Of a DNA stretch of 64,000 nucleotides, positions 1-64,000 are shown piece after piece. Position numbers and translations under genes: made by a program. A model generated the notes under the pieces. It had not been told where the DNA came from, did not search any database, and saw only the letters and a list, made by a program, of their open reading frames with translations. Positions within the stretch are counted from its first letter, which is position 1; each line of letters begins with the position of its first letter. Origin of the DNA: Candidatus Gastranaerophilales bacterium (lineage in GTDB: Bacteria > Cyanobacteriota > Vampirovibrionia > Gastranaerophilales > Gastranaerophilaceae); the NCBI GenBank assembly GCA_944325665.1, contig CALVAY010000001.1:186001-250000 (forward strand), written 5' to 3'.

Positions 1-414
1 GAAGGTGATGCCGGTAAAAACGGTGGCAGGGCAGGCGACTTGTATGTTGTTTTACATGTAAAAGAGTCTAAGGAATTTATAAGAGAAGGATATGATATTT
101 ATACAAAATTGAATATCACTGTTCCTCAGGCTGTTTTGGGCGATACTTTGAGTGTAAATACAATTCACGGACAAAAAGAAATTAATATACCTCAAGGTAT
201 TCAAAGCGGTGAAAAAATAGCCCTTAAGGACTATGGCGTACCTCATCTGGGGTCTAATTCGCAAAAAGGTACTCATTATGTTACAATAATTGTGGATACT
301 CCCAAAAAATTGTCAGACAGAGAAGAAAAATTATACAGGGAGCTATTCGAGCTTTCTAAGACTAAAAAGGAAGAAAGCTTGTTAGACAAGGTGAAAGCTA
401 CGCTTAAAAAATAG
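1..414 (+). CDS. dnaJ: DnaJ chaperone, C-terminal part (5' end outside window)
   Basis: The frame is open from base 1, so this is the 3' end of a gene starting before the window. The first residues are glycine-rich (GDAGKNGGRAGDLYV), followed by the C-terminal substrate-binding domain of DnaJ: LNITVPQAVLGDTLSVNTIHG, then INIPQGIQSGEKIALKDYGVP. This Hsp40 partner delivers unfolded clients to DnaK. The J-domain and zinc-finger region are not visible. The last ~30 residues are lysine-rich (KTKKEESLLDKVKATLKK). An 8-base gap with an AGGAG motif leads to the next gene, so the two are probably cotranscribed. DnaJ is preferred over CbpA because of the 'VPQAVLGD' strand context; without the zinc repeats this is not fully certain. 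Confidence 0.9.
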   Translation, partial: EGDAGKNGGRAGDLYVVLHVKESKEFIREGYDIYTKLNITVPQAVLGDTLSVNTIHGQKEINIPQGIQSGEKIALKDYGVPHLGSNSQKGTHYVTIIVDTPKKLSDREEKLYRELFELSKTKKEESLLDKVKATLKK

Positions 415-422
415 GAGAATAT

Positions 423-1883
423 ATGAGGTTTTTAGGAGCAAAGGGCTTAAGGATTATTGTATTTTTATTTGCTTTTTTTGTATTTTCACAAAGTGCAAAT
501 GCTTCTAAATTACCGATTGAGGTCTGGGAATACGTTAAGGCCGAACTTCCCACATCAACACAGCGTTTTGACTCTGTTATTGTTGTTTCAAACGATGTTA
601 TGTATATCCCTCTCTATCCTGCCCAAACAAATGCGGTTAATAATCTTGAAATTGAATACACTTACCCAAGCGGGAAAAGTTTAAAGCAAAGACCCGAAAT
701 AGTTGTTTTTAATAACAATTTTGTCCTTTTAAAGTTGTTTAAAGATAAAAACGGGGATTATACCCTAACAAGTTATGAAGATTTTCCGATGAAGGTTAAA
801 TTGGGTGTAATGCCTCAGGATATGCTTGTTCCGCCGGGGCTTAAGATGCCCGAGAATTTAAAGTTGGTTTTGGGTGATTTAATTATTCCTTCCAAAAATG
901 ATAATTTAATTTCAATTGAAGCAAATACTTCAAAAAAAAGCTCATCTTTGCTTAAAAACGAGCTTGTTCCGCTTCAGGAGTTGAGGAATAAAAAAACATA
1001 CATTACAACAAATAATTCAAAGTTTATGCTTGTTTATGACGGTGTTTCAAAAGCTCCATTGTACGAGCTTAAGCTTTCTTCTCTTCCTTCGAAAATAATT
1101 TCTTCAGAGGCGTCAAAGTTCGCTCTTGTGGTTTATTTTGCAAATAAAAATCTTGAGATTATTGACTTAAAGAACGAAAGAGTTTTAACTCAAATTCCTT
1201 TGGATGACGTTGCAAAAGACGCAGATTTGGACAAAAATACAAATATAGCATACGTTAGCTCGCAAAGAGCAAATTCAATTTATTGTATAGATATGAACTC
1301 GGCCAAGCTTCTAAGGGCAATACATTTAGAGCAGTCTCCTTCTTGGATTTCCGTCGCAACCGACGGTTCATCTATTGCTTTTGTAGATGGTCTAAGCGGG
1401 GAGCTTTTTAATTTAAAATTATCTGGCGATGTACAGGTAAATCCTGTTGCAAAGGCCAAGAATATTTCAAAAGTTTTGTGTGATGAGCAGTATATTTACG
1501 CTATTTCAAGAACGCAAAATACCCTATATGTCTATGATAAAAACACTCTTGCCCTTGTTGACGAGGAAAAGCTGAACGAAAAACCCGTTGATGCCATTTA
1601 TCATCAGGGCAAAGTCTATATTTTATGCGCTAAAGAAGGGGTGCTTGAGGTTTATGATAAACTTCAAAGCAAGATTATACTTTCTCAACAGCTTGATTCT
1701 TCGGGATTTTATTCAAAAATAACTTTAATTCCCGACCAGCACAATGTTTTAATTACAGGGGTTAATTCCAAGAAAATTCTTGTTTTTGATTTGGATAAGA
1801 TGATACTGGTTAGAAAACACCCTGCTTTGCTTGATGTTTCAAACATTGTGGTAACGGATAAAACCCAAAAAGAGGATTTATAA
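423..1883 (+). CDS. Exported beta-propeller (YVTN-like) protein, function unknown
   Basis: 486 aa. The N-terminus is a signal peptide: basic start, hydrophobic stretch IIVFLFAFFVFS, then likely cleavage after SANA. From about residue 190 it shows repeated beta-strand blocks of the kind seen in six- or seven-bladed YVTN/quinoprotein-like propellers (for example IDLKNERVLTQIPLDDV, IDMNSAKLLRAIHLEQS, YDKNTLALVDEEKLNEK, FDLDKMILVRKHP). I see no catalytic motif. Start ATG 423 has AGGAG just upstream, and the gene follows dnaJ by 8 bases. Likely a periplasmic or surface scaffold; the function cannot be assigned from sequence. Confidence 0.75.
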   Translation: MRFLGAKGLRIIVFLFAFFVFSQSANASKLPIEVWEYVKAELPTSTQRFDSVIVVSNDVMYIPLYPAQTNAVNNLEIEYTYPSGKSLKQRPEIVVFNNNFVLLKLFKDKNGDYTLTSYEDFPMKVKLGVMPQDMLVPPGLKMPENLKLVLGDLIIPSKNDNLISIEANTSKKSSSLLKNELVPLQELRNKKTYITTNNSKFMLVYDGVSKAPLYELKLSSLPSKIISSEASKFALVVYFANKNLEIIDLKNERVLTQIPLDDVAKDADLDKNTNIAYVSSQRANSIYCIDMNSAKLLRAIHLEQSPSWISVATDGSSIAFVDGLSGELFNLKLSGDVQVNPVAKAKNISKVLCDEQYIYAISRTQNTLYVYDKNTLALVDEEKLNEKPVDAIYHQGKVYILCAKEGVLEVYDKLQSKIILSQQLDSSGFYSKITLIPDQHNVLITGVNSKKILVFDLDKMILVRKHPALLDVSNIVVTDKTQKEDL

Positions 1884-1884
1884 T

Positions 1885-2475
1885 ATGGACAGTTTTTGTA
1901 ATTTTGATGATAAAACAGTTGAAATCCTCTGTGAGCTTGAAAAAACAAGAAAAGAGTTTTGGAATATAGATAGAAATACCGCAAATTTTTTAAATATGCT
2001 TATTAAAATGCATAATTCAAAAAATGTTCTTGAGATTGGCACTTCAAACGGATATAGCGCAATTTGGCTTGCAAAAGCCCTAAAGGAAACAGGCGGTAAA
2101 CTTACAACAATTGAATTTTGGGACAAAAGACAATCGGTTGCAAAAGGGTATTTTAAAGAACTTGGATTAGATGACATTATTGAAACAAAGCTTGGTTCCG
2201 CCCTTGCGATTTTAGATGAAATGAACAGCGAAATCAAACAAGGCACGAGAGAGCCTTTCGAGTTCGTCTTTATCGATGCCAATAAACTTGAGTATATTGA
2301 GTATTTTCATAAGGTTGACCCCCTTTTAAAATCCGGCGGTATAATTGCCGCTGATAATACTATTTCTCACGCTAAAAAAGTTGAACCGTACTTAAATGAA
2401 TTGAAAAATAATCCGAATTATCAAAACCAAATGTTAACTTTTGATGCAGGTTTGTTCCTTTCTTATAAAATTTAG
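1885..2475 (+). CDS. SAM-dependent O-methyltransferase, family 3 (COMT-like)
   Basis: 196 aa. Glycine-rich SAM-binding motif I is VLEIGTSNGYSAIWLAKAL near residues 50-68, followed by the acidic residue that binds ribose (LTTIEFWDK), then FEFVFIDANKLEYIEYF and LKSGGIIAADNT, the order seen in catechol O-methyltransferase-like bacterial proteins (O-methyltransferase family 3). Length is typical. It starts one base after the stop of the beta-propeller gene. The methyl acceptor is unknown. The 3' end overlaps the convergent glycosidase-like gene by four bases. Confidence 0.85.
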   Translation: MDSFCNFDDKTVEILCELEKTRKEFWNIDRNTANFLNMLIKMHNSKNVLEIGTSNGYSAIWLAKALKETGGKLTTIEFWDKRQSVAKGYFKELGLDDIIETKLGSALAILDEMNSEIKQGTREPFEFVFIDANKLEYIEYFHKVDPLLKSGGIIAADNTISHAKKVEPYLNELKNNPNYQNQMLTFDAGLFLSYKI

Positions 2476-3782
2476 GTCTGTGGAATCGGGCCTTCTTCGC
2501 TTACCGTAAGAGCGTTTGAAAGCCATATACCTTCTTTTTGAGCAGGTGAATTCGTAATTTTGCCGTTTACATAAATTACGCTTGAGCCGCCACCGTCAAA
2601 GTTCATTGCATAAGTACAGCCAAGACCTTTCATGATGTATGCAAGTTCAGTTAAAGTAACTCCGATTGAACTTTCTTCGCGGCCGTCGATTGTAATGATA
2701 ATTAACTCGTTTTTGTCATTAAAACCTATTGCGCTTCTTGGGTTTCTGCCTGATATTGCTTGAAATTTTTGCTCGGTAACGTCAACATATACTTCGCCGT
2801 CTTTTACCAAATATGGGCCTGCACCTATTATGTGCCTTGCATTTTCAAAGTTTTCAGGAAGTTTAATAGTGTATTTAATATTTTTTTCTTTTGCCAAATT
2901 GTCTAAAATTTTAGCCGGAGCGCTTATTACAAAGCCGTCTTGAGGTATCTCGATTTGATTTGCACTCATTGCGACAATTTTTCCGCCTACAACTGCTGCC
3001 ACTTTACCGTATTTTGGTGCATAAGGGGACATTTTTCCCCATTTTGGCGTATAGATAATTGTGTAAGTGCTCAGCATTCTGGGTTGATTTATGTTATCGG
3101 CTTTAAGAGTTGATTTATTTGATTTTATGGTTATATCCATACTGACTTTGCCCATTGTGTAGGATATTTGACCGTTTTTTTCTATTATTCCGATACCTAC
3201 CCTGTTGTATATTGGCCCTGTTAATACTTCATTATTAATAACCAAAGCTCCTAGGGGAACTCCTGTTTGCGGTTTAAAGTAACCCGCATTAATTGCTACA
3301 ATTGAATTATCTTTTTTTGCAATATTTCTGATTTGAGCTTTTGAATTTAACTTTTCGCCTGCTGTCTGCGGTTTTATTCTAAGAGCTGAGTTTGCACTTG
3401 CGTCAATTTCTACTATGTTTAATTTTATGGGCTTTTGATTAATGTATCTTGTTAACTTAATGTGAGCAACGCCTTTTGTCGGGTAAGTAAGCGCATTTAG
3501 AGGATATTTACTGTTAATTCTTGAAACAAACTCCGCCTGTTTTTGTGCCTCAAGTTGCAAAGGGCTTATATAGGCAACATGTTGCGTGTTTTGATTTTCT
3601 TCAAAAAAAATCGGGTGATTTGAACTCAATGCTTTTGAACAAATACCCGATGTTACAGTTATACATAGTGTTACTATTGCGGTCAAAATAACGTTATAGT
3701 AAGGGCTTGGCGGAACTTTTTCCTTGAACTTTTTGAATTCCGCCATACAAAAGGTTTTCTTGATTGCTTCAGCCGTACCCAT
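2472..3782 (-). CDS. Phosphodiester glycosidase (NAGPA/DUF2233) family, membrane-anchored
   Basis: 436 aa from the start chosen here. One membrane segment near residues 30-50 (NVILTAIVTLCITVTSGI) suggests an N-terminal anchor with the rest outside the cytoplasm. The C-terminal domain carries the family signatures VAINAGYF, SGRNPRSAIGF and the conserved AMNFDGGGSSVIY. Relatives remove sugar phosphates from glycoconjugates or polysaccharides; the substrate here is unknown. A longer frame opens at 3833, but ATG 3782 has GGAG six bases upstream and a good promoter (TTGCGG-N17-TACAAT, 3805-3833) whose -35 covers the longer start, so 3782 is preferred. It converges on the methyltransferase gene. 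Confidence 0.8.
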   Translation of the reverse strand: MGTAEAIKKTFCMAEFKKFKEKVPPSPYYNVILTAIVTLCITVTSGICSKALSSNHPIFFEENQNTQHVAYISPLQLEAQKQAEFVSRINSKYPLNALTYPTKGVAHIKLTRYINQKPIKLNIVEIDASANSALRIKPQTAGEKLNSKAQIRNIAKKDNSIVAINAGYFKPQTGVPLGALVINNEVLTGPIYNRVGIGIIEKNGQISYTMGKVSMDITIKSNKSTLKADNINQPRMLSTYTIIYTPKWGKMSPYAPKYGKVAAVVGGKIVAMSANQIEIPQDGFVISAPAKILDNLAKEKNIKYTIKLPENFENARHIIGAGPYLVKDGEVYVDVTEQKFQAISGRNPRSAIGFNDKNELIIITIDGREESSIGVTLTELAYIMKGLGCTYAMNFDGGGSSVIYVNGKITNSPAQKEGIWLSNALTVSEEGPIPQT

Positions 3783-3804
3783 TGCATGCTCCGTTTCTAC
3801 TACT

Positions 3805-3833
3805 ATTGTAACACATTTTACAAACCCCCGCAA
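3805..3833 (-). promoter_or_regulatory. Sigma-70-type promoter for the phosphodiester glycosidase gene
   Basis: Read on the minus strand: TTGCGG (3828-3833), 17-base spacer, TACAAT (3805-3810). Transcription would begin near 3798, leaving about 16 bases before the ATG at 3782 with a GGAG ribosome site. Prediction from motif and spacing only. Confidence 0.5.
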
Positions 3834-3979
3834 CCCCTCTATTTATAGTACTTTTGACACTTTATAGGGTATATTTTTAAAAAATTTTTTAACCTCTTTA
3901 CGTTATGCGATTTTTGATTAAGTGTACCTGCTACCAAGCCTTTTAATAATTTTTTTAGAGTATTTTAAGCCCCATTTTA

Positions 3980-4008
3980 TTTACTTTTTGGTCGCAAATG
4001 TGTAATAT
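3980..4008 (+). promoter_or_regulatory. Candidate promoter for pilT
   Basis: TTTACT (3980-3985), 17-base spacer, TAATAT (4003-4008) in an AT-rich stretch; the start site would fall about 20 bases before the pilT ATG. It covers the alternative TTG start at 4008, which argues for the ATG at 4035. Motif-based only. Confidence 0.4.
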
Positions 4009-4034
4009 TGTTATTATTAGTATCGGAGTTAATT

Positions 4035-5147
4035 ATGTTAATTGAAGAAATATTAGAGTTAACGGTTTCAAAAAAAGCGAGCGATTTGCATATTTCTGCG
4101 GATTTGCCTCCTGTTTTAAGAATTGACGGAGAACTTGTTAGGACAAATTTACCTGTATTTACTGGTGAAGATGTAGAAACTATTGTATTTCCGATTTTAA
4201 CAAATGAGCAAAGAAGGCAGTTGGAGCAAAACTGGGAGCTTGACTTTGGCTATGGTTTGCACGGTGTTGGTCGTTTCAGGGTAAACGTGTATAAGGACAA
4301 GGGAAATTATGCGGCTGCATTTCGTACAATTAACTCAGAACCTCCAAGTTGTGATGAGTTAGGTTTGCCTGAAATTGTAAAAAAAGTTGCTCAAAAGCCA
4401 AGGGGACTTGTGCTTGTAACAGGGCCTACAGGTTCGGGTAAATCTACGACATTGGCCGCTATGGTTGATTATATTAATACTTATAGAACCGAGCATATTT
4501 TGACAATTGAGGATCCTATCGAGTTTGTACACAGCTCGAAAAAAAGTATTGTTCACCAAAGAGAACTGGGTCAAGATACACGCTCAACCGCAAATGCTCT
4601 TCGTTCTGCACTTCGTGAAGACCCTGATGTCATACTTGTCGGTGAGATGAGGGACTTGGAAACAATCTCTCTTGCCTTGACAGCAGCTGAAACGGGGCAC
4701 TTGGTTATGGGAACACTTCACACTTCTTCTGCTTCTCAAACAATTGACCGTATTATTGACGTTTTCCCTCAAGGTCAACAACAACAAATAAGACTTCAGC
4801 TTTCAAACAGCTTGGTGGCAGTATTTTCTCAGACTCTTTTACCCAAGCTTTCCGAAGACGGAGTAACTAAAAAAGGCCGTGTAATGGCGCAAGAGATAAT
4901 GCTTGTTAATAACGCTGTTGCTAACTTAATCCGTGAGCAAAAAACTGCTCAAATTTATTCTACAATCCAAACAAATACCGGTGTCGGTATGCAGACTTTG
5001 GAAATGGCTTTAAAAGATTTATGCATGAATAGACTTATAACAAAAGAAGACGCTATTGCAAAAGCTCAACACGTTGAAGAAATGAAGAGAATGCTTGGTG
5101 TTCAGGTCGGCGGAATTCAAAGTGCAAGAATGAATCTTGGACAGTAA
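4035..5147 (+). CDS. pilT: Type IV pilus retraction ATPase PilT
   Basis: 370 aa hexameric secretion-type ATPase that powers pilus retraction at the inner membrane. Family features in order: LTVSKKASDLHIS near the N-terminus, Walker A GPTGSGKSTTLAAM, aspartate box TIEDPIEFVH, Walker B DPDVILVGEMRD, histidine box GHLVMGTLHT, and a C-terminal arm (MNRLITKEDAIAKA). Length is typical of PilT, whereas PilB is much longer. A TTG start at 4008 is possible, but ATG 4035 has CGGAG six bases upstream. No other pilus gene is adjacent. A hairpin with a T-rich tail follows. Confidence 0.93.
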   Translation: MLIEEILELTVSKKASDLHISADLPPVLRIDGELVRTNLPVFTGEDVETIVFPILTNEQRRQLEQNWELDFGYGLHGVGRFRVNVYKDKGNYAAAFRTINSEPPSCDELGLPEIVKKVAQKPRGLVLVTGPTGSGKSTTLAAMVDYINTYRTEHILTIEDPIEFVHSSKKSIVHQRELGQDTRSTANALRSALREDPDVILVGEMRDLETISLALTAAETGHLVMGTLHTSSASQTIDRIIDVFPQGQQQQIRLQLSNSLVAVFSQTLLPKLSEDGVTKKGRVMAQEIMLVNNAVANLIREQKTAQIYSTIQTNTGVGMQTLEMALKDLCMNRLITKEDAIAKAQHVEEMKRMLGVQVGGIQSARMNLGQ

Positions 5148-5180
5148 TATTATCCTGTCGGGCAATATTTTTACTTTTTT
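5147..5180 (+). terminator. Probable intrinsic terminator of pilT
   Basis: Hairpin with arms ATATT-A-TCC and GGG-C-AATAT (one A/C mismatch), loop TGTC, followed by TTTTACTTTTTT. It begins inside or just after the pilT stop codon and separates pilT from the rpmG unit. Confidence 0.5.
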
Positions 5181-5202
5181 GTTAAATATTTTTAAAAATT
5201 GT

Positions 5203-5230
5203 TTGCAACCTGATATGTTCTTGTTAGAAT
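5203..5230 (+). promoter_or_regulatory. Extended -10 promoter upstream of rpmG
   Basis: TTGCAA (5203-5208), 16-base spacer, TAGAAT (5225-5230), with TG one base before the -10 (TGTTAGAAT). Transcription would start near 5237, giving a leader of about 90 bases containing the 13-bp hairpin at 5255-5285. It probably drives rpmG, tRNA-Trp, secE, nusG, rplK and rplA. Confidence 0.55.
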
Positions 5231-5254
5231 AGTACTATAAATTAATAGAATTAC

Positions 5255-5285
5255 TAATAGAATGTCCACTTGGGACATTCTATTA
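5255..5285 (+). promoter_or_regulatory. Perfect 13-bp hairpin in the rpmG leader
   Basis: Arms TAATAGAATGTCC (5255-5267) and GGACATTCTATTA (5273-5285) pair perfectly around a 5-base loop (ACTTG). No T-tract follows, so it is not a standard terminator. Its place between a promoter and rpmG suggests an mRNA leader structure or a DNA operator; the arms could be a protein-binding palindrome. The role is unknown. Confidence 0.55.
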
Positions 5286-5327
5286 ATTAGAAGATATATT
5301 ACAAACCCCAATATAAAAGGAGAAAAA

Positions 5328-5495
5328 ATGGGTATTAAAGGCAAAAACGACAGGATGGTTGTACTAGCATGTGAAGAATGCAAGGAAAGAAACTATACAA
5401 CAACAAAAAATAAAAAGACACTAAAGGAAAGAATGGAACTTAAAAAATATTGCCCAAGGTGTCAAAGACACACTGCTCATAAGGAAACCAAGTAA
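5328..5495 (+). CDS. rpmG: 50S ribosomal protein L33
   Basis: 55 aa, the usual L33 length. It starts [19 protein letters not shown] and has two zinc-binding pairs, CEEC and CPRC, so it is the C+ (zinc-containing) form; the C-terminus HTAHKETK matches the family. The frame is open from 5262, but ATG 5328 is preceded by AAAGGAGAAAAA, and the upstream codons cover the leader hairpin. It is the first gene before tRNA-Trp, secE and nusG. Confidence 0.93.
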
Positions 5496-5514
5496 CTTTT
5501 TGGCGCCGCGCTAA

Positions 5515-5610
5515 GTTGCGTCTCAAGTTCAGTTGCGAGCGAACCGTCGGGTTTGCGTTAGTTCAAAATATGTTCTACCAACTGAGCGAATTGAAAAGTT
5601 AATATTATGA
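5515..5610 (+). repeat. 96-bp tRNA-derived tandem repeat, upstream copy 1
   Basis: Identical to the next unit (5611-5706). The first 21 bases (starting GTTGCGTCTCAAG) match the 5' end and D-arm of the downstream tRNA-Trp except for three bases. Bases 5572-5585 are GTTCTACCAACTGA, the exact reverse complement of the tRNA D-arm at 5721-5734. A central hairpin GCGAACC-GTCG-GGTTTGC is also present. Each unit is therefore an imperfect inverted repeat built from tRNA 5' sequence. Confidence 0.9.
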
Positions 5611-5706
5611 GTTGCGTCTCAAGTTCAGTTGCGAGCGAACCGTCGGGTTTGCGTTAGTTCAAAATATGTTCTACCAACTGAGCGAATTGAAAAGTTAATA
5701 TTATGA
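5611..5706 (+). repeat. 96-bp tRNA-derived tandem repeat, upstream copy 2
   Basis: Exact copy of 5515-5610. It ends in TTAATATTATGA directly before the real tRNA (GTT at 5707-5709, tRNA from 5710), so the same 3' flank precedes copy 2 and the functional tRNA. Exact identity means the duplication is recent or maintained by conversion. The inverted D-arm fragment lies at 5668-5681. Confidence 0.9.
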
Positions 5707-5709
5707 GTT

Positions 5710-5782
5710 GCGTCCTTAGTTCAGTTGGTAGAACGTCGGTCTCCAAAACCGGATGTCGAGGGTTCGAGTCCTTCAGGGCGCG
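5710..5782 (+). tRNA. trnW: tRNA-Trp (CCA anticodon)
   Basis: Cloverleaf assigned by hand. Acceptor GCGTCCT pairs with AGGGCGC (one G-T), D-stem GTTC/GAAC, anticodon stem TCGGT/ACCGG with loop CTCCAAA giving anticodon CCA, T-stem GAGGG/CCTTC around TTCGAGT. The discriminator is G and the 3' CCA is not encoded. It lies between rpmG and secE, a common place for tRNA-Trp. Flanking repeats resemble its 5' half upstream and its 3' half downstream. Confidence 0.95.
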
Positions 5783-5851
5783 ATTTCAAAAGACGGTTTC
5801 GGTATCTGTGCAAAAGCACATGTCGAAGGGAATTCGAGTCTTGCGAGATTC
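5782..5851 (+). repeat. 70-bp degenerate tRNA 3'-half repeat, downstream copy 1
   Basis: Starts GATTTCAAAAGACGGTTTCG and ends in a tRNA-like 3' end (ATGTCGAAGGG, then AATTCGAGTCTTGCG) that lines up with the tRNA-Trp variable region, T-loop and acceptor arm. A small hairpin GTGC-AAAA-GCAC takes the place of the anticodon arm. The acceptor pairing is lost, so this is a tRNA relic or tRNA-like element rather than a working tRNA. Confidence 0.8.
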
Positions 5852-5920
5852 GATTTCAAAAGACGGTTTCGGTATCTGTGCAAAGCACAAGTCGAAATGA
5901 ATTCGAGTCTTGCGGGGCAC
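5852..5920 (+). repeat. 69-bp degenerate tRNA 3'-half repeat, downstream copy 2
   Basis: Same start as the previous unit; the two differ at scattered positions and by one base in length. It ends TTCGAGTCTTGCGGGGCAC and is followed again by GATTT, the sequence that follows the real tRNA. The T-loop core TTCGAGTC is kept in the tRNA and in both relics. The array ends just before the secE ribosome site. Confidence 0.8.
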
Positions 5921-5964
5921 GATTTATAAAAAAGATTAGAAGCCAACTAAAATAAAGGAAAAAT

Positions 5965-6195
5965 ATGGCAAATACAACAAAAAAACAAACAAACGAGTCA
6001 AATAAAAGCTTCAAGGAAGATTTAATTACCTACTTTAAAGGTGTTAAAGCTGAATGGGGCAAGATTTCTTGGCCGCAAAAAAACCAAATTATATTTGAAA
6101 CAGGCGTAGTTTTGTTTGTGGTTGTGGCTTTTACCATAATTGTCTATTTAATGGATATCATCTTTAAAGGACTGTTAGGGCTTTTATCTCACTAA
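5965..6195 (+). CDS. secE: Protein translocase subunit SecE
   Basis: 76 aa, the short single-span SecE form. The conserved amphipathic segment reads YFKGVKAEWGKISWPQKNQII, followed by one membrane helix (TGVVLFVVVAFTIIVYLMDII). It clamps SecY in the SecYEG channel. AAAGGAA lies eight bases before the ATG. It precedes nusG as in most bacteria. Confidence 0.95.
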   Translation: MANTTKKQTNESNKSFKEDLITYFKGVKAEWGKISWPQKNQIIFETGVVLFVVVAFTIIVYLMDIIFKGLLGLLSH

Positions 6196-6229
6196 GAATT
6201 ACTGTTTAAATAAGAATATAAGGTAAACT

Positions 6230-6865
6230 ATGGATAACAAAGAAGAAAAAAATCCGGAATTATTTGAAGAAGATTTACAGCAAGATGCTTTAGAAGCTGA
6301 AGCTGCTCCTGCTAAGGAAAGCTTTAAAGTGGAAAAAGCTCCTAAAAAACGTTGGTATGTTGTTCATACTTACTCAGGACATGAAAACAAGGTAAAAGTT
6401 AACCTTGAAAAGCGTATTGAGTATATGAATATGTCAGAAAAAATCTTCAGAGTTGAAGTTCCTCAAAAAACCATTACTCAGGTTAAAGGTGGAAAGAAAA
6501 CCGAAAAAGAAGAAAAGATTTTCCCCGGCTATGTTTTAGTTGAGATGATAATGGATGATGATTCATGGTATGTAGTTCGCCATACAGCAGGCGTAACTAA
6601 GTTTGTCGGCTCATCTAAAAAGCCAATCCCTGCAAAAGACTCTGAAATTAAAAAGATTATTCACAGAGGTCAAACATCTGCTCCTAAAATCGAGCTTGAT
6701 GTTAAAGTCGGCGATAAAGTCAGAATCGTTTCAGGTCCGTTTGCCGAATTTATTGGAGATATTACAGAAGTTTATCCAGATAAATCAAAATTACGTGCAA
6801 ATGTTTCAATCTTTGGACGTGAAACCCCTGTTGAGCTTGAATATAAACAAATTCAAAAAGTATAA
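6230..6865 (+). CDS. nusG: Transcription termination/antitermination factor NusG
   Basis: 211 aa. After an acidic N-terminal extension of about 40 residues (rich in E, A and D) comes the NGN domain beginning KKRWYVVHTYSGHENKVK, with FPGYVLVEM and VRHTAGVTKFVG, then the KOW domain VKVGDKVRIVSGPFAEFIGDI. It binds RNA polymerase and couples it to Rho or ribosomes. The extension is longer than in E. coli NusG. It follows secE by 34 bases. Confidence 0.96.
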   Translation: MDNKEEKNPELFEEDLQQDALEAEAAPAKESFKVEKAPKKRWYVVHTYSGHENKVKVNLEKRIEYMNMSEKIFRVEVPQKTITQVKGGKKTEKEEKIFPGYVLVEMIMDDDSWYVVRHTAGVTKFVGSSKKPIPAKDSEIKKIIHRGQTSAPKIELDVKVGDKVRIVSGPFAEFIGDITEVYPDKSKLRANVSIFGRETPVELEYKQIQKV

Positions 6866-6873
6866 TAACAAAT

Positions 6874-6908
6874 GTGGAAGGGTAGCATAAGCTGCCTGCT
6901 ATTACCAC
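6874..6908 (+). promoter_or_regulatory. Candidate L1-type leader structure before rplK
   Basis: Outer stem GTGG (6874-6877)/CCAC (6905-6908), asymmetric internal loop (AAG versus TGCTATTA), inner stem GGTAGC/GCTGCC with an ATAA loop, then ACGAAAGGAG and the rplK start. Ribosomal protein L1 is known to repress the L11-L1 mRNA by binding two short helices separated by an asymmetric loop. The match here is structural inference. A similar structure precedes rplA. Confidence 0.45.
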
Positions 6909-6922
6909 GAAAGGAGAAAATA

Positions 6923-7360
6923 ATGGCACCAAAATCAAACAAAAAAGTAACCGGTAAAATTAAGTTACAAATTGAAGCCGGTAAAGCAAATCCTTCACCT
7001 CCGGTTGGTCCTGCCTTGGGTCAAAAAGGTGTTAACATCATGGATTTCTGCAAACAGTTTAATGAAAAAACTGCTTCTCAAGCAGGCTTCATTATTCCTG
7101 TTGTAATTGATGTTTATGAAGACAGAAGCTTTAGCTTCGTTACTAAATCGCCTCCGGCTGCGGTTTTAATTAAAAAAGCACTTAACCTTCCTAAAGGTTC
7201 TGCTGTTCCTAACAAAACAAAAGTCGGTCAAATAACTCGCGCTCAACTTGAAGAAATCGCTAAAACAAAAATGGAAGATTTGAACGCTACAAGTCTTGAA
7301 GCAGCGGTTAAAATGATTGAAGGTACAGCTCGTGCAATGGGTGTAACCGTTGCAGAATAG
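6923..7360 (+). CDS. rplK: 50S ribosomal protein L11
   Basis: 145 aa. Family features: [32 protein letters not shown], then [16 protein letters not shown] and the C-terminal RNA-binding domain with the AMGV end. ATG 6923 is chosen because AAAGGAGAAAATA lies directly upstream; the longer frame from 6872 would run through the leader hairpin. L11 forms the GTPase-associated centre with 23S rRNA. Confidence 0.96.
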
Positions 7361-7364
7361 ATGA

Positions 7365-7394
7365 TGGGAGGCAGTTAAACTGCCGCTAAAACCA
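7365..7394 (+). promoter_or_regulatory. Candidate L1-type leader structure before rplA
   Basis: Inner stem GGCAG (7370-7374)/CTGCC (7380-7384), short outer stem TGG (7365-7367)/CCA (7392-7394), internal loop GA versus GCTAAAA. The sequence ACCACGAAAGGAGAAAA just before the start is shared with the rplK leader. Two like structures before rplK and rplA suggest feedback by L1. Confidence 0.4.
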
Positions 7395-7408
7395 CGAAAG
7401 GAGAAAAA

Positions 7409-8134
7409 ATGGCAAAATTAACTAAGAAAAAACAAAAAATAAATGAAATGTTGGAAGGTTTCAATCAACCTGCAACAGCTAAAGATGCTATCGAAATGCT
7501 TCAAAAAATTTCTAAAGAAGTAGCTAAATTCGACGAAACAGTTGAAGCTCACATGAGATTAGGTATCGATGTTAAACACGCTGACCAACAAATTCGTTCA
7601 ACCACAGTACTTCCTGCCGGTCTTGGTAAAGAAGTAAGAGTTTGTGTTATCGCTAAAGCTGATAAAGCAGCTGCTGCAAAAGAAGCTGGTGCTGATGAAG
7701 CAGGTGCGGAAGAAATCATCGATAAAATCGCAGGCGGTTGGTTTGAGTTTGATACTTTAATCGCAACACCTGATATGATGGCACCTCTAGGTAAATTAGG
7801 TCGTGTTTTGGGTCCTAAAGGCTTAATGCCTAACCCAAAAACAGGTACTGTTACACCTGATGTAGCAAAAGCTGTTAAAGATGCTAAAGCAGGTAAAGTT
7901 GAGTTCCGTGCCGATAAACAAGGTATGGTTCACGTACCTATCGGAAAAGTTAAATTCACAACTGATGACTTAATGAAAAACTTTTCTACTTTGGCTGATG
8001 CAATCATTAAAGCAAAACCTTCAGCAGCTAAAGGTACTTATATTAAATCAATGTATTTGACAACTACAATGGGTCCTTCAATTAAACTTGAGCCTAAAGA
8101 TGTTGTTAACGAAATCAAGGAATATGTTGGCTAA
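7409..8134 (+). CDS. rplA: 50S ribosomal protein L1
   Basis: 241 aa. L1 signatures: [72 protein letters not shown] and GPSIKLEP near the end. It forms the ribosomal L1 stalk and represses its own mRNA in many bacteria. AAAGGAG lies upstream. It is followed not by rplJ-rplL but by an overlapping GtrA gene. Confidence 0.97.
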
Positions 8135-8606
8135 TATAATCACAAAATTCAAGAACAGCACGGTTGGGAATTATCTTCTCACCGTGCTTTCAAATCTTTT
8201 TAACTGGGTTCATCAAAAGTCTTTCTTTGGTTTATTTAAACGTGTGGATAGAAAGTTTATGAAATTCCTTTTTGTAGGTGCGATGAACACTGCTTTTGGC
8301 TACTTTATTTATGCACTGTTTTTAACCCTGCATGCCTCTCACAATATAGCTCTTACAATCCAGTATATTTTAGGTGTTCTGTGGAATTTTAAAACAACAG
8401 GTGTTATAGTATTTAAAAACCGTGATAACACAAGAATTGTAAGATTTTTCTTGTCCTATGTTTTTACTTATTCAATAAACCTTGTATGTTTAAATGCTCT
8501 TGTGGCGTTGGATGTCAATAAATATTTGGCACAGGCAATCATGGTTTTGCCGATTGCCGTTTTGTCTTTCTTGATTTTCAAGAAATTTGTATTTAAAGAG
8601 AAATAG
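8124..8606 (+). CDS. GtrA-family membrane protein
   Basis: 160 aa with about four membrane helices and the GtrA pattern [72 protein letters not shown]. Family members are thought to flip polyprenyl-phosphate-linked sugars or take part in cell-surface glycan assembly. ATG 8124 overlaps the rplA end by 11 bases and has AAGG three bases upstream; in-frame starts from 8088 lie deeper in rplA. The following glycosyltransferase supports a glycan role. Confidence 0.8.
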
Positions 8607-8614
8607 GAGAACTT

Positions 8615-9481
8615 ATGCTTATAATGAGATACAATGGCGGCCTTGGTAACCAAATGTTTCAGTTTGCTGCTGTTGCTTCCTTGGCGAACACTCTTAAGGT
8701 AGATTTTTCCTTCGATTGCGATTTTTTTAATCACTCTTATTCTCGTCCTTATCAGTTAAACATTTTCTTTGATGATAAAAAAGAAGTAAAAGGGTTAAAA
8801 TATAAGGCTTTATGGGCATTTAGGAAATATATTAAGGATAAGTTTTTAAATTTAAATGTCTATTGCGAAAAAGATTTTAATTTTGAACAAAGATTTAATG
8901 AAATTTGTGATAATACCTATATTTACGGCTTTTTTCAAAGTCATAAATATATAAATGAAGAACTTATTAAAAAATATTTTACTTTTAAAATTGAACCCGA
9001 TGAGGTTAATAAGAAAATTCTTAAAGATATGAACTTATCCGAATCGGTTTCAATTCACATAAGACGCGGTGATTACGTTCAAAAGAAAAGATACAGCAGC
9101 ATTTACAATCATCTTGATGTTGAACATTATAAAAAGGCAATGGAAATTGTGGCGAAAGACTTAACCTCACCTGTTTTTTATGTTTTTTCCGACGATATTG
9201 ATTGGGCAAGGGAAAATTTAAACTTTGAAGGATGTCCAAACTGCCTTGAAAAAAATGCGAAATTTGTCTTTATATCTCACAATCAAGGGGAAAAATCTTG
9301 GGAAGATCTAAGACTTATGTCAAATTGCAAACATAATATTATCGCAAACTCAAGCTTTTCTTGGTGGGGTGCTTATTTGAACTCAAATCCGAATAAAATT
9401 GTAGTGGCACCTGAAAAATGGTTTCAAAAAATTCAAAACAACCCAAGGGATATTTATCCTGAGTCTTGGGTTTTAATTTAG
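8615..9481 (+). CDS. Alpha-1,2-fucosyltransferase-like glycosyltransferase, family GT11
   Basis: 288 aa. GT11 signatures: MRYNGGLGNQMFQFA at the N-terminus, the GDP-fucose-binding SIHIRRGDYV (HxRRxDY), FYVFSDDIDWARENL, and LRLMSNCKHNIIANSSFSWWGAYLN. Length is usual. Family enzymes add fucose to galactose on LPS O-antigens or capsules, sometimes copying host blood-group sugars. Start at ATG 8615 with GGAG upstream, nine bases after gtrA. The acceptor is unknown. Confidence 0.88.
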   Translation: MLIMRYNGGLGNQMFQFAAVASLANTLKVDFSFDCDFFNHSYSRPYQLNIFFDDKKEVKGLKYKALWAFRKYIKDKFLNLNVYCEKDFNFEQRFNEICDNTYIYGFFQSHKYINEELIKKYFTFKIEPDEVNKKILKDMNLSESVSIHIRRGDYVQKKRYSSIYNHLDVEHYKKAMEIVAKDLTSPVFYVFSDDIDWARENLNFEGCPNCLEKNAKFVFISHNQGEKSWEDLRLMSNCKHNIIANSSFSWWGAYLNSNPNKIVVAPEKWFQKIQNNPRDIYPESWVLI

Positions 9482-10143
9482 AATTTAATTGATTTTATAA
9501 AATCGGTGCTGATTTGCTGATTGTATCTGTTTGCGTTTCTCATGGAAACAATAATTTTTGTTGTGTTTTCACTTTGTGTTGGGCATTGTTTTTTGTCTTT
9601 AAACCAATTTAGGCAGAATTTTGTGCTTGTGTTTTTGGAGTCATAAGCTGCAATCATACCCTCAACCGTTCTAAACGGTATGTTTTTAACGCTCGATTTA
9701 AAGTTAACATAGGGAATAGCTTTGTTTTTGGCGTATATTACACCTCTGTTTGTAATTTCAAGATTTTCCAATGTTACAACAGAGTCTTTAAAGTTTTTAA
9801 GAACGTCATCTATTTTTTTATCAACCTCTTTTGTTTGGAAATCTTGAGGTTTGATTATATTTTTGTCCTTTAGGTCTAAAATTGTTATCTTTTGTCTTGT
9901 TGGAAGATAAGTTACATTAAATTTACGATAACCCATAAAATTCAGTGAGCGAGAAAGGTAATAGTCGCTTGAAACACCTGAAAAATCGCCAAAATCTGCC
10001 GATTGAGCAATTAACTCTTCTCTTGGAGGGTTTGTGTATTCGTAATATTTAATGCCTATTAAATCTGCACCGCCGAAAAAGAAAAACGCTACAAGACCAG
10101 CTATAACAAAGATTTTTATGATTATTTTTTTAAGACAGCCCAT
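9478..10143 (-). CDS. Hypothetical membrane-anchored protein
   Basis: 221 aa, not recognised. One N-terminal membrane helix (IIIKIFVIAGLVAFFFFGGADLIG), then an extracytoplasmic-looking domain of mixed strands with two cysteines close together (TKFCLNWFKDKKQCP) that could form a disulfide. The middle (EVDKKIDDVLKNFKDSVVTLENLEI) is predicted helical. It converges on the fucosyltransferase gene, overlapping by four bases, and is divergent from mutS with 45 bases between starts. Confidence 0.6.
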   Translation of the reverse strand: MGCLKKIIIKIFVIAGLVAFFFFGGADLIGIKYYEYTNPPREELIAQSADFGDFSGVSSDYYLSRSLNFMGYRKFNVTYLPTRQKITILDLKDKNIIKPQDFQTKEVDKKIDDVLKNFKDSVVTLENLEITNRGVIYAKNKAIPYVNFKSSVKNIPFRTVEGMIAAYDSKNTSTKFCLNWFKDKKQCPTQSENTTKIIVSMRNANRYNQQISTDFIKSIKF

Positions 10144-10176
10144 ACTTCACAACTTTCAATTTTAACAATTTTATTT

Positions 10177-10182
10177 TATCAT
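10177..10182 (+). promoter_or_regulatory. -10-like element of mutS, possibly giving a leaderless mRNA
   Basis: TATCAT ends exactly six bases before the mutS ATG (10189) and no Shine-Dalgarno sequence is present. Transcription would begin at or next to the A of the ATG. The -35 is weak (TTTCAA, 17-base spacing). See the finding on shared spacing. Confidence 0.35.
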
Positions 10183-10188
10183 ACAAAC

Positions 10189-12489
10189 ATGGATGAAGCG
10201 AAAAAAAATCTTTCAAAAAATACAACAATTGAACATTATCTTGCTCTAAAAAAAGAATACAATGATTGTCTTTTGTTGTACAGAATAGGAGATTTTTACG
10301 AGGCGTTTTTTGATGACGCGGTTTTATTTTCTAAAATTTGCGATATTACATTAACAAAAAGAAAATATAGTGCCTATGATAATGTGGCTCTCTCAGGTGT
10401 GCCCAAAAAGAGTTTAGAGATTTACCTGAAAAAGTTATTAAATGCGAATATAAAAGTTGCAAGGTGTGAGCAGTTTAAAAAGCCTGACGGCTCAATTGAA
10501 AGAAGGGTTGTAAGGGTTTATACAAAAGGCACGCTTTTTGAGGGCGAATTTTTAGATAATGATAAAAACAGCTATTTACTTTCAGTATTTAAACTTAACG
10601 AGAAATTCGGGCTTTCTTTTTGCGACTGCTCCACAGGCTCTTTTTTCTTAACGTGTGGCGAGAAAAAAGAGGTTGAAAGGGAGATATTTAAAATTTCCCC
10701 AAGCGAGATTCTTTTTCCTTCCCAAGAGTTTTTATTTGAATTTACGGATGTTATTGAAGATATAAAGAATGTTACAATTTGTCCCGAATTATTTACTAAT
10801 AGCCCATTTGAACCCAATGACGGTTTTTTTAAGGCGGGTTATATAAGTGCGAATGCGATTTTTAATTACCTTTCAAAAAACCAAAAAGAATTTTTGCCAA
10901 GGCCTGAAAATATTCAAAAATACACTATTAGCGACTTTTTGTCGTTAGATATTAATACAAGAAAAAATCTTGAGCTTTTAAGAATGCGCTCTGACCTAAA
11001 AAAAGAAGGAAGCTTGTTTTGGCTTCTTGATAACACTAAAACCCCAATGGGCAGAAGGCTTTTAAGGGAATATATTAACTCTCCTTTATATGTTGAAGAT
11101 AAGATTTTAAAAAGACGAGGATATATAGAGACAATTCTTGAAAATTCGACTTTGCTTTGTAAAATTGAGAATTTTTTGGAAGATTTTTGCGATATTTTAA
11201 GGCTTTCATCTAAAATTGCAAATAAAACAATTAGTCCGAAAGAGTTTTATGAAATGGGCTTTTCGCTCAAAAAAGTCAAAGAGGCAAAAGATATTTTTCT
11301 AAAATTTGGGGGCGAAGAGTTTTCTTTTGATGAGGAAAATTTTAAGCTTTTGTGTGATTTTTCAGATATTTTGCTTCGTACTTTTGATTTTGAGTCAGAT
11401 TTTGACTTTGAAACTTTACCTGTAAAATGTGGTGCAAACGCTAAACTTGACCTTTTAAGAGCTCAACTTCAAGATTTAAAAACAGAACTGTCAGCATTTG
11501 AAAGTGCGCAAAAGACTATAAATCCCGATGTTAAAATTAAATCCTCTGCTGCCTTAGGCTACTTTTTTGAAATTCCGATAAATCAAATTCAAAATATACC
11601 TCAAGATGCTTTTATAAAGCAAAAAATGGCAACATCCGTCAGATTTTCAAACTCTAAATTGACAGAGCTTGAAGAGAAAATTTATTCTTTAAGGCAAGCA
11701 ATTTCGGATTTAGAAAAAGATATTTTCAAAAAACTGAAAGAATACTCTCAAGAGCTGACTTCGAATATCAGACAGTTTGCAAACCTTTGTGCAAGGCTTG
11801 ATGTATATCATTCTCTTGCAAAATGTGCGATTGAAAATAATTTTTGTATGCCAAAAATTAATACCAAGGGCGTTTTTGAGCTTAAGGAAGCAAGGCATCC
11901 TTGCGTTGAGAAGATTTGCAAAAATTTCTGTTCAAATGATACAAAAAACTTTGATTTTGCAGTAATTACAGGGGCGAATATGTCAGGAAAATCAACATAT
12001 TTAAAGCAAAATGCAATTATTGCAATACTTAATCAAATGGGAGCTTATGTTCCTGCACTAAGTGCAAATTTAACCCTTTTTGATAAGATTTTCTTTCACT
12101 CAAGTGCTTTTGATAATTTTAAGCAAGGTGAATCTACTTTTATGGCCGAGATGAAAATGCTTGCTATGACTTTAGAAAATGCTACAAATAAAAGTTTTAT
12201 TCTTCTTGATGAGCCTATTAAAGGTACAAATAATCTCGATTCGCTCTCGCTACTTCGGGCAATTTGCGAGTACATAGATGAGGAACTTGGGGCAAAAACC
12301 GTCATTGCCACGCATTACTATGAGCTTGCAAGAAAAATGGAAAATAAAGCAGAACTAATGTGCTTTGAAGTTGAAAAAAGAAAAATCAAGAGCGGCATAT
12401 CTTTAAGTTCAAATGCTTACGAAGTAGCCCATAGTGCGGGTATTAAACAAAGTATTATTGATAGGGCAAAAGGTTATTCTAAAGACTAG
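10189..12489 (+). CDS. mutS: DNA mismatch repair protein MutS, divergent and short
   Basis: 766 aa; MutS1 proteins are usually about 850-900. The mismatch-reading motif is present (GDFYEAFF, F36-x-E38), followed by the connector (VALSGVPKKSLEIYLKKL, ARCEQF), core helices, and the ABC-type ATPase: Walker A TGANMSGKSTY near residue 595, STFMAEM, Walker B LLDEPIKGTNNLDSLSL and ATHYYEL. The usual DE[IL]GRGTST box is DEPIKGTNN here. The phenylalanine-x-glutamate motif argues for MutS1 rather than MutS2, which lacks that domain. No mutL is nearby. Confidence 0.85.
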   Translation: MDEAKKNLSKNTTIEHYLALKKEYNDCLLLYRIGDFYEAFFDDAVLFSKICDITLTKRKYSAYDNVALSGVPKKSLEIYLKKLLNANIKVARCEQFKKPDGSIERRVVRVYTKGTLFEGEFLDNDKNSYLLSVFKLNEKFGLSFCDCSTGSFFLTCGEKKEVEREIFKISPSEILFPSQEFLFEFTDVIEDIKNVTICPELFTNSPFEPNDGFFKAGYISANAIFNYLSKNQKEFLPRPENIQKYTISDFLSLDINTRKNLELLRMRSDLKKEGSLFWLLDNTKTPMGRRLLREYINSPLYVEDKILKRRGYIETILENSTLLCKIENFLEDFCDILRLSSKIANKTISPKEFYEMGFSLKKVKEAKDIFLKFGGEEFSFDEENFKLLCDFSDILLRTFDFESDFDFETLPVKCGANAKLDLLRAQLQDLKTELSAFESAQKTINPDVKIKSSAALGYFFEIPINQIQNIPQDAFIKQKMATSVRFSNSKLTELEEKIYSLRQAISDLEKDIFKKLKEYSQELTSNIRQFANLCARLDVYHSLAKCAIENNFCMPKINTKGVFELKEARHPCVEKICKNFCSNDTKNFDFAVITGANMSGKSTYLKQNAIIAILNQMGAYVPALSANLTLFDKIFFHSSAFDNFKQGESTFMAEMKMLAMTLENATNKSFILLDEPIKGTNNLDSLSLLRAICEYIDEELGAKTVIATHYYELARKMENKAELMCFEVEKRKIKSGISLSSNAYEVAHSAGIKQSIIDRAKGYSKD

Positions 12490-12519
12490 GGAAATAAAAT
12501 AATATTTTTGGCGGATAAT

Positions 12520-12669
12520 ATGCAAAAAAAATATTGTCATAATGATTGTATGAATCAAAGAAATATCATTGCTTACGTTTGGAATAATTTGCATCCTGTT
12601 GTTCACTTCTGGATTATTATAAGTTCAGTAGGCGTGTTTTGCATGGGTGCGCTGTTCCACATCAGTTAG
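12520..12669 (+). CDS. Small single-span membrane protein (49 aa), hypothetical
   Basis: ATG 12520 to TAG 12669, 30 bases after mutS. The protein begins MQKKYCHNDCMNQRN and has one predicted membrane helix (VVHFWIIISSVGVFCMGALF). The ribosome site is weak (GGCGG). It ends four bases into the convergent porin gene. It may be real because the frame has a clear membrane pattern and fits the gap, but short AT-rich ORFs can arise by chance. Confidence 0.4.
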   Translation: MQKKYCHNDCMNQRNIIAYVWNNLHPVVHFWIIISSVGVFCMGALFHIS

Positions 12670-13856
12670 ATATAGAACTGGGTTACAAAGTATATGCCGT
12701 TTTTGTTAGTGTGATTTTTTTCGTTGTTAGAGTAAACATAATTGAGCATAAATTTTAACCTCTGTTTGAAAACAAAATAATTTAAACCGACGCTGTACTC
12801 GTGATTTACATCGCCTGAATCGTCCATATTTCGGTTGAAGTAGTCATAGCGGGCAAGCAGTTGAAGTTTTGGCGTGAAGTTCCAACCGACAGTTGTAAAG
12901 AAACCTTGCCGTTTGTTAGGGTTGAAATAATCGCCGTTTGAACCGTCAGCGTATGCGTATTCAAAATTCATAAGAAACTTTTTGTACTCATAAGTTGCGG
13001 CAGCAGATAATACGCCATAGTTTTCTCCTCTATGGCCGATATCTGCACCTGTGTAAAATTTTAAATTTCTAAAATAGCTTCCTTCTTGCTTGTAAAAAGG
13101 TCTAAAGCCTATTCTTGATATAACCTCGGCCCCGTCTTTAAAGCCTTGGGTAAAACGTGTACTTGTATAGCCGCCTATGTTGTATTCAAAATAGTCTTTT
13201 TTACCGATTAGTGATATACCTGTTGAGATTGCATCACCAAATTCTCTTGAGATTTGCGCTCTTCTTGCAAAAGGTAAGGCAAAAGAGCTCATAGAGCCTT
13301 CAAGACCAATCGGAGAGCGAGAAACACCGACTCTTATTTTATTATTATCGTTGATTTTTCTTTCAATGTATAAGTTTGAAAATTTGCCGAAGAAGTGATT
13401 GTCTAAATCTTCAACATTTCTTGTAAAAGCGTATTCAGTGAAAAATCTGTATTTATTTTCCCCAAATTTTGATTCCACAACAGCATTAATGTCAAAAGGG
13501 TAAGTTGAAGAAAAATTTCCATCAGAATTTTCAAAGCCGTTTATACCCTGAAACCTTAATTCTCCCGATATTTCATTAATCGGGCCTCTATCAAATTTTA
13601 TGGCCTTTTTCTGTGCAAAAGTTTTTTCTAAAAACAGTTTAAAGTCCATATCATCTAAATCATCATCAAATAAAACATCGCTTGTAGCATCCCCGTCTAT
13701 TGTTTCATCAAGGGTTACAACGTCATCCGCGAGAATTTCTTTTTTAGATTTTTCAGAAGAATTAAGCTCGACCTCTTCTATTGCAAATGCGGGGTTGAAA
13801 GAGATAAGAGCAAATATAAAAATCAGTAAAAAATTTTCTTTAAAAATCTTTTTCAT
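12666..13856 (-). CDS. Outer-membrane porin-like beta-barrel protein
   Basis: 396 aa. Signal peptide MKKIFKENFLLIFIFALISF with cleavage near NPAFA, then an acidic linker rich in D and E, then alternating strands typical of phosphate-selective/OprP-like porins (YRFFTEYAFTRNVED, RKINDNNKIRVGVSRSPIG, LQLLARYDYFNRNMDD, EYSVGLNYFVFKQRLKFML) and a strand end FVTQFYI. It supports a true outer membrane. A TTG codon six bases earlier could start, but ATG 13856 gives a better signal peptide. The pore substrate is unknown. Confidence 0.75.
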   Translation of the reverse strand: MKKIFKENFLLIFIFALISFNPAFAIEEVELNSSEKSKKEILADDVVTLDETIDGDATSDVLFDDDLDDMDFKLFLEKTFAQKKAIKFDRGPINEISGELRFQGINGFENSDGNFSSTYPFDINAVVESKFGENKYRFFTEYAFTRNVEDLDNHFFGKFSNLYIERKINDNNKIRVGVSRSPIGLEGSMSSFALPFARRAQISREFGDAISTGISLIGKKDYFEYNIGGYTSTRFTQGFKDGAEVISRIGFRPFYKQEGSYFRNLKFYTGADIGHRGENYGVLSAAATYEYKKFLMNFEYAYADGSNGDYFNPNKRQGFFTTVGWNFTPKLQLLARYDYFNRNMDDSGDVNHEYSVGLNYFVFKQRLKFMLNYVYSNNEKNHTNKNGIYFVTQFYI

Positions 13857-13901
13857 ATTCAAGGACTAGGGATATATTTTAACATAAAACTTAAAAAAAT
13901 G

Positions 13902-13929
13902 TTGGTTTTTACTACTTTTATGATATACT
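13902..13929 (+). promoter_or_regulatory. Promoter upstream of rimP
   Basis: TTGGTT (13902-13907), 16-base spacer, TATACT (13924-13929) with TG one base upstream (TGATATACT), an extended -10. Transcripts would carry about 95 bases of leader including the hairpin at 13980-14011. Confidence 0.5.
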
Positions 13930-13979
13930 TATTTAGTACTTAATTATTAGGTACAAACGGATTATTTAATGAGAATTCC

Positions 13980-14011
13980 GGACGGCTTTTTTAAAAACCG
14001 TTCTTTTTTTT
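13980..14011 (+). terminator. Attenuator-like hairpin with T8 tract in the rimP leader
   Basis: GGACGG (13980-13985) pairs with CCGTTC (13998-14003) and eight T's follow. It lies between the promoter and rimP, about 20 bases before the start, so it may act as a conditional terminator. An upstream AACGG (in ACAAACGG, about 13956-13960) could pair with the 3' arm CCGTT as an alternative fold. Confidence 0.5.
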
Positions 14012-14030
14012 CAAAAAAATCGGGTATATT

Positions 14031-14552
14031 ATGCGAGAACATTTTAATAAAAAAGAAATAATAGAAAAATTGCTTCCCGTTGTTGAAAATACGGCAATGA
14101 GGTACAACCTTATCCCGCTTGAAGTTTCCTTGGAAAAGGAAAACGGACACTGGTTTTTAAGGATTTTTATATATTCGCCCGATCATCCCGTTTCACATAA
14201 GGATTGCGAAGATATTACTCATTCCTTGGGTGATTTTTTAGACGAGCTTATTCCTGTTAAATATTACCTAGAGGTTTCATCTCCGGGGTTAAACCGCAGA
14301 TTGAAATCTAAAAGAGAATATCAGATTTTTAAAGGCAGAGATGTTTTAATTAAAGTTAAAAACCCGCTTGAAGGAATAGAAAATAAGACATTTAAGGCAA
14401 CTTTGGTTGATTATATCGAGCCTGACAGTATAAAAATTATTCACAAGGAAAGCTCTTTAGAGTTTATTGTTAATTTGGAAAATATTTTTAGCACTAAACT
14501 TGATGAAGATATAAAAATAAATAATCAAAATAAAGGAGAAGAAGATGATTAA
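14031..14552 (+). CDS. rimP: Ribosome maturation factor RimP
   Basis: 173 aa. The family core is visible: VVENTAMRYNLIPLEVSLEKE, FLRIFIYSPDHPVSHKDCED, and the hallmark YYLEVSSPGLNRRLKSKREY, followed by the SH3-like C-terminal domain. RimP is needed for 30S maturation. The start has only a weak GGG upstream. The end overlaps nusA by eight bases, implying translational coupling. Confidence 0.93.
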   Translation: MREHFNKKEIIEKLLPVVENTAMRYNLIPLEVSLEKENGHWFLRIFIYSPDHPVSHKDCEDITHSLGDFLDELIPVKYYLEVSSPGLNRRLKSKREYQIFKGRDVLIKVKNPLEGIENKTFKATLVDYIEPDSIKIIHKESSLEFIVNLENIFSTKLDEDIKINNQNKGEEDD

Positions 14553-15717
14553 AATTGGAACAGCTCTTTTTGAAGCAGCAGAACAGCTTGAGCGTGAAAA
14601 GGGAATATCAAAAGATGTTCTTGTTTCTTCACTTTGCGACGCTTTAGTTGCCGCATATAAAAAGCATATTAAAGATAAAGACGCGCAAAATGTAGAAGCA
14701 ATTTTGGATGATACAACAGGTGAAATCGGCGTATTTAGAACAAAAGTTGTTGTTGAAGAAGTTGAAGATGAAGATACTCAAATTTCGCTTGAAGATGCAA
14801 AAGAAATCGACGAAGAAGTTGAACTTGATGACGAAGTTAAAATTGAAGTAACTCCTGAAAACTTCGGCAGAATTGCAGCACAAAGCGCAAAACAAGTTAT
14901 TACACAAAGAATTCGTGAAGCTGAAAGAAAACTTGTTTTAGACGAGTTTATGTCTAAAAAAGGTACGCTTATTACAGGTATAATTCAAAGAAGAGATGAC
15001 AGAAACGTTATAGTTAACATAGGTAAAACCGACGCTGTTATGCCTTCTCGCGAACAAATCCCCGGTGAGTACTACAAACCCGGCAACAGAATAAGAGTTT
15101 TTGTTCTTGACGTTAAAGAAACTTCTCGTCTTCCTCAAGTTATTGTTTCACAAGCTCATCCTGAAATTGTAAGAGAGTTGTTTGAACTTGAAGTACCTGA
15201 AATTGAAGACGGAATTGTTGAAATTAAGTCAATTTCTCGTGAAGCAGGCTTTAGAACAAAACTTGCCGTTTGGTCAAATGACCCGTCAGTTGACTCTGTT
15301 GGTGCTTGTATCGGGCCAAGAGGTTCAAGAATACAAACAATTGTCGGTGAATTGAAAAACGAAAAAATTGACATCGTAAGATATTCTGAAGATCCTGTTG
15401 AATACATCGTAAACGCGCTTTCTCCCGCGAGAATTATCTCTGTTGATATTTTGGCTGATGATGAAAACAGAAAAGAAGTTTTTGTTATCGTTCCTGACGA
15501 TCAACTTTCTCTTGCAATCGGTAGAGAAGGTCAAAACGTACGTCTTGCACACCGTTTGACTGGTTGGAAGATTGATATTAAATCTGAGTCTCAAGCAAGA
15601 GCTATGGAAGATGAAAGAGAAAGACAAGTTCTTGAGCAAATGAATTCTCAAGAAGAAGTTCAAGAGGAAACTCAAGAAGTTCAAGAAGAAGCTCAAGAAG
15701 AAAATCAAGATGCTTAG
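14545..15717 (+). CDS. nusA: Transcription elongation factor NusA
   Basis: 390 aa. Order: N-terminal RNA polymerase-binding domain, S1 domain (GTLITGIIQRRDDRNVIVNIG), then KH domains (GACIGPRGSRIQTIVGEL, LAIGREGQNVRLAHRLTGW). The last ~25 residues are a low-complexity Glu/Gln/Val tail made of EVQEE-like units. It affects pausing, termination and antitermination. AAAGGAGAAG lies upstream inside the rimP end, and the 3' end overlaps the next gene by eight bases. Confidence 0.96.
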   Translation: MIKIGTALFEAAEQLEREKGISKDVLVSSLCDALVAAYKKHIKDKDAQNVEAILDDTTGEIGVFRTKVVVEEVEDEDTQISLEDAKEIDEEVELDDEVKIEVTPENFGRIAAQSAKQVITQRIREAERKLVLDEFMSKKGTLITGIIQRRDDRNVIVNIGKTDAVMPSREQIPGEYYKPGNRIRVFVLDVKETSRLPQVIVSQAHPEIVRELFELEVPEIEDGIVEIKSISREAGFRTKLAVWSNDPSVDSVGACIGPRGSRIQTIVGELKNEKIDIVRYSEDPVEYIVNALSPARIISVDILADDENRKEVFVIVPDDQLSLAIGREGQNVRLAHRLTGWKIDIKSESQARAMEDERERQVLEQMNSQEEVQEETQEVQEEAQEENQDA

Positions 15718-16585
15718 AGTTCTTGTTATCGGATATAACAAAATGCTATGCTCACTAATCTCGGGCACTATTTTTAAAGGGCACAAGGTTGTGGGCGCAA
15801 TGAGAGTTGACAGGGTAAATTATTCAAAATTTGCCCTGTTTTTAAAAGATATTTTTGCTCCAAGTCATGACTTTTCAATCTTAAAGGCGTTTGGTGTGTA
15901 TGATATCAAAGCACCAAGTGTTAACAGTGAAGAGTTTATAAGAGAAGTTAAAAAACTTAAGCCTGATGTTATTTTAGTCGGTTCTTGGGGCGAGAAGATT
16001 TCTCCAAAGGTTTTTAATTTGCCTAAATACGGCACTATTAACTGTCATCCCTCGTTATTGCCAAGGCATCGCGGCGCAAATCCTTATTTTTGGACCATAA
16101 AATCAGGTGAAGATTTAAGCGGCGTTACTTTTCATTATGTGGATGAAAGGTTTGACTGCGGAGATATTTTGCTGCAAGAGGCTGTAAGTATCGACCCTGA
16201 TATGAATGCGGGTGAATTAAGAGACAGGTGTTCAAAGTTTGCACAAGGTCTTGTAGGAGATGTCTTAGACGGTCTTGAAAATGGCACTTTAATCGCTCAA
16301 AAGCAAGACGAGAGCAGGGCAACATATGAAAAGCAGCTTGAATATAAGGATACAATTTTAAATTTAGAGAAGCCTAAGAAAGATATTTATAACCACATAA
16401 GGGCGCTGAAGCCTTTTTATACACCAATTGTTAAACTCGGCACAAGAAAGTTTTACGTTAAAAAGTTCCGTTTTCTTGCCTTGAGTGAAAAATATAAAAA
16501 TGCAAAAATTTCGCAAAAGGTTTATGAGAACAACAAAATAATTATCATAAGAATATTTGACTGCTTGCTTGAAATTACGAAATAA
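15710..16585 (+). CDS. Formyltransferase family protein (Fmt-like)
   Basis: 291 aa. The formyltransferase catalytic asparagine-histidine pair is in INCHPSLLPRHRGANPYFW and the aspartate region in GVTFHYVDERFDCGDILLQ, as in methionyl-tRNA formyltransferase and related N10-formyl-THF-dependent enzymes. The C-terminal third is short and differs from typical Fmt, so a sugar or other formyltransferase is possible, but the position in the rimP-nusA operon favours initiator tRNA formylation. It overlaps nusA by eight bases and converges on metF. Confidence 0.75.
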   Translation: MLRVLVIGYNKMLCSLISGTIFKGHKVVGAMRVDRVNYSKFALFLKDIFAPSHDFSILKAFGVYDIKAPSVNSEEFIREVKKLKPDVILVGSWGEKISPKVFNLPKYGTINCHPSLLPRHRGANPYFWTIKSGEDLSGVTFHYVDERFDCGDILLQEAVSIDPDMNAGELRDRCSKFAQGLVGDVLDGLENGTLIAQKQDESRATYEKQLEYKDTILNLEKPKKDIYNHIRALKPFYTPIVKLGTRKFYVKKFRFLALSEKYKNAKISQKVYENNKIIIIRIFDCLLEITK

Positions 16586-17441
16586 CGTTTTTAATTACTT
16601 CGCAAGAGCTTTTTGCTTTGTTTAAAGTATAAAAATGTATTCCTCTTGCTCCAAAATTAAGCAAGTCTTCACACTGTTTTGAGGCAAATTCTACCCCTGC
16701 TTTTATAGTGTCTTCTTTTGAATCTTTGTATTTTTCAAAGTATTCAAGTGTTTTTCCGTCAATATCCACTCCTGAAAGCTCAACTATTCTGCTTAATTGT
16801 TTAAAACTGCAAACAGGCAATACCCCTGGGATTATCGGTATTGTTATATTATTTTTCAGGCAGTTTTCATAAAAGCGATAAAAGTTTTCATTTTTGTAGA
16901 AAAGCTGCGTATATGTTACTTTTGCACCTAAGTCCTGTTTTTTCTTTAGGACGTTTAAATCATCCTCAAAAGTTTTTGCCTTTGGATGCTTTTCAGGATA
17001 AGACGCGACCGCAAATTCAAGCTCACTATGTCCTCTAAGGTATTCAATAAGCTCAATGGCACTTTTAAAATCTCTGTAACATACGTCAATATCTTCAGGC
17101 TCATCACCTCTTAGAGCTAAAATGTTTAATATGCCTAAATCTTCAATTTCTTTTATGTAGTCTTCAATATATTTTCTGCTTGAGCAAACGCAGGTAAAGT
17201 GAGGCATTACTGGTTGATTAAGATGTTTTTTAAGCTCTTGAACTATCTTTAAAGAAGTGCTTCTGTTTGAGCCGCCCGCACCGTAGGTAACTGAAATTAA
17301 GGCGGGTTTATTTTGACACATTAATTTTAATTCTTCAAAAAGCTTTTCAATTTTTTCGTCTAACCCCTCGCCCTTTGGCGGAAAAACTTCAAAAGATATT
17401 ATGGGCTTATCTTTTTTTGCGTATATTTCGCTTAATTTCAT
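16575..17441 (-). CDS. metF: Methylenetetrahydrofolate reductase
   Basis: 288 aa. MetF motifs: ISFEVFPPKGEG at the start, LISVTYGAGGSNRSTSLKIV, NILALRGDEPED and PIIPGVLPVCS, plus the C-terminal RGIHFYTLNKAK. It reduces 5,10-methylene-THF to 5-methyl-THF with FAD for methionine synthesis. It is the last gene of the mlaE-F-D-lpxK unit; its start overlaps the lpxK stop by four bases. Confidence 0.94.
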   Translation of the reverse strand: MKLSEIYAKKDKPIISFEVFPPKGEGLDEKIEKLFEELKLMCQNKPALISVTYGAGGSNRSTSLKIVQELKKHLNQPVMPHFTCVCSSRKYIEDYIKEIEDLGILNILALRGDEPEDIDVCYRDFKSAIELIEYLRGHSELEFAVASYPEKHPKAKTFEDDLNVLKKKQDLGAKVTYTQLFYKNENFYRFYENCLKNNITIPIIPGVLPVCSFKQLSRIVELSGVDIDGKTLEYFEKYKDSKEDTIKAGVEFASKQCEDLLNFGARGIHFYTLNKAKSSCEVIKNVIS

Positions 17442-18544
17442 AACTCCCTCACTCTTTTTTCAACTGCCCAAAGCAAATTATCCTCAGGGAAATTTACTTT
17501 CATTTTTAAACTTATAAAAGCCATATCTTCTTGATTTTCAAGCAGAGGCTTAATTTTTACCTCGTCCTTTTGAGTTGTTAGAATGTATTTGGCATTAAGT
17601 TCTTTTGCTTTTTTAATAAGATAATTAATATCCTCTCTTTTAAACTCCCAATGGTCGGGATAGCTCTTTTTAAAGACAAGATTAAAATCTTTTTTTAAGT
17701 AAGTGTAAAACTGTTCCGGCTGACCTATGGCGCAAAATGCCAAAATATTTTCTCCTGACGGGTTAATTTCAAGGGAATTTTTAATGTTATAGTAACAATC
17801 CGGTAAAAATTCAATTTTATAAAGGGGTTTATTTTTAATTTTTTTCTTTAATTTTAAAATTGAATTCTCACAATTTTCATCATCCTTATTCATTATTAAA
17901 ATTAAATCTGCTCTTTTAATTTCGCTTAATGGTTCTCTTAGAGGGCCAAGAGGCAAAAGTTGAGAATTTCCGAATTGTTTTTTTGAGTCTATTATAACTA
18001 TTGATAAATCTTTTTTAATTTTTCTGTTTGAAAAACCGTCGTCTAAGATTACAACTTGGCAGCCAAAGTTGTTGTGTGCAAAATCTGCCGCCAATTTCCT
18101 GTTTTTTGAAGTTAAGACAATACAGTTTTTGGTGTTTTTTGCGCACAAAAGTGCTTCATCCCCGCAAATTGCACCGTCATCGTAGTAGATTTTATTATAA
18201 TCTTTTATTATATTTACTTTCTTGTTGTCTAATTTTCCCTTGTAGCCTCTGTATATCACGGCAGTTTTTTTGTTTAGGGTATTTGCAATATAGTTTGCAA
18301 TTTCAAATACGACAGGGGTTTTGCCTACTCCGCCCGTTGTTAAGTTGCCGACACAAATTACACAAGGTTTAGCCTCTTTTTCTTTTAGCAGATTTATTGC
18401 GTATAGAAAATTTTTAATTTTAATTGCAAAGAAATAAAAGAGTGAGGGTATAAAAAGAATTAAATACATTATAAGGCCGACAAAGGGGTTAATTTTGCCG
18501 GTTTTATAATGAAAATCAGTTATAAATACTTTTAAATTTTTCAT
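17438..18544 (-). CDS. lpxK: Tetraacyldisaccharide 4'-kinase LpxK
   Basis: 368 aa. P-loop VGNLTTGGVGKTPVVFEIA near residue 66, then VIYRGYKG, GDEALLCA, VVILDDGFSNR and GPLREPLSEIKRADLILI, all LpxK features. An N-terminal hydrophobic segment (LIMYLILFIPSLFYFFAI) anchors it to the inner membrane. It phosphorylates the lipid A precursor, showing that this organism makes LPS. It lies three bases after mlaD and overlaps metF. Confidence 0.95.
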   Translation of the reverse strand: MKNLKVFITDFHYKTGKINPFVGLIMYLILFIPSLFYFFAIKIKNFLYAINLLKEKEAKPCVICVGNLTTGGVGKTPVVFEIANYIANTLNKKTAVIYRGYKGKLDNKKVNIIKDYNKIYYDDGAICGDEALLCAKNTKNCIVLTSKNRKLAADFAHNNFGCQVVILDDGFSNRKIKKDLSIVIIDSKKQFGNSQLLPLGPLREPLSEIKRADLILIMNKDDENCENSILKLKKKIKNKPLYKIEFLPDCYYNIKNSLEINPSGENILAFCAIGQPEQFYTYLKKDFNLVFKKSYPDHWEFKREDINYLIKKAKELNAKYILTTQKDEVKIKPLLENQEDMAFISLKMKVNFPEDNLLWAVEKRVREL

Positions 18545-18547
18545 CTT

Positions 18548-19909
18548 CTAGAACATCAATCTGAACAATAAAAATCTTTTGTTCAGCTTTTCCGAGAACT
18601 TTCTTAAATTCCTTGAAGTAACAACAGCATCCGAAAGAATTGTGTCTATACTTGCTTTTTGACAAGAGTCTAAATTGTTTAGGTTGTTTAGAGTTTTGTT
18701 TATGTTTGCAGAGATTTTATTTATATTTGAAACGGTAGATGTAATGTCGTTTTTAAGCTTGTCATCTTTTGTAAATTCGTTCATATAAGAAGAGATGTCT
18801 GCCAAGTTTCTTGAAATTTCATTTGTGTTAGCAAGAATTTCTTTTGTTTTCTTGTCCTCAAGTATCGTGTTGATATTTGTTGAAAGCTCTCCTACCGATT
18901 TTACTGTGGTTGTTAAGTTGTCCTTAAACTCTTCATCTGATGCGATTTCGTTAATGTTGTCAGACAATACGATTAACTTTGAAATAAGTTTGTTAGACTG
19001 AGCAAGCACCTCTTCAAGTTCGTCTTTTGAAGAATCTATTAAAAGTTGAGCTTTATCAAGAGTTGTTGAGGCTGTTTTTGTAAGCTCGTTTATATTTTTA
19101 ACACTTTCTTTAAGCTCGCTTATCATCTCATCAGAAAGAATTTCGGCAATCTTTTCGTTTGTTTCGTTGAGTGATTTTGACGCTTTGTAGTTAATTTCCA
19201 TAAAGTCGCTTATTCTCATAGGCTCAATTACGGTGTATTTTGAGTCTTGGTTTGGCAGATAAAGTTTTTCGCCGTTTAAATCGTAGAACATTAATTCGTT
19301 ATCTGCAATTTTGGCTGCTAAATTATCATTGTCCAAAATTAGCCCCGGCATTGTAATTGTATATTTAATTCTTAAAGTATTGCTTGTTGAAATTTTATTT
19401 TTTAAATCAAAAGGAATTTGGCTCGTAGGAAGCACGATGCACTCTTCTACATAGCCGATTTTATGTTTTTTGTCAGATAAAATCATAAAAATTTCCTGGC
19501 CTCTTTTAATTGAGGTGGTGCTTTTTATGGTTTCAGTGAACATTGTTTGTATTTTTGGCGGAGTAATTTCCAAGAATTGCTCTCCGATTAAGCCTGACTG
19601 CTGAATTGAGATTGTTGATGCCACAGGAATTTCAAGGTCTTTTTCCGTAATTACGAATTTAAGCTTAATATAGCTGTTTTTTCCGTTAATTATCGGTGTA
19701 ATTTCTTCAACCTGGCCTATTCTAAGCCCCATCATCTGCACACCGGAGCCTGCTCTCATACCGTTTACGTCTTTGAATATGACTTCAATTCTTTCTCCGG
19801 CTGACAAGCTTCTTCCTTTAATCCAAAGGACTGTAAAGATTAATATAAAAATTGCACTTAGGGTCAAAATACCGACTTTTAGTGATGATGATGTTTTCTT
19901 AGGTTCCAT
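18548..19909 (-). CDS. mlaD: MlaD-type MCE-domain lipid transport protein
   Basis: 453 aa. One N-terminal membrane helix (VGILTLSAIFILIFTVLWIKG), then an MCE domain (IEVIFKDVNGMRAGSGVQMM, GLRIGQVEEI, SGLIGEQFLEITPP), then a long helical, coiled-coil-like C-terminal half. MlaD is the substrate-binding subunit that moves phospholipids across the periplasm. The long C-terminal tail is unlike E. coli MlaD and more like cyanobacterial/plastid TGD2-type proteins. It follows mlaF and precedes lpxK. Confidence 0.9.
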   Translation of the reverse strand: MEPKKTSSSLKVGILTLSAIFILIFTVLWIKGRSLSAGERIEVIFKDVNGMRAGSGVQMMGLRIGQVEEITPIINGKNSYIKLKFVITEKDLEIPVASTISIQQSGLIGEQFLEITPPKIQTMFTETIKSTTSIKRGQEIFMILSDKKHKIGYVEECIVLPTSQIPFDLKNKISTSNTLRIKYTITMPGLILDNDNLAAKIADNELMFYDLNGEKLYLPNQDSKYTVIEPMRISDFMEINYKASKSLNETNEKIAEILSDEMISELKESVKNINELTKTASTTLDKAQLLIDSSKDELEEVLAQSNKLISKLIVLSDNINEIASDEEFKDNLTTTVKSVGELSTNINTILEDKKTKEILANTNEISRNLADISSYMNEFTKDDKLKNDITSTVSNINKISANINKTLNNLNNLDSCQKASIDTILSDAVVTSRNLRKFSEKLNKRFLLFRLMF

Positions 19910-19948
19910 AATACTTTCCGATTTTTTCTTTATTATACCTTAAAAATT

Positions 19949-20677
19949 TTACATTGACTTAATTTTCATAGGTCCTTCTATGGACGCAGTTACAAACTGT
20001 CTTGTATAGGGGTTATTTCCTTTAAGAAGCTCCTCGGTTGAGCCTTCAAAGACAATATTTCCCTCATAGAGCATAATCGCCTTATCTGTTGCTCTTTTTA
20101 TGGTTGAGAGTTGGTGAGTTACAACAAGGCAGCTTGCATTTAGTTCTTTTTTTAGCTCCACAATATAGTTTTCAATTAAAGTAGAAGACACAGGGTCAAG
20201 TCCCGCTGTCGGTTCATCATAGAGAATGATTTTAGGGTTTGTAACAATAGCTCGAGCAAAGCCGACCCTTTTTTGCATACCGCCTGAAAGTTCAGAGGGG
20301 TATTTGTTTTCAATTCCTTGTAACCCGACAAGTTTAAGCTTTTGGGCAACTATTTCTCTTAGCTGCTCTTCGTTATATTTTCCGCGAAACTCTTTTCGCT
20401 CCATTAACGGAAAAGCAATGTTTTCAAATACGTTAAGAAAGTCAAATAATGCACTGTATTGAAAAGTCATTGCAATATCTGCGTTAGCGGGTGTTTTAAT
20501 TATTTCTCCGGAGTTAGGGTAGAGCAAGTTACTTATTATTTTTAGTAACGTACTTTTGCCACTGCCTGAGAAACCTACAACGCCAAGAGTTTCACCGTCT
20601 TCAACTTTAAAATTAATATTGTTTAAGACCTTTTTATTATTAAATTCTTTTGTTAAATTTCTGACCTCTATACCCAT
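19949..20677 (-). CDS. mlaF: ABC transporter ATP-binding protein MlaF
   Basis: 242 aa. Walker A VGFSGSGKSTLLKI, Q-loop TFQYSALFDFL, signature ELSGGMQKRVGFARA, Walker B IILYDEPTAGLDP and H-loop VVTHQL. The start was taken as ATG 20677, eight bases after the mlaE stop, since the longer frame (20746) would run back into mlaE. It powers phospholipid transport with MlaE and MlaD. Confidence 0.93.
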   Translation of the reverse strand: MGIEVRNLTKEFNNKKVLNNINFKVEDGETLGVVGFSGSGKSTLLKIISNLLYPNSGEIIKTPANADIAMTFQYSALFDFLNVFENIAFPLMERKEFRGKYNEEQLREIVAQKLKLVGLQGIENKYPSELSGGMQKRVGFARAIVTNPKIILYDEPTAGLDPVSSTLIENYIVELKKELNASCLVVTHQLSTIKRATDKAIMLYEGNIVFEGSTEELLKGNNPYTRQFVTASIEGPMKIKSM

Positions 20678-20685
20678 TTTTAAAC

Positions 20686-21483
20686 CTATAAATAAAATAT
20701 ACTTGCAAAAATGTAATCCCACAATGCTATTGCTACAAAAGACCATACAACCGCACGAGTGGTTGATGTGCCGACTTCAAGGGCACCACCCCTTGTTGAA
20801 TAACCGCAAGAGCAGCTGATTAGTGCTATTGTGCCGCCAAAAAATGATGATTTTAAAAGTGCTACAAAAATATCCTTTACAAAAAGCCCATGCCACATTG
20901 AGCTTATGAAGTTTAAATACGTTATCTCGGCGGTCAGGTTCGAAATTACAGCTGCAAAAATAAGTCCGCATAAGGTTGCAATAATTACAACAAAAGGCAT
21001 CATAATAACCCCTGCTAAAAATCTTGGAACAATGAGATACTCAACGGGATCAACCTTAAGAACTTTCATGGCGCTTATCTGGTCTGTTACCGCCATTGAT
21101 GCGATTTCCGATGCGTAGGATGAACCTATCATGGAAATTATTGCAAAGCCTGCCATAATTGCTGAAAGCTCCCTTACCATAACAAGAGCGGACAATGAGC
21201 CTACATAGTTTCCCGCTCCCTGTTTTGCAAGCTCGGGGGCAATTTGCATGGCAATAATAATTGATGTCATGCTGACAATAGTTAGTGTTATTGGCAAAGA
21301 GTCAATTGAAAAACGCGAAAATTGTTCCATAAGAACATTGGGCTTAATTTTGAGCCTTGATAGAGTAGCACATACGCGTAAAAAATCCTTGCCGATGTTG
21401 CCAAGGGTAATTAAAAAATCTTGTATTTCATTCCAAAACAAATTAATGCCTTGAAAGAAAAGTGTTTTTTTAATGTTAATCAT
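20686..21483 (-). CDS. mlaE: ABC transporter permease MlaE
   Basis: 265 aa with about five membrane helices and the MlaE/YrbE pattern: FSIDSLPITLTIVSMTSIII, VMVRELSAIMAGFAIISMIG, MAVTDQISAMKVLKVDPVEY, VPRFLAGVIMMPFV, CGYSTRGGALEVG. It is the permease of the MlaFEDB-type system for outer-membrane lipid asymmetry. It is the first gene of the unit; AAAGG lies before the ATG and TATAAT about 11 bases upstream. MlaB and MlaC are absent from this window. Confidence 0.93.
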   Translation of the reverse strand: MINIKKTLFFQGINLFWNEIQDFLITLGNIGKDFLRVCATLSRLKIKPNVLMEQFSRFSIDSLPITLTIVSMTSIIIAMQIAPELAKQGAGNYVGSLSALVMVRELSAIMAGFAIISMIGSSYASEIASMAVTDQISAMKVLKVDPVEYLIVPRFLAGVIMMPFVVIIATLCGLIFAAVISNLTAEITYLNFISSMWHGLFVKDIFVALLKSSFFGGTIALISCSCGYSTRGGALEVGTSTTRAVVWSFVAIALWDYIFASIFYL

Positions 21484-21523
21484 TACCTTTATATTATATG
21501 ATTAACAATAATATTTGCAAAAT

Positions 21524-21554
21524 AAAAAGGCTGTGTAATAAATACAGCCTTTTT
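21524..21554. terminator. Bidirectional-type intrinsic terminator
   Basis: AAAAAGGCTGT (21524-21534) pairs with ACAGCCTTTTT (21544-21554). It serves the 121-aa gene on the minus strand, sitting between it and the mlaE start. The A-rich arm gives a T-run in both directions. Confidence 0.75.
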
Positions 21555-21576
21555 ATTAATTTGTTTTGTTTAACTC

Positions 21577-21942
21577 TTAAACCATTTCAGCTGGAGCTTC
21601 TGTAGGTATTTCTACTTGAGCGGCAGGAGTTTCTTCAGGTTTACGAGTTTTTTCCTTGATATTTTCAATGGTATCTGAAGCAAATTTCTTTACTGCGTTA
21701 TAAACATCTTCAGCCCCTGTTTTTACAAATGCAAAAGCCTTTTTAATACCTTTAGCATCTACATCTGCACCTGCTATTTTTTTGCCATGGATGCCAAGAG
21801 CAATAGTTCCTGCAGCAACTGCTGCTGCACCAACGCCTGCTGCGATTGCAGCTTTTTTGTTAATTCCTTTTTTCTCTTCAGCACCTTCACCCTTAAATGC
21901 CATTTTAGGAGCGCTGTAAGAATTAATACCGTTTACTTGCAT
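21577..21942 (-). CDS. Small Gly/Ala-rich protein with conserved N-terminal module, paralogue A
   Basis: 121 aa, no known family recognised. The N-terminus (MQVNGINSYSAPKMAFKGEG) is nearly identical to that of the 136-aa protein at 22136-22546. It is followed by EEKKGINKKAAIAAGVGAAA, a glycine/alanine-rich membrane-like segment, then a charged helical tail ending in PAAQVEIPTEAPAEMV. There is no classic signal peptide because the hydrophobic part starts near residue 32. The ribosome site AAAGGGAAT is also shared. Role unknown. Confidence 0.7.
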   Translation of the reverse strand: MQVNGINSYSAPKMAFKGEGAEEKKGINKKAAIAAGVGAAAVAAGTIALGIHGKKIAGADVDAKGIKKAFAFVKTGAEDVYNAVKKFASDTIENIKEKTRKPEETPAAQVEIPTEAPAEMV

Positions 21943-21956
21943 TATTATTCCCTTTC
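21818..21956 (-). repeat. Duplicated 5' cassette, copy A (ribosome site and N-terminus)
   Basis: Nucleotide-level near-identity with 22422-22557 at a constant offset of 604 across the first ~125 coding bases, with a small indel at the ribosome site. Upstream blocks are also kept: TTAAATCATGTGAATA (21986-22001) and GTTACAATGCTTTACAA (22041-22057) versus 22584-22599 and 22638-22654 (one mismatch). The 3' halves of the genes differ. Confidence 0.8.
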
Positions 21957-22091
21957 TGAGTTATTATCAACTACCTTCTGTCTAGTTAAATCATGTGAAT
22001 AGTTAAAATTGCTAGAATTGTAAAAACAAAAATAAATTTCGTTACAATGCTTTACAAAATACAACCTAACTGCTACGCATTATAGCATAAA

Positions 22092-22120
22092 AAAACTCAA
22101 AGGGAAATCCTTTGAGTTTT
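22092..22120 (-). terminator. Intrinsic terminator after the 136-aa gene
   Basis: AAAACTCAAAGG (22092-22103) and CCTTTGAGTTTT (22109-22120) pair perfectly around a 5-base loop, with a run of A's on the + strand before the stem giving a T-tract on the minus strand. Confidence 0.75.
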
Positions 22121-22135
22121 ATCTTTATAAATTGA

Positions 22136-22546
22136 TTATAAGCAATGGAAGTATGCTACTTCAGACATATTTTTTCCATAACGCTCAACTAAATCAGCAT
22201 CTCGGGCTGCCATATCGGATGTAGTAACAATGGCTTCTCTTGCGTTTTGAATCAGCGCTTCCTCTGCCTTAGTATCTTCTTTTTTAAAAATTTTGTCTAT
22301 TCCTTTTTTAATTGTTCTGCCTATCTCTTGGAAACCTGTCTTAAGATTTTCAAGAAGCTTGCCGTCTGCTCCGTTTACGGTTTTGCCTTTTTTAAAAGCA
22401 TAAATTGTTGTTCCTACGGCTACTGCTGCTGCACCAACGCCTGCTGCGATTGCAGCTTTTTTATTAATTCCTTTTTTCTCTCCGACACCTTCACCCTTGA
22501 ATGCCATTTTAGGAGCACTGTAAGAACTAATACCGTTTACTTGCAT
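22136..22546 (-). CDS. Small Gly/Ala-rich protein with conserved N-terminal module, paralogue B
   Basis: 136 aa, unknown function. It begins MQVNGISSYSAPKMAFKGEG and has the same KKAAIAAGVGAAAVA segment as paralogue A, then GKTVNGADGKL and a different helical C-terminus (ETIK-type charged segments, ending AYFHCL). It has its own terminator and a duplicated promoter/leader region. The shared N-terminus with a variable C-terminus suggests a targeting or anchoring module. Confidence 0.7.
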   Translation of the reverse strand: MQVNGISSYSAPKMAFKGEGVGEKKGINKKAAIAAGVGAAAVAVGTTIYAFKKGKTVNGADGKLLENLKTGFQEIGRTIKKGIDKIFKKEDTKAEEALIQNAREAIVTTSDMAARDADLVERYGKNMSEVAYFHCL

Positions 22547-22557
22547 ATTATTCCCTT
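22422..22557 (-). repeat. Duplicated 5' cassette, copy B
   Basis: Partner of the block at 21818-21956; see that entry for positions of the conserved upstream blocks. Conservation reaches about 100 bases upstream of the ATG and about 125 bases into the gene, then stops. Confidence 0.8.
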
Positions 22558-22673
22558 TCCAAATTATTTTCTTTTCTGTCTTATTAAATCATGTGAATAA
22601 ATAAAATTGACTTTTTTTGAGATTAAAAATTTATTTTGTTACACTGCTTTACAATTAACTCTATATTTTAATA

Positions 22674-23576
22674 TTAAGTGTCAAAACTTGCATCCCAATA
22701 TGCTGCATCTTCTGCTAAATTAATTTCTTCCAATTGTTTTTTGTAACCGCTTATTGCTTCTTGGATTTCTTTTTTATCTTGAGCGTCTCTTGCTTTACTG
22801 AGTTCATCATTTGCAGCGTCTATTTTTTTTGTCAAATCGTCTTTTATGCCTTGTATTCTATTTTGTACAGTACTTGTTTGTACTGTGTTTTCTGATGTAG
22901 CCTTGCCCGCTGCTTTTGCGGCATTTTCTGTTGTTGATTTTAATTGGCTTGCTGAAAAGAAATTTTTAATCCCGTTTGTGTTTTTAGCCTTATAGCCTTG
23001 AAGAAGTTCTTCCAAACCGTTTGTTATTACTGTTGTTTTGTCTCCGCTCTTTTTAATGTATTGTTCTACAACTTTTGCTACATCTTCAGCTGTTGCTTCA
23101 GGATTTGCAGTCTTTACTTGTTTTTCTATAATAGTTTTTAGATTGTCGGCATCAATTTTTGAAGCATCTTCGCCAAGCTGTTTAAGGACTTCATTGATAG
23201 CATTGTTTTGTGATGCCGCATTTGACGCTTCTCGTCCTGCTTTTGTGAAAATTGATTTAGCACCAATTTTTAAATTATTCCAAACACCTTTAAGACCTTT
23301 AAGGTTATCAGCTTGCTTTGCTGCGTCGTCAGTTAGGTTTGCAAGATTGATTGTTTTACCTCTTTTAATAGCGTAAGCAACTGTTCCAGCCGCCGCTAAG
23401 GCACCTCCGATAACTAAAAGCGGGTTGATGCCTTCATCTTTTTCTTGAGCTGTTGTAAATGTTGTTGTATCGCCGCCCTGAAATGCTGTCGTATTGGCGT
23501 TATTGTAAGTGTTGTTAACTGCATACGGGTTTGAATAAGAGTATGCATTGTAACCTGTAATACCATTCATAGACAT
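22674..23576 (-). CDS. Helical protein with related N-terminal plan, paralogue C
   Basis: 300 aa, not recognised. It begins MSMNGITGYNAYSYSNPYAV and reaches TTAFQGGD near residue 33, comparable to MAFKGEG in the two smaller neighbours. It then has one Gly/Ala-rich hydrophobic segment (PLLVIGGALAAAGTVAYAIK) followed by GKTINL, again as in the neighbours (GKTVNG). The rest is charged and mostly helical, with a coiled-coil-like end. The start has AGGAAGG upstream. Confidence 0.7.
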   Translation of the reverse strand: MSMNGITGYNAYSYSNPYAVNNTYNNANTTAFQGGDTTTFTTAQEKDEGINPLLVIGGALAAAGTVAYAIKRGKTINLANLTDDAAKQADNLKGLKGVWNNLKIGAKSIFTKAGREASNAASQNNAINEVLKQLGEDASKIDADNLKTIIEKQVKTANPEATAEDVAKVVEQYIKKSGDKTTVITNGLEELLQGYKAKNTNGIKNFFSASQLKSTTENAAKAAGKATSENTVQTSTVQNRIQGIKDDLTKKIDAANDELSKARDAQDKKEIQEAISGYKKQLEEINLAEDAAYWDASFDT

Positions 23577-23628
23577 AAGTAAACCTTCCTTCTATAACCT
23601 AAAACAAAACTTCCTACTCTTTAATAAA

Positions 23629-23661
23629 AAAAATCCTGCCCAAATAATTGACAGGATTTTT
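23629..23661 (-). terminator. Intrinsic terminator after serA
   Basis: AAAAATCCTG (23629-23638) pairs with CAGGATTTTT (23652-23661) around a 13-base loop; it lies 23 bases after the serA stop and ends the ribE-to-serA unit. Confidence 0.75.
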
Positions 23662-23683
23662 AATTATGTTAAGTTTTGTAACT

Positions 23684-25294
23684 TTAAACGTTTAATTTTA
23701 TGTAGCAAGGTTCATCAATACCGTTAATTTTAGCTATTTTGTTTAAAGTGTTTTGCTCAACAGTATCATCTGTGTTAATTATCATGATGCTTTTTTCATC
23801 TTCTCGTGCTTGTCCTTTTGCATAAGACTTTTGAGCGCACTGCATACGAGAAATGTTAATTCCGTCATCGCCTAAAACGGTTGCAACAGCGCCAATCATA
23901 CCGGGTTTGTTTTCATGAGGTACAATCAGCATATGTTTTTCGGGTTTAATTGAAGTATTGTATTCGTTGATTTTAACAATTCTTTTGATGTGTTGCGCAA
24001 TTAAAGCTCCCGAAATTGATGTGCAACCACCGTCTGTATTTAAGGTTACAGAGATTGAGCCTATATAATCTGTTGATTGTTGAGATTTCTTTGTAGAAAG
24101 ATTTATACCTCTTTTTTGCGCCAAAAGTGGTGCGTTAACATAGTTAACCCCAACAAGGTTGCTTGATAAAACTCCTTTTAGAATTGCCGTTTCAAGAGGT
24201 GAAGTATCAAGCTCTGCCAATTTTCCTTTGACTTCAATATCTATTGATTTTAAATTACCCTTAGATAATTGAGAAGCCATTTGCGCAATGTTTTCGGCTA
24301 TTGGCATATAATCCTTAACAGGCTCAAGTTTTTGCGGTTTTAAGGATGGAATATTTACCGCACTTGTAGCATCTCCGCCCGATAGCACTGCAACAACCTG
24401 ATGAGCAACATCAAGAGCAACGTTTATTTGTGCTTCATCAGTGCTTGCACCTAAGTGAGGAGTAAGTACAACGTTTTTGCCAAAGCCTAAAAGTACGTTG
24501 TTTTGGATATTTTTTTCATCTTCATAAACATCAAGAGCGCAAGATGCAACCTGTCCTGACTCAAGCGCTTCTTTAAGGGCTGCTTCGTCAATAATACCGC
24601 CTCTTGCGCAGTTTACAATTCTTACACCTTTTTTCATTCTGTTTATTGTGTTTTTATTAATTAAAGATGTTGTTTCTTTTGTTTTTGGGGTGTGAATTGT
24701 AATAAAATCGCACATTCCCCAGAAATCATCCAAATGTTGAATATATTTTGCACCCATATTTTCAACCATTTGAGCTGATGTGTATGGGTCAAAAACAACA
24801 ACTTTCATGCCAAGAGCAAGAGCTACTTCGGCAACGTGGTGGCCGATTTTACCAAGCCCGATAATACCCAAAGTTTTACCGAAAACTTCGACACCTGTAA
24901 ATTTTGAACGTTCCCATTTACCTTCTTTTACCGATTTAACGGCTTCGGGGATGTTTCTTACCATAGATAACATCATTGCAACAGTATGTTCGGCAGCTGC
25001 ATTTGTGTTACCGTCAGGTGAGTTTACTACAATAATACCTTTTGATGTCGCTGCATCAAGGTCAATGTTATCTACGCCAACGCCTGCTCTACCTATGATT
25101 TTTAAGTTTTTGCCGGCTTCAATAATTTTTGGCGTAACTTTTGTTTGGCTTCTGACTAAAAGTGCGTCGTATTCGCCAATTATTTTACATAATTCATCTT
25201 CATCCATTGTGGGAAGATTATCAACGGTTGCTACCTCTTCAACAATTTTAACGGCAGCTTCGTTAATTTTATCCGTAATTAAAACTTTTGCCAT
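23684..25294 (-). CDS. serA: D-3-phosphoglycerate dehydrogenase
   Basis: 536 aa, the long SerA form. Substrate-binding start, LKIIGRAGVGVDNIDL, NAD-binding LGIIGLGKIGHHVAEVAL, catalytic region NCARGGIIDEAAL and LTPHLGAST, then an intervening domain and a C-terminal ACT domain (KPGMIGAVATVLGDDGINIS) that usually gives serine feedback. It catalyses the first step of serine synthesis. It lies 12 bases after the class V aminotransferase gene. Confidence 0.96.
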   Translation of the reverse strand: MAKVLITDKINEAAVKIVEEVATVDNLPTMDEDELCKIIGEYDALLVRSQTKVTPKIIEAGKNLKIIGRAGVGVDNIDLDAATSKGIIVVNSPDGNTNAAAEHTVAMMLSMVRNIPEAVKSVKEGKWERSKFTGVEVFGKTLGIIGLGKIGHHVAEVALALGMKVVVFDPYTSAQMVENMGAKYIQHLDDFWGMCDFITIHTPKTKETTSLINKNTINRMKKGVRIVNCARGGIIDEAALKEALESGQVASCALDVYEDEKNIQNNVLLGFGKNVVLTPHLGASTDEAQINVALDVAHQVVAVLSGGDATSAVNIPSLKPQKLEPVKDYMPIAENIAQMASQLSKGNLKSIDIEVKGKLAELDTSPLETAILKGVLSSNLVGVNYVNAPLLAQKRGINLSTKKSQQSTDYIGSISVTLNTDGGCTSISGALIAQHIKRIVKINEYNTSIKPEKHMLIVPHENKPGMIGAVATVLGDDGINISRMQCAQKSYAKGQAREDEKSIMIINTDDTVEQNTLNKIAKINGIDEPCYIKLNV

Positions 25295-25306
25295 ATTATA
25301 CTTTCC

Positions 25307-26407
25307 TTATTTTTTTAGTTTGTCAATTGTTGCTTTTAAGCTTGCAAGTGCAGTTAGAACATCACGTTCTGTTACAAAGCCTAATGTTCCCATTCTGAAA
25401 ATTTTATCTTTAAGGTCGTTTTGACCGTTTGCAACAACGATATTGTAATCGTTTTTAAGAGTTTTTCTTATATCGGGAACGCTTACGCCTTCCGGTGGTA
25501 GAACAGCAGTAATGGCGTAGCTTGCAATGCTTTCATCTTCCACAAAAAGTTTTAGACCCATATCTTTAAGACCTTGTCTTAAAAGTGTTGCGTTGTGTTT
25601 ATGACGCGCAAAGATGTTGTCTAAGCCTTCTTCTCTCATCATTTGAAGCGCTGTATCCAACGCAACAAAAAGGTTTACGGCAGGCGTCCAAGGTGTTGTG
25701 TCCTTATCTAAGTTCTTTTTGTGATCATCCCAATTGAAGTAGAAACTTGGATATTTACATTGTTTGTGTAATTCCCAAGCTCTTTCGTTTGCAACTAAAA
25801 ATGCAAGTCCCGGAGGAATCATAAAACCTTTTTGTGAGCCTGAAATAAGGACATCAATTCCCCATTCGTCCATTTTACAATCAATTGCGCCGATTGATGT
25901 AATACCGTCAACAATAGATACTGCACCGTGTTCGCGGATAATTTTTGCAAGTTCTTTGACAGGGTTTGTAACACCTGTTGAAGTTTCGTTGTGGGTTAGT
26001 GTTACAACTTTAATTTCTTTATTTGTATCTGCATCTAAGATTTTTTTAAGTTCATTTGGGTTGATTGCTTGTCCGTATGGAACTTCAAGCTTTTGAACAT
26101 CAGCACCTCTTGAAGCTGCAATTTTTGCCCAACGTGCGCCAAAGTTACCTATAATCAATGATAAAACTTTATCTCCGGCATTTACAAGGTTTGAAATAGC
26201 TGAATCCATTGCACCCGTGCCTGATGAAGTGTATATTTGAACATCGTGTTTTGTTTGGAAAACCCATTTTAAGTTTTCTTCAACACGTCTTACAATTGCT
26301 GAAAACTCAGTACTTCTGTGTCCGATTGGATGTTTTGCCATAGCTAAAAGTACGCTCTCAGGAACCGGTGTAGGTCCTGGAATCATTAAAAAATCTTTGT
26401 CTTTCAT
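25307..26407 (-). CDS. Class V aminotransferase (serine-glyoxylate/phosphoserine type)
   Basis: 366 aa PLP enzyme. Signatures: MIPGPTPVPESVLLAMAKH, YTSSGTGAMDSAISNLV, LTHNETSTGVTNP, IVDGITSIGAID, and the PLP lysine in SGSQKGFMIPPG. Relatives include alanine-glyoxylate and serine-pyruvate aminotransferases. In several prokaryotes a member of this subgroup next to serA acts as phosphoserine aminotransferase. The position directly before serA supports that role here, by inference. Confidence 0.9.
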   Translation of the reverse strand: MKDKDFLMIPGPTPVPESVLLAMAKHPIGHRSTEFSAIVRRVEENLKWVFQTKHDVQIYTSSGTGAMDSAISNLVNAGDKVLSLIIGNFGARWAKIAASRGADVQKLEVPYGQAINPNELKKILDADTNKEIKVVTLTHNETSTGVTNPVKELAKIIREHGAVSIVDGITSIGAIDCKMDEWGIDVLISGSQKGFMIPPGLAFLVANERAWELHKQCKYPSFYFNWDDHKKNLDKDTTPWTPAVNLFVALDTALQMMREEGLDNIFARHKHNATLLRQGLKDMGLKLFVEDESIASYAITAVLPPEGVSVPDIRKTLKNDYNIVVANGQNDLKDKIFRMGTLGFVTERDVLTALASLKATIDKLKK

Positions 26408-26418
26408 TTTTTCTTCCT

Positions 26419-27411
26419 TTATAAATCTAAACTACTGTTACTTTTTTCCAAATATGCTTGAGGATAGCTGTACGATCGAGTAAACCCGCAGTTTTCGTAC
26501 ATTTTAACAGCATGCATATTATTAAGATCAACACTTGCGTTTAATTCTTTTAAGTTTAGATAACCTGACTGGTTAAGTTTTGCAACATCGCCAACAGTTG
26601 ACTTTAAAAGCAGTTTAGAAAGCCCCATGCCTTGGTGTTCTTTTAAGATTCCGATAAGCGGGATGTTTCCTATTGTTTCTCCCGTAATGTTTGCAAAACA
26701 AAAACCTGCGGGTTTATTTTCATGCATCAGGATTTTAGAACAATCAGCTAAAAACCTTCCGTAAATTGATTTTGTAATTTTTTCCGCAATATCTTTACAG
26801 CCTTCAATTGTTCCAAAACGAACATCAAAATTAATATCGCTGGACTCTTTAAAGCTTTTTAAAATAAGGGTTGCAAGCTCTTTTTCATAAATTTCATTAT
26901 AAGGAACAATTTTATACCCTATCGGAAGAGAGTATAAATTAACCTTTTCAACCTCTTTTATCAAGTGTTTGTTTGTTATGTCAAAAACCATAACAGCTAA
27001 ATCTATAAATTTAAAATTAAATAATGCCAATCTGTTTTTATACTCGGCTTGAACACCAAGCATAGGATAGCTTACAAGGGCTTCTTTTCTTTCGTTTTGC
27101 GTTTCTTGTAAAAATCTTTCAACAAGCGCATCTCTTTTTTCATCAACTCTTTCATTGCCTAAAATGTGAATTAAAAACAGCTCAATAGCCTCTTTACTTG
27201 CGCAAGAATAAGCCAAAAAGCCTGTCGGAATGTTATCTTCAACAAGAAGAATGCAGTTTAAGAGTTTTTTATTAAAATATTCAAGGAATTCTTGATAGTT
27301 AAGAGGGTCAATTTCAAACTTGTAATCTTGAGCACATTTAAGCCTGAAGTCATTATAGACTCCGGCAAATATTTTAAAATAATTTTCACTCAAGACTTCT
27401 GTTTGATACAT
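26419..27411 (-). CDS. GNAT-family acetyltransferase
   Basis: 330 aa. The C-terminal half contains a GNAT acetyl-CoA-binding segment (GILKEHQGMGLSKLLL) followed by NASVDLNNMHAVKMYENCGF, the usual end of the fold. The N-terminal half (ILLVEDNIPTGFLAYS) looks like a second, degenerate GNAT domain. The substrate is unknown. It sits in the ribE-ribBA-aminotransferase-serA operon with 11-15 base gaps. Confidence 0.8.
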   Translation of the reverse strand: MYQTEVLSENYFKIFAGVYNDFRLKCAQDYKFEIDPLNYQEFLEYFNKKLLNCILLVEDNIPTGFLAYSCASKEAIELFLIHILGNERVDEKRDALVERFLQETQNERKEALVSYPMLGVQAEYKNRLALFNFKFIDLAVMVFDITNKHLIKEVEKVNLYSLPIGYKIVPYNEIYEKELATLILKSFKESSDINFDVRFGTIEGCKDIAEKITKSIYGRFLADCSKILMHENKPAGFCFANITGETIGNIPLIGILKEHQGMGLSKLLLKSTVGDVAKLNQSGYLNLKELNASVDLNNMHAVKMYENCGFTRSYSYPQAYLEKSNSSLDL

Positions 27412-27426
27412 TTAAAACTTCCTTAG

Positions 27427-28668
27427 CTAATTTGAAGAGATTATACCACAGGGACACTCTGATATCAAATGATGCATTTTTTCTTTTTTGGTCATTATGT
27501 ATCTTTCGTTAAATTGGTTGATATCAGGGGTTATTGACACCCTTTCTTCAATTTCAATTCCATAGCCTTTAAGTGCAACAATTTTTGTAGGGTTATTTGT
27601 TATGAGTTTTATTTTTTTATAACCCAAATCATAAAGAATTTGAGCGCCAACACCGTAGTTTCTTAAATCGCTTTTGAAACCAAGTGAAATATTTGCCTCA
27701 ATTGTGTCTTGACCCTTATCTTGAAGAGCATAAGCTTTTAATTTGTTTACAAGCCCTATTCCTCGTCCCTCATGGTCTAAAATATACACTAAAGCCCCTT
27801 TTCCGTAGTCGTTTATCATTTTTAGGGAAGCTTGAAGTTGCTGATTGCAGTCGCATTTTAAACTGTGGAAAATATCCCCCGTAAGACAGCAGGAGTGCAT
27901 TCTTACAAGAGGAGTTTTATCTTCTCCGTTGTCTTTTACAAGTGCGACGTGTTCTTTTTTGGTTAGTTCATCCACATAACCGTATATTTCAAAGTCGCCA
28001 AAAGCGGTTGGAAGCTTGGTTCTTATCTCTCTTTTGACAAACCTTTCTTCTCTTAGGCGATATTCAATAAGCTGTGCCACTGTTACAAATTTATAATTGT
28101 GTTTTTTTGCAAATTCAGAAAGGTCGTCTCTTCTTGCCATAGTGCCGTCTTCTTTCATAATTTCGCACATAATGGCAGCAGGTTTAAGTCCTGCAAGGCG
28201 AGCTAAATCCACACCCGATTCAGTATGACCCGATCTTTTTAAAACACCGCCTTCTTTTGCAATAATCGGGAAAATATGCCCCGGGCGTCTTAAATCTTCG
28301 GGTTTTGAATTTTCGTTTAAAATTACTTCAACGGTTTTTGCTCTGTCAGGAGCGCTTATCCCTGTTGTAACACCGAATTTTGGGTCTGCATCTACACTTT
28401 GGGTAAAGTTTGTACCTTTAATATCGGTATTATTTTTAACCATTGGGCCAATACCCACCCTGTCGGCTATTTTTTTATCAACGGCAAGGCATACAAGTCC
28501 TTTGCACTGACTTGCCATAAAGTTTATAATTTCAGGGTTTGAAAATTCCGCAGGAAAAAGCAAATCGCCTTCGTTTTCACGGTCCTCATCATCCGCTACG
28601 ATAACGCCTTTTCCGTTTTTAAAATCCTCGATAGCTTCTTCTATGGTATTAAAAAAGTTTTTGTTCAT
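27427..28668 (-). CDS. ribBA: Bifunctional RibBA (DHBP synthase / GTP cyclohydrolase II)
   Basis: 413 aa. The N-terminal RibB half contains VIVADDEDRENEGDL, GPMVKNNTD and GHTESGVDLARLAG. The C-terminal RibA half has the zinc cysteines in HSCCLTGDIFHSLKCDCNQQ, DHEGRGIGLVNKLKAYALQD, and NNPTKIVALKGYGIE. It starts riboflavin synthesis from GTP and ribulose 5-phosphate. It follows ribE by 20 bases. ribD and ribH are not in this window. Confidence 0.96.
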   Translation of the reverse strand: MNKNFFNTIEEAIEDFKNGKGVIVADDEDRENEGDLLFPAEFSNPEIINFMASQCKGLVCLAVDKKIADRVGIGPMVKNNTDIKGTNFTQSVDADPKFGVTTGISAPDRAKTVEVILNENSKPEDLRRPGHIFPIIAKEGGVLKRSGHTESGVDLARLAGLKPAAIMCEIMKEDGTMARRDDLSEFAKKHNYKFVTVAQLIEYRLREERFVKREIRTKLPTAFGDFEIYGYVDELTKKEHVALVKDNGEDKTPLVRMHSCCLTGDIFHSLKCDCNQQLQASLKMINDYGKGALVYILDHEGRGIGLVNKLKAYALQDKGQDTIEANISLGFKSDLRNYGVGAQILYDLGYKKIKLITNNPTKIVALKGYGIEIEERVSITPDINQFNERYIMTKKEKMHHLISECPCGIISSN

Positions 28669-28688
28669 CGAAATACCCCCAAAATAAG

Positions 28689-29318
28689 CTAAAAATAGCC
28701 ATTTTCCCTTAAAAAGTCTTCACTTATTCTGCTTTTATTATCTTTTGCTGACAAAAATTTTTCAATATATTTTGCAAATATATCAACCTCAATGTTTACA
28801 AAATCACCGCTTTTAAGCTCGTCTAAATTTGTTCTCTCAAGTGTTTGCGGAATTAGAGAAACACAAAATGAATAAGGTGTCAGCTTACTTATGGTAAGGC
28901 TTACCCCGTTTATTGATACAGAGCCTTTTTCAACCATTTGCTCGGTTGTACACTCAAACTCAAAAACTTTGCTCAAACCTTCTTGTACTTTTCCTTTGAA
29001 TTTGGCTTCAAAATCAATATGCCCTTGTACAATGTGCCCATCCAGCCTTGAAGTTAACAGCATAGCACGTTCAAGATTAACCTTATCGCCTGCCTTAAGG
29101 CGTTTTAGGTTTGTTCTGTTCAGGCTTTCTTTCATACAAAAAACTTTAAAAGAATTTGGACTTTTCTCTATGACACTCTGGCATGCTCCGTTAATGGCGA
29201 CAGATTCGCCTATTTTAAGCTCGGGAGAAAAGTATGCACTTGTTTCGATAATAAGCCCTTCGCCTTTATTACTTATTGTTTTTATTGTGCCGATTTCTTC
29301 AATTAATCCTGTGAACAT
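28689..29318 (-). CDS. ribE: Riboflavin synthase, alpha subunit
   Basis: 209 aa made of two similar lumazine-binding halves: MFTGLIEEIGTIKTI and GESVAINGACQSVI, then DGHIVQGHIDFEAKF and GSVSINGVSLTI. It converts 6,7-dimethyl-8-ribityllumazine to riboflavin. It is the first gene of its unit. No Shine-Dalgarno is seen; TAAAAT with an upstream TG lies six bases before the ATG, suggesting a leaderless mRNA. I see no FMN riboswitch in the short upstream gap. Confidence 0.95.
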   Translation of the reverse strand: MFTGLIEEIGTIKTISNKGEGLIIETSAYFSPELKIGESVAINGACQSVIEKSPNSFKVFCMKESLNRTNLKRLKAGDKVNLERAMLLTSRLDGHIVQGHIDFEAKFKGKVQEGLSKVFEFECTTEQMVEKGSVSINGVSLTISKLTPYSFCVSLIPQTLERTNLDELKSGDFVNIEVDIFAKYIEKFLSAKDNKSRISEDFLRENGYF

Positions 29319-29324
29319 AATAAA

Positions 29325-29333
29325 ATTTTACCA
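29325..29333 (-). promoter_or_regulatory. Extended -10 element of ribE, possibly leaderless
   Basis: On the minus strand TGG-TAAAAT (29325-29333) ends six bases before the ribE ATG. It lies directly after the terminator of the upstream 60-aa gene. No good -35 is seen, as expected for an extended -10. Confidence 0.35.
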
Positions 29334-29340
29334 TAAATAA

Positions 29341-29370
29341 AAAACACGAAGGGGTTGCACTTCGTGTTTT
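29341..29370 (-). terminator. Intrinsic terminator after the 60-aa gene
   Basis: AAAACACGAAG (29341-29351) and CTTCGTGTTTT (29360-29370) pair perfectly around an 8-base loop; a T-run follows on the minus strand. Confidence 0.75.
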
Positions 29371-29393
29371 AGGGTTGTTGTCAATTAATTCGG

Positions 29394-29576
29394 CTAGGCA
29401 ATTACATCTAATTTCTGCCCGTTAACGCTTAGTTCACGTCTTCCGCAGCAGTTGATGTCTAATTTTTCACCTTTTTCAAACCTGTTAAGTGCGCTTTGGT
29501 ATTGTTTGTGAGCACCGAATGTAACAGGTTTTGAACATTGTGTTTTGGCAGTTATTGCCTGAATGGGTCTTATCAT
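29394..29576 (-). CDS. Small conserved-style protein (60 aa), hypothetical
   Basis: Begins MIRPIQAITAKTQCSKPVTF and contains CGRRELSVNGQKLDVIA at the end; no family recognised. The segment KPVTFGAH, an aromatic-glycine block near residue 19, loosely recalls the MAFKGEG and TAFQGGD blocks of the 21.6-23.6 kb proteins. It has its own near-consensus promoter, an AGGTAGGG ribosome site and a strong terminator, so it is a separately expressed gene. Confidence 0.65.
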   Translation of the reverse strand: MIRPIQAITAKTQCSKPVTFGAHKQYQSALNRFEKGEKLDINCCGRRELSVNGQKLDVIA

Positions 29577-29591
29577 TTTTCCCTACCTCAT

Positions 29592-29610
29592 TACAAGTCT
29601 TTTAACTTGT
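29592..29610 (-). promoter_or_regulatory. Small leader hairpin before the 60-aa gene
   Basis: ACAAGT and ACTTGT pair around a 6-7 base loop in the ~45-base leader, just upstream of the ribosome site. It could tune translation; the role is unknown. Confidence 0.35.
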
Positions 29611-29628
29611 TTGTTACATCGGATTTTT

Positions 29629-29657
29629 ATTGTATTGCTTACATTTTTTGATGTCAA
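29629..29657 (-). promoter_or_regulatory. Near-consensus sigma-70 promoter of the 60-aa gene
   Basis: On the minus strand: TTGACA (29652-29657), a 17-base spacer, TACAAT (29629-29634). This is the best promoter in the window, and the start would be near 29622. Confidence 0.7.
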
Positions 29658-29710
29658 TATCTTAATGTAAATATTTATATTATCTTTATAAAATTATATT
29701 TTGTTTAATA

Positions 29711-29716
29711 TATAAT
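29711..29716 (+). promoter_or_regulatory. -10 element of der, possibly leaderless
   Basis: A perfect TATAAT ends six bases before the der ATG (29723); no Shine-Dalgarno is present between them. The -35 region is AT-rich without a clear match. Confidence 0.4.
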
Positions 29717-29722
29717 TTTTCT

Positions 29723-31039
29723 ATGAATGATAAAATTGTAGCAATAGTAGGGCGTCCAAACGTCGGTAAATCAACACTTGTCAACAGAATTGTCGGTGCA
29801 AGAAAATCAATAGTTGACGATATGCCCGGCGTTACCCGTGATAGGATATATTTTGATGCAACTTGGCAAGGCAGAGATTTTACGATAATTGATACGGGCG
29901 GTATAATTATCGGGGATGATGACGAGTTTGTGAATAATATCTTGTCTCAAGCTACTTTGGCTGTTGAAGAAGCCAATACGATTATTTTTCTTGTGGACGC
30001 TAAAAGCGGCTTAAGTCCTTATGATTACGATATTGCCAATATTTTAAGGAAATCAAAAAAAGAAGTCTTACTTGTTGCAAACAAGGTGGATTCACCTGAG
30101 CAAAAAGACAATATAGCCGAATTTTACGCATTGGGTTTTGGTGAACCTTATGCAATTACTGCTCTTCATGGCTGTGGCGGTGTCGGCGATTTATTGGATG
30201 AAATAGTTAAAGATATTGAAGTGCAAAAAAGTCTTGAAGATGAGCAAGACGCAATAAAAATAGCTATTGTGGGCAAGCCAAATGCAGGTAAAAGTTCAAT
30301 TTTGAACAATTTGCTAAATGAGCAAAGAGCTATTGTAAGCGATGTTTCAGGCACAACAAGAGACAGTATAAATTCAAGAATTTTTTACGATAATCAGGAA
30401 TATATCCTAATTGACACCGCAGGGATTAGAAAAAAGTCAAAAGTTGACTACGGCGTTGAGGCTTTTGCTGTTGACAGGGCAATTCGCTCTATAAGAGAGG
30501 CTGATGTTGCTCTTTTGGTTATTGATTGTGAAGAAGGCATTACCGATCAGGATAAGAAAATAGCTCAAATTGCCGAGGATTCGGGCTGCGGTATTATTCT
30601 TGCTTTTAATAAATGGGATTTAAAGAAAAATGTTCAAACTCATACTTATGAAAAACAGGTTGAGGCTGAAGTTCCGTTTTTAAATTATGCTAAAAAGCTT
30701 TTTGTCAGTGCAAAAACAGGTCAAAGGCTTAACCAAATTTTTGAAGTGGCAAAAGAGGTGGCTTTTGAGCGTGCAAAAAGAATTTCGACAGGTATTTTAA
30801 ACAAAGTTGTAAACGAAGCGTTTGCGCTTAATCCGCCTGCTTCGATTAAGGGTAAAATGCTCAGAATTTACTACACCACCCAGCCAAAAACAAAACCGCC
30901 GACTTTTGTTTTGTTTATAAACAACAAAGATTTAATTAAAGACTCTTATAAAAGATATTTACTTAAAAAACTAAGAGATGCTTTTGGATTTTTCGGAGTG
31001 CCTGTAAGGATTTCCTATAGGCAAAAGGGGGATAAATGA
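29723..31039 (+). CDS. der: Ribosome assembly GTPase Der (EngA)
   Basis: 438 aa with two GTPase domains in tandem, the hallmark of Der: first G1 GRPNVGKSTLVNRIVGA with DMPGVTRD and NKVD, second G1 GKPNAGKSSILNNLLN with DVSGTTRDS and NKWD, then a C-terminal KH-like domain. It is essential for 50S maturation. The stop overlaps the plsY start (ATGA). Confidence 0.97.
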   Translation: MNDKIVAIVGRPNVGKSTLVNRIVGARKSIVDDMPGVTRDRIYFDATWQGRDFTIIDTGGIIIGDDDEFVNNILSQATLAVEEANTIIFLVDAKSGLSPYDYDIANILRKSKKEVLLVANKVDSPEQKDNIAEFYALGFGEPYAITALHGCGGVGDLLDEIVKDIEVQKSLEDEQDAIKIAIVGKPNAGKSSILNNLLNEQRAIVSDVSGTTRDSINSRIFYDNQEYILIDTAGIRKKSKVDYGVEAFAVDRAIRSIREADVALLVIDCEEGITDQDKKIAQIAEDSGCGIILAFNKWDLKKNVQTHTYEKQVEAEVPFLNYAKKLFVSAKTGQRLNQIFEVAKEVAFERAKRISTGILNKVVNEAFALNPPASIKGKMLRIYYTTQPKTKPPTFVLFINNKDLIKDSYKRYLLKKLRDAFGFFGVPVRISYRQKGDK

Positions 31040-31692
31040 TGCAATTTTTGTACAATAATTTCTTATCTTACTATTCAATGGAGGCGATTAGAATTTTAAT
31101 CGGCTTCTGCGTTGTAGCTTACTTAATTGGTTCAATCCCGACAGGATACATAATTGTCAAATTAAAAACAGGAAAAGACATAAGGCAAGTCGGTTCAGGC
31201 TCAACCGGTGCTACTAACGTAAAGAGAGTATTGGGCAAAAAATGGTTTTTTATCGTAATGCTGCTTGATGCCTTTAAGGGAGCTCTTCCTGTTGTTTTAG
31301 CAAAAGTTGCTCTTGGAGCAGGTCTTTTACTTGATCCTTACGGTATTTTTGCCGTTGCAAGTGCGATTTTTGTAATTATCGGACACTCAAAACCCCTATT
31401 TTTGGGCTTTAAAGGCGGTAAATCGGTTGCATCGGGTGTTGGTACAATTTTAGCTCTATCACCTCTTGCAGGACTTATAATTGCATTTATTTGGTCTATT
31501 ATTACATACTTTAGCCGCTACGTTTCTTTGGGTTCAATTATAGCTTTAATTTTATCCCCTCTTATTATGTATTTTCTATCCGAGCCGCCGGCTTATGTGC
31601 TTTATTGCTTGATTGCGGCCGTGTTTATTGTTTATCTTCACAGAGAAAACATTAAAAGACTTATTGCGGGAAATGAAAACAAAGTAAGATAG
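31036..31692 (+). CDS. plsY: Acyl-phosphate glycerol-3-phosphate acyltransferase PlsY
   Basis: 218 aa, about five membrane helices. Conserved motifs: YLIGSIPTGYIIVKLKTGKD, RQVGSGSTGATNVKRVLGKK, GHSKPLFLGFKGGKSVASGVG. It carries out the first acylation of phospholipid synthesis at the inner membrane. It overlaps der by four bases; an alternative ATG lies at 31039. Confidence 0.95.
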   Translation: MMQFLYNNFLSYYSMEAIRILIGFCVVAYLIGSIPTGYIIVKLKTGKDIRQVGSGSTGATNVKRVLGKKWFFIVMLLDAFKGALPVVLAKVALGAGLLLDPYGIFAVASAIFVIIGHSKPLFLGFKGGKSVASGVGTILALSPLAGLIIAFIWSIITYFSRYVSLGSIIALILSPLIMYFLSEPPAYVLYCLIAAVFIVYLHRENIKRLIAGNENKVR

Positions 31693-31791
31693 GGCTTGCA
31701 ATTAAAATATGAGCATGTAAAATTATACATGTCAGAAATTAATCTCAAAACCCAATAGTTTAAATAGGCTTGATTTAGCCCTGTTTTGCTA

Positions 31792-31819
31792 TTTTCATTT
31801 TTTAAGAGAAAAGTATTAT
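31792..31819 (+). promoter_or_regulatory. Candidate promoter for the rpsE-map unit
   Basis: TTTTCA (31792-31797), 16-base spacer, TATTAT (31814-31819). The 31693-31839 gap also holds a long-range pairing AGGGCT/AGCCCT and a small hairpin GGCT-TGATTT-AGCC that may end the plsY transcript or act as leader structure. Confidence 0.4.
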
Positions 31820-31839
31820 ATTAATTGAAAGGTATAAAC

Positions 31840-32469
31840 GTGGAAGAAAAAGAAGTAATTCAAAACGAAGCAACAGAAGTTGAAGAAGTAAAAGAAACAC
31901 AAGTTGCTCAAGAAGTTGAAGAAGTTCAACAACTTAAACCTCAAAGAAGAGGACAAAGAAGAAGAAAAATCGAAACAGTTGAACCTGTTGAATCAGAATG
32001 GAAAGAGCAAGTTGTTCAAATCCGCCGTGTAACAAAAGTTGTTAAAGGTGGTAAAAAACTTAGCTTTAGAGCAATTGTTATCGTTGGTAACAAAAAAGGT
32101 CAAGTTGGTATGGGTGTTGCAAAAGCTGCTGAAGTTATTATTGCAATTCAAAAAGCAGTTGCCGATGCAAGAAAAAATCTTATTACCGTGCCGATTTTCA
32201 AAACTACAATTCCTCATATGATTACAGGTCGTTCAGGTGCGGGTTCGGTTGTATTAAAACCTGCTTCTCAAGGTACCGGTGTAATCGCAGGTGGTGCAGT
32301 TCGTGCAGTACTTGAATTATCAGGTGTAGAAAATATTTTATCAAAATCATTAGGTTCAAAATCTCCGTTGAATGCGGCTAATGCAACTTTGAACGCACTT
32401 AAAAATTTAAGAGCATTTTCTGACGTTGCTCGTTCTCGCGGAATTGACATGAAGAAAATGTTAGGTTAA
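31840..32469 (+). CDS. rpsE: 30S ribosomal protein S5 with N-terminal extension
   Basis: 209 aa from GTG 31840, which has AAAGG seven bases upstream; a TTG at 31825 is also in frame but lies before that site. The S5 core begins [20 protein letters not shown], with [11 protein letters not shown] and [17 protein letters not shown]. Before it are about 50 extra residues: an acidic Glu/Val/Gln part and a basic patch RRGQRRRK. S5 acts in decoding accuracy. The usual upstream spc genes rplF and rplR are absent here. Confidence 0.93.
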
Positions 32470-32481
32470 GGAAGGTGCAAA

Positions 32482-32670
32482 ATGGCTAAAAAAGAAGAAA
32501 AAATTCAAATAAAATTAGTAAAAAGTACAATAGGCGCACCGGAAAAACATGTTAAAATTGTACGTGCGCTTGGTTTGACAAAAACAAATCAAATCGTTGA
32601 ACACTTACCCTCTGCTACAATTATGGGTATGGTTAACAAAATCCCTCATTTGGTACAAGTAGTTAAATAG
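32482..32670 (+). CDS. rpmD: 50S ribosomal protein L30
   Basis: 62 aa, bacterial L30 length. KIQIKLVKSTIGAPEKHVKI, then VRALGLTKTNQIVEHL and MVNKIPHLVQVV match the family. GGAAGG lies upstream, 12 bases after rpsE. Confidence 0.95.
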   Translation: MAKKEEKIQIKLVKSTIGAPEKHVKIVRALGLTKTNQIVEHLPSATIMGMVNKIPHLVQVVK

Positions 32671-32687
32671 AAAGAAAAGGTATATAA

Positions 32688-33131
32688 ATGATAACATTAG
32701 AAGATTTGAAACCTGCAGAAGGCTCTGTATCTAAATCTAAAAGAGTTGGCAGAGGCCGTTCATCAGGACATGGTAAAACTTCTTGCCGCGGCCATAACGG
32801 TGAAGGTCAAAGATCAGGCAGAAGCTCAAAAAGAGGTTTTGAAGGCGGTCAAATGCCATCATACCGTCAAATGCCTAAATTAAAAGGCTTTAAAAACAGA
32901 TTTGCTCTTCAAACAGCTGAAATCAATGTTTGCGATTTAAACGAATTTGAAGGCGACAGCGTTGATTTATTAACTTTAATCCAAAACAAAAAAGCACATC
33001 CTTCTTGTGTTGTACTAAGAGTTTTGGGTAACGGCGAATTGAAAAAAGCAATCACTGTTAAAGCTACATACGTTACGGCATCTGCAAAAGAAAAAATCGA
33101 AAAAGCAGGCGGAAAGGTTGAATTAGTTTAA
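32688..33131 (+). CDS. rplO: 50S ribosomal protein L15
   Basis: 147 aa. Glycine-rich basic N-terminal half (RVGRGRSSGHGKTSCRGHNG, GFEGGQMPSYRQMPKLKGFK) and the globular end VTVKA-type segment KAITVKATYVTASAKEKIE. The stop overlaps the secY start by one base (TAATG). Confidence 0.95.
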   Translation: MITLEDLKPAEGSVSKSKRVGRGRSSGHGKTSCRGHNGEGQRSGRSSKRGFEGGQMPSYRQMPKLKGFKNRFALQTAEINVCDLNEFEGDSVDLLTLIQNKKAHPSCVVLRVLGNGELKKAITVKATYVTASAKEKIEKAGGKVELV

Positions 33132-34471
33132 TGCAACAGCAAATTAACAGCCAGCAAATGCTGGAGAGTTTAATGAGCAATTTTAGAGCGAGCGGTTTAA
33201 AGCAAAAGTTGATTTTCACTTTTGCTATAATCGCTTTGTTCAGATTTGGCGCTCAACTACCTATTTATGGTATTAATAACGAAGTTTTTCAGGCTATGGC
33301 AGCGGGAAACAATATGATTGGCTTCCTTGACCTGTTTTCAGGCGGTGCTTTAGGTAAGGTTTCAATCTTTGCCTTGGGTATCGGGCCATATATCACTGCT
33401 TCAATTATAATGCAGCTTTTAGCTGTTATTATTCCCTATCTTGAAAAACTGCAAAAAGAAGAAGGTGAAGCGGGAAGGCGAAAAATACAGCAGCTCACCC
33501 GTCAGTTCACGGTAATTTTGGCACTTTTCCAATCATTTGTATTTGTTATGATTTTATCTAAATTGCCAAATTCTATCGTCCACACCGTTAACCCGCCTTT
33601 ATTTTTCTTGGGTTCAATGGCCGCACTTACCGCAGGTTCGGTTTTTGTTATGTGGCTGGCTGAACTAATTACCGAAAAAGGTGTGGGTAACGGTGGTTCA
33701 TTAATTATCTTTATAGGTATTATCTCCGGTATTCCTCTGTACGCCTCACGTACGGCAACTCTTGTATCTCAAGATTCAATGTTGCAGTTGGGGCTCGTAG
33801 GTTTGCTTGCTATATTTGTTGCAACAATCATATTTATTATTGTATTTCAAGATGCAGTAAGAAAAGTTCCGATAGTAAGCGCAAGACGCCAAGTGGGTAA
33901 CAAGGTTTATGGCGGTGCAAACACAAATATACCGTTTAAATTAAACCCAGGTGGTGTTATGCCGATTATCTTTGCGATTGCAATTTTGCTTTTCCCTGCT
34001 ACAATTTTAAGCTTTGTTCAGCAGATGAAATTGCCTGAAGGCGTCGTAAGAAATATATTTGAGCAAATGAGTTTGTTCTTAAGTCCCTCAAGTTTAAGTT
34101 ATTATATAATTTATTTCTTGTTAATCGTGGCTTTAACATTCTTCTACGCTTCAATTATTCCAAGTATGCAACCAAAAGAAATTGCAAATAACCTTAAAAA
34201 ATACGGTTCGGCTATCCCCGGTGTTAAACCAGGTAAACCAACAGCTGATAAGCTTGATGAAATCTTGGGCCGTACAATATTTATCGGTGCAATTTCCCTT
34301 GGTATAATCGCACTTATCCCTACCGTAGCAAGTAAAATTACAAATATTACTACTTTGCAAGGTCTAGGGGCGACATCATTAATCATCATGGTTGGTGTAG
34401 CACTTGATTTTATAAATCAGATTAAAACACATATGTTGGCCAAAAATTACGAAAGTTTTTTGCAACAATAA
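33131..34471 (+). CDS. secY: Protein translocase subunit SecY
   Basis: 446 aa, ten membrane helices. Signatures: FRFGAQLPIYGIN, FALGIGPYITASIIMQLL, GEAGRRKIQQLTRQ, WLAELITEKGVGNGGSLIIF, NPGGVMPIIFA. The channel of SecYEG; its partner secE is at 5965. It keeps the common rplO-secY-adk order. Confidence 0.97.
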   Translation: MQQQINSQQMLESLMSNFRASGLKQKLIFTFAIIALFRFGAQLPIYGINNEVFQAMAAGNNMIGFLDLFSGGALGKVSIFALGIGPYITASIIMQLLAVIIPYLEKLQKEEGEAGRRKIQQLTRQFTVILALFQSFVFVMILSKLPNSIVHTVNPPLFFLGSMAALTAGSVFVMWLAELITEKGVGNGGSLIIFIGIISGIPLYASRTATLVSQDSMLQLGLVGLLAIFVATIIFIIVFQDAVRKVPIVSARRQVGNKVYGGANTNIPFKLNPGGVMPIIFAIAILLFPATILSFVQQMKLPEGVVRNIFEQMSLFLSPSSLSYYIIYFLLIVALTFFYASIIPSMQPKEIANNLKKYGSAIPGVKPGKPTADKLDEILGRTIFIGAISLGIIALIPTVASKITNITTLQGLGATSLIIMVGVALDFINQIKTHMLAKNYESFLQQ

Positions 34472-34484
34472 GGACGGATAAAAA

Positions 34485-35153
34485 ATGAAAAAAGTATTTA
34501 TTTTCTTAGGCCCTCCGGGGTGCGGCAAAGGTACTCAGACAACAAGGTTGTCTCAAAAACTTGAAATACCTCACGTTGACACAGGTTCGCTTCTAAGAAA
34601 AAACATTCAAGATAACACTCCATTTGGTATTGAAGCTAAAAAATACATAGACAAAGGTCAACTTGTGCCGATTGAAGTTGTTCAAAATGTTATTAAAGAC
34701 AGAATTAAAAAAGATGACTGCAAAGACGGCTTCATTTTAGACGGTTTCCCTCGCTCAATCGAGCAGGCAGACGCACTAAAGGGCATCTTAAAAGAAGTTA
34801 CGCCTTTTACACTAAAAGATGACGCTCTTGCAATTTATTTTGATATAGCAAATGAAGTTTTAATTCAAAGGCTTGTAAACAGACGTTCTTGCCCTAAATG
34901 CGGTATGATTTATAACCTCATAAGTTCTCCGCCAAAGCTTATGAATTACTGTGATATTTGTGATACGCAGCTTATTCAAAGAAAAGACGACAACGAAGAA
35001 ACTGCAAGATTGAGATTTGAAACATACGAAAACGAAACAAAACCGCTTCTTGAATACTTTGAAAATGAAGGCATATTGGAAGAAATCAACGCAGATGCTC
35101 CGATAAGCGATGTTTGGGAAAGTATTAAAGAAATTATTTTTGAAGAAGAGTAG
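34485..35153 (+). CDS. adk: Adenylate kinase (zinc-lid form)
   Basis: 222 aa. P-loop FLGPPGCGKGTQTTRLS, DTGSLLRKNI, FILDGFPRSIEQADALKGIL. The LID domain has four cysteines (CPKCGMIYNL, then CDICD), so it binds zinc, as in many Gram-positive and some other bacteria. It balances ATP, ADP and AMP. It lies 13 bases after secY. Confidence 0.96.
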   Translation: MKKVFIFLGPPGCGKGTQTTRLSQKLEIPHVDTGSLLRKNIQDNTPFGIEAKKYIDKGQLVPIEVVQNVIKDRIKKDDCKDGFILDGFPRSIEQADALKGILKEVTPFTLKDDALAIYFDIANEVLIQRLVNRRSCPKCGMIYNLISSPPKLMNYCDICDTQLIQRKDDNEETARLRFETYENETKPLLEYFENEGILEEINADAPISDVWESIKEIIFEEE

Positions 35154-35162
35154 GAAAATAAA

Positions 35163-35912
35163 TTGATTTCAAGAAAATCTCGAGAAGAAATTAAATTGAT
35201 GCACCATGCGGGCTCAATTGTTGCTCTTGTGCATCAAGAAATGAAAAAAGTTGTTTGCGAAGGCATTTCAACTTATGAACTTGATAAAATAGCAGAAAAA
35301 ATCATAAGAGATAACAAAGCTATACCGACTTTTTTAGGTTACCACGGTTTCCCCGGTTCAATTTGTGCCTCAATTAATGAGCAAGTTGTCCATGGAATAC
35401 CTTCGAAAGACGTTATTTTAAAAGCAGGAGATATAATTTCAATTGACGTTGGTGCAACCTTTAGGGGGCTTGTAGGGGACGGCGCTTGGACGTATCCTGT
35501 GGGCGAGATAACGGATGATAAAAAAATGTTGCTTGAAACAACCGAAAAGTCGCTTATGGCAGGTGTTGCAAGAATGATGAGCGGTAATTTACTTGAAGAG
35601 GTTTCAGGTGCTATTGAAGATGTTGCCGTTTCAAAAGGGCTTGGTATTGTTCGTCAGTACGGCGGGCATGGTGTAGGCAGAAGCATGCATGAAGAACCCT
35701 TCGTTTTTAATTACAGAACAGGTAACAAAACGGTTCTAAAATCTGGCATGACAATAGCCATTGAGCCGATGTTAAATCTTGGTAAAGACGATGTCTATGT
35801 GCTGGATGACGAGTGGACGGTTGTTACTGCGGATGAAAAGCCTTCTGCTCACTTTGAGCACACCGTTTTAGTTACGGACGACGGCCCTGAGATTTTAACA
35901 AAATTAAGTTAA
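35163..35912 (+). CDS. map: Methionine aminopeptidase type I (TTG start)
   Basis: 249 aa. Metal ligands lie in IISIDVGATFRGLVGDGAW (two Asp), GGHGVGRSMHEEP (His), MTIAIEPML (Glu) and HFEHTVLV (Glu). It trims the start methionine. The start is TTG 35163 with AGGAAA upstream; the first in-frame ATG would cut the conserved REEIKLMHHAG start. The end converges by nine bases on the nuclease gene. Confidence 0.95.
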   Translation: MISRKSREEIKLMHHAGSIVALVHQEMKKVVCEGISTYELDKIAEKIIRDNKAIPTFLGYHGFPGSICASINEQVVHGIPSKDVILKAGDIISIDVGATFRGLVGDGAWTYPVGEITDDKKMLLETTEKSLMAGVARMMSGNLLEEVSGAIEDVAVSKGLGIVRQYGGHGVGRSMHEEPFVFNYRTGNKTVLKSGMTIAIEPMLNLGKDDVYVLDDEWTVVTADEKPSAHFEHTVLVTDDGPEILTKLS

Positions 35913-36491
35913 ATATTTTATCGGCAGTTTCTTTATTATATCTAAAATCCTTGTGCGATAAGTATTATCGTCTTTATAGCAAACCTCGCTTGAGCTGTGG
36001 TCAAAAAGCGAAATGTATTTAAGAGATATGTTTTTCGTGTTGAAAATTTTTGCACCGCAATACAGGTAAACTATGCTCTGTAAGTCTTCTTGCGGCTCTT
36101 GCGGTATGTTTTTTGATTTCCAATCATAAATTATAATTTTTTCATTGTCCTTATATACCGCGTCAAATCTGCCTGTTAGGTAGAAGTTTAAATTATTTTC
36201 TATAACTTTAACCAAAAAACTTTCCTCGGATTTTATAAAATTTTCTTTTTTGCCAAAAAGGCTTGAATTTATAAGGTTTAAAAATAGTTTTTTCTCATCA
36301 TCTTCAAGCGAATTTACCATTTTTTCAATTTCAAAACCCTTAATGTAGTAGGAAATAAGCGCATGGAGTCTTTCACCCTTTTGCGCGGCTTCGTTTTTGT
36401 TTATAAAGTCCAAATGAAATATATATTTATTTTCAAATTCTTCAAGGCTTTTTTCAAGGATTTTAAGAGAATTAACGCTAAACGTGTCCAT
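35904..36491 (-). CDS. PD-(D/E)XK nuclease subunit (RecB/AddB-type), separate from helicase
   Basis: 195 aa from ATG 36491; the longer frame starts at 36512. The nuclease core is LTGRFDAVYKDNEKIIIYDW followed by KS, matching the G-x-x-D...(D/E)-x-K pattern of RecB-family exonucleases, with an upstream helix containing GERLHALISYY (the conserved G-x-x-x-H) and the downstream Q/Y helix (DLQSIVYLYCG). No four-cysteine iron-sulfur set is visible. It starts 14 bases inside the end of the tandem helicase gene, so the two are coupled. Confidence 0.75.
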   Translation of the reverse strand: MDTFSVNSLKILEKSLEEFENKYIFHLDFINKNEAAQKGERLHALISYYIKGFEIEKMVNSLEDDEKKLFLNLINSSLFGKKENFIKSEESFLVKVIENNLNFYLTGRFDAVYKDNEKIIIYDWKSKNIPQEPQEDLQSIVYLYCGAKIFNTKNISLKYISLFDHSSSEVCYKDDNTYRTRILDIIKKLPIKYLT

Positions 36492-39400
36492 AGTCTTCTC
36501 CTTTTGTTTCAAGTATGTCCGAAGGGCGGGTTTTTCTGTCTTTTTTATACACTTTATAAGTTTTGGCGCAGCTTATGTACAGCTTTAATTTTGCCCTTGT
36601 AATCCCAACATAGAGCAAACGAAAGTTTTCATCAGCTATTTCTTGCCTTAATTCCTCTTCACTTTTAGGATTAGTTTTAATTGCGCGTAAGAATTTTGTA
36701 TTTTCTTTCAGTTCAACATCTTCATTTTTTAAGGCTAAATTATCAACACTAAGCTCAGGTATGAAAACAAAATCGAACTCATCCCCTTTTGCCTTGTGCA
36801 GCGTCATTATTCTTACCTCTTGCTCGTTTTGGGTTTGTTTTTCCTCCTTGAAGAAATTTACACTTTTGTTTATTTTGTTTGCAATTTCTCTCATCCTTAA
36901 AACTGTCGCTTCAAAGGTTTTTTGAGTTTTATATAAATTCTCAACAACTGTGTAAACCATTGCTATATTTGAATTTTCAAGTGTGTTTTTAAAATAATAA
37001 TTTCCTATCTCAAGCACAAGTTCCATTGGTGTTGGCGAATTTTTGCAAAGAAAATATTTTAAATCCCACCAAAGTTGATATTTTTCGCCGTTTTGACTTA
37101 GAAAGTCTTCGTTTTTGGCAAAAGTCAAAATTTCCCTCTCACCTTGGTATTGAGGTAAATCAAGAAGAATTTCAAGGCTTTCTAATAGTGTTTTTTTGTG
37201 TTTTGGATCACAAATAAAGCTGAATATGGCCAAGACTACTCTAAAAACCAAGTTGTTGTTTAGGGTATCAAAGTTTTTAGCGGTTTTAATGTAATTTCCT
37301 TCAAGAAATTCTGCCCAATTGTTAAGAGCCCAGTTGCTCCTTGTAAGTACTCCGATTGACTTTTCGGGGTATTTTTTCTTTATGTTTTTAATTTCGTTTA
37401 AAATAAAATCTTTTTCTTCTTTTTCGTTTTCAAAAACTTTAAGGCTTATTGCGTCCTTATTTGTAGAGTTTTCCCCTTCAACGGGGTGCATTTTCACATC
37501 CAAAAAAGCCTCGGGGGCAACTTGTTTTGCGTAGTCGATTGTTTCGTTTGCAAGATTAATTATCTCAACCCCGCAGCGCTGGGACTTGTTCATCTCAACG
37601 TTATAATTTTCCTTTATGAATTTTTTAAATCCCTTAACGTCTGAATTTGAAAAAGTAGCGGTAATTGCCTGATTAACATCTCCGCAGCGGACAATGTTTC
37701 CCCACTTTCCGCCTAAAATTTTAATAATTTCCTGCTGAATCGGAGAGGAATCCTGTGCCTCATCTTCAATTATTATCTTTGCAAGGTTTTGGTAATATTC
37801 CCTAACGCTTTTATTTTCCTCTAAAAGCCTTAAAGCTAAGGCCAAAAGGTCGTCATAATCAATTAAATTATTCTCTTTCATTATAGCGTCATAAGCTTTA
37901 AAAATACTTTTAAAGGACGGACTTTTAATTGTGTCGAAATTAGAACCTTCGTTTTTAAATTCACTTATTGCCCTGTCGTAGAGGTCGATTTTTCCTAAAT
38001 CATGACCTAAGTTTGAAAATATTGAAAGTAAAATTTCTCTTCTTTTGTTTTCATCGACTATTTCAAAATCATTATCCAAATTCACAAAAGAGTAGTTGTT
38101 ATTTTCTTTTAAAATTTTTAAGCATAGGCCATGAATAGTTGAAATTTGTGGCATTTCAACCATATCAGGGTATGCTTGCTTAATTCTTTCTCTAAAGTTT
38201 CTTGCGGCAGATTCCATAAAGGTCAAAACAAAGATGTTTTCGCTTTTTAAGTCTTTTATTATTTCCCCTTCAAGCAATTTTAAAATAAGCACAAGCATAA
38301 TCGTGGTTTTGCCCGAGCCTGCCACAGCACTCACTGCCATTTTGCCTTTTTTGTACTCAAGAACAGGTTTTTGATCATCCCTTGGAGTAATTTTTTGAAC
38401 TAAATTCTCCTCTTTGTTTTTTGTTTCACCTAAAAAGAATTTGTCTATCGCACCAAAGTTTTCTATGCCCTGTGTGTCGTAGATACTTGAATACAGGTAT
38501 ATTTTTTCACTCTTGCACAGGTAGAGTTTATAGAGAATTCTTGCCGTCCTATCCAGAGTTAAATCGAGATTGTCTTTTAGCTCGAAAGTCGGCTTTTCCC
38601 AGTTTTTCTGAAAAACCCAAGAGTTATAAAGCATTCCTATGTCTTGTTTTATCCAGTTTGAGTTTGATGTGTCAATTAAAAACAGGTGCTTAACCTTAAT
38701 TTCGCTGTCAATTAACTTTTGTGCAGTTGAAATTATTATTGCGTTTTCAGGTATCTCTTCTTCGCTTAGAGGGTTTTCCGAGATTATTGTATTTTCAATT
38801 TGCTCGATTAATTTTAATTTGTCAAAATCATCTCCAAAAACCTCTTCAAAGTCGGAAATTTGTTTAAAAAGCTTGTTCAGCTTTAAAATCGCCCCTTGGT
38901 TTTCCTGTTTTTTAGCTATATATTTTGCACTTATTTCATACAACTGCTCGCTTAGTTTTTTTTCTTTAATTTTTTCGCAAAGCTCTAAAAACTCTTTTAT
39001 AGTTGGATTTTCAACCTCTTGCAAAAACTCTTTTATATCCTTTTTAAATTCGTAATTCTCTTCTCTGTACCCTTGTGAAATTTCAAGTGCGTCATTTGTT
39101 TCAAGCTTTAAGGTTTCAAGCAGAATATTTTTAAGCACAAACGGACTTAGGTAAAACGTTTCGCAATTAATTATTTTTAAAATTTCAACTATTGTTGCAA
39201 TCTGCGGGTTTTGGTTGAGTTTTTCACTTCCGGAGAGAAAAAAGGCCTCTTGATTAATTTGTTTAAACTGATACTTTAAAAACTCATCGGCACAAGGGGT
39301 TATAACCGCAATTTCAGAAGGTTTTACTTTGTTATTAATAAGATTTTGAATTTCGTTAATAGTAAAATCAATCATCTCATCTCTTTTTATAAAGCTTTTA

Positions 39401-40266
39401 ATTGCGGCATCTTTTAATGCTATTGGCTTTTTGTTTTTAATTGAATTAAAAAGCTCTTGTGCGACTTGGTTTTTCTTGTTGTTTTCTCTTTTATCCAGCG
39501 CCTTTTGGTCTAAAAACTTTTCAAAATCAATGTGAGTTGCGCTTAAATACCCTAATCTTGAAGAGCCAAAGGGGTCTTGAGCTATTATAAACTCTTTAAT
39601 ATCTTTTTTTATGTATTTTAAATATTCAAAACAAGCGGGTGTAATCTCGTCTGCATCGTCAACAATTACGTACTTATAAGGATTTTTGACGTTCTTATAC
39701 AAATATTCAAAAATACCGACCTGTCTTAAATAGTCAAATGCTCTTAAATTAAGCGTTTTTAGCTTGTACAATTTTATAGCCTTAGCTACATCATCGGCAT
39801 AAGATTCTTTTAAAATTTGTTCTCTGAATTTAATATCTTCTTCGTTAAGTGCATTTTGAACAATGAGCGAATATCTTCTAAAAAGCTGGTGAAGAAGATT
39901 AACTTTTGAGTTGTAGCCTTTAAACTCGACCTCTTTAATGCAGTTTTTAAAAATGTATTGTGAAACTTCAAGCCCGCAAAGATGTGAAAAAACCTGTGCG
40001 TTTGGGTCTTTAATTATATTTTCAACAAGGGGGTAATTTTTTTCTATAAAATTTCTTGCAAGACCAAAAAAGCTGAATATATTTAGGTTTCCGATGTTTC
40101 CTTCTTTAAAATTTTTCTTAATTTTATCTGCCAGCTTTTTCTTTTTTCTTCCGTTTTGCACAAGAACAAGAATTTCCTCGGTTTTTGCACCAAGGTCTAT
40201 AAGCTTGAAAAAATTTTCAACCAAAAGTTCATCTTTATTCGAATTTATTGTGGAATAAAAAATCAT
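36478..40266 (-). CDS. Tandem UvrD-like SF1 helicase: inactive N-terminal module plus active C-terminal module
   Basis: 1262 aa. Residues ~640-1262 form a complete UvrD/AddA-type motor: Walker A VAGSGKTT (about 648-655), TFMESAARNFRERIK, STIHGLCLKIL, Walker B IIIEDEAQDSSP (about 832-842), GDVNQAI, MTLHKAKGDEFDFVF, LLYVGITRAKLKLYIS. Residues 1-600 repeat the same layout in worn form: STINSNKDELL where the P-loop should be, VIVDDADEITP (about 200-210), FIIAQDP, IISTAQKLIDSEIKVKHLFL and RILYKLYLCKSEKIYLYSS. This looks like AddB-like and AddA-like motors fused in one chain. A nuclease is encoded next, and priA overlaps its start. Confidence 0.85.
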   Translation of the reverse strand: MIFYSTINSNKDELLVENFFKLIDLGAKTEEILVLVQNGRKKKKLADKIKKNFKEGNIGNLNIFSFFGLARNFIEKNYPLVENIIKDPNAQVFSHLCGLEVSQYIFKNCIKEVEFKGYNSKVNLLHQLFRRYSLIVQNALNEEDIKFREQILKESYADDVAKAIKLYKLKTLNLRAFDYLRQVGIFEYLYKNVKNPYKYVIVDDADEITPACFEYLKYIKKDIKEFIIAQDPFGSSRLGYLSATHIDFEKFLDQKALDKRENNKKNQVAQELFNSIKNKKPIALKDAAIKSFIKRDEMIDFTINEIQNLINNKVKPSEIAVITPCADEFLKYQFKQINQEAFFLSGSEKLNQNPQIATIVEILKIINCETFYLSPFVLKNILLETLKLETNDALEISQGYREENYEFKKDIKEFLQEVENPTIKEFLELCEKIKEKKLSEQLYEISAKYIAKKQENQGAILKLNKLFKQISDFEEVFGDDFDKLKLIEQIENTIISENPLSEEEIPENAIIISTAQKLIDSEIKVKHLFLIDTSNSNWIKQDIGMLYNSWVFQKNWEKPTFELKDNLDLTLDRTARILYKLYLCKSEKIYLYSSIYDTQGIENFGAIDKFFLGETKNKEENLVQKITPRDDQKPVLEYKKGKMAVSAVAGSGKTTIMLVLILKLLEGEIIKDLKSENIFVLTFMESAARNFRERIKQAYPDMVEMPQISTIHGLCLKILKENNNYSFVNLDNDFEIVDENKRREILLSIFSNLGHDLGKIDLYDRAISEFKNEGSNFDTIKSPSFKSIFKAYDAIMKENNLIDYDDLLALALRLLEENKSVREYYQNLAKIIIEDEAQDSSPIQQEIIKILGGKWGNIVRCGDVNQAITATFSNSDVKGFKKFIKENYNVEMNKSQRCGVEIINLANETIDYAKQVAPEAFLDVKMHPVEGENSTNKDAISLKVFENEKEEKDFILNEIKNIKKKYPEKSIGVLTRSNWALNNWAEFLEGNYIKTAKNFDTLNNNLVFRVVLAIFSFICDPKHKKTLLESLEILLDLPQYQGEREILTFAKNEDFLSQNGEKYQLWWDLKYFLCKNSPTPMELVLEIGNYYFKNTLENSNIAMVYTVVENLYKTQKTFEATVLRMREIANKINKSVNFFKEEKQTQNEQEVRIMTLHKAKGDEFDFVFIPELSVDNLALKNEDVELKENTKFLRAIKTNPKSEEELRQEIADENFRLLYVGITRAKLKLYISCAKTYKVYKKDRKTRPSDILETKGEDYGHV

Positions 40267-42281
40267 AGAATATCACTCGGGTCAACATCTACAACCATTT
40301 TTATGTCGTTTGGCAAAATTACTCTTCTTAAAAAGCCTAAAATGGTATCGTGTCCTTTTTGTTCCAATTTATTTTTAATTAGAATATTATACCTGTACTC
40401 ACCCCTAATTTTACCTATTACACAAGGGCTTGGGCCTAAAATTATAATTCTTTCATCAAGATTTAGTTTTTTGATGTAATCGCTAAGATGTTTGGCAATT
40501 TCAACTGATGAGTGTTCTGCTTTAAACTCTTCGTTTGAGTTTAAAATTACTCGTATAATTTTAGCACAAGGGGGATAGTCAAACTCTTCTCTGAGTTCAA
40601 TTTCTTTTTCGTAAAAGCTTAAATAGTCCTGCTCTTTTGCCTTTTGCAAGAACATATTTTCGCTGTTGTAGCTTTGAAAAATAACCTTGCCCTTGTTTTC
40701 TCCTCTTCCCGAGCGTCCCGCAACTTGCGTAAGAAGAGAAAAGCCTCTTTCTGAGCTTCTGTAATCAGGCAGGTTAAAGCTTAAGTCGGCATTAATAACC
40801 CCAACAAGCGTAACGTTTTTGTTGTCCAAGCCTTTTGCAATCATTTGAGTTCCAATTAAAATATCTATCTCGCCCTTTTGAAATTTCTCTAAAATTTCGA
40901 CGTGCTCATTTTTCTTGCTTAAGCTGTCGCTGTCAAGGCGAGCTATTCTTAGGCCTTCAAAAACTTTTTTTGCTATCTCTTCAACCCTTTGTGAGCCTGC
41001 CCCAAAGTTTTCCAGCTCTTCGCTTGAGCATTTTTGGCATTTTGGATTTTTAATTTCATACCCGCAGTAATGGCACTTCCAAGAGTTGCTTTGCGAGTGG
41101 TAAATTAATGGTATGGCACACTTTTGACACTCAAGAACCTCTCCGCACTCCATACATTGGGTGTAGGTTGAAAAACCTCTTCTGTTGATTAAAAAAATGA
41201 CTTGCTCGCCCTTTTGAACGGTCTGTTTTGTCTTTTCGACAAGTGTTCTTGAAAAAAGCCCCCAGTTGCCGTCAACTCTTTCACTTTTCATATCAATTAC
41301 GCTGACATCGGGCAGTTGAGCGTTGTTGTATCTGTTGTTCAATACAAAAAGAGAATTTGAATTAAGTGCCTTCCAGTAACTTTCAACGTCAGGAGTTGCG
41401 CTTCCCGCCACAATTTTTGCATCATAAAGTTCGGATAATTTTTGTGCAACTTTTTTAGCGCAATATCTGGGATTTGGCATAGTTTGTTTGTATCCGCTGT
41501 CGTGCTCTTCGTCAATTATTATAAGCCCCAAGTTTTTAATTGGTGCAAAAACGGCAGAGCGAGCGCCAAAGAGGATTTTTATTTTATCCTCTCTTAATTT
41601 TTGCCAAACCTCGTATTTTTCAGCTTCAGAAATTGAAGAGTGCCAAATGGCAACATTTTGTGAGCCAAATCTTTTAACTGTCCTTAATGTAAGCTGCGAA
41701 ACAAGCGCAATTTCAGGTGCCAAAAAAAGAACGTTTTTACCTTCTTTTATTGTGTCTTCAATTAATTTAAAATAAACCTCTGTTTTGCCTGAGCCTGTAA
41801 TACCATACAACAGAGAGTTTTTGGCATTAACTTTTTTAATTTCTCTATATATTTTTTCTTGTTCTTGGGATAACTTGTGCTCTATATCCTCTTTTTCTTC
41901 CTTGTAGATTATATTTTCTATTTTTGGTTTTCTGTAATTTTTAACATTTTTCTCAAAAAACTTTTGAGGCAGAGCAGTTTTAAGAACTGTCGGTAAGTCG
42001 CAAAAATAGTAATTGGCAACCCATTCAAGAAGTTTTAAATATTCAAGAGTAAAAAGAGGCTCTTTTTCAAGTATCTCATCAATTTCTTTTGCCTTAATTC
42101 CTTCTTCAAGGTAGTTAGAAAAGCCTACTACATAGGCTTTGATTTTTCTTTTGCTTCCAAAAGGCACCATAACAGGCTGTCCGATTTTAATTTCGGATTT
42201 TAAATTTTCAGGGATTAAGTAGCTAAAGGTTTTTGTTCCTAATTTTGCAACATCAACCAAAACAAGAGCGTATTTGTACAT
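40263..42281 (-). CDS. priA: Primosomal helicase PriA
   Basis: 672 aa. N-terminal DNA-binding domain (GQPVMVPFGSKRKIKAYVVG), Walker A LLYGITGSGKTEVYF, DEEH box LIIIDEEHDSGYKQ, ARSAVFAPIKNLG, then the zinc-binding cysteines (CMECGEVLECQKC, CHYCGYEIKNPKCQKC) and GTQMIAKGLDNKNVTLVGV. It restarts collapsed replication forks. The stop overlaps the tandem helicase start (ATGA). Confidence 0.96.
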   Translation of the reverse strand: MYKYALVLVDVAKLGTKTFSYLIPENLKSEIKIGQPVMVPFGSKRKIKAYVVGFSNYLEEGIKAKEIDEILEKEPLFTLEYLKLLEWVANYYFCDLPTVLKTALPQKFFEKNVKNYRKPKIENIIYKEEKEDIEHKLSQEQEKIYREIKKVNAKNSLLYGITGSGKTEVYFKLIEDTIKEGKNVLFLAPEIALVSQLTLRTVKRFGSQNVAIWHSSISEAEKYEVWQKLREDKIKILFGARSAVFAPIKNLGLIIIDEEHDSGYKQTMPNPRYCAKKVAQKLSELYDAKIVAGSATPDVESYWKALNSNSLFVLNNRYNNAQLPDVSVIDMKSERVDGNWGLFSRTLVEKTKQTVQKGEQVIFLINRRGFSTYTQCMECGEVLECQKCAIPLIYHSQSNSWKCHYCGYEIKNPKCQKCSSEELENFGAGSQRVEEIAKKVFEGLRIARLDSDSLSKKNEHVEILEKFQKGEIDILIGTQMIAKGLDNKNVTLVGVINADLSFNLPDYRSSERGFSLLTQVAGRSGRGENKGKVIFQSYNSENMFLQKAKEQDYLSFYEKEIELREEFDYPPCAKIIRVILNSNEEFKAEHSSVEIAKHLSDYIKKLNLDERIIILGPSPCVIGKIRGEYRYNILIKNKLEQKGHDTILGFLRRVILPNDIKMVVDVDPSDIL

Positions 42282-42650
42282 CTAAAGCACCTTTTGCGGA
42301 ATATTTTTTATATTTAGCTCAATCGTATCAAAAACAGCTTTTTGAATTGCCGTTCCTGTTGAATAGTCGCTATTTACAGGTAAAATTTTAATAATAGAGG
42401 AGCTTGAACCGTTTTTTGAGATTGAGGCAATGTAGTCTTTTTTGTTTACCCTAAAAACTATATAGCCGTTTTTAGACTGCATTTCAATAACTTCAAACTG
42501 ACCCGTTCCGTTTAGACAGGAAAGTGTCAAAAGATACAAGTTATCAGCACTTATAGGATAAGTTTTTTCGCATAATCCTAAAAGTGATTCATCTGCAAAC
42601 GCGGGACTTATAAGAAATATTGTTAAAATCAGCAAAAATATTTTTTTCAT
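42282..42650 (-). CDS. Small exported hypothetical protein
   Basis: 122 aa. Signal peptide MKKIFLLILTIFLISPAFA with a clear AxA cleavage site, then a ~100-residue domain with two cysteines (LLGLCEKTY, LTLSCLNG) and a strand-rich body (NGYIVFRVNKKDYIASIS). No family recognised. It lies between polA and priA with gaps of one and zero bases, so it is in the same operon despite its periplasmic location. Confidence 0.7.
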   Translation of the reverse strand: MKKIFLLILTIFLISPAFADESLLGLCEKTYPISADNLYLLTLSCLNGTGQFEVIEMQSKNGYIVFRVNKKDYIASISKNGSSSSIIKILPVNSDYSTGTAIQKAVFDTIELNIKNIPQKVL

Positions 42651-42651
42651 A

Positions 42652-45294
42652 TTATATTTCTCCCCAAGTTTTTGAGTAAGAGCTGTCTATTTTAAGCGGT
42701 ACGCAAAGCGGCTGGTTAAGCTCCATTGCCTTAATTGTCAAAGCCTTAACTTCATCCAGCTCTTCCTTTGGCACTTCTAAAATAAGTTCGTCATGAACCT
42801 GTAAAATAATTTTGGACTTATATTTTTCTAAATTCTTATGCAGCTCTACCATTGCTTTTTTAATTAAATCTGCACTTGTTCCCTGCAAGGGCGCGTTAAT
42901 AGCTGCACGCTCGGCAAATTCTCTTATTTTTGCATTTCTTGAATTTAATTCCGAGCTTAAATATCTTTTTCTTCCCCAAAGCGTTTGCACAAAGCCTTCT
43001 TGGTGTGCTTGCATAAGAGTATTATTTATATATGTATTTATTTTCGGATAGGTGGCAAAATACTTGTCAATAAACTCTTGTGCTTCAAAAGGCGTTATAT
43101 TAAGTACGGAAGACAGCCCGTATCTTGTTTGACCGTATATAAGCCCGAAGTTTACGGCTTTTGCCTTTCTTCTCATCTCTTTTGTAACTTCACTTTTGTC
43201 AACCTCGAAAATCTTTGATGCCGTAATTAAGTGAATATCTTCGTCATTGCAAAAAGCATCAATTAGAACCTTATCTTTTGAAAAATGCGCCAAAAGCCTT
43301 AGTTCAATTTGCGAATAGTCGGCAGAGAAAATATAAGAGTTTTCTTTGTCCTTGGGGATAAAAGCAGCTCTTATTCTGTTTGAAAATTCCGTCCTTGTCG
43401 GTATGTTCTGCAAATTTGGGTCAGAGCTTGAAAGTCTTCCCGTTGTAGTTACAATTTGGTTAAAGTGAGTATGAATTTTTCCGTCTTGTTTGATTAATTT
43501 CGGCAAGTTATCAACATAAGTTGTTTTAAGCTTCATAAGTTGGCGATGCTCTAGAATATCTCTTGCAATTTGGTGCTCTTGCGCTAAATCATCAAGAATT
43601 TTTGCGTTTGTTGAGTATCCTGTTTTATTTTTCTTTGCGGGTTTAATTTTTAAGACATTAAAAAGCACATCTGCAACTTGTTTTGGAGAATTGATATTAA
43701 AATCTACCCCTGCTTGCTTTAAAATAGCTTCTTCGTATTTGGCTATTTTTTCATCAATTTCTTTGCTTAATTCTTTAAGATGTTCAACATCAAGGCTGAC
43801 ACCGCAGTTTTCCATATCGTTTAAAACATAAGCCAGTGGCAGCTCGACCTCGTTTAATAATTTTTTTTCATCCGAGGATAAATTATTTAAATAAAAATCA
43901 TGAAGTTTTAAAATATTTTTGGATAGCTTAAAACAGTCGTTTTCATCGGGTATAAAATCAAGATAGCTTTGAATTTGAGAGATAATATCGTGCTTTCTTG
44001 ACGAATCTTTAATGTAGCTTGCAAGCATAATGTCATCTTCAACACCTTTGACATTAAAGCTTTTAAGCATTGTTTTTATATCATATACAACTTTTTTTAT
44101 CTGCTCTTCTTGTAAAATCTTCTCTATTTCATCAGCACCAAAAGCTGCACATTTGTTTTCTTTTGCAATGTAGATTAGACCTTCGTTTAAATAAAGCGAA
44201 ATTAAATCCCCTTGTTTTATTTCGCTTAAAAAGTTTTGTTTTTCAGCTTGGCTTTCAATCTTTATTGTTTCATCTTTTTCTTCTTCCTTTGTAAATAAAC
44301 CGAGTTGAAGCTCTGTTGAGGTATTTTTTTCATCGGCAATTTTTACAAAAGAAATTTCATTGTTTTCTTCTTTGCAAGTATCAAAAGGTGCAAGAAGTTT
44401 TTCGATATTTTTTTGAAAACTGAAGAATTGAACTTTTTGGAAAAACTCCACAACTTTTTGTTTGTTTGGTATTTCAAGGCAGGTTTGCGAAAAGTCAAAA
44501 TCGATTTCAACTTCTCTGTTAATTGTTGCTAAAAACTGTGATAAGTAAGCAGTTTCCTTTTGCTCAATCAGCTTTTCTTTGGCGGATTTTTTGGTTATAT
44601 TTTCAATGTTATTATATACATTGTCTAAATTTTTGTATTCATTCAAAAGCCAAACGGCTGTTTTTTCGCCTATACCCTTAACACCCGGAATGTTATCTGA
44701 GGTATCTCCGCAAAGTGCCTTATAGTCAACAACTTGAGTAGGATAAACTCCTAAATTTTCAAAAACCTCTTGCCAGCCGTAGCTGTTTAAAATACCTTTT
44801 TGTGGGATTAAAATGTTAATCAGCCCTTCTTCATCTACAAGCTGAAAACTGTCCTTGTCGCCTGTTAGAATATAGGTTTTATGCCCCATTTCTTTTGCTT
44901 TTTTAGAGATTGTCCCTATAATGTCATCGCCTTCAAAACCTTCTTTTGTGTAAATGGGTATATTAAGGGCATTTAAGCCTTCCATAATTAGTGAGAGTTG
45001 AGAGCGAAGCGTGTCAGGCATGCTTTGCCTGTTTGCCTTGTAGTCATCATATTTTTCTGATCTGAAGGTTTTTCTTGAAACGTCAAAAGCTACGGCAATT
45101 GAGTTAGGTTTAATGTTTCTTCCGCCTTTGGCGTTTTGTGCCAATAGGTCAAAAATTGCCTTGAAAAAGCCGTAAATTGCCCAAGTGGGTTGGTGTTCGG
45201 TTGTTTGCATATTTGTTCGCTCAAGTGCAAAAAACATCCGAAACGCAAGTGCGTGGCCGTCTATTAAAATTAAAGTTTTTTTATCCTCGCTCAT
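42652..45294 (-). CDS. polA: DNA polymerase I
   Basis: 880 aa. Three domains: 5'-3' exonuclease (LILIDGHALAFRMFFAL, GFEGDDIIGTISKKA, GDKDSFQLV, GDTSDNIPGVKGIGEKTA), a 3'-5' exonuclease-like domain, and the polymerase (FSADYSQIELRLLAHFS, AKAVNFGLIYGQTRYGLSS, ILQVHDELILEVP near residue 831). The first D-x-E motif of the proofreading domain is missing (GDLISLYLNEGL), although a later Asp-containing segment (VYDIKTMLKSFNV) remains, so proofreading is probably lost. Confidence 0.96.
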   Translation of the reverse strand: MSEDKKTLILIDGHALAFRMFFALERTNMQTTEHQPTWAIYGFFKAIFDLLAQNAKGGRNIKPNSIAVAFDVSRKTFRSEKYDDYKANRQSMPDTLRSQLSLIMEGLNALNIPIYTKEGFEGDDIIGTISKKAKEMGHKTYILTGDKDSFQLVDEEGLINILIPQKGILNSYGWQEVFENLGVYPTQVVDYKALCGDTSDNIPGVKGIGEKTAVWLLNEYKNLDNVYNNIENITKKSAKEKLIEQKETAYLSQFLATINREVEIDFDFSQTCLEIPNKQKVVEFFQKVQFFSFQKNIEKLLAPFDTCKEENNEISFVKIADEKNTSTELQLGLFTKEEEKDETIKIESQAEKQNFLSEIKQGDLISLYLNEGLIYIAKENKCAAFGADEIEKILQEEQIKKVVYDIKTMLKSFNVKGVEDDIMLASYIKDSSRKHDIISQIQSYLDFIPDENDCFKLSKNILKLHDFYLNNLSSDEKKLLNEVELPLAYVLNDMENCGVSLDVEHLKELSKEIDEKIAKYEEAILKQAGVDFNINSPKQVADVLFNVLKIKPAKKNKTGYSTNAKILDDLAQEHQIARDILEHRQLMKLKTTYVDNLPKLIKQDGKIHTHFNQIVTTTGRLSSSDPNLQNIPTRTEFSNRIRAAFIPKDKENSYIFSADYSQIELRLLAHFSKDKVLIDAFCNDEDIHLITASKIFEVDKSEVTKEMRRKAKAVNFGLIYGQTRYGLSSVLNITPFEAQEFIDKYFATYPKINTYINNTLMQAHQEGFVQTLWGRKRYLSSELNSRNAKIREFAERAAINAPLQGTSADLIKKAMVELHKNLEKYKSKIILQVHDELILEVPKEELDEVKALTIKAMELNQPLCVPLKIDSSYSKTWGEI

Positions 45295-45321
45295 TTTGCC
45301 CCCACCTGTTACTATTTTACC

Positions 45322-46314
45322 TTAAAAATTTTTGCCTGAGATAAGTTTTACGTTATTTAACACGGTTAATTCAAACGGATTTGCGTCTGCGGTCGGGATT
45401 TGATCTTTAATCCAATCCTTTGTTATTGGAAAATTAGGAGTTTCAGGCTTAGTCAGCATATCCCAAGGAATTTCGTTTCCAAATTCATCCGTTTGTACAA
45501 TGCCGTTTTGCCAAGTCCCAAGTATATTGTTCATCTCTTCTTCATATTTTCCTTGAATTGCATCGTCCAAAGAAGTTTCAGAGCCGCCCGAGCAGTCCGA
45601 GGGGTTAGCTTTAAAGAGTTTAAGGTAATTTAGCGTATTAATTTCAACCGCATCAGTGCAAGTCTTTGAAAGGTCAAAATTTACTTCTTTTTCGCAAATT
45701 AAATTATACATTTTCCCTTCAATATCTTTTTGACTGAAAGCTTTATCAGCCTTGCAGCCTAAATCGGCCCAAACTATATTTCCTTCCGCGTTTTTTCTTC
45801 CGCCGAAAACAAAGTATCCAACCGTATTTGGACTTAGTTTTATACTGAATTCGTTACCTGTTTTATCTGTTATAGGTGTTTCAAGAAGTATCTCATCGCC
45901 AAATTGCTTATCGGTTTCTTTTTGTACACTTGTTTGTGCGTATGATTTAGCCTCAATTTTAACTCCGCCAACGCCTGCGAACCTTAAGAAATAAGTGGGG
46001 CTCATAAGATAGGTACTAAGGGCAATTTTTTTCGTGTCAGTTTCGTCTTTGTAGTCTGCACTGACTATTACCGCATCTTTTATAGTATCTACTTCGCTTT
46101 TAAATAAATTAAAAAGCTCTTCACTCCTATCTACTCCGTCATTTGCCCAATATGCAAGCGAGGCAAGAGCGCAGGTTTCAGTTGCCCTTTGGAGCTTGGC
46201 TCGATTGAGTGTAATGTATGCCATATCGACCCCAAAAGCACAAAAAGCAAAGAAGGCAACGCAAAAAACTGCCACCATAATTGATATATTCGCTCTTAGC
46301 CGTCTTTTTATCAT
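45322..46314 (-). CDS. TadG-like pilus-assembly protein
   Basis: 330 aa from ATG 46314, which overlaps the upstream stop (ATGA); the longer frame adds only an Arg-rich stretch. N-terminal basic residues, one membrane helix (ISIMVAVFCVAFFAFCAFGVD) and the TadG/Flp-associated pattern MAYITLNRAKLQRATETCALASLAYW. The rest is an extracytoplasmic domain with several cysteines and no clear von Willebrand fold. It is paired with a TadE-like gene; no Flp pilin or TadA is present here. Confidence 0.7.
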   Translation of the reverse strand: MIKRRLRANISIMVAVFCVAFFAFCAFGVDMAYITLNRAKLQRATETCALASLAYWANDGVDRSEELFNLFKSEVDTIKDAVIVSADYKDETDTKKIALSTYLMSPTYFLRFAGVGGVKIEAKSYAQTSVQKETDKQFGDEILLETPITDKTGNEFSIKLSPNTVGYFVFGGRKNAEGNIVWADLGCKADKAFSQKDIEGKMYNLICEKEVNFDLSKTCTDAVEINTLNYLKLFKANPSDCSGGSETSLDDAIQGKYEEEMNNILGTWQNGIVQTDEFGNEIPWDMLTKPETPNFPITKDWIKDQIPTADANPFELTVLNNVKLISGKNF

Positions 46315-47003
46315 GGTGTTACCTCTTCTTCGCCTTCTTGAATATTTGCCTCCTGCTCTTCTCTTTTTGAATTTACAAAATCTTGCCAAGCGTTTTCAAA
46401 ATCTTGCTGCCATTTGTTTTGGTAGTTGTTAAAAAGATTATCTACATTTTCTTCAAGGGTTTCGCCGCCTTGTATTGCATAGTTATTAAAAGTACTTGTC
46501 AGGGCATCGTTTTCAAGAGTAAAATTATTTGGTTTAAGGTGTGCTTTATTTACCAAAGCTACGCTTGTAAAATGAAATTCGTCAGGTATGGCCTGAAAAA
46601 ATGTGTTTACAAGTTTAAAAGTATAGGTGTATGTATATTTGCCGATTGCTACAAAAAAGTCATCCACCTCTAACACCTCAACTTCAAAACTGTCTGAAAA
46701 AGGGACTTTTCTTGCTATAAGAATTTCTTTTGCCTTTTGCTGTATTTCTTCTTTTATAATGTTTGAATCTGAGTTTGTTTCATCCCTTAGAGTCGAACTT
46801 GTAATCGCAACAGCCCTGTTAAGTGCCGCATTTGCCTCAATACCGTTATTTAATCCGTATGCGATTTCCGTTAAAACACCGATTGTAGCTATTAAAAAAG
46901 GAAAAAACAGTACAAATTCAACAAGATATTGAGCTTTTGAGCGTTTATACCCAAAAGCTCTTTTATCTTTTGAAAAATTATTCTTCTTCCTGAATATTTG
47001 CAT
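46311..47003 (-). CDS. TadE-like membrane protein
   Basis: 230 aa. TadE-type N-terminus: basic residues, then the hydrophobic helix with a conserved Glu (KAQYLVEFVLFFPFLIATIG), followed by IEANAALNRAVAITSS. The C-terminus is glutamate-rich (KREEQEANIQEGEEEVTP). ATG 47003 lies inside the end of the lipoprotein gene (26-base overlap); the longer frame begins at 47051. TadE proteins are minor pilin-like parts of tight-adherence pili. Confidence 0.7.
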   Translation of the reverse strand: MQIFRKKNNFSKDKRAFGYKRSKAQYLVEFVLFFPFLIATIGVLTEIAYGLNNGIEANAALNRAVAITSSTLRDETNSDSNIIKEEIQQKAKEILIARKVPFSDSFEVEVLEVDDFFVAIGKYTYTYTFKLVNTFFQAIPDEFHFTSVALVNKAHLKPNNFTLENDALTSTFNNYAIQGGETLEENVDNLFNNYQNKWQQDFENAWQDFVNSKREEQEANIQEGEEEVTP

Positions 47004-47700
47004 TACCCTTAACCATAAAAGTATAAGACAAATCTTTGTAGTTAATGTCAATGGGGTAACTTTGAGGATCTTTTAAGAAAAGATAGAAGTATTTACTTTC
47101 ATTTGGGGCAATAACCGTGGAGTTGTTTATTGTGTGAGCACTTATTCCATCTGCAATAAGCCCGATTTGTTTAAAAGAATCATCAGATGAGCTTAGTCCT
47201 TGGTTTTCTACCACAGGGCTTGTTTGGTTTAGTCTTTGGTAAGAATTTGCAATGTTTGCGATACTGCCCAATGTTCCCGTTGCTTGGGACATTGCGGCTA
47301 AAGCCCCTGCTTGTGAGCTTTGATATGCTCCTACATAGTTTGAAGTTGTAATAAACTTAACAGCCTCGCCGCTTGAAGTTATATTCAGATCTTTTAGGTA
47401 GAAAACGTAATCATCAACGTTTGATTTGTTTTCAACCTGAACATAGGTAACAAGGACATCTGGTACAGGTGTTTTTGATATTCCAAAACGCAAGGTGATG
47501 TTTTCCTCTTGTGAGGTTTTAGAATATGTTGAAAAATAAAACTCTTCGTTTGTTTGCACTAAGCTTGCATTCTGCGGGTTGTAGTCTTCGCCCGAATAAG
47601 TTAGTGTTGAGCAGCCACCTAATGCCAGTACGCTTAAAAAAAGCGTACATAGCATAAGTGAAAAAGTTTTAATTTTATTGGCAATTTGCTTTCTCTTCAT
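46978..47700 (-). CDS. Putative lipoprotein, hypothetical
   Basis: 240 aa. Lipobox LSVLALGGC near residue 30 after a hydrophobic signal, so the cysteine would be lipid-modified. The mature part is Ser/Asn/Gln-rich with a strand domain (VLVTYVQVENKSNVDDYVFY) similar in style to DUF4352-like Ig folds, but no family is confidently recognised. It overlaps pnp by 26 bases and tadE by 26 bases, an unusually tight arrangement. Confidence 0.7.
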   Translation of the reverse strand: MKRKQIANKIKTFSLMLCTLFLSVLALGGCSTLTYSGEDYNPQNASLVQTNEEFYFSTYSKTSQEENITLRFGISKTPVPDVLVTYVQVENKSNVDDYVFYLKDLNITSSGEAVKFITTSNYVGAYQSSQAGALAAMSQATGTLGSIANIANSYQRLNQTSPVVENQGLSSSDDSFKQIGLIADGISAHTINNSTVIAPNESKYFYLFLKDPQSYPIDINYKDLSYTFMVKGNANIQEEE

Positions 47701-49816
47701 CGCTTACTCCTTTGATTGTAAGGTTAACTCTGCCTTTGTCATCGATTTTTATGACTTTGACAATTACCTCTTGACCAATAGATAAGTGAGGTTCAATTGC
47801 TTCTATTCTTTCGTTGCAGACTTGTGAAATGTGAACCATACCGTCTTTTCCGGGTGCAAGTTCGACAAAAGCACCGATTGGGATGATTCTTACAACCTTG
47901 CCTTTAACTACCATACCTGCTTCAGGTTTGAATGTAAGGTCTTTAATCATCTTAATTGCAATATCTGCACCTTCTTTATCGTTTGATGTAACAGTTACTG
48001 TACCGTCGTCTTGAATATCGATTTCAGCGCCTGATGCATCAATAATGCTTCTAATCATTTTTCCGCCGGGTCCGATTACTGTTCCGATGTCATCTTGAGG
48101 GATGGTCATTGAGTATAATCTCGGTGCGAAAGGCGAAAGTTCTTCACGAGGAGTGCTGATAGCTTCTTTCATACATTCCATAATGTGTAATCTGCCGTCT
48201 TTTGCTTGGTACAATGCTCTTCTTAGAGTTTCGTTAGATATGCCTTTAATTTTCATATCCATTTGAAGTGCTGTGATACCTTCAGAGTTACCTGTAACTT
48301 TAAAGTCCATATCACCCAAGAAGTCTTCAATACCTTGAATATCGGTTAGGACGATATCTGTGTCGCCTTCTTTAATAAGACCCATTGCAACACCTGAAAT
48401 CATGCATTTAACAGGAACGCCTGCGTCCATAAGCGCCATTGAGCTTGCACAAGTTGAACCCATTGATGTTGAACCGTTTGATTCCATAACGTCTGATGTT
48501 ACACGAATTGCATAAGGGAATTCTTTTTCATCGGGAAGTGCGGGAACGTTAGCACGTTCAGCCAAGTTGCCGTGACCTACTTCACGACGTCCCGGGCCTC
48601 TTAGGGGCTTAACTTCACCAACAGAGAAGCCTGGGAAAATGTATTTGTGCATATATGATTTTTTAAGAAGCGGGTCAACGCCGTCAAGCTCTTGAGCCAT
48701 ATTCGGGCCTGCAAGAGTTGCGCAAGAAAGAATTTGTGTTTGACCTCTTGTAAATACAGCAGAACCGTGAGCACGAGGTATAACGCCAACTTCACACCAA
48801 ATCGGGCGAACGTCGGTAATTTTTCTGCCGTCGGCACGAACACCTTCGTCTTTAATCATTGCACGCATTATTTTCTTTTCTAATGCTTTAAATTCTTCAG
48901 CAACAAAGTCGATGCCTGTTTCTTCCATCATAGTTTTGATTGCGTGATCTTCAGGCAATGCTTCGATTTTTTCTTTTACAATGTTTTTAGCTTCTTCAAG
49001 TTTGTTTTGTCTGTATTCACGGTCAAAATTGTGATAAGCGTCAACAATCATATCGTAAGTGTTGTCTTTAATGATTTGAGCTAATTCTGATGTGTCATAA
49101 GGATTTACGAAGTTTTCTCTTTCAACTCCGCAAGCACGGGCAAATTCAAGTTGAGCGTCGCACTGTTTTCTGATTTCAACTTGTGCAAATTCAACCGCTG
49201 CCATAATATCATCTTCAGTAACAAATTTGCAGCCTGCCTCAACCATAATAACACTGTCGTGTGTACCTGCTATAACGATGTCCATATCTGATTTTTCGCA
49301 CTCTTGGTGTGTCGGGTTGGCAATCATTTGACCGTCAATTCTACCGACTCTTATAGCACCAACCGGCCCTTCGAAAGGAGCTCCCGTTAGCATAAGTGCA
49401 GCTGAAGCACCAAGGATTGATAAAACGTCGGGTTGATTTTTTTGGTCATAGCTGAATAATTGAGAAACAATTTGTACATCATTTCTGTAACCTTTTGGCC
49501 ATAGAGGTCTTATTGGTCTGTCTATTAATCTTGAAACTAAAATTGCTTTTTCACTTGAGCGGCCTTCTGTTCTTGTGTAACCGCCGGGGATTCTGCCGAT
49601 TGCAGACATTCTTTCTTCATAGTCAATTAATAATGGGAAAAAGTCGATACCTACACGAGGTTCTTTGCTAACAATAGCGTGAATAAACAACATTGTGTCT
49701 TCACAGCGAACCGTAACTGAAGAGGTTGCTTGTTTAGCGTACTTTCCTGTTTCAATTACAACATTTTTGTCGCCGATTGTAACTTCCATTCTTTTTACTT
49801 CCGGTTTGTTTGTCAT
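47675..49816 (-). CDS. pnp: Polyribonucleotide nucleotidyltransferase (PNPase)
   Basis: 713 aa. Two RNase PH domains (DFFPLLIDYEERMSAIGRIP, SEKAILVSRLIDRPIRPLWP; then RAHGSAVFTRGQTQ, GVPVKCMISGVAMGLI), a KH domain (TVIGPGGKMIRSIIDASGAEI) and an S1 domain (GAFVELAPGKDGMVHISQV). It degrades RNA with phosphate. It may head the pnp-lipoprotein-tadE-tadG unit. The start region is purine-rich without a strong Shine-Dalgarno. Confidence 0.97.
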   Translation of the reverse strand: MTNKPEVKRMEVTIGDKNVVIETGKYAKQATSSVTVRCEDTMLFIHAIVSKEPRVGIDFFPLLIDYEERMSAIGRIPGGYTRTEGRSSEKAILVSRLIDRPIRPLWPKGYRNDVQIVSQLFSYDQKNQPDVLSILGASAALMLTGAPFEGPVGAIRVGRIDGQMIANPTHQECEKSDMDIVIAGTHDSVIMVEAGCKFVTEDDIMAAVEFAQVEIRKQCDAQLEFARACGVERENFVNPYDTSELAQIIKDNTYDMIVDAYHNFDREYRQNKLEEAKNIVKEKIEALPEDHAIKTMMEETGIDFVAEEFKALEKKIMRAMIKDEGVRADGRKITDVRPIWCEVGVIPRAHGSAVFTRGQTQILSCATLAGPNMAQELDGVDPLLKKSYMHKYIFPGFSVGEVKPLRGPGRREVGHGNLAERANVPALPDEKEFPYAIRVTSDVMESNGSTSMGSTCASSMALMDAGVPVKCMISGVAMGLIKEGDTDIVLTDIQGIEDFLGDMDFKVTGNSEGITALQMDMKIKGISNETLRRALYQAKDGRLHIMECMKEAISTPREELSPFAPRLYSMTIPQDDIGTVIGPGGKMIRSIIDASGAEIDIQDDGTVTVTSNDKEGADIAIKMIKDLTFKPEAGMVVKGKVVRIIPIGAFVELAPGKDGMVHISQVCNERIEAIEPHLSIGQEVIVKVIKIDDKGRVNLTIKGVSDEEKANCQ

Positions 49817-49922
49817 TTTTCTTTCTTCTTTCTTAGTTATACACTTCTATATTTACATTTTAATTCTATACTAAATACGAATTAAAAGAAAGAAAAACAA
49901 GGATTGTTACAATTTATTTATA

Positions 49923-51386
49923 TTAGCTTATAATGTTCACTCCAAAGTCTTCGCTCAGCGCTTCGCTTACGTGTGGGTTAATGAAGGAAGAAGAGCAGTT
50001 AGTAAGCCATATTCCGTTTAGCTCCATAAATAGCGTTGACATAAGGGTGTTTATCGAACTTATTGAGCAGGAAGTAAAGAATAAATCCGTTTTTATGTTT
50101 AGCTCTTGGCACTTATTCAGTGTAAAGATAATTAAATCGGATTCAATCGGGCAAGAAAGGTTAATAATTTTCTTGTCGTTAAATTCAAGAATATTTTCTT
50201 TGGTGTTTTCTTCTCCGACAACCACTACAACTTCTTTTTTCTCAAGAGATTTAAGAGTATTTTCAATTTCATCAAAATCATGAATTATATCTACACTCTT
50301 TTTGTTTTCGTTCTCAAGATACCCTTCAAGGTTTAGTGCGGACTCAATGAGCGGTTCGTAGTTATCGTCTTTGATTTTAAAAATTCTGCTCGGGGTGATG
50401 ATTTTATTTGAATAAATTACCCCCCTTAAGACGTTATCAATTTTTTGAAGAAAGTTTTGAGTGATTAAAATTGCTCCGGGGAAGTCAGAAAAATCTTTCC
50501 CAACGTCAGATGTCCCTATTTGCCCGATTAGGTTTTTGTATTTTTTAAATTTCGGGTAAGTGTGGGCAATAAACATCATTGAATTTGTATAGACGTTAAT
50601 TTCTCTTTCGCCTATTGTATCTAAGACTTTTTCCAATTCAACCAAATCGGGCCCGCTTACAAGAATAGACTTGCCTTTGACGCCTGAGAGTTGAATTCTT
50701 GTACTCTGTCTTTTGCCATAGCGTTTTTCGTACAGATAATTTGTTTCTTCCTGAATTTTATAAGCAATTTTTGAAAATTCAAGAATTCTTCTCTTTAATT
50801 TTTCGCATCTTGTTGATGTTAAATTTGTAAGCGAGAAAAATCTTATAAGTTCAAAGTCGTACTCTGAAGTATCTTCTTTAACTTTTTTCAAAAAGTCCAG
50901 AACAATTGCAGTGGTTTTTGAAAAAAGAGTAATCAATTCAAGCAGCCTTTGTCTTTCTATGGGGATATTTTTATACTTATTTTGCATTTTAAATTCGCCC
51001 TGTTTTGTCATATCTGACAAAGTGGCGTCTTCGCATAAATCATACCCTAAACCTATTAACTCGCAGGTTACGTGGTTATACTTACAATATTCGACATACT
51101 TGTCTTTAATTTTTTGTTTGTCTTGGCATAGTTTTTTAAGATAGTTTTTAAATTCTTCCTTATTAAAGCTTGTGTTAATCATTATGATAGAAAGCGCTCT
51201 TGCAAGATGACTTTCTATTTCTTTATTTACTTCTCCAAACTCATGGAGTTTAACTATATAAAAGCTCATTTCCCTAAGCTCACAGGTCATAAGTTCTTCA
51301 AGTGCGCTTACGGTAGGGTCAATTGAGCATATGCCCATACTTTGGCAAACATCTTTATCGGATAAACTTTTTAGAAATTCGTGCAT
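49923..51386 (-). CDS. Hybrid cluster protein (HCP)-like protein lacking most metal ligands
   Basis: 487 aa. It aligns by eye with HCP/hydroxylamine reductase: CQSMGICSIDPTVSALEEL near residues 14-32 corresponds to the C-x5-C part of the first cluster; then VSGPDLVELEKVLD, INVYTNSMMFIAHTYPKFKK, FPGAILITQNFLQ and the end SFINPHVSEALSEDFG. The residues that bind the hybrid cluster are changed: His in SGHDL is Pro246, Glu in YTHGEM is Met270, Cys in TxNC is Phe312. The first CxxC is absent. The frame is intact with a normal start. Probably not a hydroxylamine reductase. Confidence 0.7.
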   Translation of the reverse strand: MHEFLKSLSDKDVCQSMGICSIDPTVSALEELMTCELREMSFYIVKLHEFGEVNKEIESHLARALSIIMINTSFNKEEFKNYLKKLCQDKQKIKDKYVEYCKYNHVTCELIGLGYDLCEDATLSDMTKQGEFKMQNKYKNIPIERQRLLELITLFSKTTAIVLDFLKKVKEDTSEYDFELIRFFSLTNLTSTRCEKLKRRILEFSKIAYKIQEETNYLYEKRYGKRQSTRIQLSGVKGKSILVSGPDLVELEKVLDTIGEREINVYTNSMMFIAHTYPKFKKYKNLIGQIGTSDVGKDFSDFPGAILITQNFLQKIDNVLRGVIYSNKIITPSRIFKIKDDNYEPLIESALNLEGYLENENKKSVDIIHDFDEIENTLKSLEKKEVVVVVGEENTKENILEFNDKKIINLSCPIESDLIIFTLNKCQELNIKTDLFFTSCSISSINTLMSTLFMELNGIWLTNCSSSFINPHVSEALSEDFGVNIIS

Positions 51387-51460
51387 AATGTCTAAAGTTT
51401 ATCTTTAAAAACTTTTTTTGTTATCCCAAAATAGGCTAATAGACAACTTGTCTTTTTTGG

Positions 51461-52894
51461 TTATTTTCTGTTAAGAGCATCGAGATATAAAAGCTTATAT
51501 TTTATTGCGCTGTCTTCCCATGTAAACCTTGAGTTAAGCGCGTTTTGAACAACTTTATTAAATTCATCTCTTCTGTCTATATATGTCCAAACGGCGTTTT
51601 TAATTTCATCTACCATTGAGCGGGCGTCATAAGTTAAGAATTTAAAACCGTTAGCTTTTTCATTAGGATAAGAAATAACAGTGTCATCTAAACCGCCCAC
51701 AGCTCTAACTATCGGCACTGAGCCGTTTTTCATGGCTATCATCTGTGAAATTCCGCAAGGTTCAAATAAAGACGGCATTAAGAACATATCCGAACCTTTG
51801 TAAATCATATCTGATAATTCAGGCTTAAAGTCAATCCAGGCTCTGATGTTTGGTGAATTATTCGATGCCCAAATAAGCATATTTTCAAAACCGTGCTCTC
51901 CTGTTCCCAAGAAAACAAAATCGCAAGGTAAGTTCATCAGGTCAAATTTTGCAAAGTCAATTAAAGATAAACCTTTTTGATATACAAGTCTTGAAATCAT
52001 TGCAATAAGCGGTCTGTCCGGATTTTGCTCAAGCCCGAACAGTTGTTGAACATCTTTTTTGTATTTTGGTTTTAATTTTGTATCAAAGTTCTTTTTGTCG
52101 TAGTTTGTTCCGTTTAAAATACCACAGAGCTTATAAGTTTGCCCTCTTAGGGTATAGTCCATACCTTCGCCAAATTCGCCGCCTAAAATTTCTTGAGCGT
52201 AACGAGGTGAGACTGTAACGATTTTATCAGAGCAGTATATTGCACCTTTTACCCAATTTACTCTTCCGTAATGCTCGACGCATTGGTCATTATAGACGCA
52301 GTCCCAACGCATATTTGCAAAGTCTATAATGGATTTATCGCAAGAGCCTTGATAAGCCAGATTATGAATCGCAAAAATCGTTTTTGTGCCTGAATAAAAT
52401 TCGTCAAATTTGTAGTTGTGTTTAATATAAACCGGAATCATAGCTGTATGCCAGTCGTTAGCTTGGATTATATCCGGTTTAAAGTTAAGCAGTTTAGCAT
52501 ACTCAAGTACCGCAAGGGAGAATGAAACATAGCGTTGTTGCTCATACATTTCATCTACCCATTGAGGATAAACTACATTAAAGCAAGAGAAATATTTAGG
52601 ATTATCTACAAAAAATACGTTTACATTCTTTGTGTTAGGCAGTTTGCACATTTTTAGTTTGAAAATGTGCTGTGTGTGTCCCATATTTATTTTAAGTTCG
52701 GAATTTTCAAGCTCTTTTATACCCCACTTTTCTTGGTCTATGCAGCCATAAAGGGGTGTAAAAATTGCAACTTCGCAGTTTTCTTTTTCAAGATATTGCG
52801 GCAATTCTCCGACAACATCAGCCAAACCGCCTACTTTTGAAAAGGGGACAACCTCAGCACTTGCAAAAAGTACTTTCAATTTTTTTTCTGCCAT
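51461..52894 (-). CDS. glgA: Glycogen synthase (ADP-glucose type)
   Basis: 477 aa GT5 enzyme. KVGGLADVVGELPQYLEKE is the ADP-glucose-binding KxGGL motif; HDWHT-type segment is IIQANDWHTAMIPVYIK; C-terminal active-site region MPSLFEPCGISQMIAMKNGSV with EPCG, then VRAVGGLDDTV. It extends glycogen chains. It lies 11 bases after ruvA; no glgB or glgC is nearby. Confidence 0.95.
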   Translation of the reverse strand: MAEKKLKVLFASAEVVPFSKVGGLADVVGELPQYLEKENCEVAIFTPLYGCIDQEKWGIKELENSELKINMGHTQHIFKLKMCKLPNTKNVNVFFVDNPKYFSCFNVVYPQWVDEMYEQQRYVSFSLAVLEYAKLLNFKPDIIQANDWHTAMIPVYIKHNYKFDEFYSGTKTIFAIHNLAYQGSCDKSIIDFANMRWDCVYNDQCVEHYGRVNWVKGAIYCSDKIVTVSPRYAQEILGGEFGEGMDYTLRGQTYKLCGILNGTNYDKKNFDTKLKPKYKKDVQQLFGLEQNPDRPLIAMISRLVYQKGLSLIDFAKFDLMNLPCDFVFLGTGEHGFENMLIWASNNSPNIRAWIDFKPELSDMIYKGSDMFLMPSLFEPCGISQMIAMKNGSVPIVRAVGGLDDTVISYPNEKANGFKFLTYDARSMVDEIKNAVWTYIDRRDEFNKVVQNALNSRFTWEDSAIKYKLLYLDALNRK

Positions 52895-52905
52895 ATTTTC
52901 TATCC

Positions 52906-53523
52906 TTATATATTTGATAATATTTGTAGCGTTTCCCTTAGAATTTCTTGGGGATCGTCCTTTTGAGAATTTTTTGCGCTCAACTCAAGCGCCTTTTGAT
53001 ACTCGCCTTGAGTGTAGCCTAAAGATTGTAATATGCTTTGAACTTCTTGAATGGTTTCTTTTGAGATTTTATTTGTGTCTGTATTAATTTTAGCAGTAGT
53101 AATTTCAGATGTTATGTTCAAGTTGGTTAGTTTATCCTTTAGCTCAAGAATAATTTTTTGTGCCATTTTAGCACCTACACCTTTTGTTCTTGAGATAAGC
53201 TTGTAATCTTCATCAATTACCGCATTTATTAACTCTGTGCCTGAAAACTCGTCTAAAAGGCACATTGCAACTTTTGTACCAATACCTGAAACAGAGGTTA
53301 AAATATCAAAAATCGTTCTGTCCTCTTTTCTTATAAAGCCGCAAAGGGTCATTAAGTCTTCTTTATGGATTAATTTTGTATAGATTTTAACATCGCTTTC
53401 AAGTTCGCCCAAAAGACTTAAAGTCCTTGAGTTGCAAAGAATAGAGTAACCTATAAAGTTATTCTCTACAACTGCGTAAGGATGATTTTTTGAAATAAGT
53501 TTCCCTTTGATGTAATCAAACAC
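52906..53523 (-). CDS. ruvA: Holliday junction DNA-binding protein RuvA
   Basis: 205 aa. N-terminal OB domain (MFDYIKGKLISKNHPYAVVE), helix-hairpin-helix region (LTSVSGIGTKVAMCLLDEF and ISRTKGVGAKMAQKIILELK) and the C-terminal domain III that contacts RuvB. It targets RuvB to Holliday junctions. It overlaps bioB by eight bases; ruvB is not in the window. Confidence 0.95.
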   Translation of the reverse strand: MFDYIKGKLISKNHPYAVVENNFIGYSILCNSRTLSLLGELESDVKIYTKLIHKEDLMTLCGFIRKEDRTIFDILTSVSGIGTKVAMCLLDEFSGTELINAVIDEDYKLISRTKGVGAKMAQKIILELKDKLTNLNITSEITTAKINTDTNKISKETIQEVQSILQSLGYTQGEYQKALELSAKNSQKDDPQEILRETLQILSNI

Positions 53524-54424
53524 TGAGTTTTTTTCCTAGTTTTTTAAGTGTTTCCAAGTCCTCTTGAGGAGTTATTCCGATTGTTGTTAAATAATTTCCG
53601 ATTAAAACAGCTTCAGAGCAAGTTTCAACAAGAAGCTCCATATTTTCTTTTGTTAATCTTGCTTTTCTGCCGCCTGCAAGTCTTACAGAGGAGTTAGGGT
53701 TTGCAATTTTAAATATTGCAGCCGTTCTTAAAATATTTTCTTCATCAATTTTATCCGAGTAATTTTCAAAAGGAGTTCCTTTGATTGGAGTTAAAATATT
53801 AAAAGGAATTGATTCGGGTTGAATTTGAGCTAATTCAAGAGCCATTTCCACTCTTTGTTCAACTGTTTCTCCCATACCGATAATTACTCCGCAGCACAGT
53901 TCAAGCCCTGCTTGTTTTACCTTTTTAATGGTATCAATTCTATCATCATAAGTATGAGTGTGAGTAATTTTGTCATGATAAGAGCGGCAGGTGTTAATGT
54001 TGTGATGATACCTTACAAGCCCAGCTTCTTTAAAGCGCTCCGCTTGACCGTCTTTTAAGATACCTAATGAGGCACAGCTTTTAAGCCCAATGTCATTAAT
54101 TGCGCTAATCATCTCGCAAAGTTTGTCCATATCCTTATCTAATGGCCCCGTTCCGGATGTTACGATTGCAAAACGTGTAGCACCGTTGGCTTTAGCCTCT
54201 TTTGCGGTTTTTATAACGTCTTGAACATCTACAAGAGGGTGAGTGGGAATATTTGTCATGTAATATGAACTTTGAGAACAGTATTTGCAGCCCTCGGGAC
54301 ACTTTCCAGTTTTTGCACTGATTAGTGAACAGAACTCTACCTCATCTTTTGTGTATTTTTTAGCCAGAGCAAGCAGCTCTTTTAATTCCAGATTGTATGT
54401 TTCCAATAACATTTGCATATTCAT
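53516..54424 (-). CDS. bioB: Biotin synthase
   Basis: 302 aa radical SAM enzyme. The SAM cluster cysteines are in KTGKCPEGCKYCSQSS (C-x3-C-x2-C). Later segments SCASLGILKDGQAERFKEAG, YHHNINTCRSYHDKI, GVIIGMGETVEQRVEMAL and VRLAGGRKARLTKEN match BioB. The frame is open to 54460, but ATG 54424 is preferred because TATAAT lies six bases upstream. It inserts sulfur into dethiobiotin. Confidence 0.95.
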   Translation of the reverse strand: MNMQMLLETYNLELKELLALAKKYTKDEVEFCSLISAKTGKCPEGCKYCSQSSYYMTNIPTHPLVDVQDVIKTAKEAKANGATRFAIVTSGTGPLDKDMDKLCEMISAINDIGLKSCASLGILKDGQAERFKEAGLVRYHHNINTCRSYHDKITHTHTYDDRIDTIKKVKQAGLELCCGVIIGMGETVEQRVEMALELAQIQPESIPFNILTPIKGTPFENYSDKIDEENILRTAAIFKIANPNSSVRLAGGRKARLTKENMELLVETCSEAVLIGNYLTTIGITPQEDLETLKKLGKKLSV

Positions 54425-54430
54425 ATGCTC

Positions 54431-54440
54431 ATTATACAAT
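54431..54440. promoter_or_regulatory. Overlapping divergent -10 elements for bioB and the TPR gene
   Basis: On the minus strand TATAAT (54431-54436) ends six bases before the bioB ATG. On the + strand TACAAT (54435-54440) ends six bases before the TPR ATG (54447), with TTGCAT 16 bases further up. The two elements share bases, so transcription in the two directions should compete. Neither gene has a clear ribosome site. Confidence 0.4.
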
Positions 54441-54446
54441 AAAAAT

Positions 54447-55130
54447 ATGTTCGGCAACATTTTTAATAATTGGCAAAAAACCTATAACCGAGGACTTAAT
54501 TATTACCGCAAAAAGAACTATAAAAAGGCATTGGAGCTTTTTATAAAGGCTAAGGAATTGTGTCCTGCAAATTTTAAAATTCTTTACAATTTGGCACTTT
54601 GCTATCAAAAAGTCGGTGAAGATTTAAAGGCGCTGGATTACTTTAAATTTGCACACAGGGTCTGTAAGGAAGACTTAGATACGATTTATAACATCGGATG
54701 CATTTACCTTGCAAAAGGCAGGGTGGAAGATGCCATCGGGGAATTTATGAAAATGCAGGACATAGATAACAACAACTTTGATGCAAATTATGCTCTTTCA
54801 ATTTGTTATGCCAATTTAGCCCAGTGGGAAAATTCCATGAGGTATTGCGAAAAAGCCATAAATATCCAACCGCAGTCGCATATGGCAAATAATCAAATGG
54901 GATTAATTCACTACTCTGTTGAAAATTGGGAAAATGCAATCAAGTTTTTTCAAAAAGCAATTGAGCTTAATTCGACAGATTTTCCAAAATATTATTCAAA
55001 CCTTGCGCTTGCATACGACAAAGCCGGTTTTGATGAAGAAGCGGTTAATGTGTATAAAAAAATTAAACGCAAATTTCCCGATTATCAAGGGCTTGATTTT
55101 ATGAAAAATGCTTTTAAAATTAACTCTTAA
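54447..55130 (+). CDS. TPR-repeat protein 1 (cytoplasmic)
   Basis: 227 aa from ATG 54447; a longer frame upstream only covers bioB. Five or so tetratricopeptide units of 34 residues are visible: YRKKNYKKALELFIKAKELC, KVGEDLKALDYFKFAHRVC, AKGRVEDAIGEFMKMQDID, NLAQWENSMRYCEKAINIQP, SVENWENAIKFFQKAIELN. No signal peptide. Likely a protein-interaction scaffold. It converges with a second TPR gene, overlapping by 11 bases. Confidence 0.8.
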   Translation: MFGNIFNNWQKTYNRGLNYYRKKNYKKALELFIKAKELCPANFKILYNLALCYQKVGEDLKALDYFKFAHRVCKEDLDTIYNIGCIYLAKGRVEDAIGEFMKMQDIDNNNFDANYALSICYANLAQWENSMRYCEKAINIQPQSHMANNQMGLIHYSVENWENAIKFFQKAIELNSTDFPKYYSNLALAYDKAGFDEEAVNVYKKIKRKFPDYQGLDFMKNAFKINS

Positions 55131-55740
55131 CCTTGTTTAGAGAATCAAGAATTTTTTGTGCAGCCTTTTTGTTGTCCAGCATTTTGTAGCAGTACGCTAA
55201 ATTTATATAAAAATTTTCATCATCAGGTTTTAGATTAATTGCTTTAATCAAATGCCTTTTTGCTTTTTTGTAGTCATTTTGTGCAATGTAACAGCTTGCA
55301 AGATTGTAATGTCCGTAAGCAAAATCCCCGTTGTGCTTTATGCTCAGTTTAAAATTTTCCTCAGCAAGTTTGTATGATTTCTTTTTCAAGAGTATGCAGC
55401 CAATGTTATAGTAGGCTTTGTAGCTTTTCGGATTTGTGCTGATAGCTTTGTTAAAGTTTTCAATCGCCACCGAATTTTCATTCATATCTTCAAAAATATT
55501 TCCCGCTATTACAAAAATATCATCATTTCTGTAATTTTGAGGTATTTCATCAAGAAGTCTTAGTGCTTCTTCTTTGTTGTTGGTTGAATAAAGAGCAAAA
55601 GCCTCTTCTTTTAAATCCAGAATATCTTTTTCGGTTAGTTTTTCTTTTGCTTCAACAATGTTTGAAAAAAAGCACAAAAATAATACAAGAATCAAACTTA
55701 TGGATGATTTTAATGTTTTATTTTTTATTAAACTTTTCAT
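55120..55740 (-). CDS. TPR-repeat protein 2 (exported)
   Basis: 206 aa from ATG 55740, which has GGGGG eight bases upstream. Signal peptide with hydrophobic core SISLILVLFLCFFSNIV and likely cleavage at VEA, then TPR units (NKEEALRLLDEIPQNY, ENSVAIENFNKAISTNPKSY, KSYKLAEENFKLSIKHNG, NDYKKAKRHLIKAINLKP, NKKAAQKILDSL). Probably a periplasmic assembly or adaptor protein. It is divergent from the LCP gene. Confidence 0.8.
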   Translation of the reverse strand: MKSLIKNKTLKSSISLILVLFLCFFSNIVEAKEKLTEKDILDLKEEAFALYSTNNKEEALRLLDEIPQNYRNDDIFVIAGNIFEDMNENSVAIENFNKAISTNPKSYKAYYNIGCILLKKKSYKLAEENFKLSIKHNGDFAYGHYNLASCYIAQNDYKKAKRHLIKAINLKPDDENFYINLAYCYKMLDNKKAAQKILDSLNKVKS

Positions 55741-55865
55741 GTTAATTTCCCCCACGGAAAGCCTTGCAATAAAATGTTAACATTTATTTAATTTTAATTG
55801 CAACAAATTTAATTTTTTATTTTTTTTAAAGTACAATACAAGCACATACAGAAATAATTTAAACT

Positions 55866-57164
55866 ATGAACAAAATGCTGGAAAAACCTACAAATACTTA
55901 TAATAAGCCGATGTACAACATTCCGAAAAGACGAGTAAAAAATACAAGCAATGCAAGCAGTTTTTTGCGTTCTTTTTTGATTACACTTGCAATATTAACT
56001 GCTCTTGCAGCGTTTGCCTATCGTTCAGACGTAATAAATGCTTTTTCTGAAGTATTCGGCTTTATTACAGGTTCTTCTAACTCCAGAGTCGAGCTTACAT
56101 TGCCTTTTTCACCAAGAAGACAAAACATTTTGTTTATGGGTGTCGATGTTTCATCAAATGCATCCGACCCTTTTAAGGGGAATCGTTCCGATACAATGCT
56201 TTTGGTTAGTATTGCACCGTATGGTAAGGATATTAATATAATTTCAATTCCAAGAGATTCAAAAGTATATATTTCAGGTAAAGACAAGCCTGATAAAATT
56301 AACCATGCTTTTGCTTACGGTGGGCCTGAATTATCCGTTAAAACGGTTGAGGAAACCTTTGGTGTAAGAATAGACCATTATCTTGCGCTAAGTAATACCG
56401 GTCTTATTAAATTTATTGATACAATAGGCGGTTTGCCGATATACATTGAGCAAGATATGCACTACCACGATTCAACTGCAAATCTGCATATTGAATTAAC
56501 AAAAGGCGAACATGTTCTAAACGGTGCTCAGACGGAAGGTTATTTGAGATTCAGAAAAGACGGTCTTGGTGATATTGGTCGTATAAGACGTCAACAGTGG
56601 TTCTTTAATGCTTTAATGACAAGATTAAAAGAGCCTTCAGTTCTTGTTAAGCTGCCTGAAGTTTTAAAGGTTATGCCACAATATATTAAAACAGATTTAT
56701 CTGTGTATGAACTGTCCCAATATGCTGCAATGGTAAAAGGGGTAGATATGGCTTCAATTCAGGTGGCAACTCTTCCTGGTACGCCATCTACAAAAGGTGT
56801 TATAAGCTACTGGATTTTAGACCCCGATAAAACACAAGAAATTATAAATAAATTTGTATATAGAGACAAAAGTGCGCCGCTAAGCGAGGCCTTAAGTGTA
56901 GGTATTTTATACACTCCTGATAATTTGCAGGCTGCAAATAATATTAAATACCAACTTGAGCAAAACGGTGCAATAGTAAAAATGCAAAGCAGAAATCACC
57001 TGACTCATGATCATATTGCAATACATAATATTGACGTTTCAGGTGAAATTATGGAATCGCTTAAAAGGGCAATACCTGAAATTAAAGACAAGCAGACGGT
57101 TTATGACCCTGTTGGTTTTAATCGAGCCGCTAAAGATTTTACAATTATCATAGCAGGTTCTTAA
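55866..57164 (+). CDS. LytR-CpsA-Psr (LCP) family phosphotransferase
   Basis: 432 aa. One N-terminal membrane helix (SFLRSFLITLAILTALAAFA), then the LCP domain: ILFMGVDVSSNAS, RSDTMLLVSIAP, IISIPRDSKVYISGKD, KINHAFAYGG, GDIGRIRRQQWFF, with the Arg and Asp residues that bind polyprenyl pyrophosphate. A LytR_C-like domain ends the protein. These enzymes transfer glycopolymers from lipid carriers to peptidoglycan. TACAAT at 55832-55837 may be its -10; no ribosome site is seen. Confidence 0.92.
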   Translation: MNKMLEKPTNTYNKPMYNIPKRRVKNTSNASSFLRSFLITLAILTALAAFAYRSDVINAFSEVFGFITGSSNSRVELTLPFSPRRQNILFMGVDVSSNASDPFKGNRSDTMLLVSIAPYGKDINIISIPRDSKVYISGKDKPDKINHAFAYGGPELSVKTVEETFGVRIDHYLALSNTGLIKFIDTIGGLPIYIEQDMHYHDSTANLHIELTKGEHVLNGAQTEGYLRFRKDGLGDIGRIRRQQWFFNALMTRLKEPSVLVKLPEVLKVMPQYIKTDLSVYELSQYAAMVKGVDMASIQVATLPGTPSTKGVISYWILDPDKTQEIINKFVYRDKSAPLSEALSVGILYTPDNLQAANNIKYQLEQNGAIVKMQSRNHLTHDHIAIHNIDVSGEIMESLKRAIPEIKDKQTVYDPVGFNRAAKDFTIIIAGS

Positions 57165-57185
57165 AAAAGCTAAAAAATCCTTTAA

Positions 57186-57214
57186 TTGGTTGAGTTTAAA
57201 CCCTCTAATATTAT
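57186..57214 (+). promoter_or_regulatory. Promoter for the small ORF and CHASE2-GGDEF pair
   Basis: TTGGTT (57186-57191), 17-base spacer, TATTAT (57209-57214). The same TTGGTT -35 occurs in the rimP promoter. Confidence 0.45.
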
Positions 57215-57260
57215 TCTTATGATTGATTTTATTTTTTCCTCAATGTAAGAAAATCTTGTT

Positions 57261-57449
57261 ATGCTCACAAATTTAAATGAGAAATATTTGCTTAAATTTA
57301 TGTCGGGTGTAAATACTTCTTTGGCAAACGAAGAAGTAGATATTTGTGATGTCCTAAAATCTTTTGGTGTAAAAATTAAGTTTAAAAATAATAACTCAAT
57401 ATACGATATTATTGATTCAATGGAATATGCGGGTTTTTATCATGAATAA
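57261..57449 (+). CDS. Small protein (62 aa) coupled to the CHASE2-GGDEF gene
   Basis: Begins MLTNLNEKYLLKFMSGVNTS and ends DSMEYAGFYHE; predicted mostly helical and acidic, no family recognised. Its last eight bases (ATGAATAA) contain the start of the diguanylate cyclase, so the two are translationally coupled. It lies behind its own promoter. The coupling suggests a small regulator or partner of the cyclase, by inference only. Confidence 0.6.
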   Translation: MLTNLNEKYLLKFMSGVNTSLANEEVDICDVLKSFGVKIKFKNNNSIYDIIDSMEYAGFYHE

Positions 57450-59247
57450 GAAGAAAAAAATATTTGACATTATAATCTATTGTCTTATGTTCCTTTTGGT
57501 TTTCGGTTTTTTAATTTATGCGGGAAGATTTAATGCTTTTGGTAAATTCATTGCCGCAATTGAGTATAAAACTTTTGATATTAGACAGAATATAATTTTA
57601 CCGCACAAGGAAAGTGATAAAGACATTGTAATTATAGCCGTTGATGACCCAAGCTATGAATATATTGCGGAAAACTTTGGTACTTGGCCTGTTCCAAGGA
57701 GTTTTTGGGCAAAGCTTATCAAGGGGCTTGAGGTGGCAAATCCTAAGCTGATTGCTTTCGACTTGCTTTTTACAAAACGATTGGGTGCATTGGATGAAGG
57801 CGACAAGGCTTTAATTGAAGCGGTTGCCGATAATCAAAATGTTTATTTATCAATGAATTTTGATAATTATCCTTCAAAAATAAGGAAAGCTCCCGAGTTA
57901 CCGGATAACCTTGAAACAAAGTTAAATAATCCAAATATTATTAAAAACAGTCCCTATCTTTCTTTTACAAATTGCAGAAAAGTAATGGATGAGCTTTTAG
58001 CTGTAACTTCAAACATTGGTTTTATAAATGTTACAAGGGATGATGACGGAATTATTCGCTATATGTCCCCAATGTTTCATTATAAAGATGCGTATTATGC
58101 AAACTTAACTACGCTTATTGCGGCAAAATACTTGGGTCTTGACCCTCATAATATGACTATTAACCAAAAAAACGAGTTGGTTTTGGGTAAAAATTATAAA
58201 ATACCCCTTAATCCTGACGGCAGGGCAATTATTAACTGGTATGGCAAAGAAGGAACATTTGAGCATGTCAGCTTATGGGAAGTAGATGACGCAATTAATA
58301 CGGGAAATGTTCAGTTCTTAAAAGAAAAATTTGAAAATAAGGTTATTTACATCGGTACAACCGTAACTGCACTTGCTGATATTAAATCAACTCCTGTTTC
58401 ATATATGTACCCCGGAGTTGAAACCCATGCTACATTTTTGAATAATATCTTAGACAATAATTTTATCAAACATTCAAGCTTTCAGGTGGATATTTTAATA
58501 TCTGCACTGCTCTGCTTTTTAATCGGTTTTTGCATTTTAAAATTCGATTCCGTTCCTTATTCAATTTTTTGCTCATTGTTGATTTTTGCAGCTTACTTGC
58601 TTGTTACGATTTTTGTTATGGATTATTTTGACTTGTGGGTAGGTATAGTTCTTCCGCTTTTATCTTCAACGTTGATTTTAATTGCGGCTTACATAACAAA
58701 ATATCTGCTAAAATCAAAAGACTATGAACATACATATAAACTTGCAGTAACTGACGGTTTAACAGAGATGTACAACCACAGGTATTTTCAAGAACAAATG
58801 ATTATGAATGTTCAAAATGTGGCAAGATATGGCGGAAGCTTTTCTCTAATTTTAATTGATATTGATTTCTTTAAAAAGTTCAACGATAAACACGGGCACC
58901 AAAGCGGGGACGCTGTTTTAAGACAGGTGGCTCAAACTATTAAAAGGAATATAAGAACATCTGATTTGCCTTGCAGATACGGCGGTGAAGAGATGTCTAT
59001 TATTTTAACCAATACTAAAAAAGAAGACGCTATAACCACCGCAAAAAAAGTTTGGTCAGCGGTAAGAGAAAGAAAATTTGAATTGGCTGACGGAAACTGG
59101 GCAAATGTTACAATAAGCGTAGGTGTTGCATCTATGCCTGATAACGGCTCTAACCCTCAAGAGTTGATTGAATTTGCTGATAAGTGTTTGTATAAAGCCA
59201 AGCAAAACGGTCGTGATCAGGTCGTATCCGACATCGAAGAACCTTAA
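57442..59247 (+). CDS. CHASE2-domain diguanylate cyclase (GGDEF)
   Basis: 601 aa from ATG 57442. Architecture: N-terminal membrane helix, an extracytoplasmic CHASE2 sensor (DIVIIAVDDPSYEYIAENFG, SFWAKLIKGLEVANPKLIAF, GVETHATFLNNILDNNFI), three helices, then GGDEF: DGLTEMYNHRYFQEQM, LIDIDFFKKFNDKHGHQSGD and CRYGGEEMSIILTNTKKED. The active loop is GGEEM, within the active GGEEF-type range. It probably makes cyclic di-GMP in response to an unknown periplasmic signal. Confidence 0.92.
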   Translation: MNKKKKIFDIIIYCLMFLLVFGFLIYAGRFNAFGKFIAAIEYKTFDIRQNIILPHKESDKDIVIIAVDDPSYEYIAENFGTWPVPRSFWAKLIKGLEVANPKLIAFDLLFTKRLGALDEGDKALIEAVADNQNVYLSMNFDNYPSKIRKAPELPDNLETKLNNPNIIKNSPYLSFTNCRKVMDELLAVTSNIGFINVTRDDDGIIRYMSPMFHYKDAYYANLTTLIAAKYLGLDPHNMTINQKNELVLGKNYKIPLNPDGRAIINWYGKEGTFEHVSLWEVDDAINTGNVQFLKEKFENKVIYIGTTVTALADIKSTPVSYMYPGVETHATFLNNILDNNFIKHSSFQVDILISALLCFLIGFCILKFDSVPYSIFCSLLIFAAYLLVTIFVMDYFDLWVGIVLPLLSSTLILIAAYITKYLLKSKDYEHTYKLAVTDGLTEMYNHRYFQEQMIMNVQNVARYGGSFSLILIDIDFFKKFNDKHGHQSGDAVLRQVAQTIKRNIRTSDLPCRYGGEEMSIILTNTKKEDAITTAKKVWSAVRERKFELADGNWANVTISVGVASMPDNGSNPQELIEFADKCLYKAKQNGRDQVVSDIEEP

Positions 59248-59258
59248 TTTTGATTAAT

Positions 59259-59287
59259 TTGCGAAAGAATTTTATTCGTAATATAAT
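59259..59287 (+). promoter_or_regulatory. Promoter of ssb
   Basis: TTGCGA (59259-59264), 17-base spacer, TATAAT (59282-59287). The start would be near 59294 and the ATG is at 59326, with AAAGG between. Confidence 0.6.
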
Positions 59288-59325
59288 CTTGTCAAAAGAA
59301 ATTTTGAAAGGTTAGTAATATAATT

Positions 59326-59655
59326 ATGGTTAATTCGGTTGTAATTGTTGGAAGAGTTGGGCAAGACCCCGAGATGAAATATTTTGAAAGCGGTAAAGTC
59401 AGAACAAGTTTTTCTGTTGCCGTAAATCGTTGGAATGCCCGTACAAAAGAGCAAATTACCGACTGGTTTAATGTTGACGTATGGGATAAGCAAGCAGAGT
59501 TTGCCGGTGAATGGGTTAAAAAAGGTGCTCTTGTAAGCGTTGAAGGAAGACTTGCCGTTAACAAATGGCAAGGCGCAGACGGTGAGCCTCAGATGAGATA
59601 TTTAATAGTTGCTCAAAATATTAATTTTGTCGGCTCAAAAAGAGAAGAGAATTAA
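59326..59655 (+). CDS. ssb: Single-stranded DNA-binding protein, short without acidic tail
   Basis: 109 aa. OB-fold features: MVNSVVIVGRVGQDPEMKY, VRTSFSVAVNRW, DWFNVDVWDKQAEFAGEWVK, KGALVSVEGRLAVNKW. It ends FVGSKREEN directly after the OB fold, so the Gln/Gly-rich linker and the DDDIPF-type tip that recruits partner proteins are missing. A second SSB may exist elsewhere. The next gene begins three bases later. Confidence 0.92.
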   Translation: MVNSVVIVGRVGQDPEMKYFESGKVRTSFSVAVNRWNARTKEQITDWFNVDVWDKQAEFAGEWVKKGALVSVEGRLAVNKWQGADGEPQMRYLIVAQNINFVGSKREEN

Positions 59656-59658
59656 TAA

Positions 59659-60978
59659 ATGATTTTATCTGACGTAATAGGTATAATTGCCGATGATTTA
59701 ACCGGCGCAAACGACACTGCCTTGCAATTCTTTCTTAAGGGTTCAAATACGGAAATTCTTTTGGGCTATGACGATGAGCTTCAAAATCACATTAATGTCG
59801 GCACATGGGCAATTTCAACCGAATCAAGAAATATAGATAAAAACGATGCTGCAAAAAGAGTTTATAACACTGTTTTAGAATTAAAAGAAAAACTCAAGGT
59901 AGAACATTTTTACAAAAAAATCGATTCTACGCTGCGCGGCAATATTACCTATGAAATCTTTGCAGCACTTGAAGCAACAGGTTGTGATGCTGCCGTTGTT
60001 GCTCCTGCTTTTGTACAAGAGGGCAGAATAACAATAGGCGGTTATCAGCTCCTAAAAGGTGTTCCGATTGAAAGAACAGATGCGGCAAGAGATCCGTCTG
60101 CCCCGATATATGAGTCTTATGTTCCTGACATTTTAAAAAAATCGTTGGGCGATAACGCTAAAAACATGCTTGCTTCAATTGAATTGAACGTTATTGCAAA
60201 AGGTGCGGGCCCGATAGCGCAAAAATTGAGCGAATTAATTTCACAGGGCAAAAAAATTATAGTTGTGGATTGTGTTTCAACCGTTGACTTTGAGCAAATA
60301 GTTCTTGCTATGCAAAAATCCCCGCACAATATTCTTCCCTGTGGTGCGGCAGGCTTAGCTCAGGCGTTAGCCCCAATTTGGCTCGGGGATATAAAAATAA
60401 ATAAAACAACAAAAACCGTTCCCAAATTACCAAAATTAATTCTCTCGGGCTCTGCTACATCCTTAAGCGCCTTGCAGCTTAAAAAGCTTGAAAATGAGGA
60501 TGATTATTCAAATAAAACATATTTTATTTCGCTTTCACTTAACGATATTATTAGCGGAATATCTGAAACATTAGAGAATAGAATTGTTGAAAACTTGGTG
60601 CAGGACAATATTGTAGCGGTTCACGTAAGTGATATGGTTGAAGAAATTAAAACCGATGAAGCTAAAAGTCTTTTAATTGATGAAGGAATTTCAAAAGAAG
60701 TTCTTTCAAAGAGAATTACGGCATTTTTGGCCGAACTTGCTTCAAGAATAAAGAAACGTTCCGAGTTTATTTTAATAACAATTGGCGGAGAAACCTCGCA
60801 AGCATGTTGTGCGGCGGTTGACGCCAAATATTTACAAGTTGTTGATGCAATTTTACCTTCAATACCTTTGTGTATCGACTCAAGCGCTCAGATTATTGTT
60901 ACTAAATCGGGCAACTTGGGTAATTCTTCAACCTTGATTGAAATTATGCAATATTTTGAGCATCACGAAAATGTATAA
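59659..60978 (+). CDS. Four-carbon acid sugar kinase (DUF1537/OtnK family)
   Basis: 439 aa. N-terminal IGIIADDLTGANDTALQFF is the conserved family motif; further features are FYKKIDSTLRGNITYEI, VVAPAFVQEGRITIGG, and the C-terminal nucleotide-binding part LILSGSATSLSALQL and ITIGGETSQACCAAV. Known members phosphorylate D-threonate, L-threonate or erythronate. The following PdxA-type dehydrogenase is the usual partner in threonate catabolism. It starts three bases after ssb. Confidence 0.88.
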   Translation: MILSDVIGIIADDLTGANDTALQFFLKGSNTEILLGYDDELQNHINVGTWAISTESRNIDKNDAAKRVYNTVLELKEKLKVEHFYKKIDSTLRGNITYEIFAALEATGCDAAVVAPAFVQEGRITIGGYQLLKGVPIERTDAARDPSAPIYESYVPDILKKSLGDNAKNMLASIELNVIAKGAGPIAQKLSELISQGKKIIVVDCVSTVDFEQIVLAMQKSPHNILPCGAAGLAQALAPIWLGDIKINKTTKTVPKLPKLILSGSATSLSALQLKKLENEDDYSNKTYFISLSLNDIISGISETLENRIVENLVQDNIVAVHVSDMVEEIKTDEAKSLLIDEGISKEVLSKRITAFLAELASRIKKRSEFILITIGGETSQACCAAVDAKYLQVVDAILPSIPLCIDSSAQIIVTKSGNLGNSSTLIEIMQYFEHHENV

Positions 60979-61849
60979 AATAGCTATTACAACAGGCGAT
61001 TTATTAGGTATCGGGGCTGAAATTACAAAAAAGGCTCTTGATATTTTAAATCTGCCTAAAGATGAAGTATTGATAATCGGTCAAAAAATTTCCGAAAAAT
61101 ATGACACAATTGAAGTGGATACATCTGATAACGGAAAGTTTTGTTACGAAACGCTCAAGATTGCTTCAAATTTAGCTAAAGAAGGTAAAATTAAAGCAAT
61201 TGTTACTGCTCCGGTTGCAAAAATTGCACTTTTAAAGTCGGGTTATAATTTTTCAGGACAAACAGAAGTCCTTGAAAAAATGTTTAATAAAAAAGCTGAG
61301 ATGCTCTTTATTGCAAATGATTTTAGAGTTATGCTCCTAACTCGCCACCTTGCACTTAAGGATGTGAAAATTACAAAGGAGCTTATGTTTGATAAGGTTT
61401 TAAGGTTGAATAAATTTTTGGTCGAATATTGTAAAATAGCTAAGCCAAAAATTGCACTTTGTGCCCTAAACCCTCATGCTGGCGAAGAAGGTATGCTCGG
61501 GCGAGAAGAGATAGATACTATAACACCTGCTGTTTGTGAGCTTAGAGAGTCCGGTATTGACATAACCGAGCCCAAAAGTGCGGACGGGCTATTTGCAAGC
61601 GTGGGTAAAAAATATTTATCTAACCAAAAGCAAGACTATGACGCTATTGTTGCCTGTTACCACGACCAAGGACTTTGTCCCGTAAAGGCTTTAGCTTTTG
61701 ATAATACTGTCAATACATCTATTGGACTTGATGTTATAAGGACTTCGCCTTCATCAGGAACCGCTTATGATATTGCGGGCAAGGGCATTGCCAACCCTTG
61801 CGGAATGGTTGAAGCAATTAAACTTGCATACAAACTTAACAAAAATTAA
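60971..61849 (+). CDS. PdxA-family 4-phosphate dehydrogenase (PdxA2-like)
   Basis: 292 aa from ATG 60971, overlapping the kinase by eight bases; the upstream frame start at 60938 lies inside the kinase. Family motifs: IAITTGDLLGIGAEIT, IVTAPVAKIALLKSGYNFSG followed by QTE, NPHAGEEGMLGREE, and the metal-binding CYHDQGLCPVKALAF. It is shorter than E. coli PdxA (about 330). Next to a DUF1537 kinase it most likely oxidises threonate/erythronate 4-phosphate to dihydroxyacetone phosphate; a vitamin B6 role is the alternative. Confidence 0.85.
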   Translation: MYKIAITTGDLLGIGAEITKKALDILNLPKDEVLIIGQKISEKYDTIEVDTSDNGKFCYETLKIASNLAKEGKIKAIVTAPVAKIALLKSGYNFSGQTEVLEKMFNKKAEMLFIANDFRVMLLTRHLALKDVKITKELMFDKVLRLNKFLVEYCKIAKPKIALCALNPHAGEEGMLGREEIDTITPAVCELRESGIDITEPKSADGLFASVGKKYLSNQKQDYDAIVACYHDQGLCPVKALAFDNTVNTSIGLDVIRTSPSSGTAYDIAGKGIANPCGMVEAIKLAYKLNKN

Positions 61850-61919
61850 TAAAAATATACTACAAATGTAAAAAATATTGTATAATTAAAATGTAAAGTT
61901 TAATTAAGATTGCGGTATT

Positions 61920-62204
61920 ATGTCATTTAACATTAATGGTCCTTCAAATAAGCCTGTAATCCAAGAAGCCCAAAACATGATGAACAACGGCGGCGGTGGC
62001 AACTTGGGCTACTTTATGCGCGAAAATTCCGATGAGGCTATTAAGTTTGTTGATAATGACGAGGAAGATACCTTTGAAAAATCAATAGAACTTGATGATT
62101 TAAAGGATGACGAAAATTTACTTTTAATTGACAGACTTGTTCTTCTTTTAAAGAGAATTTGGCGTGCTCTTGTTTCTGCGTTTTGTCAAAAAACGGAGAA
62201 ATAA
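61920..62204 (+). CDS. Small acidic protein (94 aa), hypothetical
   Basis: Begins MSFNINGPSNKPVIQEAQNM, then an Asn/Gly run (NNGGGGNLG), an acidic centre (FVDNDEEDTFEKSIELDDLKDD) and an amphipathic basic helix near the end (RLVLLLKRIWRALVSAF). No family recognised. TATAAT at 61881-61886 may be its -10. The Asn/Gly-rich start recalls the NGI starts of the 21.6-23.6 kb proteins, but only loosely. Confidence 0.6.
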   Translation: MSFNINGPSNKPVIQEAQNMMNNGGGGNLGYFMRENSDEAIKFVDNDEEDTFEKSIELDDLKDDENLLLIDRLVLLLKRIWRALVSAFCQKTEK

Positions 62205-62239
62205 TTTGACTTTATAGCCTAAAACATTAAAAACAAACT

Positions 62240-62623
62240 ATGAAAAGTTTGTTTGATATTTTATTAAGACGCTCAAAGTGCGCTCATACTCATGCACTTA
62301 TAAATACTAATGAAGGCTATTGCCCTGATTGCGGAGTGTTTTTAAAAAAATATTTTTATATCGTAAGATGCTCGTGCTGTGATGTCAAAAGAGAAGCGAA
62401 GGTTTATTTTGGCGATATTTTGCCTAAAGAAAAATTTTGCACAAATTGCGGCTCTAAAGATTTTTACGTAGAAAAGCTTGATGTAATAAGCTTTATCGAT
62501 ATTTCTTATGCTATTCACACAAAGGAAATTGTCGATTTAGAACATTTTGATTTTGCAAATCATCAGGTTTGGGTTGACGAGAATAAAACAGTGCAAATGA
62601 AATTCTTAGGCAAATGCGTTTAA
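62240..62623 (+). CDS. Zinc-ribbon-like small protein, hypothetical
   Basis: 127 aa. Cysteine/histidine pairs are spaced like zinc ribbons: CAHTH, CPDCG, CSCCDVK and CTNCGSKDF, enough for two zinc sites. The rest is a strand-rich domain ending VQMKFLGKCV. No family is recognised; a nucleic-acid or protein contact role is plausible. A strong terminator follows directly. Confidence 0.65.
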   Translation: MKSLFDILLRRSKCAHTHALINTNEGYCPDCGVFLKKYFYIVRCSCCDVKREAKVYFGDILPKEKFCTNCGSKDFYVEKLDVISFIDISYAIHTKEIVDLEHFDFANHQVWVDENKTVQMKFLGKCV

Positions 62624-62624
62624 A

Positions 62625-62648
62625 AAAAGACCGCTTATGCGGTCTTTT
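62625..62648. terminator. Bidirectional intrinsic terminator
   Basis: AAAAGACCGC (62625-62634) and GCGGTCTTTT (62639-62648) pair around TTAT. It starts just after the zinc-ribbon gene stop on the + strand and just after the HExxH gene stop on the minus strand, ending both. Confidence 0.85.
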
Positions 62649-62653
62649 AAATT

Positions 62654-63304
62654 TTACAGATTTTCTTCAAACCCGGGCGATCTTTCAGGCAGGTTTTGAT
62701 AGCCCTTGTTTGAGATAACAAATTTTCTTATGTGCGAGCTTGTGTAATTTCCTTTTACAAAGAGCTTTTTAAGTACCGTTTCTCTTTCAACCAAAGGATG
62801 TGAGATTTTTTCTAATTCGGGATTATCCTCGCTCAACTGCGTCCAAACGGCAGCTTCAAGAGTCCAAGCGTAAGTTTCTTCGTTTAGCGAGTTAAGCTCG
62901 TCCTGATGAATTGCCTCATGTGCCAAAAGTGCTGCAAGGGCTTCTTTTGGTGCATCTTTATGTTTTTGATTTATGTAAATATAAAGTTTTCCTGCCTTTT
63001 TCCAGCCCAAAGCATCAAAATTTGCATAGGCCTGATTAATTTGTGAAAGGTCTTTAAATTCAATTTTAATCGGTTTTGATGTTAAATTGCTGCCTAAAAT
63101 TGCTCTTCTTGAATATTCGCCCGTTGTATCTTTTAAAAGTTCAAGCGCTTGAATTACATTAAAGTCATCCGTATTTTTCTTGTAAGTTTTAAGCAGTGTA
63201 TCAACATTTTGACTATCGTTTTCAACAATAGCGTAAGAAGGCAAACTAAATGCCAAGCTTAGCACTAAAGCTCCCATAAACACATTTTTAACAATCTTTT
63301 TCAT
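62654..63304 (-). CDS. Exported protein with HExxH motif, putative metalloprotease
   Basis: 216 aa from ATG 63304, which has GAGG nine bases upstream. Signal peptide with core NVFMGALVLSLAFSLPSYA, then a domain containing LAALLAHEAIHQDELNSLNE: the HEAIH matches the HExxH zinc site, and downstream glutamates (NEETYAW) could give the third ligand as in gluzincin-like folds. No known family assigned; activity is inferred from the motif and secretion. Confidence 0.65.
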   Translation of the reverse strand: MKKIVKNVFMGALVLSLAFSLPSYAIVENDSQNVDTLLKTYKKNTDDFNVIQALELLKDTTGEYSRRAILGSNLTSKPIKIEFKDLSQINQAYANFDALGWKKAGKLYIYINQKHKDAPKEALAALLAHEAIHQDELNSLNEETYAWTLEAAVWTQLSEDNPELEKISHPLVERETVLKKLFVKGNYTSSHIRKFVISNKGYQNLPERSPGFEENL

Positions 63305-63378
63305 AATACTCATCCTCAAAATTTAGCTTATAAAAATATTATGACATATTTATTTTATAAGGAAAATTTTTTCAAAAT

Positions 63379-64000
63379 CTATATTGAGTTTTTCTTTTCT
63401 TGCTCGCCTGTGGCAAGGTTTTTGACTGTATAAAAATTGTTTTCTATTTCATCTTCGCCTAAAATTACGGCAAAATTTGCAACTTTTGAGGCTTTTTCTA
63501 ATTGCTTTGCAAATTTTCTGTTTTGCATATCAAAATCACACTTAAAGCCTTTTTCTCTTAATTCCTTGCAAAGTTTAAGCGCGTATTGCGGATATTTTGA
63601 AACAACAAAATAATCAAGCTTGTCTTCTTCAACTTTTTGCACCAGTTCAAAAAGTCTTTCTACGCCTAGTGCCCAACCAACAGCGGGAGTAGGAACTCCG
63701 CCAAGCATTTCAACTAAGCCGTCATACCTTCCGCCGCCGCAAACAGCATTTTGCGAACCTAAGGAATTGCTTTTAATTTCAAAAACGGTTCTTGTGTAAT
63801 AATCAAGACCTCTTACAAGGAGTTTGTTTCTTTTGTATTTAATTCCAAGTGTTTCCAGATATTTTTGCACTTCTTCAAAGTGTTGTGAACACTCTTCGCA
63901 TACATAATCATTCAAAATTACCTTTTTTATCTCTTCTTTTTCAAAGATTTTTTGGCAATTTTCATCTTTGCAGTCTAAAATTCTAAGCGGATTTTTTTCA
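63379..64000 (-). CDS. hisS: Histidyl-tRNA synthetase, C-terminal part (5' end outside window)
   Basis: The frame stays open to the window end, so about 207 codons of the 3' part are seen. Upstream residues read KNPLRILDCKDENC, continuous with NDYVCEECSQHFEEVQKYLE. HisRS features: VRGLDYYTRTVFEI (histidine-binding motif), CGGGRYDGLVEMLGG, and motif 3 VGWALGVERLFELV, then the anticodon-binding domain (DYFVVSKYPQYALKL, ILGEDEIENN). The TTG at 63913-63915 is internal, not a start. Confidence 0.95.
   Translation of the reverse strand, partial: EKNPLRILDCKDENCQKIFEKEEIKKVILNDYVCEECSQHFEEVQKYLETLGIKYKRNKLLVRGLDYYTRTVFEIKSNSLGSQNAVCGGGRYDGLVEMLGGVPTPAVGWALGVERLFELVQKVEEDKLDYFVVSKYPQYALKLCKELREKGFKCDFDMQNRKFAKQLEKASKVANFAVILGEDEIENNFYTVKNLATGEQEKKNSI

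Follow-up and report, generated by a model that had tools for sequence, protein, structure and literature searches.

Hairpin repeats that copy the adjacent tRNA flank about half of the tRNA genes in a group of gut bacteria related to cyanobacteria

The tRNA-Trp gene of a Gastranaerophilales bacterium lies between rpmG and secE, the latter followed by nusG, and is enclosed on both sides by short repeats that copy parts of it, some of them in inverted orientation. What are these repeats, and how did they arise? The stretch of DNA analysed here, called the window, measures 64 kb and comprises bases 186001-250000 of contig 1 of a MAG of 1.65 Mb in 30 contigs. Its tRNA-Trp array has upstream (U) and downstream (D) units with the following parts:

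5328-5495, plus strand: rpmG (ribosomal protein L33), upstream neighbour of the array (Pfam PF00471, 2e-22)
5514-5609, plus strand: upstream unit U1, 96 bp, 100% identical to U2
5518-5535, plus strand: direct near-copy of the tRNA 5' end in U1 (repeat family D4, 86% over 22 nt)
5539-5556, plus strand: core hairpin of U1, GCGAACC-GTCG-GGTTTGC, which covaries across congeners
5572-5585, plus strand: inverted exact 14-nt copy of the tRNA D-arm in U1 (complement of 5721-5734)
5592-5604, plus strand: leader motif of U1, TGAAAAGTTAATA, present in U1 and U2 and nowhere else in the 64-kb window
5610-5705, plus strand: upstream unit U2, 96 bp, adjoining the tRNA, 100% identical to U1
5635-5652, plus strand: core hairpin of U2 (core hairpin pattern)
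5668-5681, plus strand: inverted exact 14-nt D-arm copy in U2 (complement of 5721-5734), pairing with the tRNA D-arm in the predicted minimum-energy RNA fold
5688-5700, plus strand: leader motif of U2 (motif match)
5709-5783, plus strand: tRNA-Trp (CCA), host of the array (ARAGORN; Rfam RF00005 at 5710-5782, 65.9 bits)
5784-5853, plus strand: downstream unit D1, about 70 bp, from the tRNA 3' half (repeat and alignment with D2)
5807-5820, plus strand: hairpin of D1, TGTGC-AAAA-GCACA, which is TGCGC-AAAA-GCGCG in some congeners
5854-5922, plus strand: downstream unit D2, about 69 bp (repeat and alignment with D1)
5965-6195, plus strand: secE, downstream neighbour of the array (Pfam PF00584, 4.9e-15)

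The array is the top tandem repeat of the window and is not a product of chance. The window contains 18 inverted repeats as against 3-7 in shuffled sequence, those outside the array being AT-rich or short-loop and terminator-like, and among the listed inverted repeats of at least 11 nt only that of the array is neither. A general excess of palindromes is thus ruled out as the explanation, as is tandem duplication of a whole tRNA, since the window holds one scoring tRNA. Above the Rfam threshold the tRNA alone was matched at the array, with no other RNA family and no T-box. The initial annotation had described two identical 96-bp upstream units with an inverted exact 14-nt D-arm, and two downstream units of about 70 bp resembling the 3' half of the tRNA, all set between rpmG and secE. 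We recovered each of these, with an upstream phase shifted by one base (the choice of phase in a tandem repeat being arbitrary), a downstream spacing of 69-70 nt and both flanking genes identified by their Pfam domains; the misfit it had noted to whole-tRNA duplication, attachment sites and simple decay is borne out as well. D1 and D2 both carry the tRNA 3' half, differ from each other and have no clear inverted T-arm; the Trp locus is a typical upstream array and an atypical downstream one. A separate perfect 13-bp palindrome at window positions 5255-5285, before rpmG (TAATAGAATGTCC/GGACATTCTATTA), has similar sequences in congeners and may be a terminator or leader signal.

The array is one instance of a much larger, genome-wide arrangement. 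In the flanks of 37, 31 and 32 tRNA genes in three genomes (G000, G002 and G261), copies of tRNA nucleotides 1-14 recurred upstream at a period mostly of 89-105 nt, and behind each came about nucleotides 7-25 in inverted orientation; downstream flanks carried inverted T-arms followed by copies of the 3' end, the arms matching the host tRNA. In G000, the genome of the window, the design is rebuilt from each host tRNA at about half of the other tRNA genes, which rules out an array unique to tRNA-Trp. An upstream unit consists of a copy of the 5' end of its host tRNA (about nucleotides 1-14), a hairpin core, an inverted D-arm (about nucleotides 7-25) and a leader with TTGAAAATTRAATA. A downstream unit is its mirror image: a trailer, often containing the tRNA terminator, leads into an inverted T-arm, after which come a hairpin core and a 3'-end copy. 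Units measure about 70-145 bp, the copied tRNA ends are only about 11-20 nt long (nucleotides 1-14 or the last 15 or so), many tRNAs and genera have their breakpoints at identical places, and most units are present as near-identical tandem copies. The initial annotation had sought the explanation in the operon mRNA, which is too narrow for a design found at about half of the tRNA genes here and in related genera.

Uniform tests were applied to nine genomes, all apparently MAGs, with about 25-37 tRNA genes each. Units were present at 87 of 178 tRNA genes over six genomes of families f1 and f2 (20/37, 16/30, 16/32, 6/27, 16/28 and, in G204, 13/24), so that about half of the tRNA genes in this group of cyanobacterial relatives from the gut are flanked by hairpin repeats copying the tRNA. 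In the opposite-side controls over all nine genomes, no inverted D-arm was found downstream and no inverted T-arm upstream, and a control with flanks swapped between tRNAs gave an expectation of at most 0.7 per genome. Across the 64-kb window and the loci read in G000, the core hairpin pattern and the leader motif hardly occurred away from tRNA loci. This confinement, together with a sole other DNA match in G000 that lies at another tRNA, excludes a dispersed repeat family.

The arrangement is restricted to one lineage. Units were present at none of 78 tRNA genes in three related genomes (0/27, 0/24 and 0/27) representing genus g2 of the same family (G018), family f4 of the same order, and another order. 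In class- and phylum-wide scans with a strict pattern for one D-arm type, matches came from 37 of 382 and 27 of 386 genomes, respectively, every one a member of family f1 or f2. The pattern understates the spread because it sees one kind of D-arm only. The matching genomes include G047, a member of genus g2.

Orthologous Trp intervals in related species were collected by a secE search and a genus search, the relatives being assemblies of Candidatus Gastranaerophilales or Galligastranaerophilus from different projects. Arrays occupy the Trp locus in nearly all members of the genus in varying numbers, with one U and three D units in L008, two and two in L009, two and one in L011, one and zero in L007, and none in L005. 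The last comes from a MAG of 75% completeness and is weak as an ancestral empty site. At more distant Gastranaerophilales loci (L014-L023) the operon contains a tRNA-Trp gene without units, and the Trp array is therefore a genus feature that turns over; orthologous tRNAs in general gain and lose units between congeners. Since U and D numbers vary freely, the idea that both are halves of one split tRNA-like fold was set aside. The hairpins themselves are conserved as structures. A 19-pair structure, traced in ten distinct Trp U units, is paired in 97.9% of cells and shows nine double changes, with A-U to G-C alternation at two pairs of the core hairpin, and its covariation score was reached by none of 500 shuffles; the Trp D hairpin (TGTGC/GCACA versus TGCGC/GCGCG) is 98.7% paired with four double changes, a score reached by 4 of 500 shuffles. 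These counts include shared ancestry and are to be taken as support, not proof. The cross-genome comparison proposed in the initial annotation thus finds an array that congeners keep at varying copy number with compensatory changes in its hairpins, and the case it had held against itself, relatives lacking conserved pairing, is not what we see.

We hypothesize that the units belong to an undescribed, order-level family of short non-coding palindromic repeats, confined to the ends of Gastranaerophilales tRNA genes, which copy the arms of their host and amplify in tandem, and we put the probability of this reading at about one half. Some process would place a core within the D-arm or T-arm of a tRNA gene, by insertion or by copying at that point; it would duplicate the adjoining tRNA end with its flank and so restore the gene, and it would also copy the arm in inverted orientation by strand switching. 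The units would then amplify in tandem and become homogenised, and upstream hairpins may be kept because a self-closed hairpin prevents the inverted D-arm from trapping the tRNA. The reading is supported here by the anatomy, the side-specificity, the lineage restriction, the tRNA-specific arms, the partly shared cores, the covariation of the Trp hairpins and the sense-strand bias of upstream units described below. No autonomous element for the units was found.

The main argument for spread between loci is that cores and arms have different histories. Between tRNA-Phe and a tRNA-Met of G218, the D cores are almost the same (score 80, the next best being 44 and 95% of shuffles scoring 15 or less), whereas the inverted T-arm and the 3' end are those of the respective host; the tRNA-Phe core also closely resembles one in G261. 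Leaders of U units at different tRNAs of the same genome reach a score of at least 22 in 27.5% of pairs compared with 0.9% of shuffles, and U cores do so in 5.4% of pairs compared with none, the likeness between tRNAs thus being far beyond shuffles for leaders and weaker for cores. Most U cores are specific to their tRNA, which makes independent origins possible. The leader motif TGAMAAKTDAATA has 35 matches in the 1.65 Mb of G000, about 31 of them in U units of tRNAs, versus 5 for the reversed control, and within the 64-kb window occurs in U1 and U2 only. We take this motif (e.g., window 5592-5604, or TTCTTTGAAAATTGAATA near the end of L290) to resemble the boxA antitermination element of rRNA operons of other bacteria. 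Two further sequences were seen in passing. TTTAGATT, apparently not tRNA-derived, recurs just 5' of the inverted D-arm at several tRNAs (U cores of G204, G218 and G261), and in L112, just upstream of tRNA-Pro(TGG), the palindrome CAGTGGTA...TACCACTG resembles a U unit built on a Gly-type D-arm and is possibly a trace of transfer between tRNAs.

The most serious competitor, which we nevertheless regard as doubtful, is mutation in place. DNA polymerase would switch templates at the hairpin-forming arms of the tRNA, producing an inverted copy together with a tandem duplication of the gene end, and correction of quasi-palindromes would keep the arms matched, with neither a mobile element nor a function involved. 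Such a process agrees with units built throughout of local tRNA sequence, partly inverted as from double template switches, with the mostly tRNA-specific U cores and with the near-identical tandem copies, and palindrome correction could mimic compensatory changes. It does not account for cores and leaders common to different tRNAs, above all the D core at the two G218 tRNAs, or for identical breakpoints at many tRNAs and genera, or for the better folding of U units in the sense strand, and it would have to be limited to one lineage and to tRNA genes. Relics of repeated slippage, suggested in the initial annotation, likewise fail to explain the shared cores, the compensatory hairpin changes and the strict side-specificity of the inverted arms.

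Folding of the RNA bears on a possible role of the units. Relative to shuffles, 50 U units had a mean z of -2.5 in sense and -1.9 in antisense, with the sense strand better in 36 of 50 (p=0.0008), whereas 27 D units had equally strong structure (z -2.8) and no strand bias. The bias fits an RNA-level role or constraint upstream, and we conclude that U units are, or were, under constraint at the RNA level; D units give no such sign. A role as decoy or processing signal, as the initial annotation suggested, is conceivable. In equilibrium folds of a U unit joined to its tRNA, the inverted D-arm is paired to the D-arm of that tRNA (median 28.7 cross pairs, at least 8 in 98% of the 50 units), and the predicted joint fold is often 5-20 kcal/mol better than both parts apart. 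The whole array of the window is predicted to fold likewise, in line with the folding check that the initial annotation had proposed. The direct arm diverges from about nucleotide 14 onwards (4.0 mismatches in nucleotides 15-21 versus 0.7 in nucleotides 8-14), and a stretch of the inverted arm is thereby predicted to stay unpaired and available as a toehold.

From these folds one could read a cis-antisense RNA switch, in which the inverted D-arm in the pre-tRNA leader either closes on its own direct copy, leaving the tRNA free, or pairs with the tRNA D-arm and traps it, so that folding of the leader sets the rate of tRNA maturation. We consider such a switch unlikely. The predicted cross-pairing, the toehold, the sense-strand bias and an inverted D-arm that is nearly invariant among congeners of the Trp units would all suit it. 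On this predicted pairing covariation is uninformative, as the tRNA does not vary. Against the switch, the energies come from equilibrium models, and any inverted copy would pair in this way. Units gained and lost at orthologous tRNAs, and lacking in G018, are dispensable. A run of T precedes the unit at 27 of 42 sites with downstream copies, and many D units therefore probably lie beyond the transcript, although in the operon of the window both U and D units would be part of the mRNA. Promoter-like sequence is visible by eye upstream of the U arrays in L439 and L290. Because a unit is transcribed before its tRNA, it may have closed its own stem by the time the tRNA emerges, and we favour the reading of the self-closed hairpin as a safety device that would make a parasite tolerable over a switch, because units come and go between species. 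Somewhat less probable still is regulation on a genome-wide scale, in which about half of the tRNA genes would transcribe toehold-like hairpins with an antisense D-arm and the maturation of many tRNAs at once would be set by one general signal (temperature, magnesium or an RNA chaperone, for instance).

None of three enzyme families tested accompanies the repeats. Y1 (RAYT) transposases were absent from the array-bearing genomes G000, G002, G261 and G204, and reverse transcriptases from G000, G002, G213, G218 and G204. Tyrosine recombinases are ubiquitous, and G204 has only two, strong full-length matches which both look like XerC/D. As none of these three families tracks the arrays, all were rejected as the array maker.

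The ends of tRNA genes are classic attachment sites, and the units might be regarded as scars or attachment sites of phages or integrative elements, a reading that we consider very improbable. Two phage-type integrases in G000 (C18:28061-28678 and C4:110414-110878) adjoin the array-bearing tRNA-Met (L118) and tRNA-Leu(GAG), and one archaeal tRNA gene is preceded by a 5' tRNA fragment that a mobile element left behind (PMC3293823). Against this stand the 13 of 24 array-bearing tRNAs of G204 with its two tyrosine recombinases, the short copied ends, and the inverted D-arms or T-arms and tandem hairpin cores, which classic sites do not have. A phage origin was rejected on the two unit-specific patterns, neither of which was matched in viral contigs; the bare D-arm pattern, which also fits ordinary tRNA genes, says nothing on this point. 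In phage records no match spanned the Trp array, the best match being a tRNA-Trp gene.

An artefact of assembly or binning is hardly credible, for although all sources are MAGs, U1 equals U2 in the window and contigs end in arrays, the arrays occur in six sampled genomes from different projects, lie inside long contigs (e.g., G204 C2, 227 kb) and have differing copies (D1 and D2 of the window), and array-free genomes of the same class are clean in the same tests. The arrays do leave their mark on assemblies. In G000, 12 of 37 tRNAs lie within 400 bp of a contig end where 0.54 would be expected, an excess as such arrays would cause, and contigs of two congeners start or stop inside the Trp array (L006, L084). 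Contigs of G000 itself end inside arrays at L290 (C10 end), L439 (C29 end) and L304 (C29 start), with tRNA-Asp, tRNA-Arg(TCT) and tRNA-Pro(GGG) arrays. As tRNA-Asp is missing from the 37 tRNAs found in G000, arrays probably hide tRNA genes from short-read assemblies, and given MAG sources and a U1 identical to U2, the exact copy number at the Trp locus is insecure. Other contig ends of G000 (L288, L309, L312 and L316) have GC-rich stretches crowded with imperfect, AAGCTCGCTTGCCGAGC-like palindromes that overlap one another, and no tRNA is visible there; these are a second repeat type.

If the reading as a family of palindromic repeats is right, two families of abundant gut bacteria bear repeats rebuilt from the adjacent tRNA, on both sides and as mirror images. 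It would raise the questions of which enzyme copies target arms in inverted orientation, how essential tRNAs work beside strong antisense copies, and whether tRNA maturation is controlled in cis. For genomics, short-read assemblies are probably interrupted at tRNA genes by the arrays, with the consequence that MAGs misreport array copy number and some tRNA genes.

No description of such arrays was found in the open-access literature, a coverage outside which most subscription papers and bioRxiv preprints fall; the arrangement is accordingly without a precedent found, as distinct from proved absent. Several known systems share parts of it. In T-box leaders, a leader RNA is able to pair with tRNA, as is predicted here, but here the leader belongs to the tRNA gene itself and complements its D-arm, and Rfam found no T-box. 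In organelle genomes, partial tRNA duplication and decay leave partial copies beside the gene; the arrays have such copies, but also mirror symmetry, inverted arms and covarying hairpins. REP/BIME sequences, associated with RAYT (Y1) transposases, are bacterial imperfect palindromes amplified as tandem arrays. The units are likewise tandem palindromes, but with host-specific arms and at tRNA flanks only, with no dispersal in non-tRNA intergenic regions of the 64-kb window and the G000 loci read, and no RAYT in the four array-bearing genomes named above. The five genomes without reverse transcriptase give no sign of a retro-element. Elements integrating at tRNA genes, and the tRNA fragments they leave (PMC3293823), share a copied tRNA end by which the gene is restored, and a direct repeat of the tRNA end was indeed found; the units differ in having no genes, a length of about 70-145 bp, inverted arms and a presence on both sides of about half of the tRNAs, and the number of integrases does not match the number of sites in G204. 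Repetitive hairpin-forming and double-hairpin elements of sponge and fungal mitochondrial DNA are short non-coding hairpins thought to be mobile (PMC2800124), and like the units they are often tandem, have stems with compensatory changes and lack a known enzyme. They are dispersed in intergenic regions and genes with a common sequence, whereas we found tandem short hairpins with compensatory stem changes at tRNA ends only, with host-specific arms and not one consensus at unrelated sites. These mitochondrial elements (PMC2800124) and the REP/BIME palindromes are the nearest in behaviour, and neither fits arms rebuilt from each host and confinement to the ends of tRNA genes.
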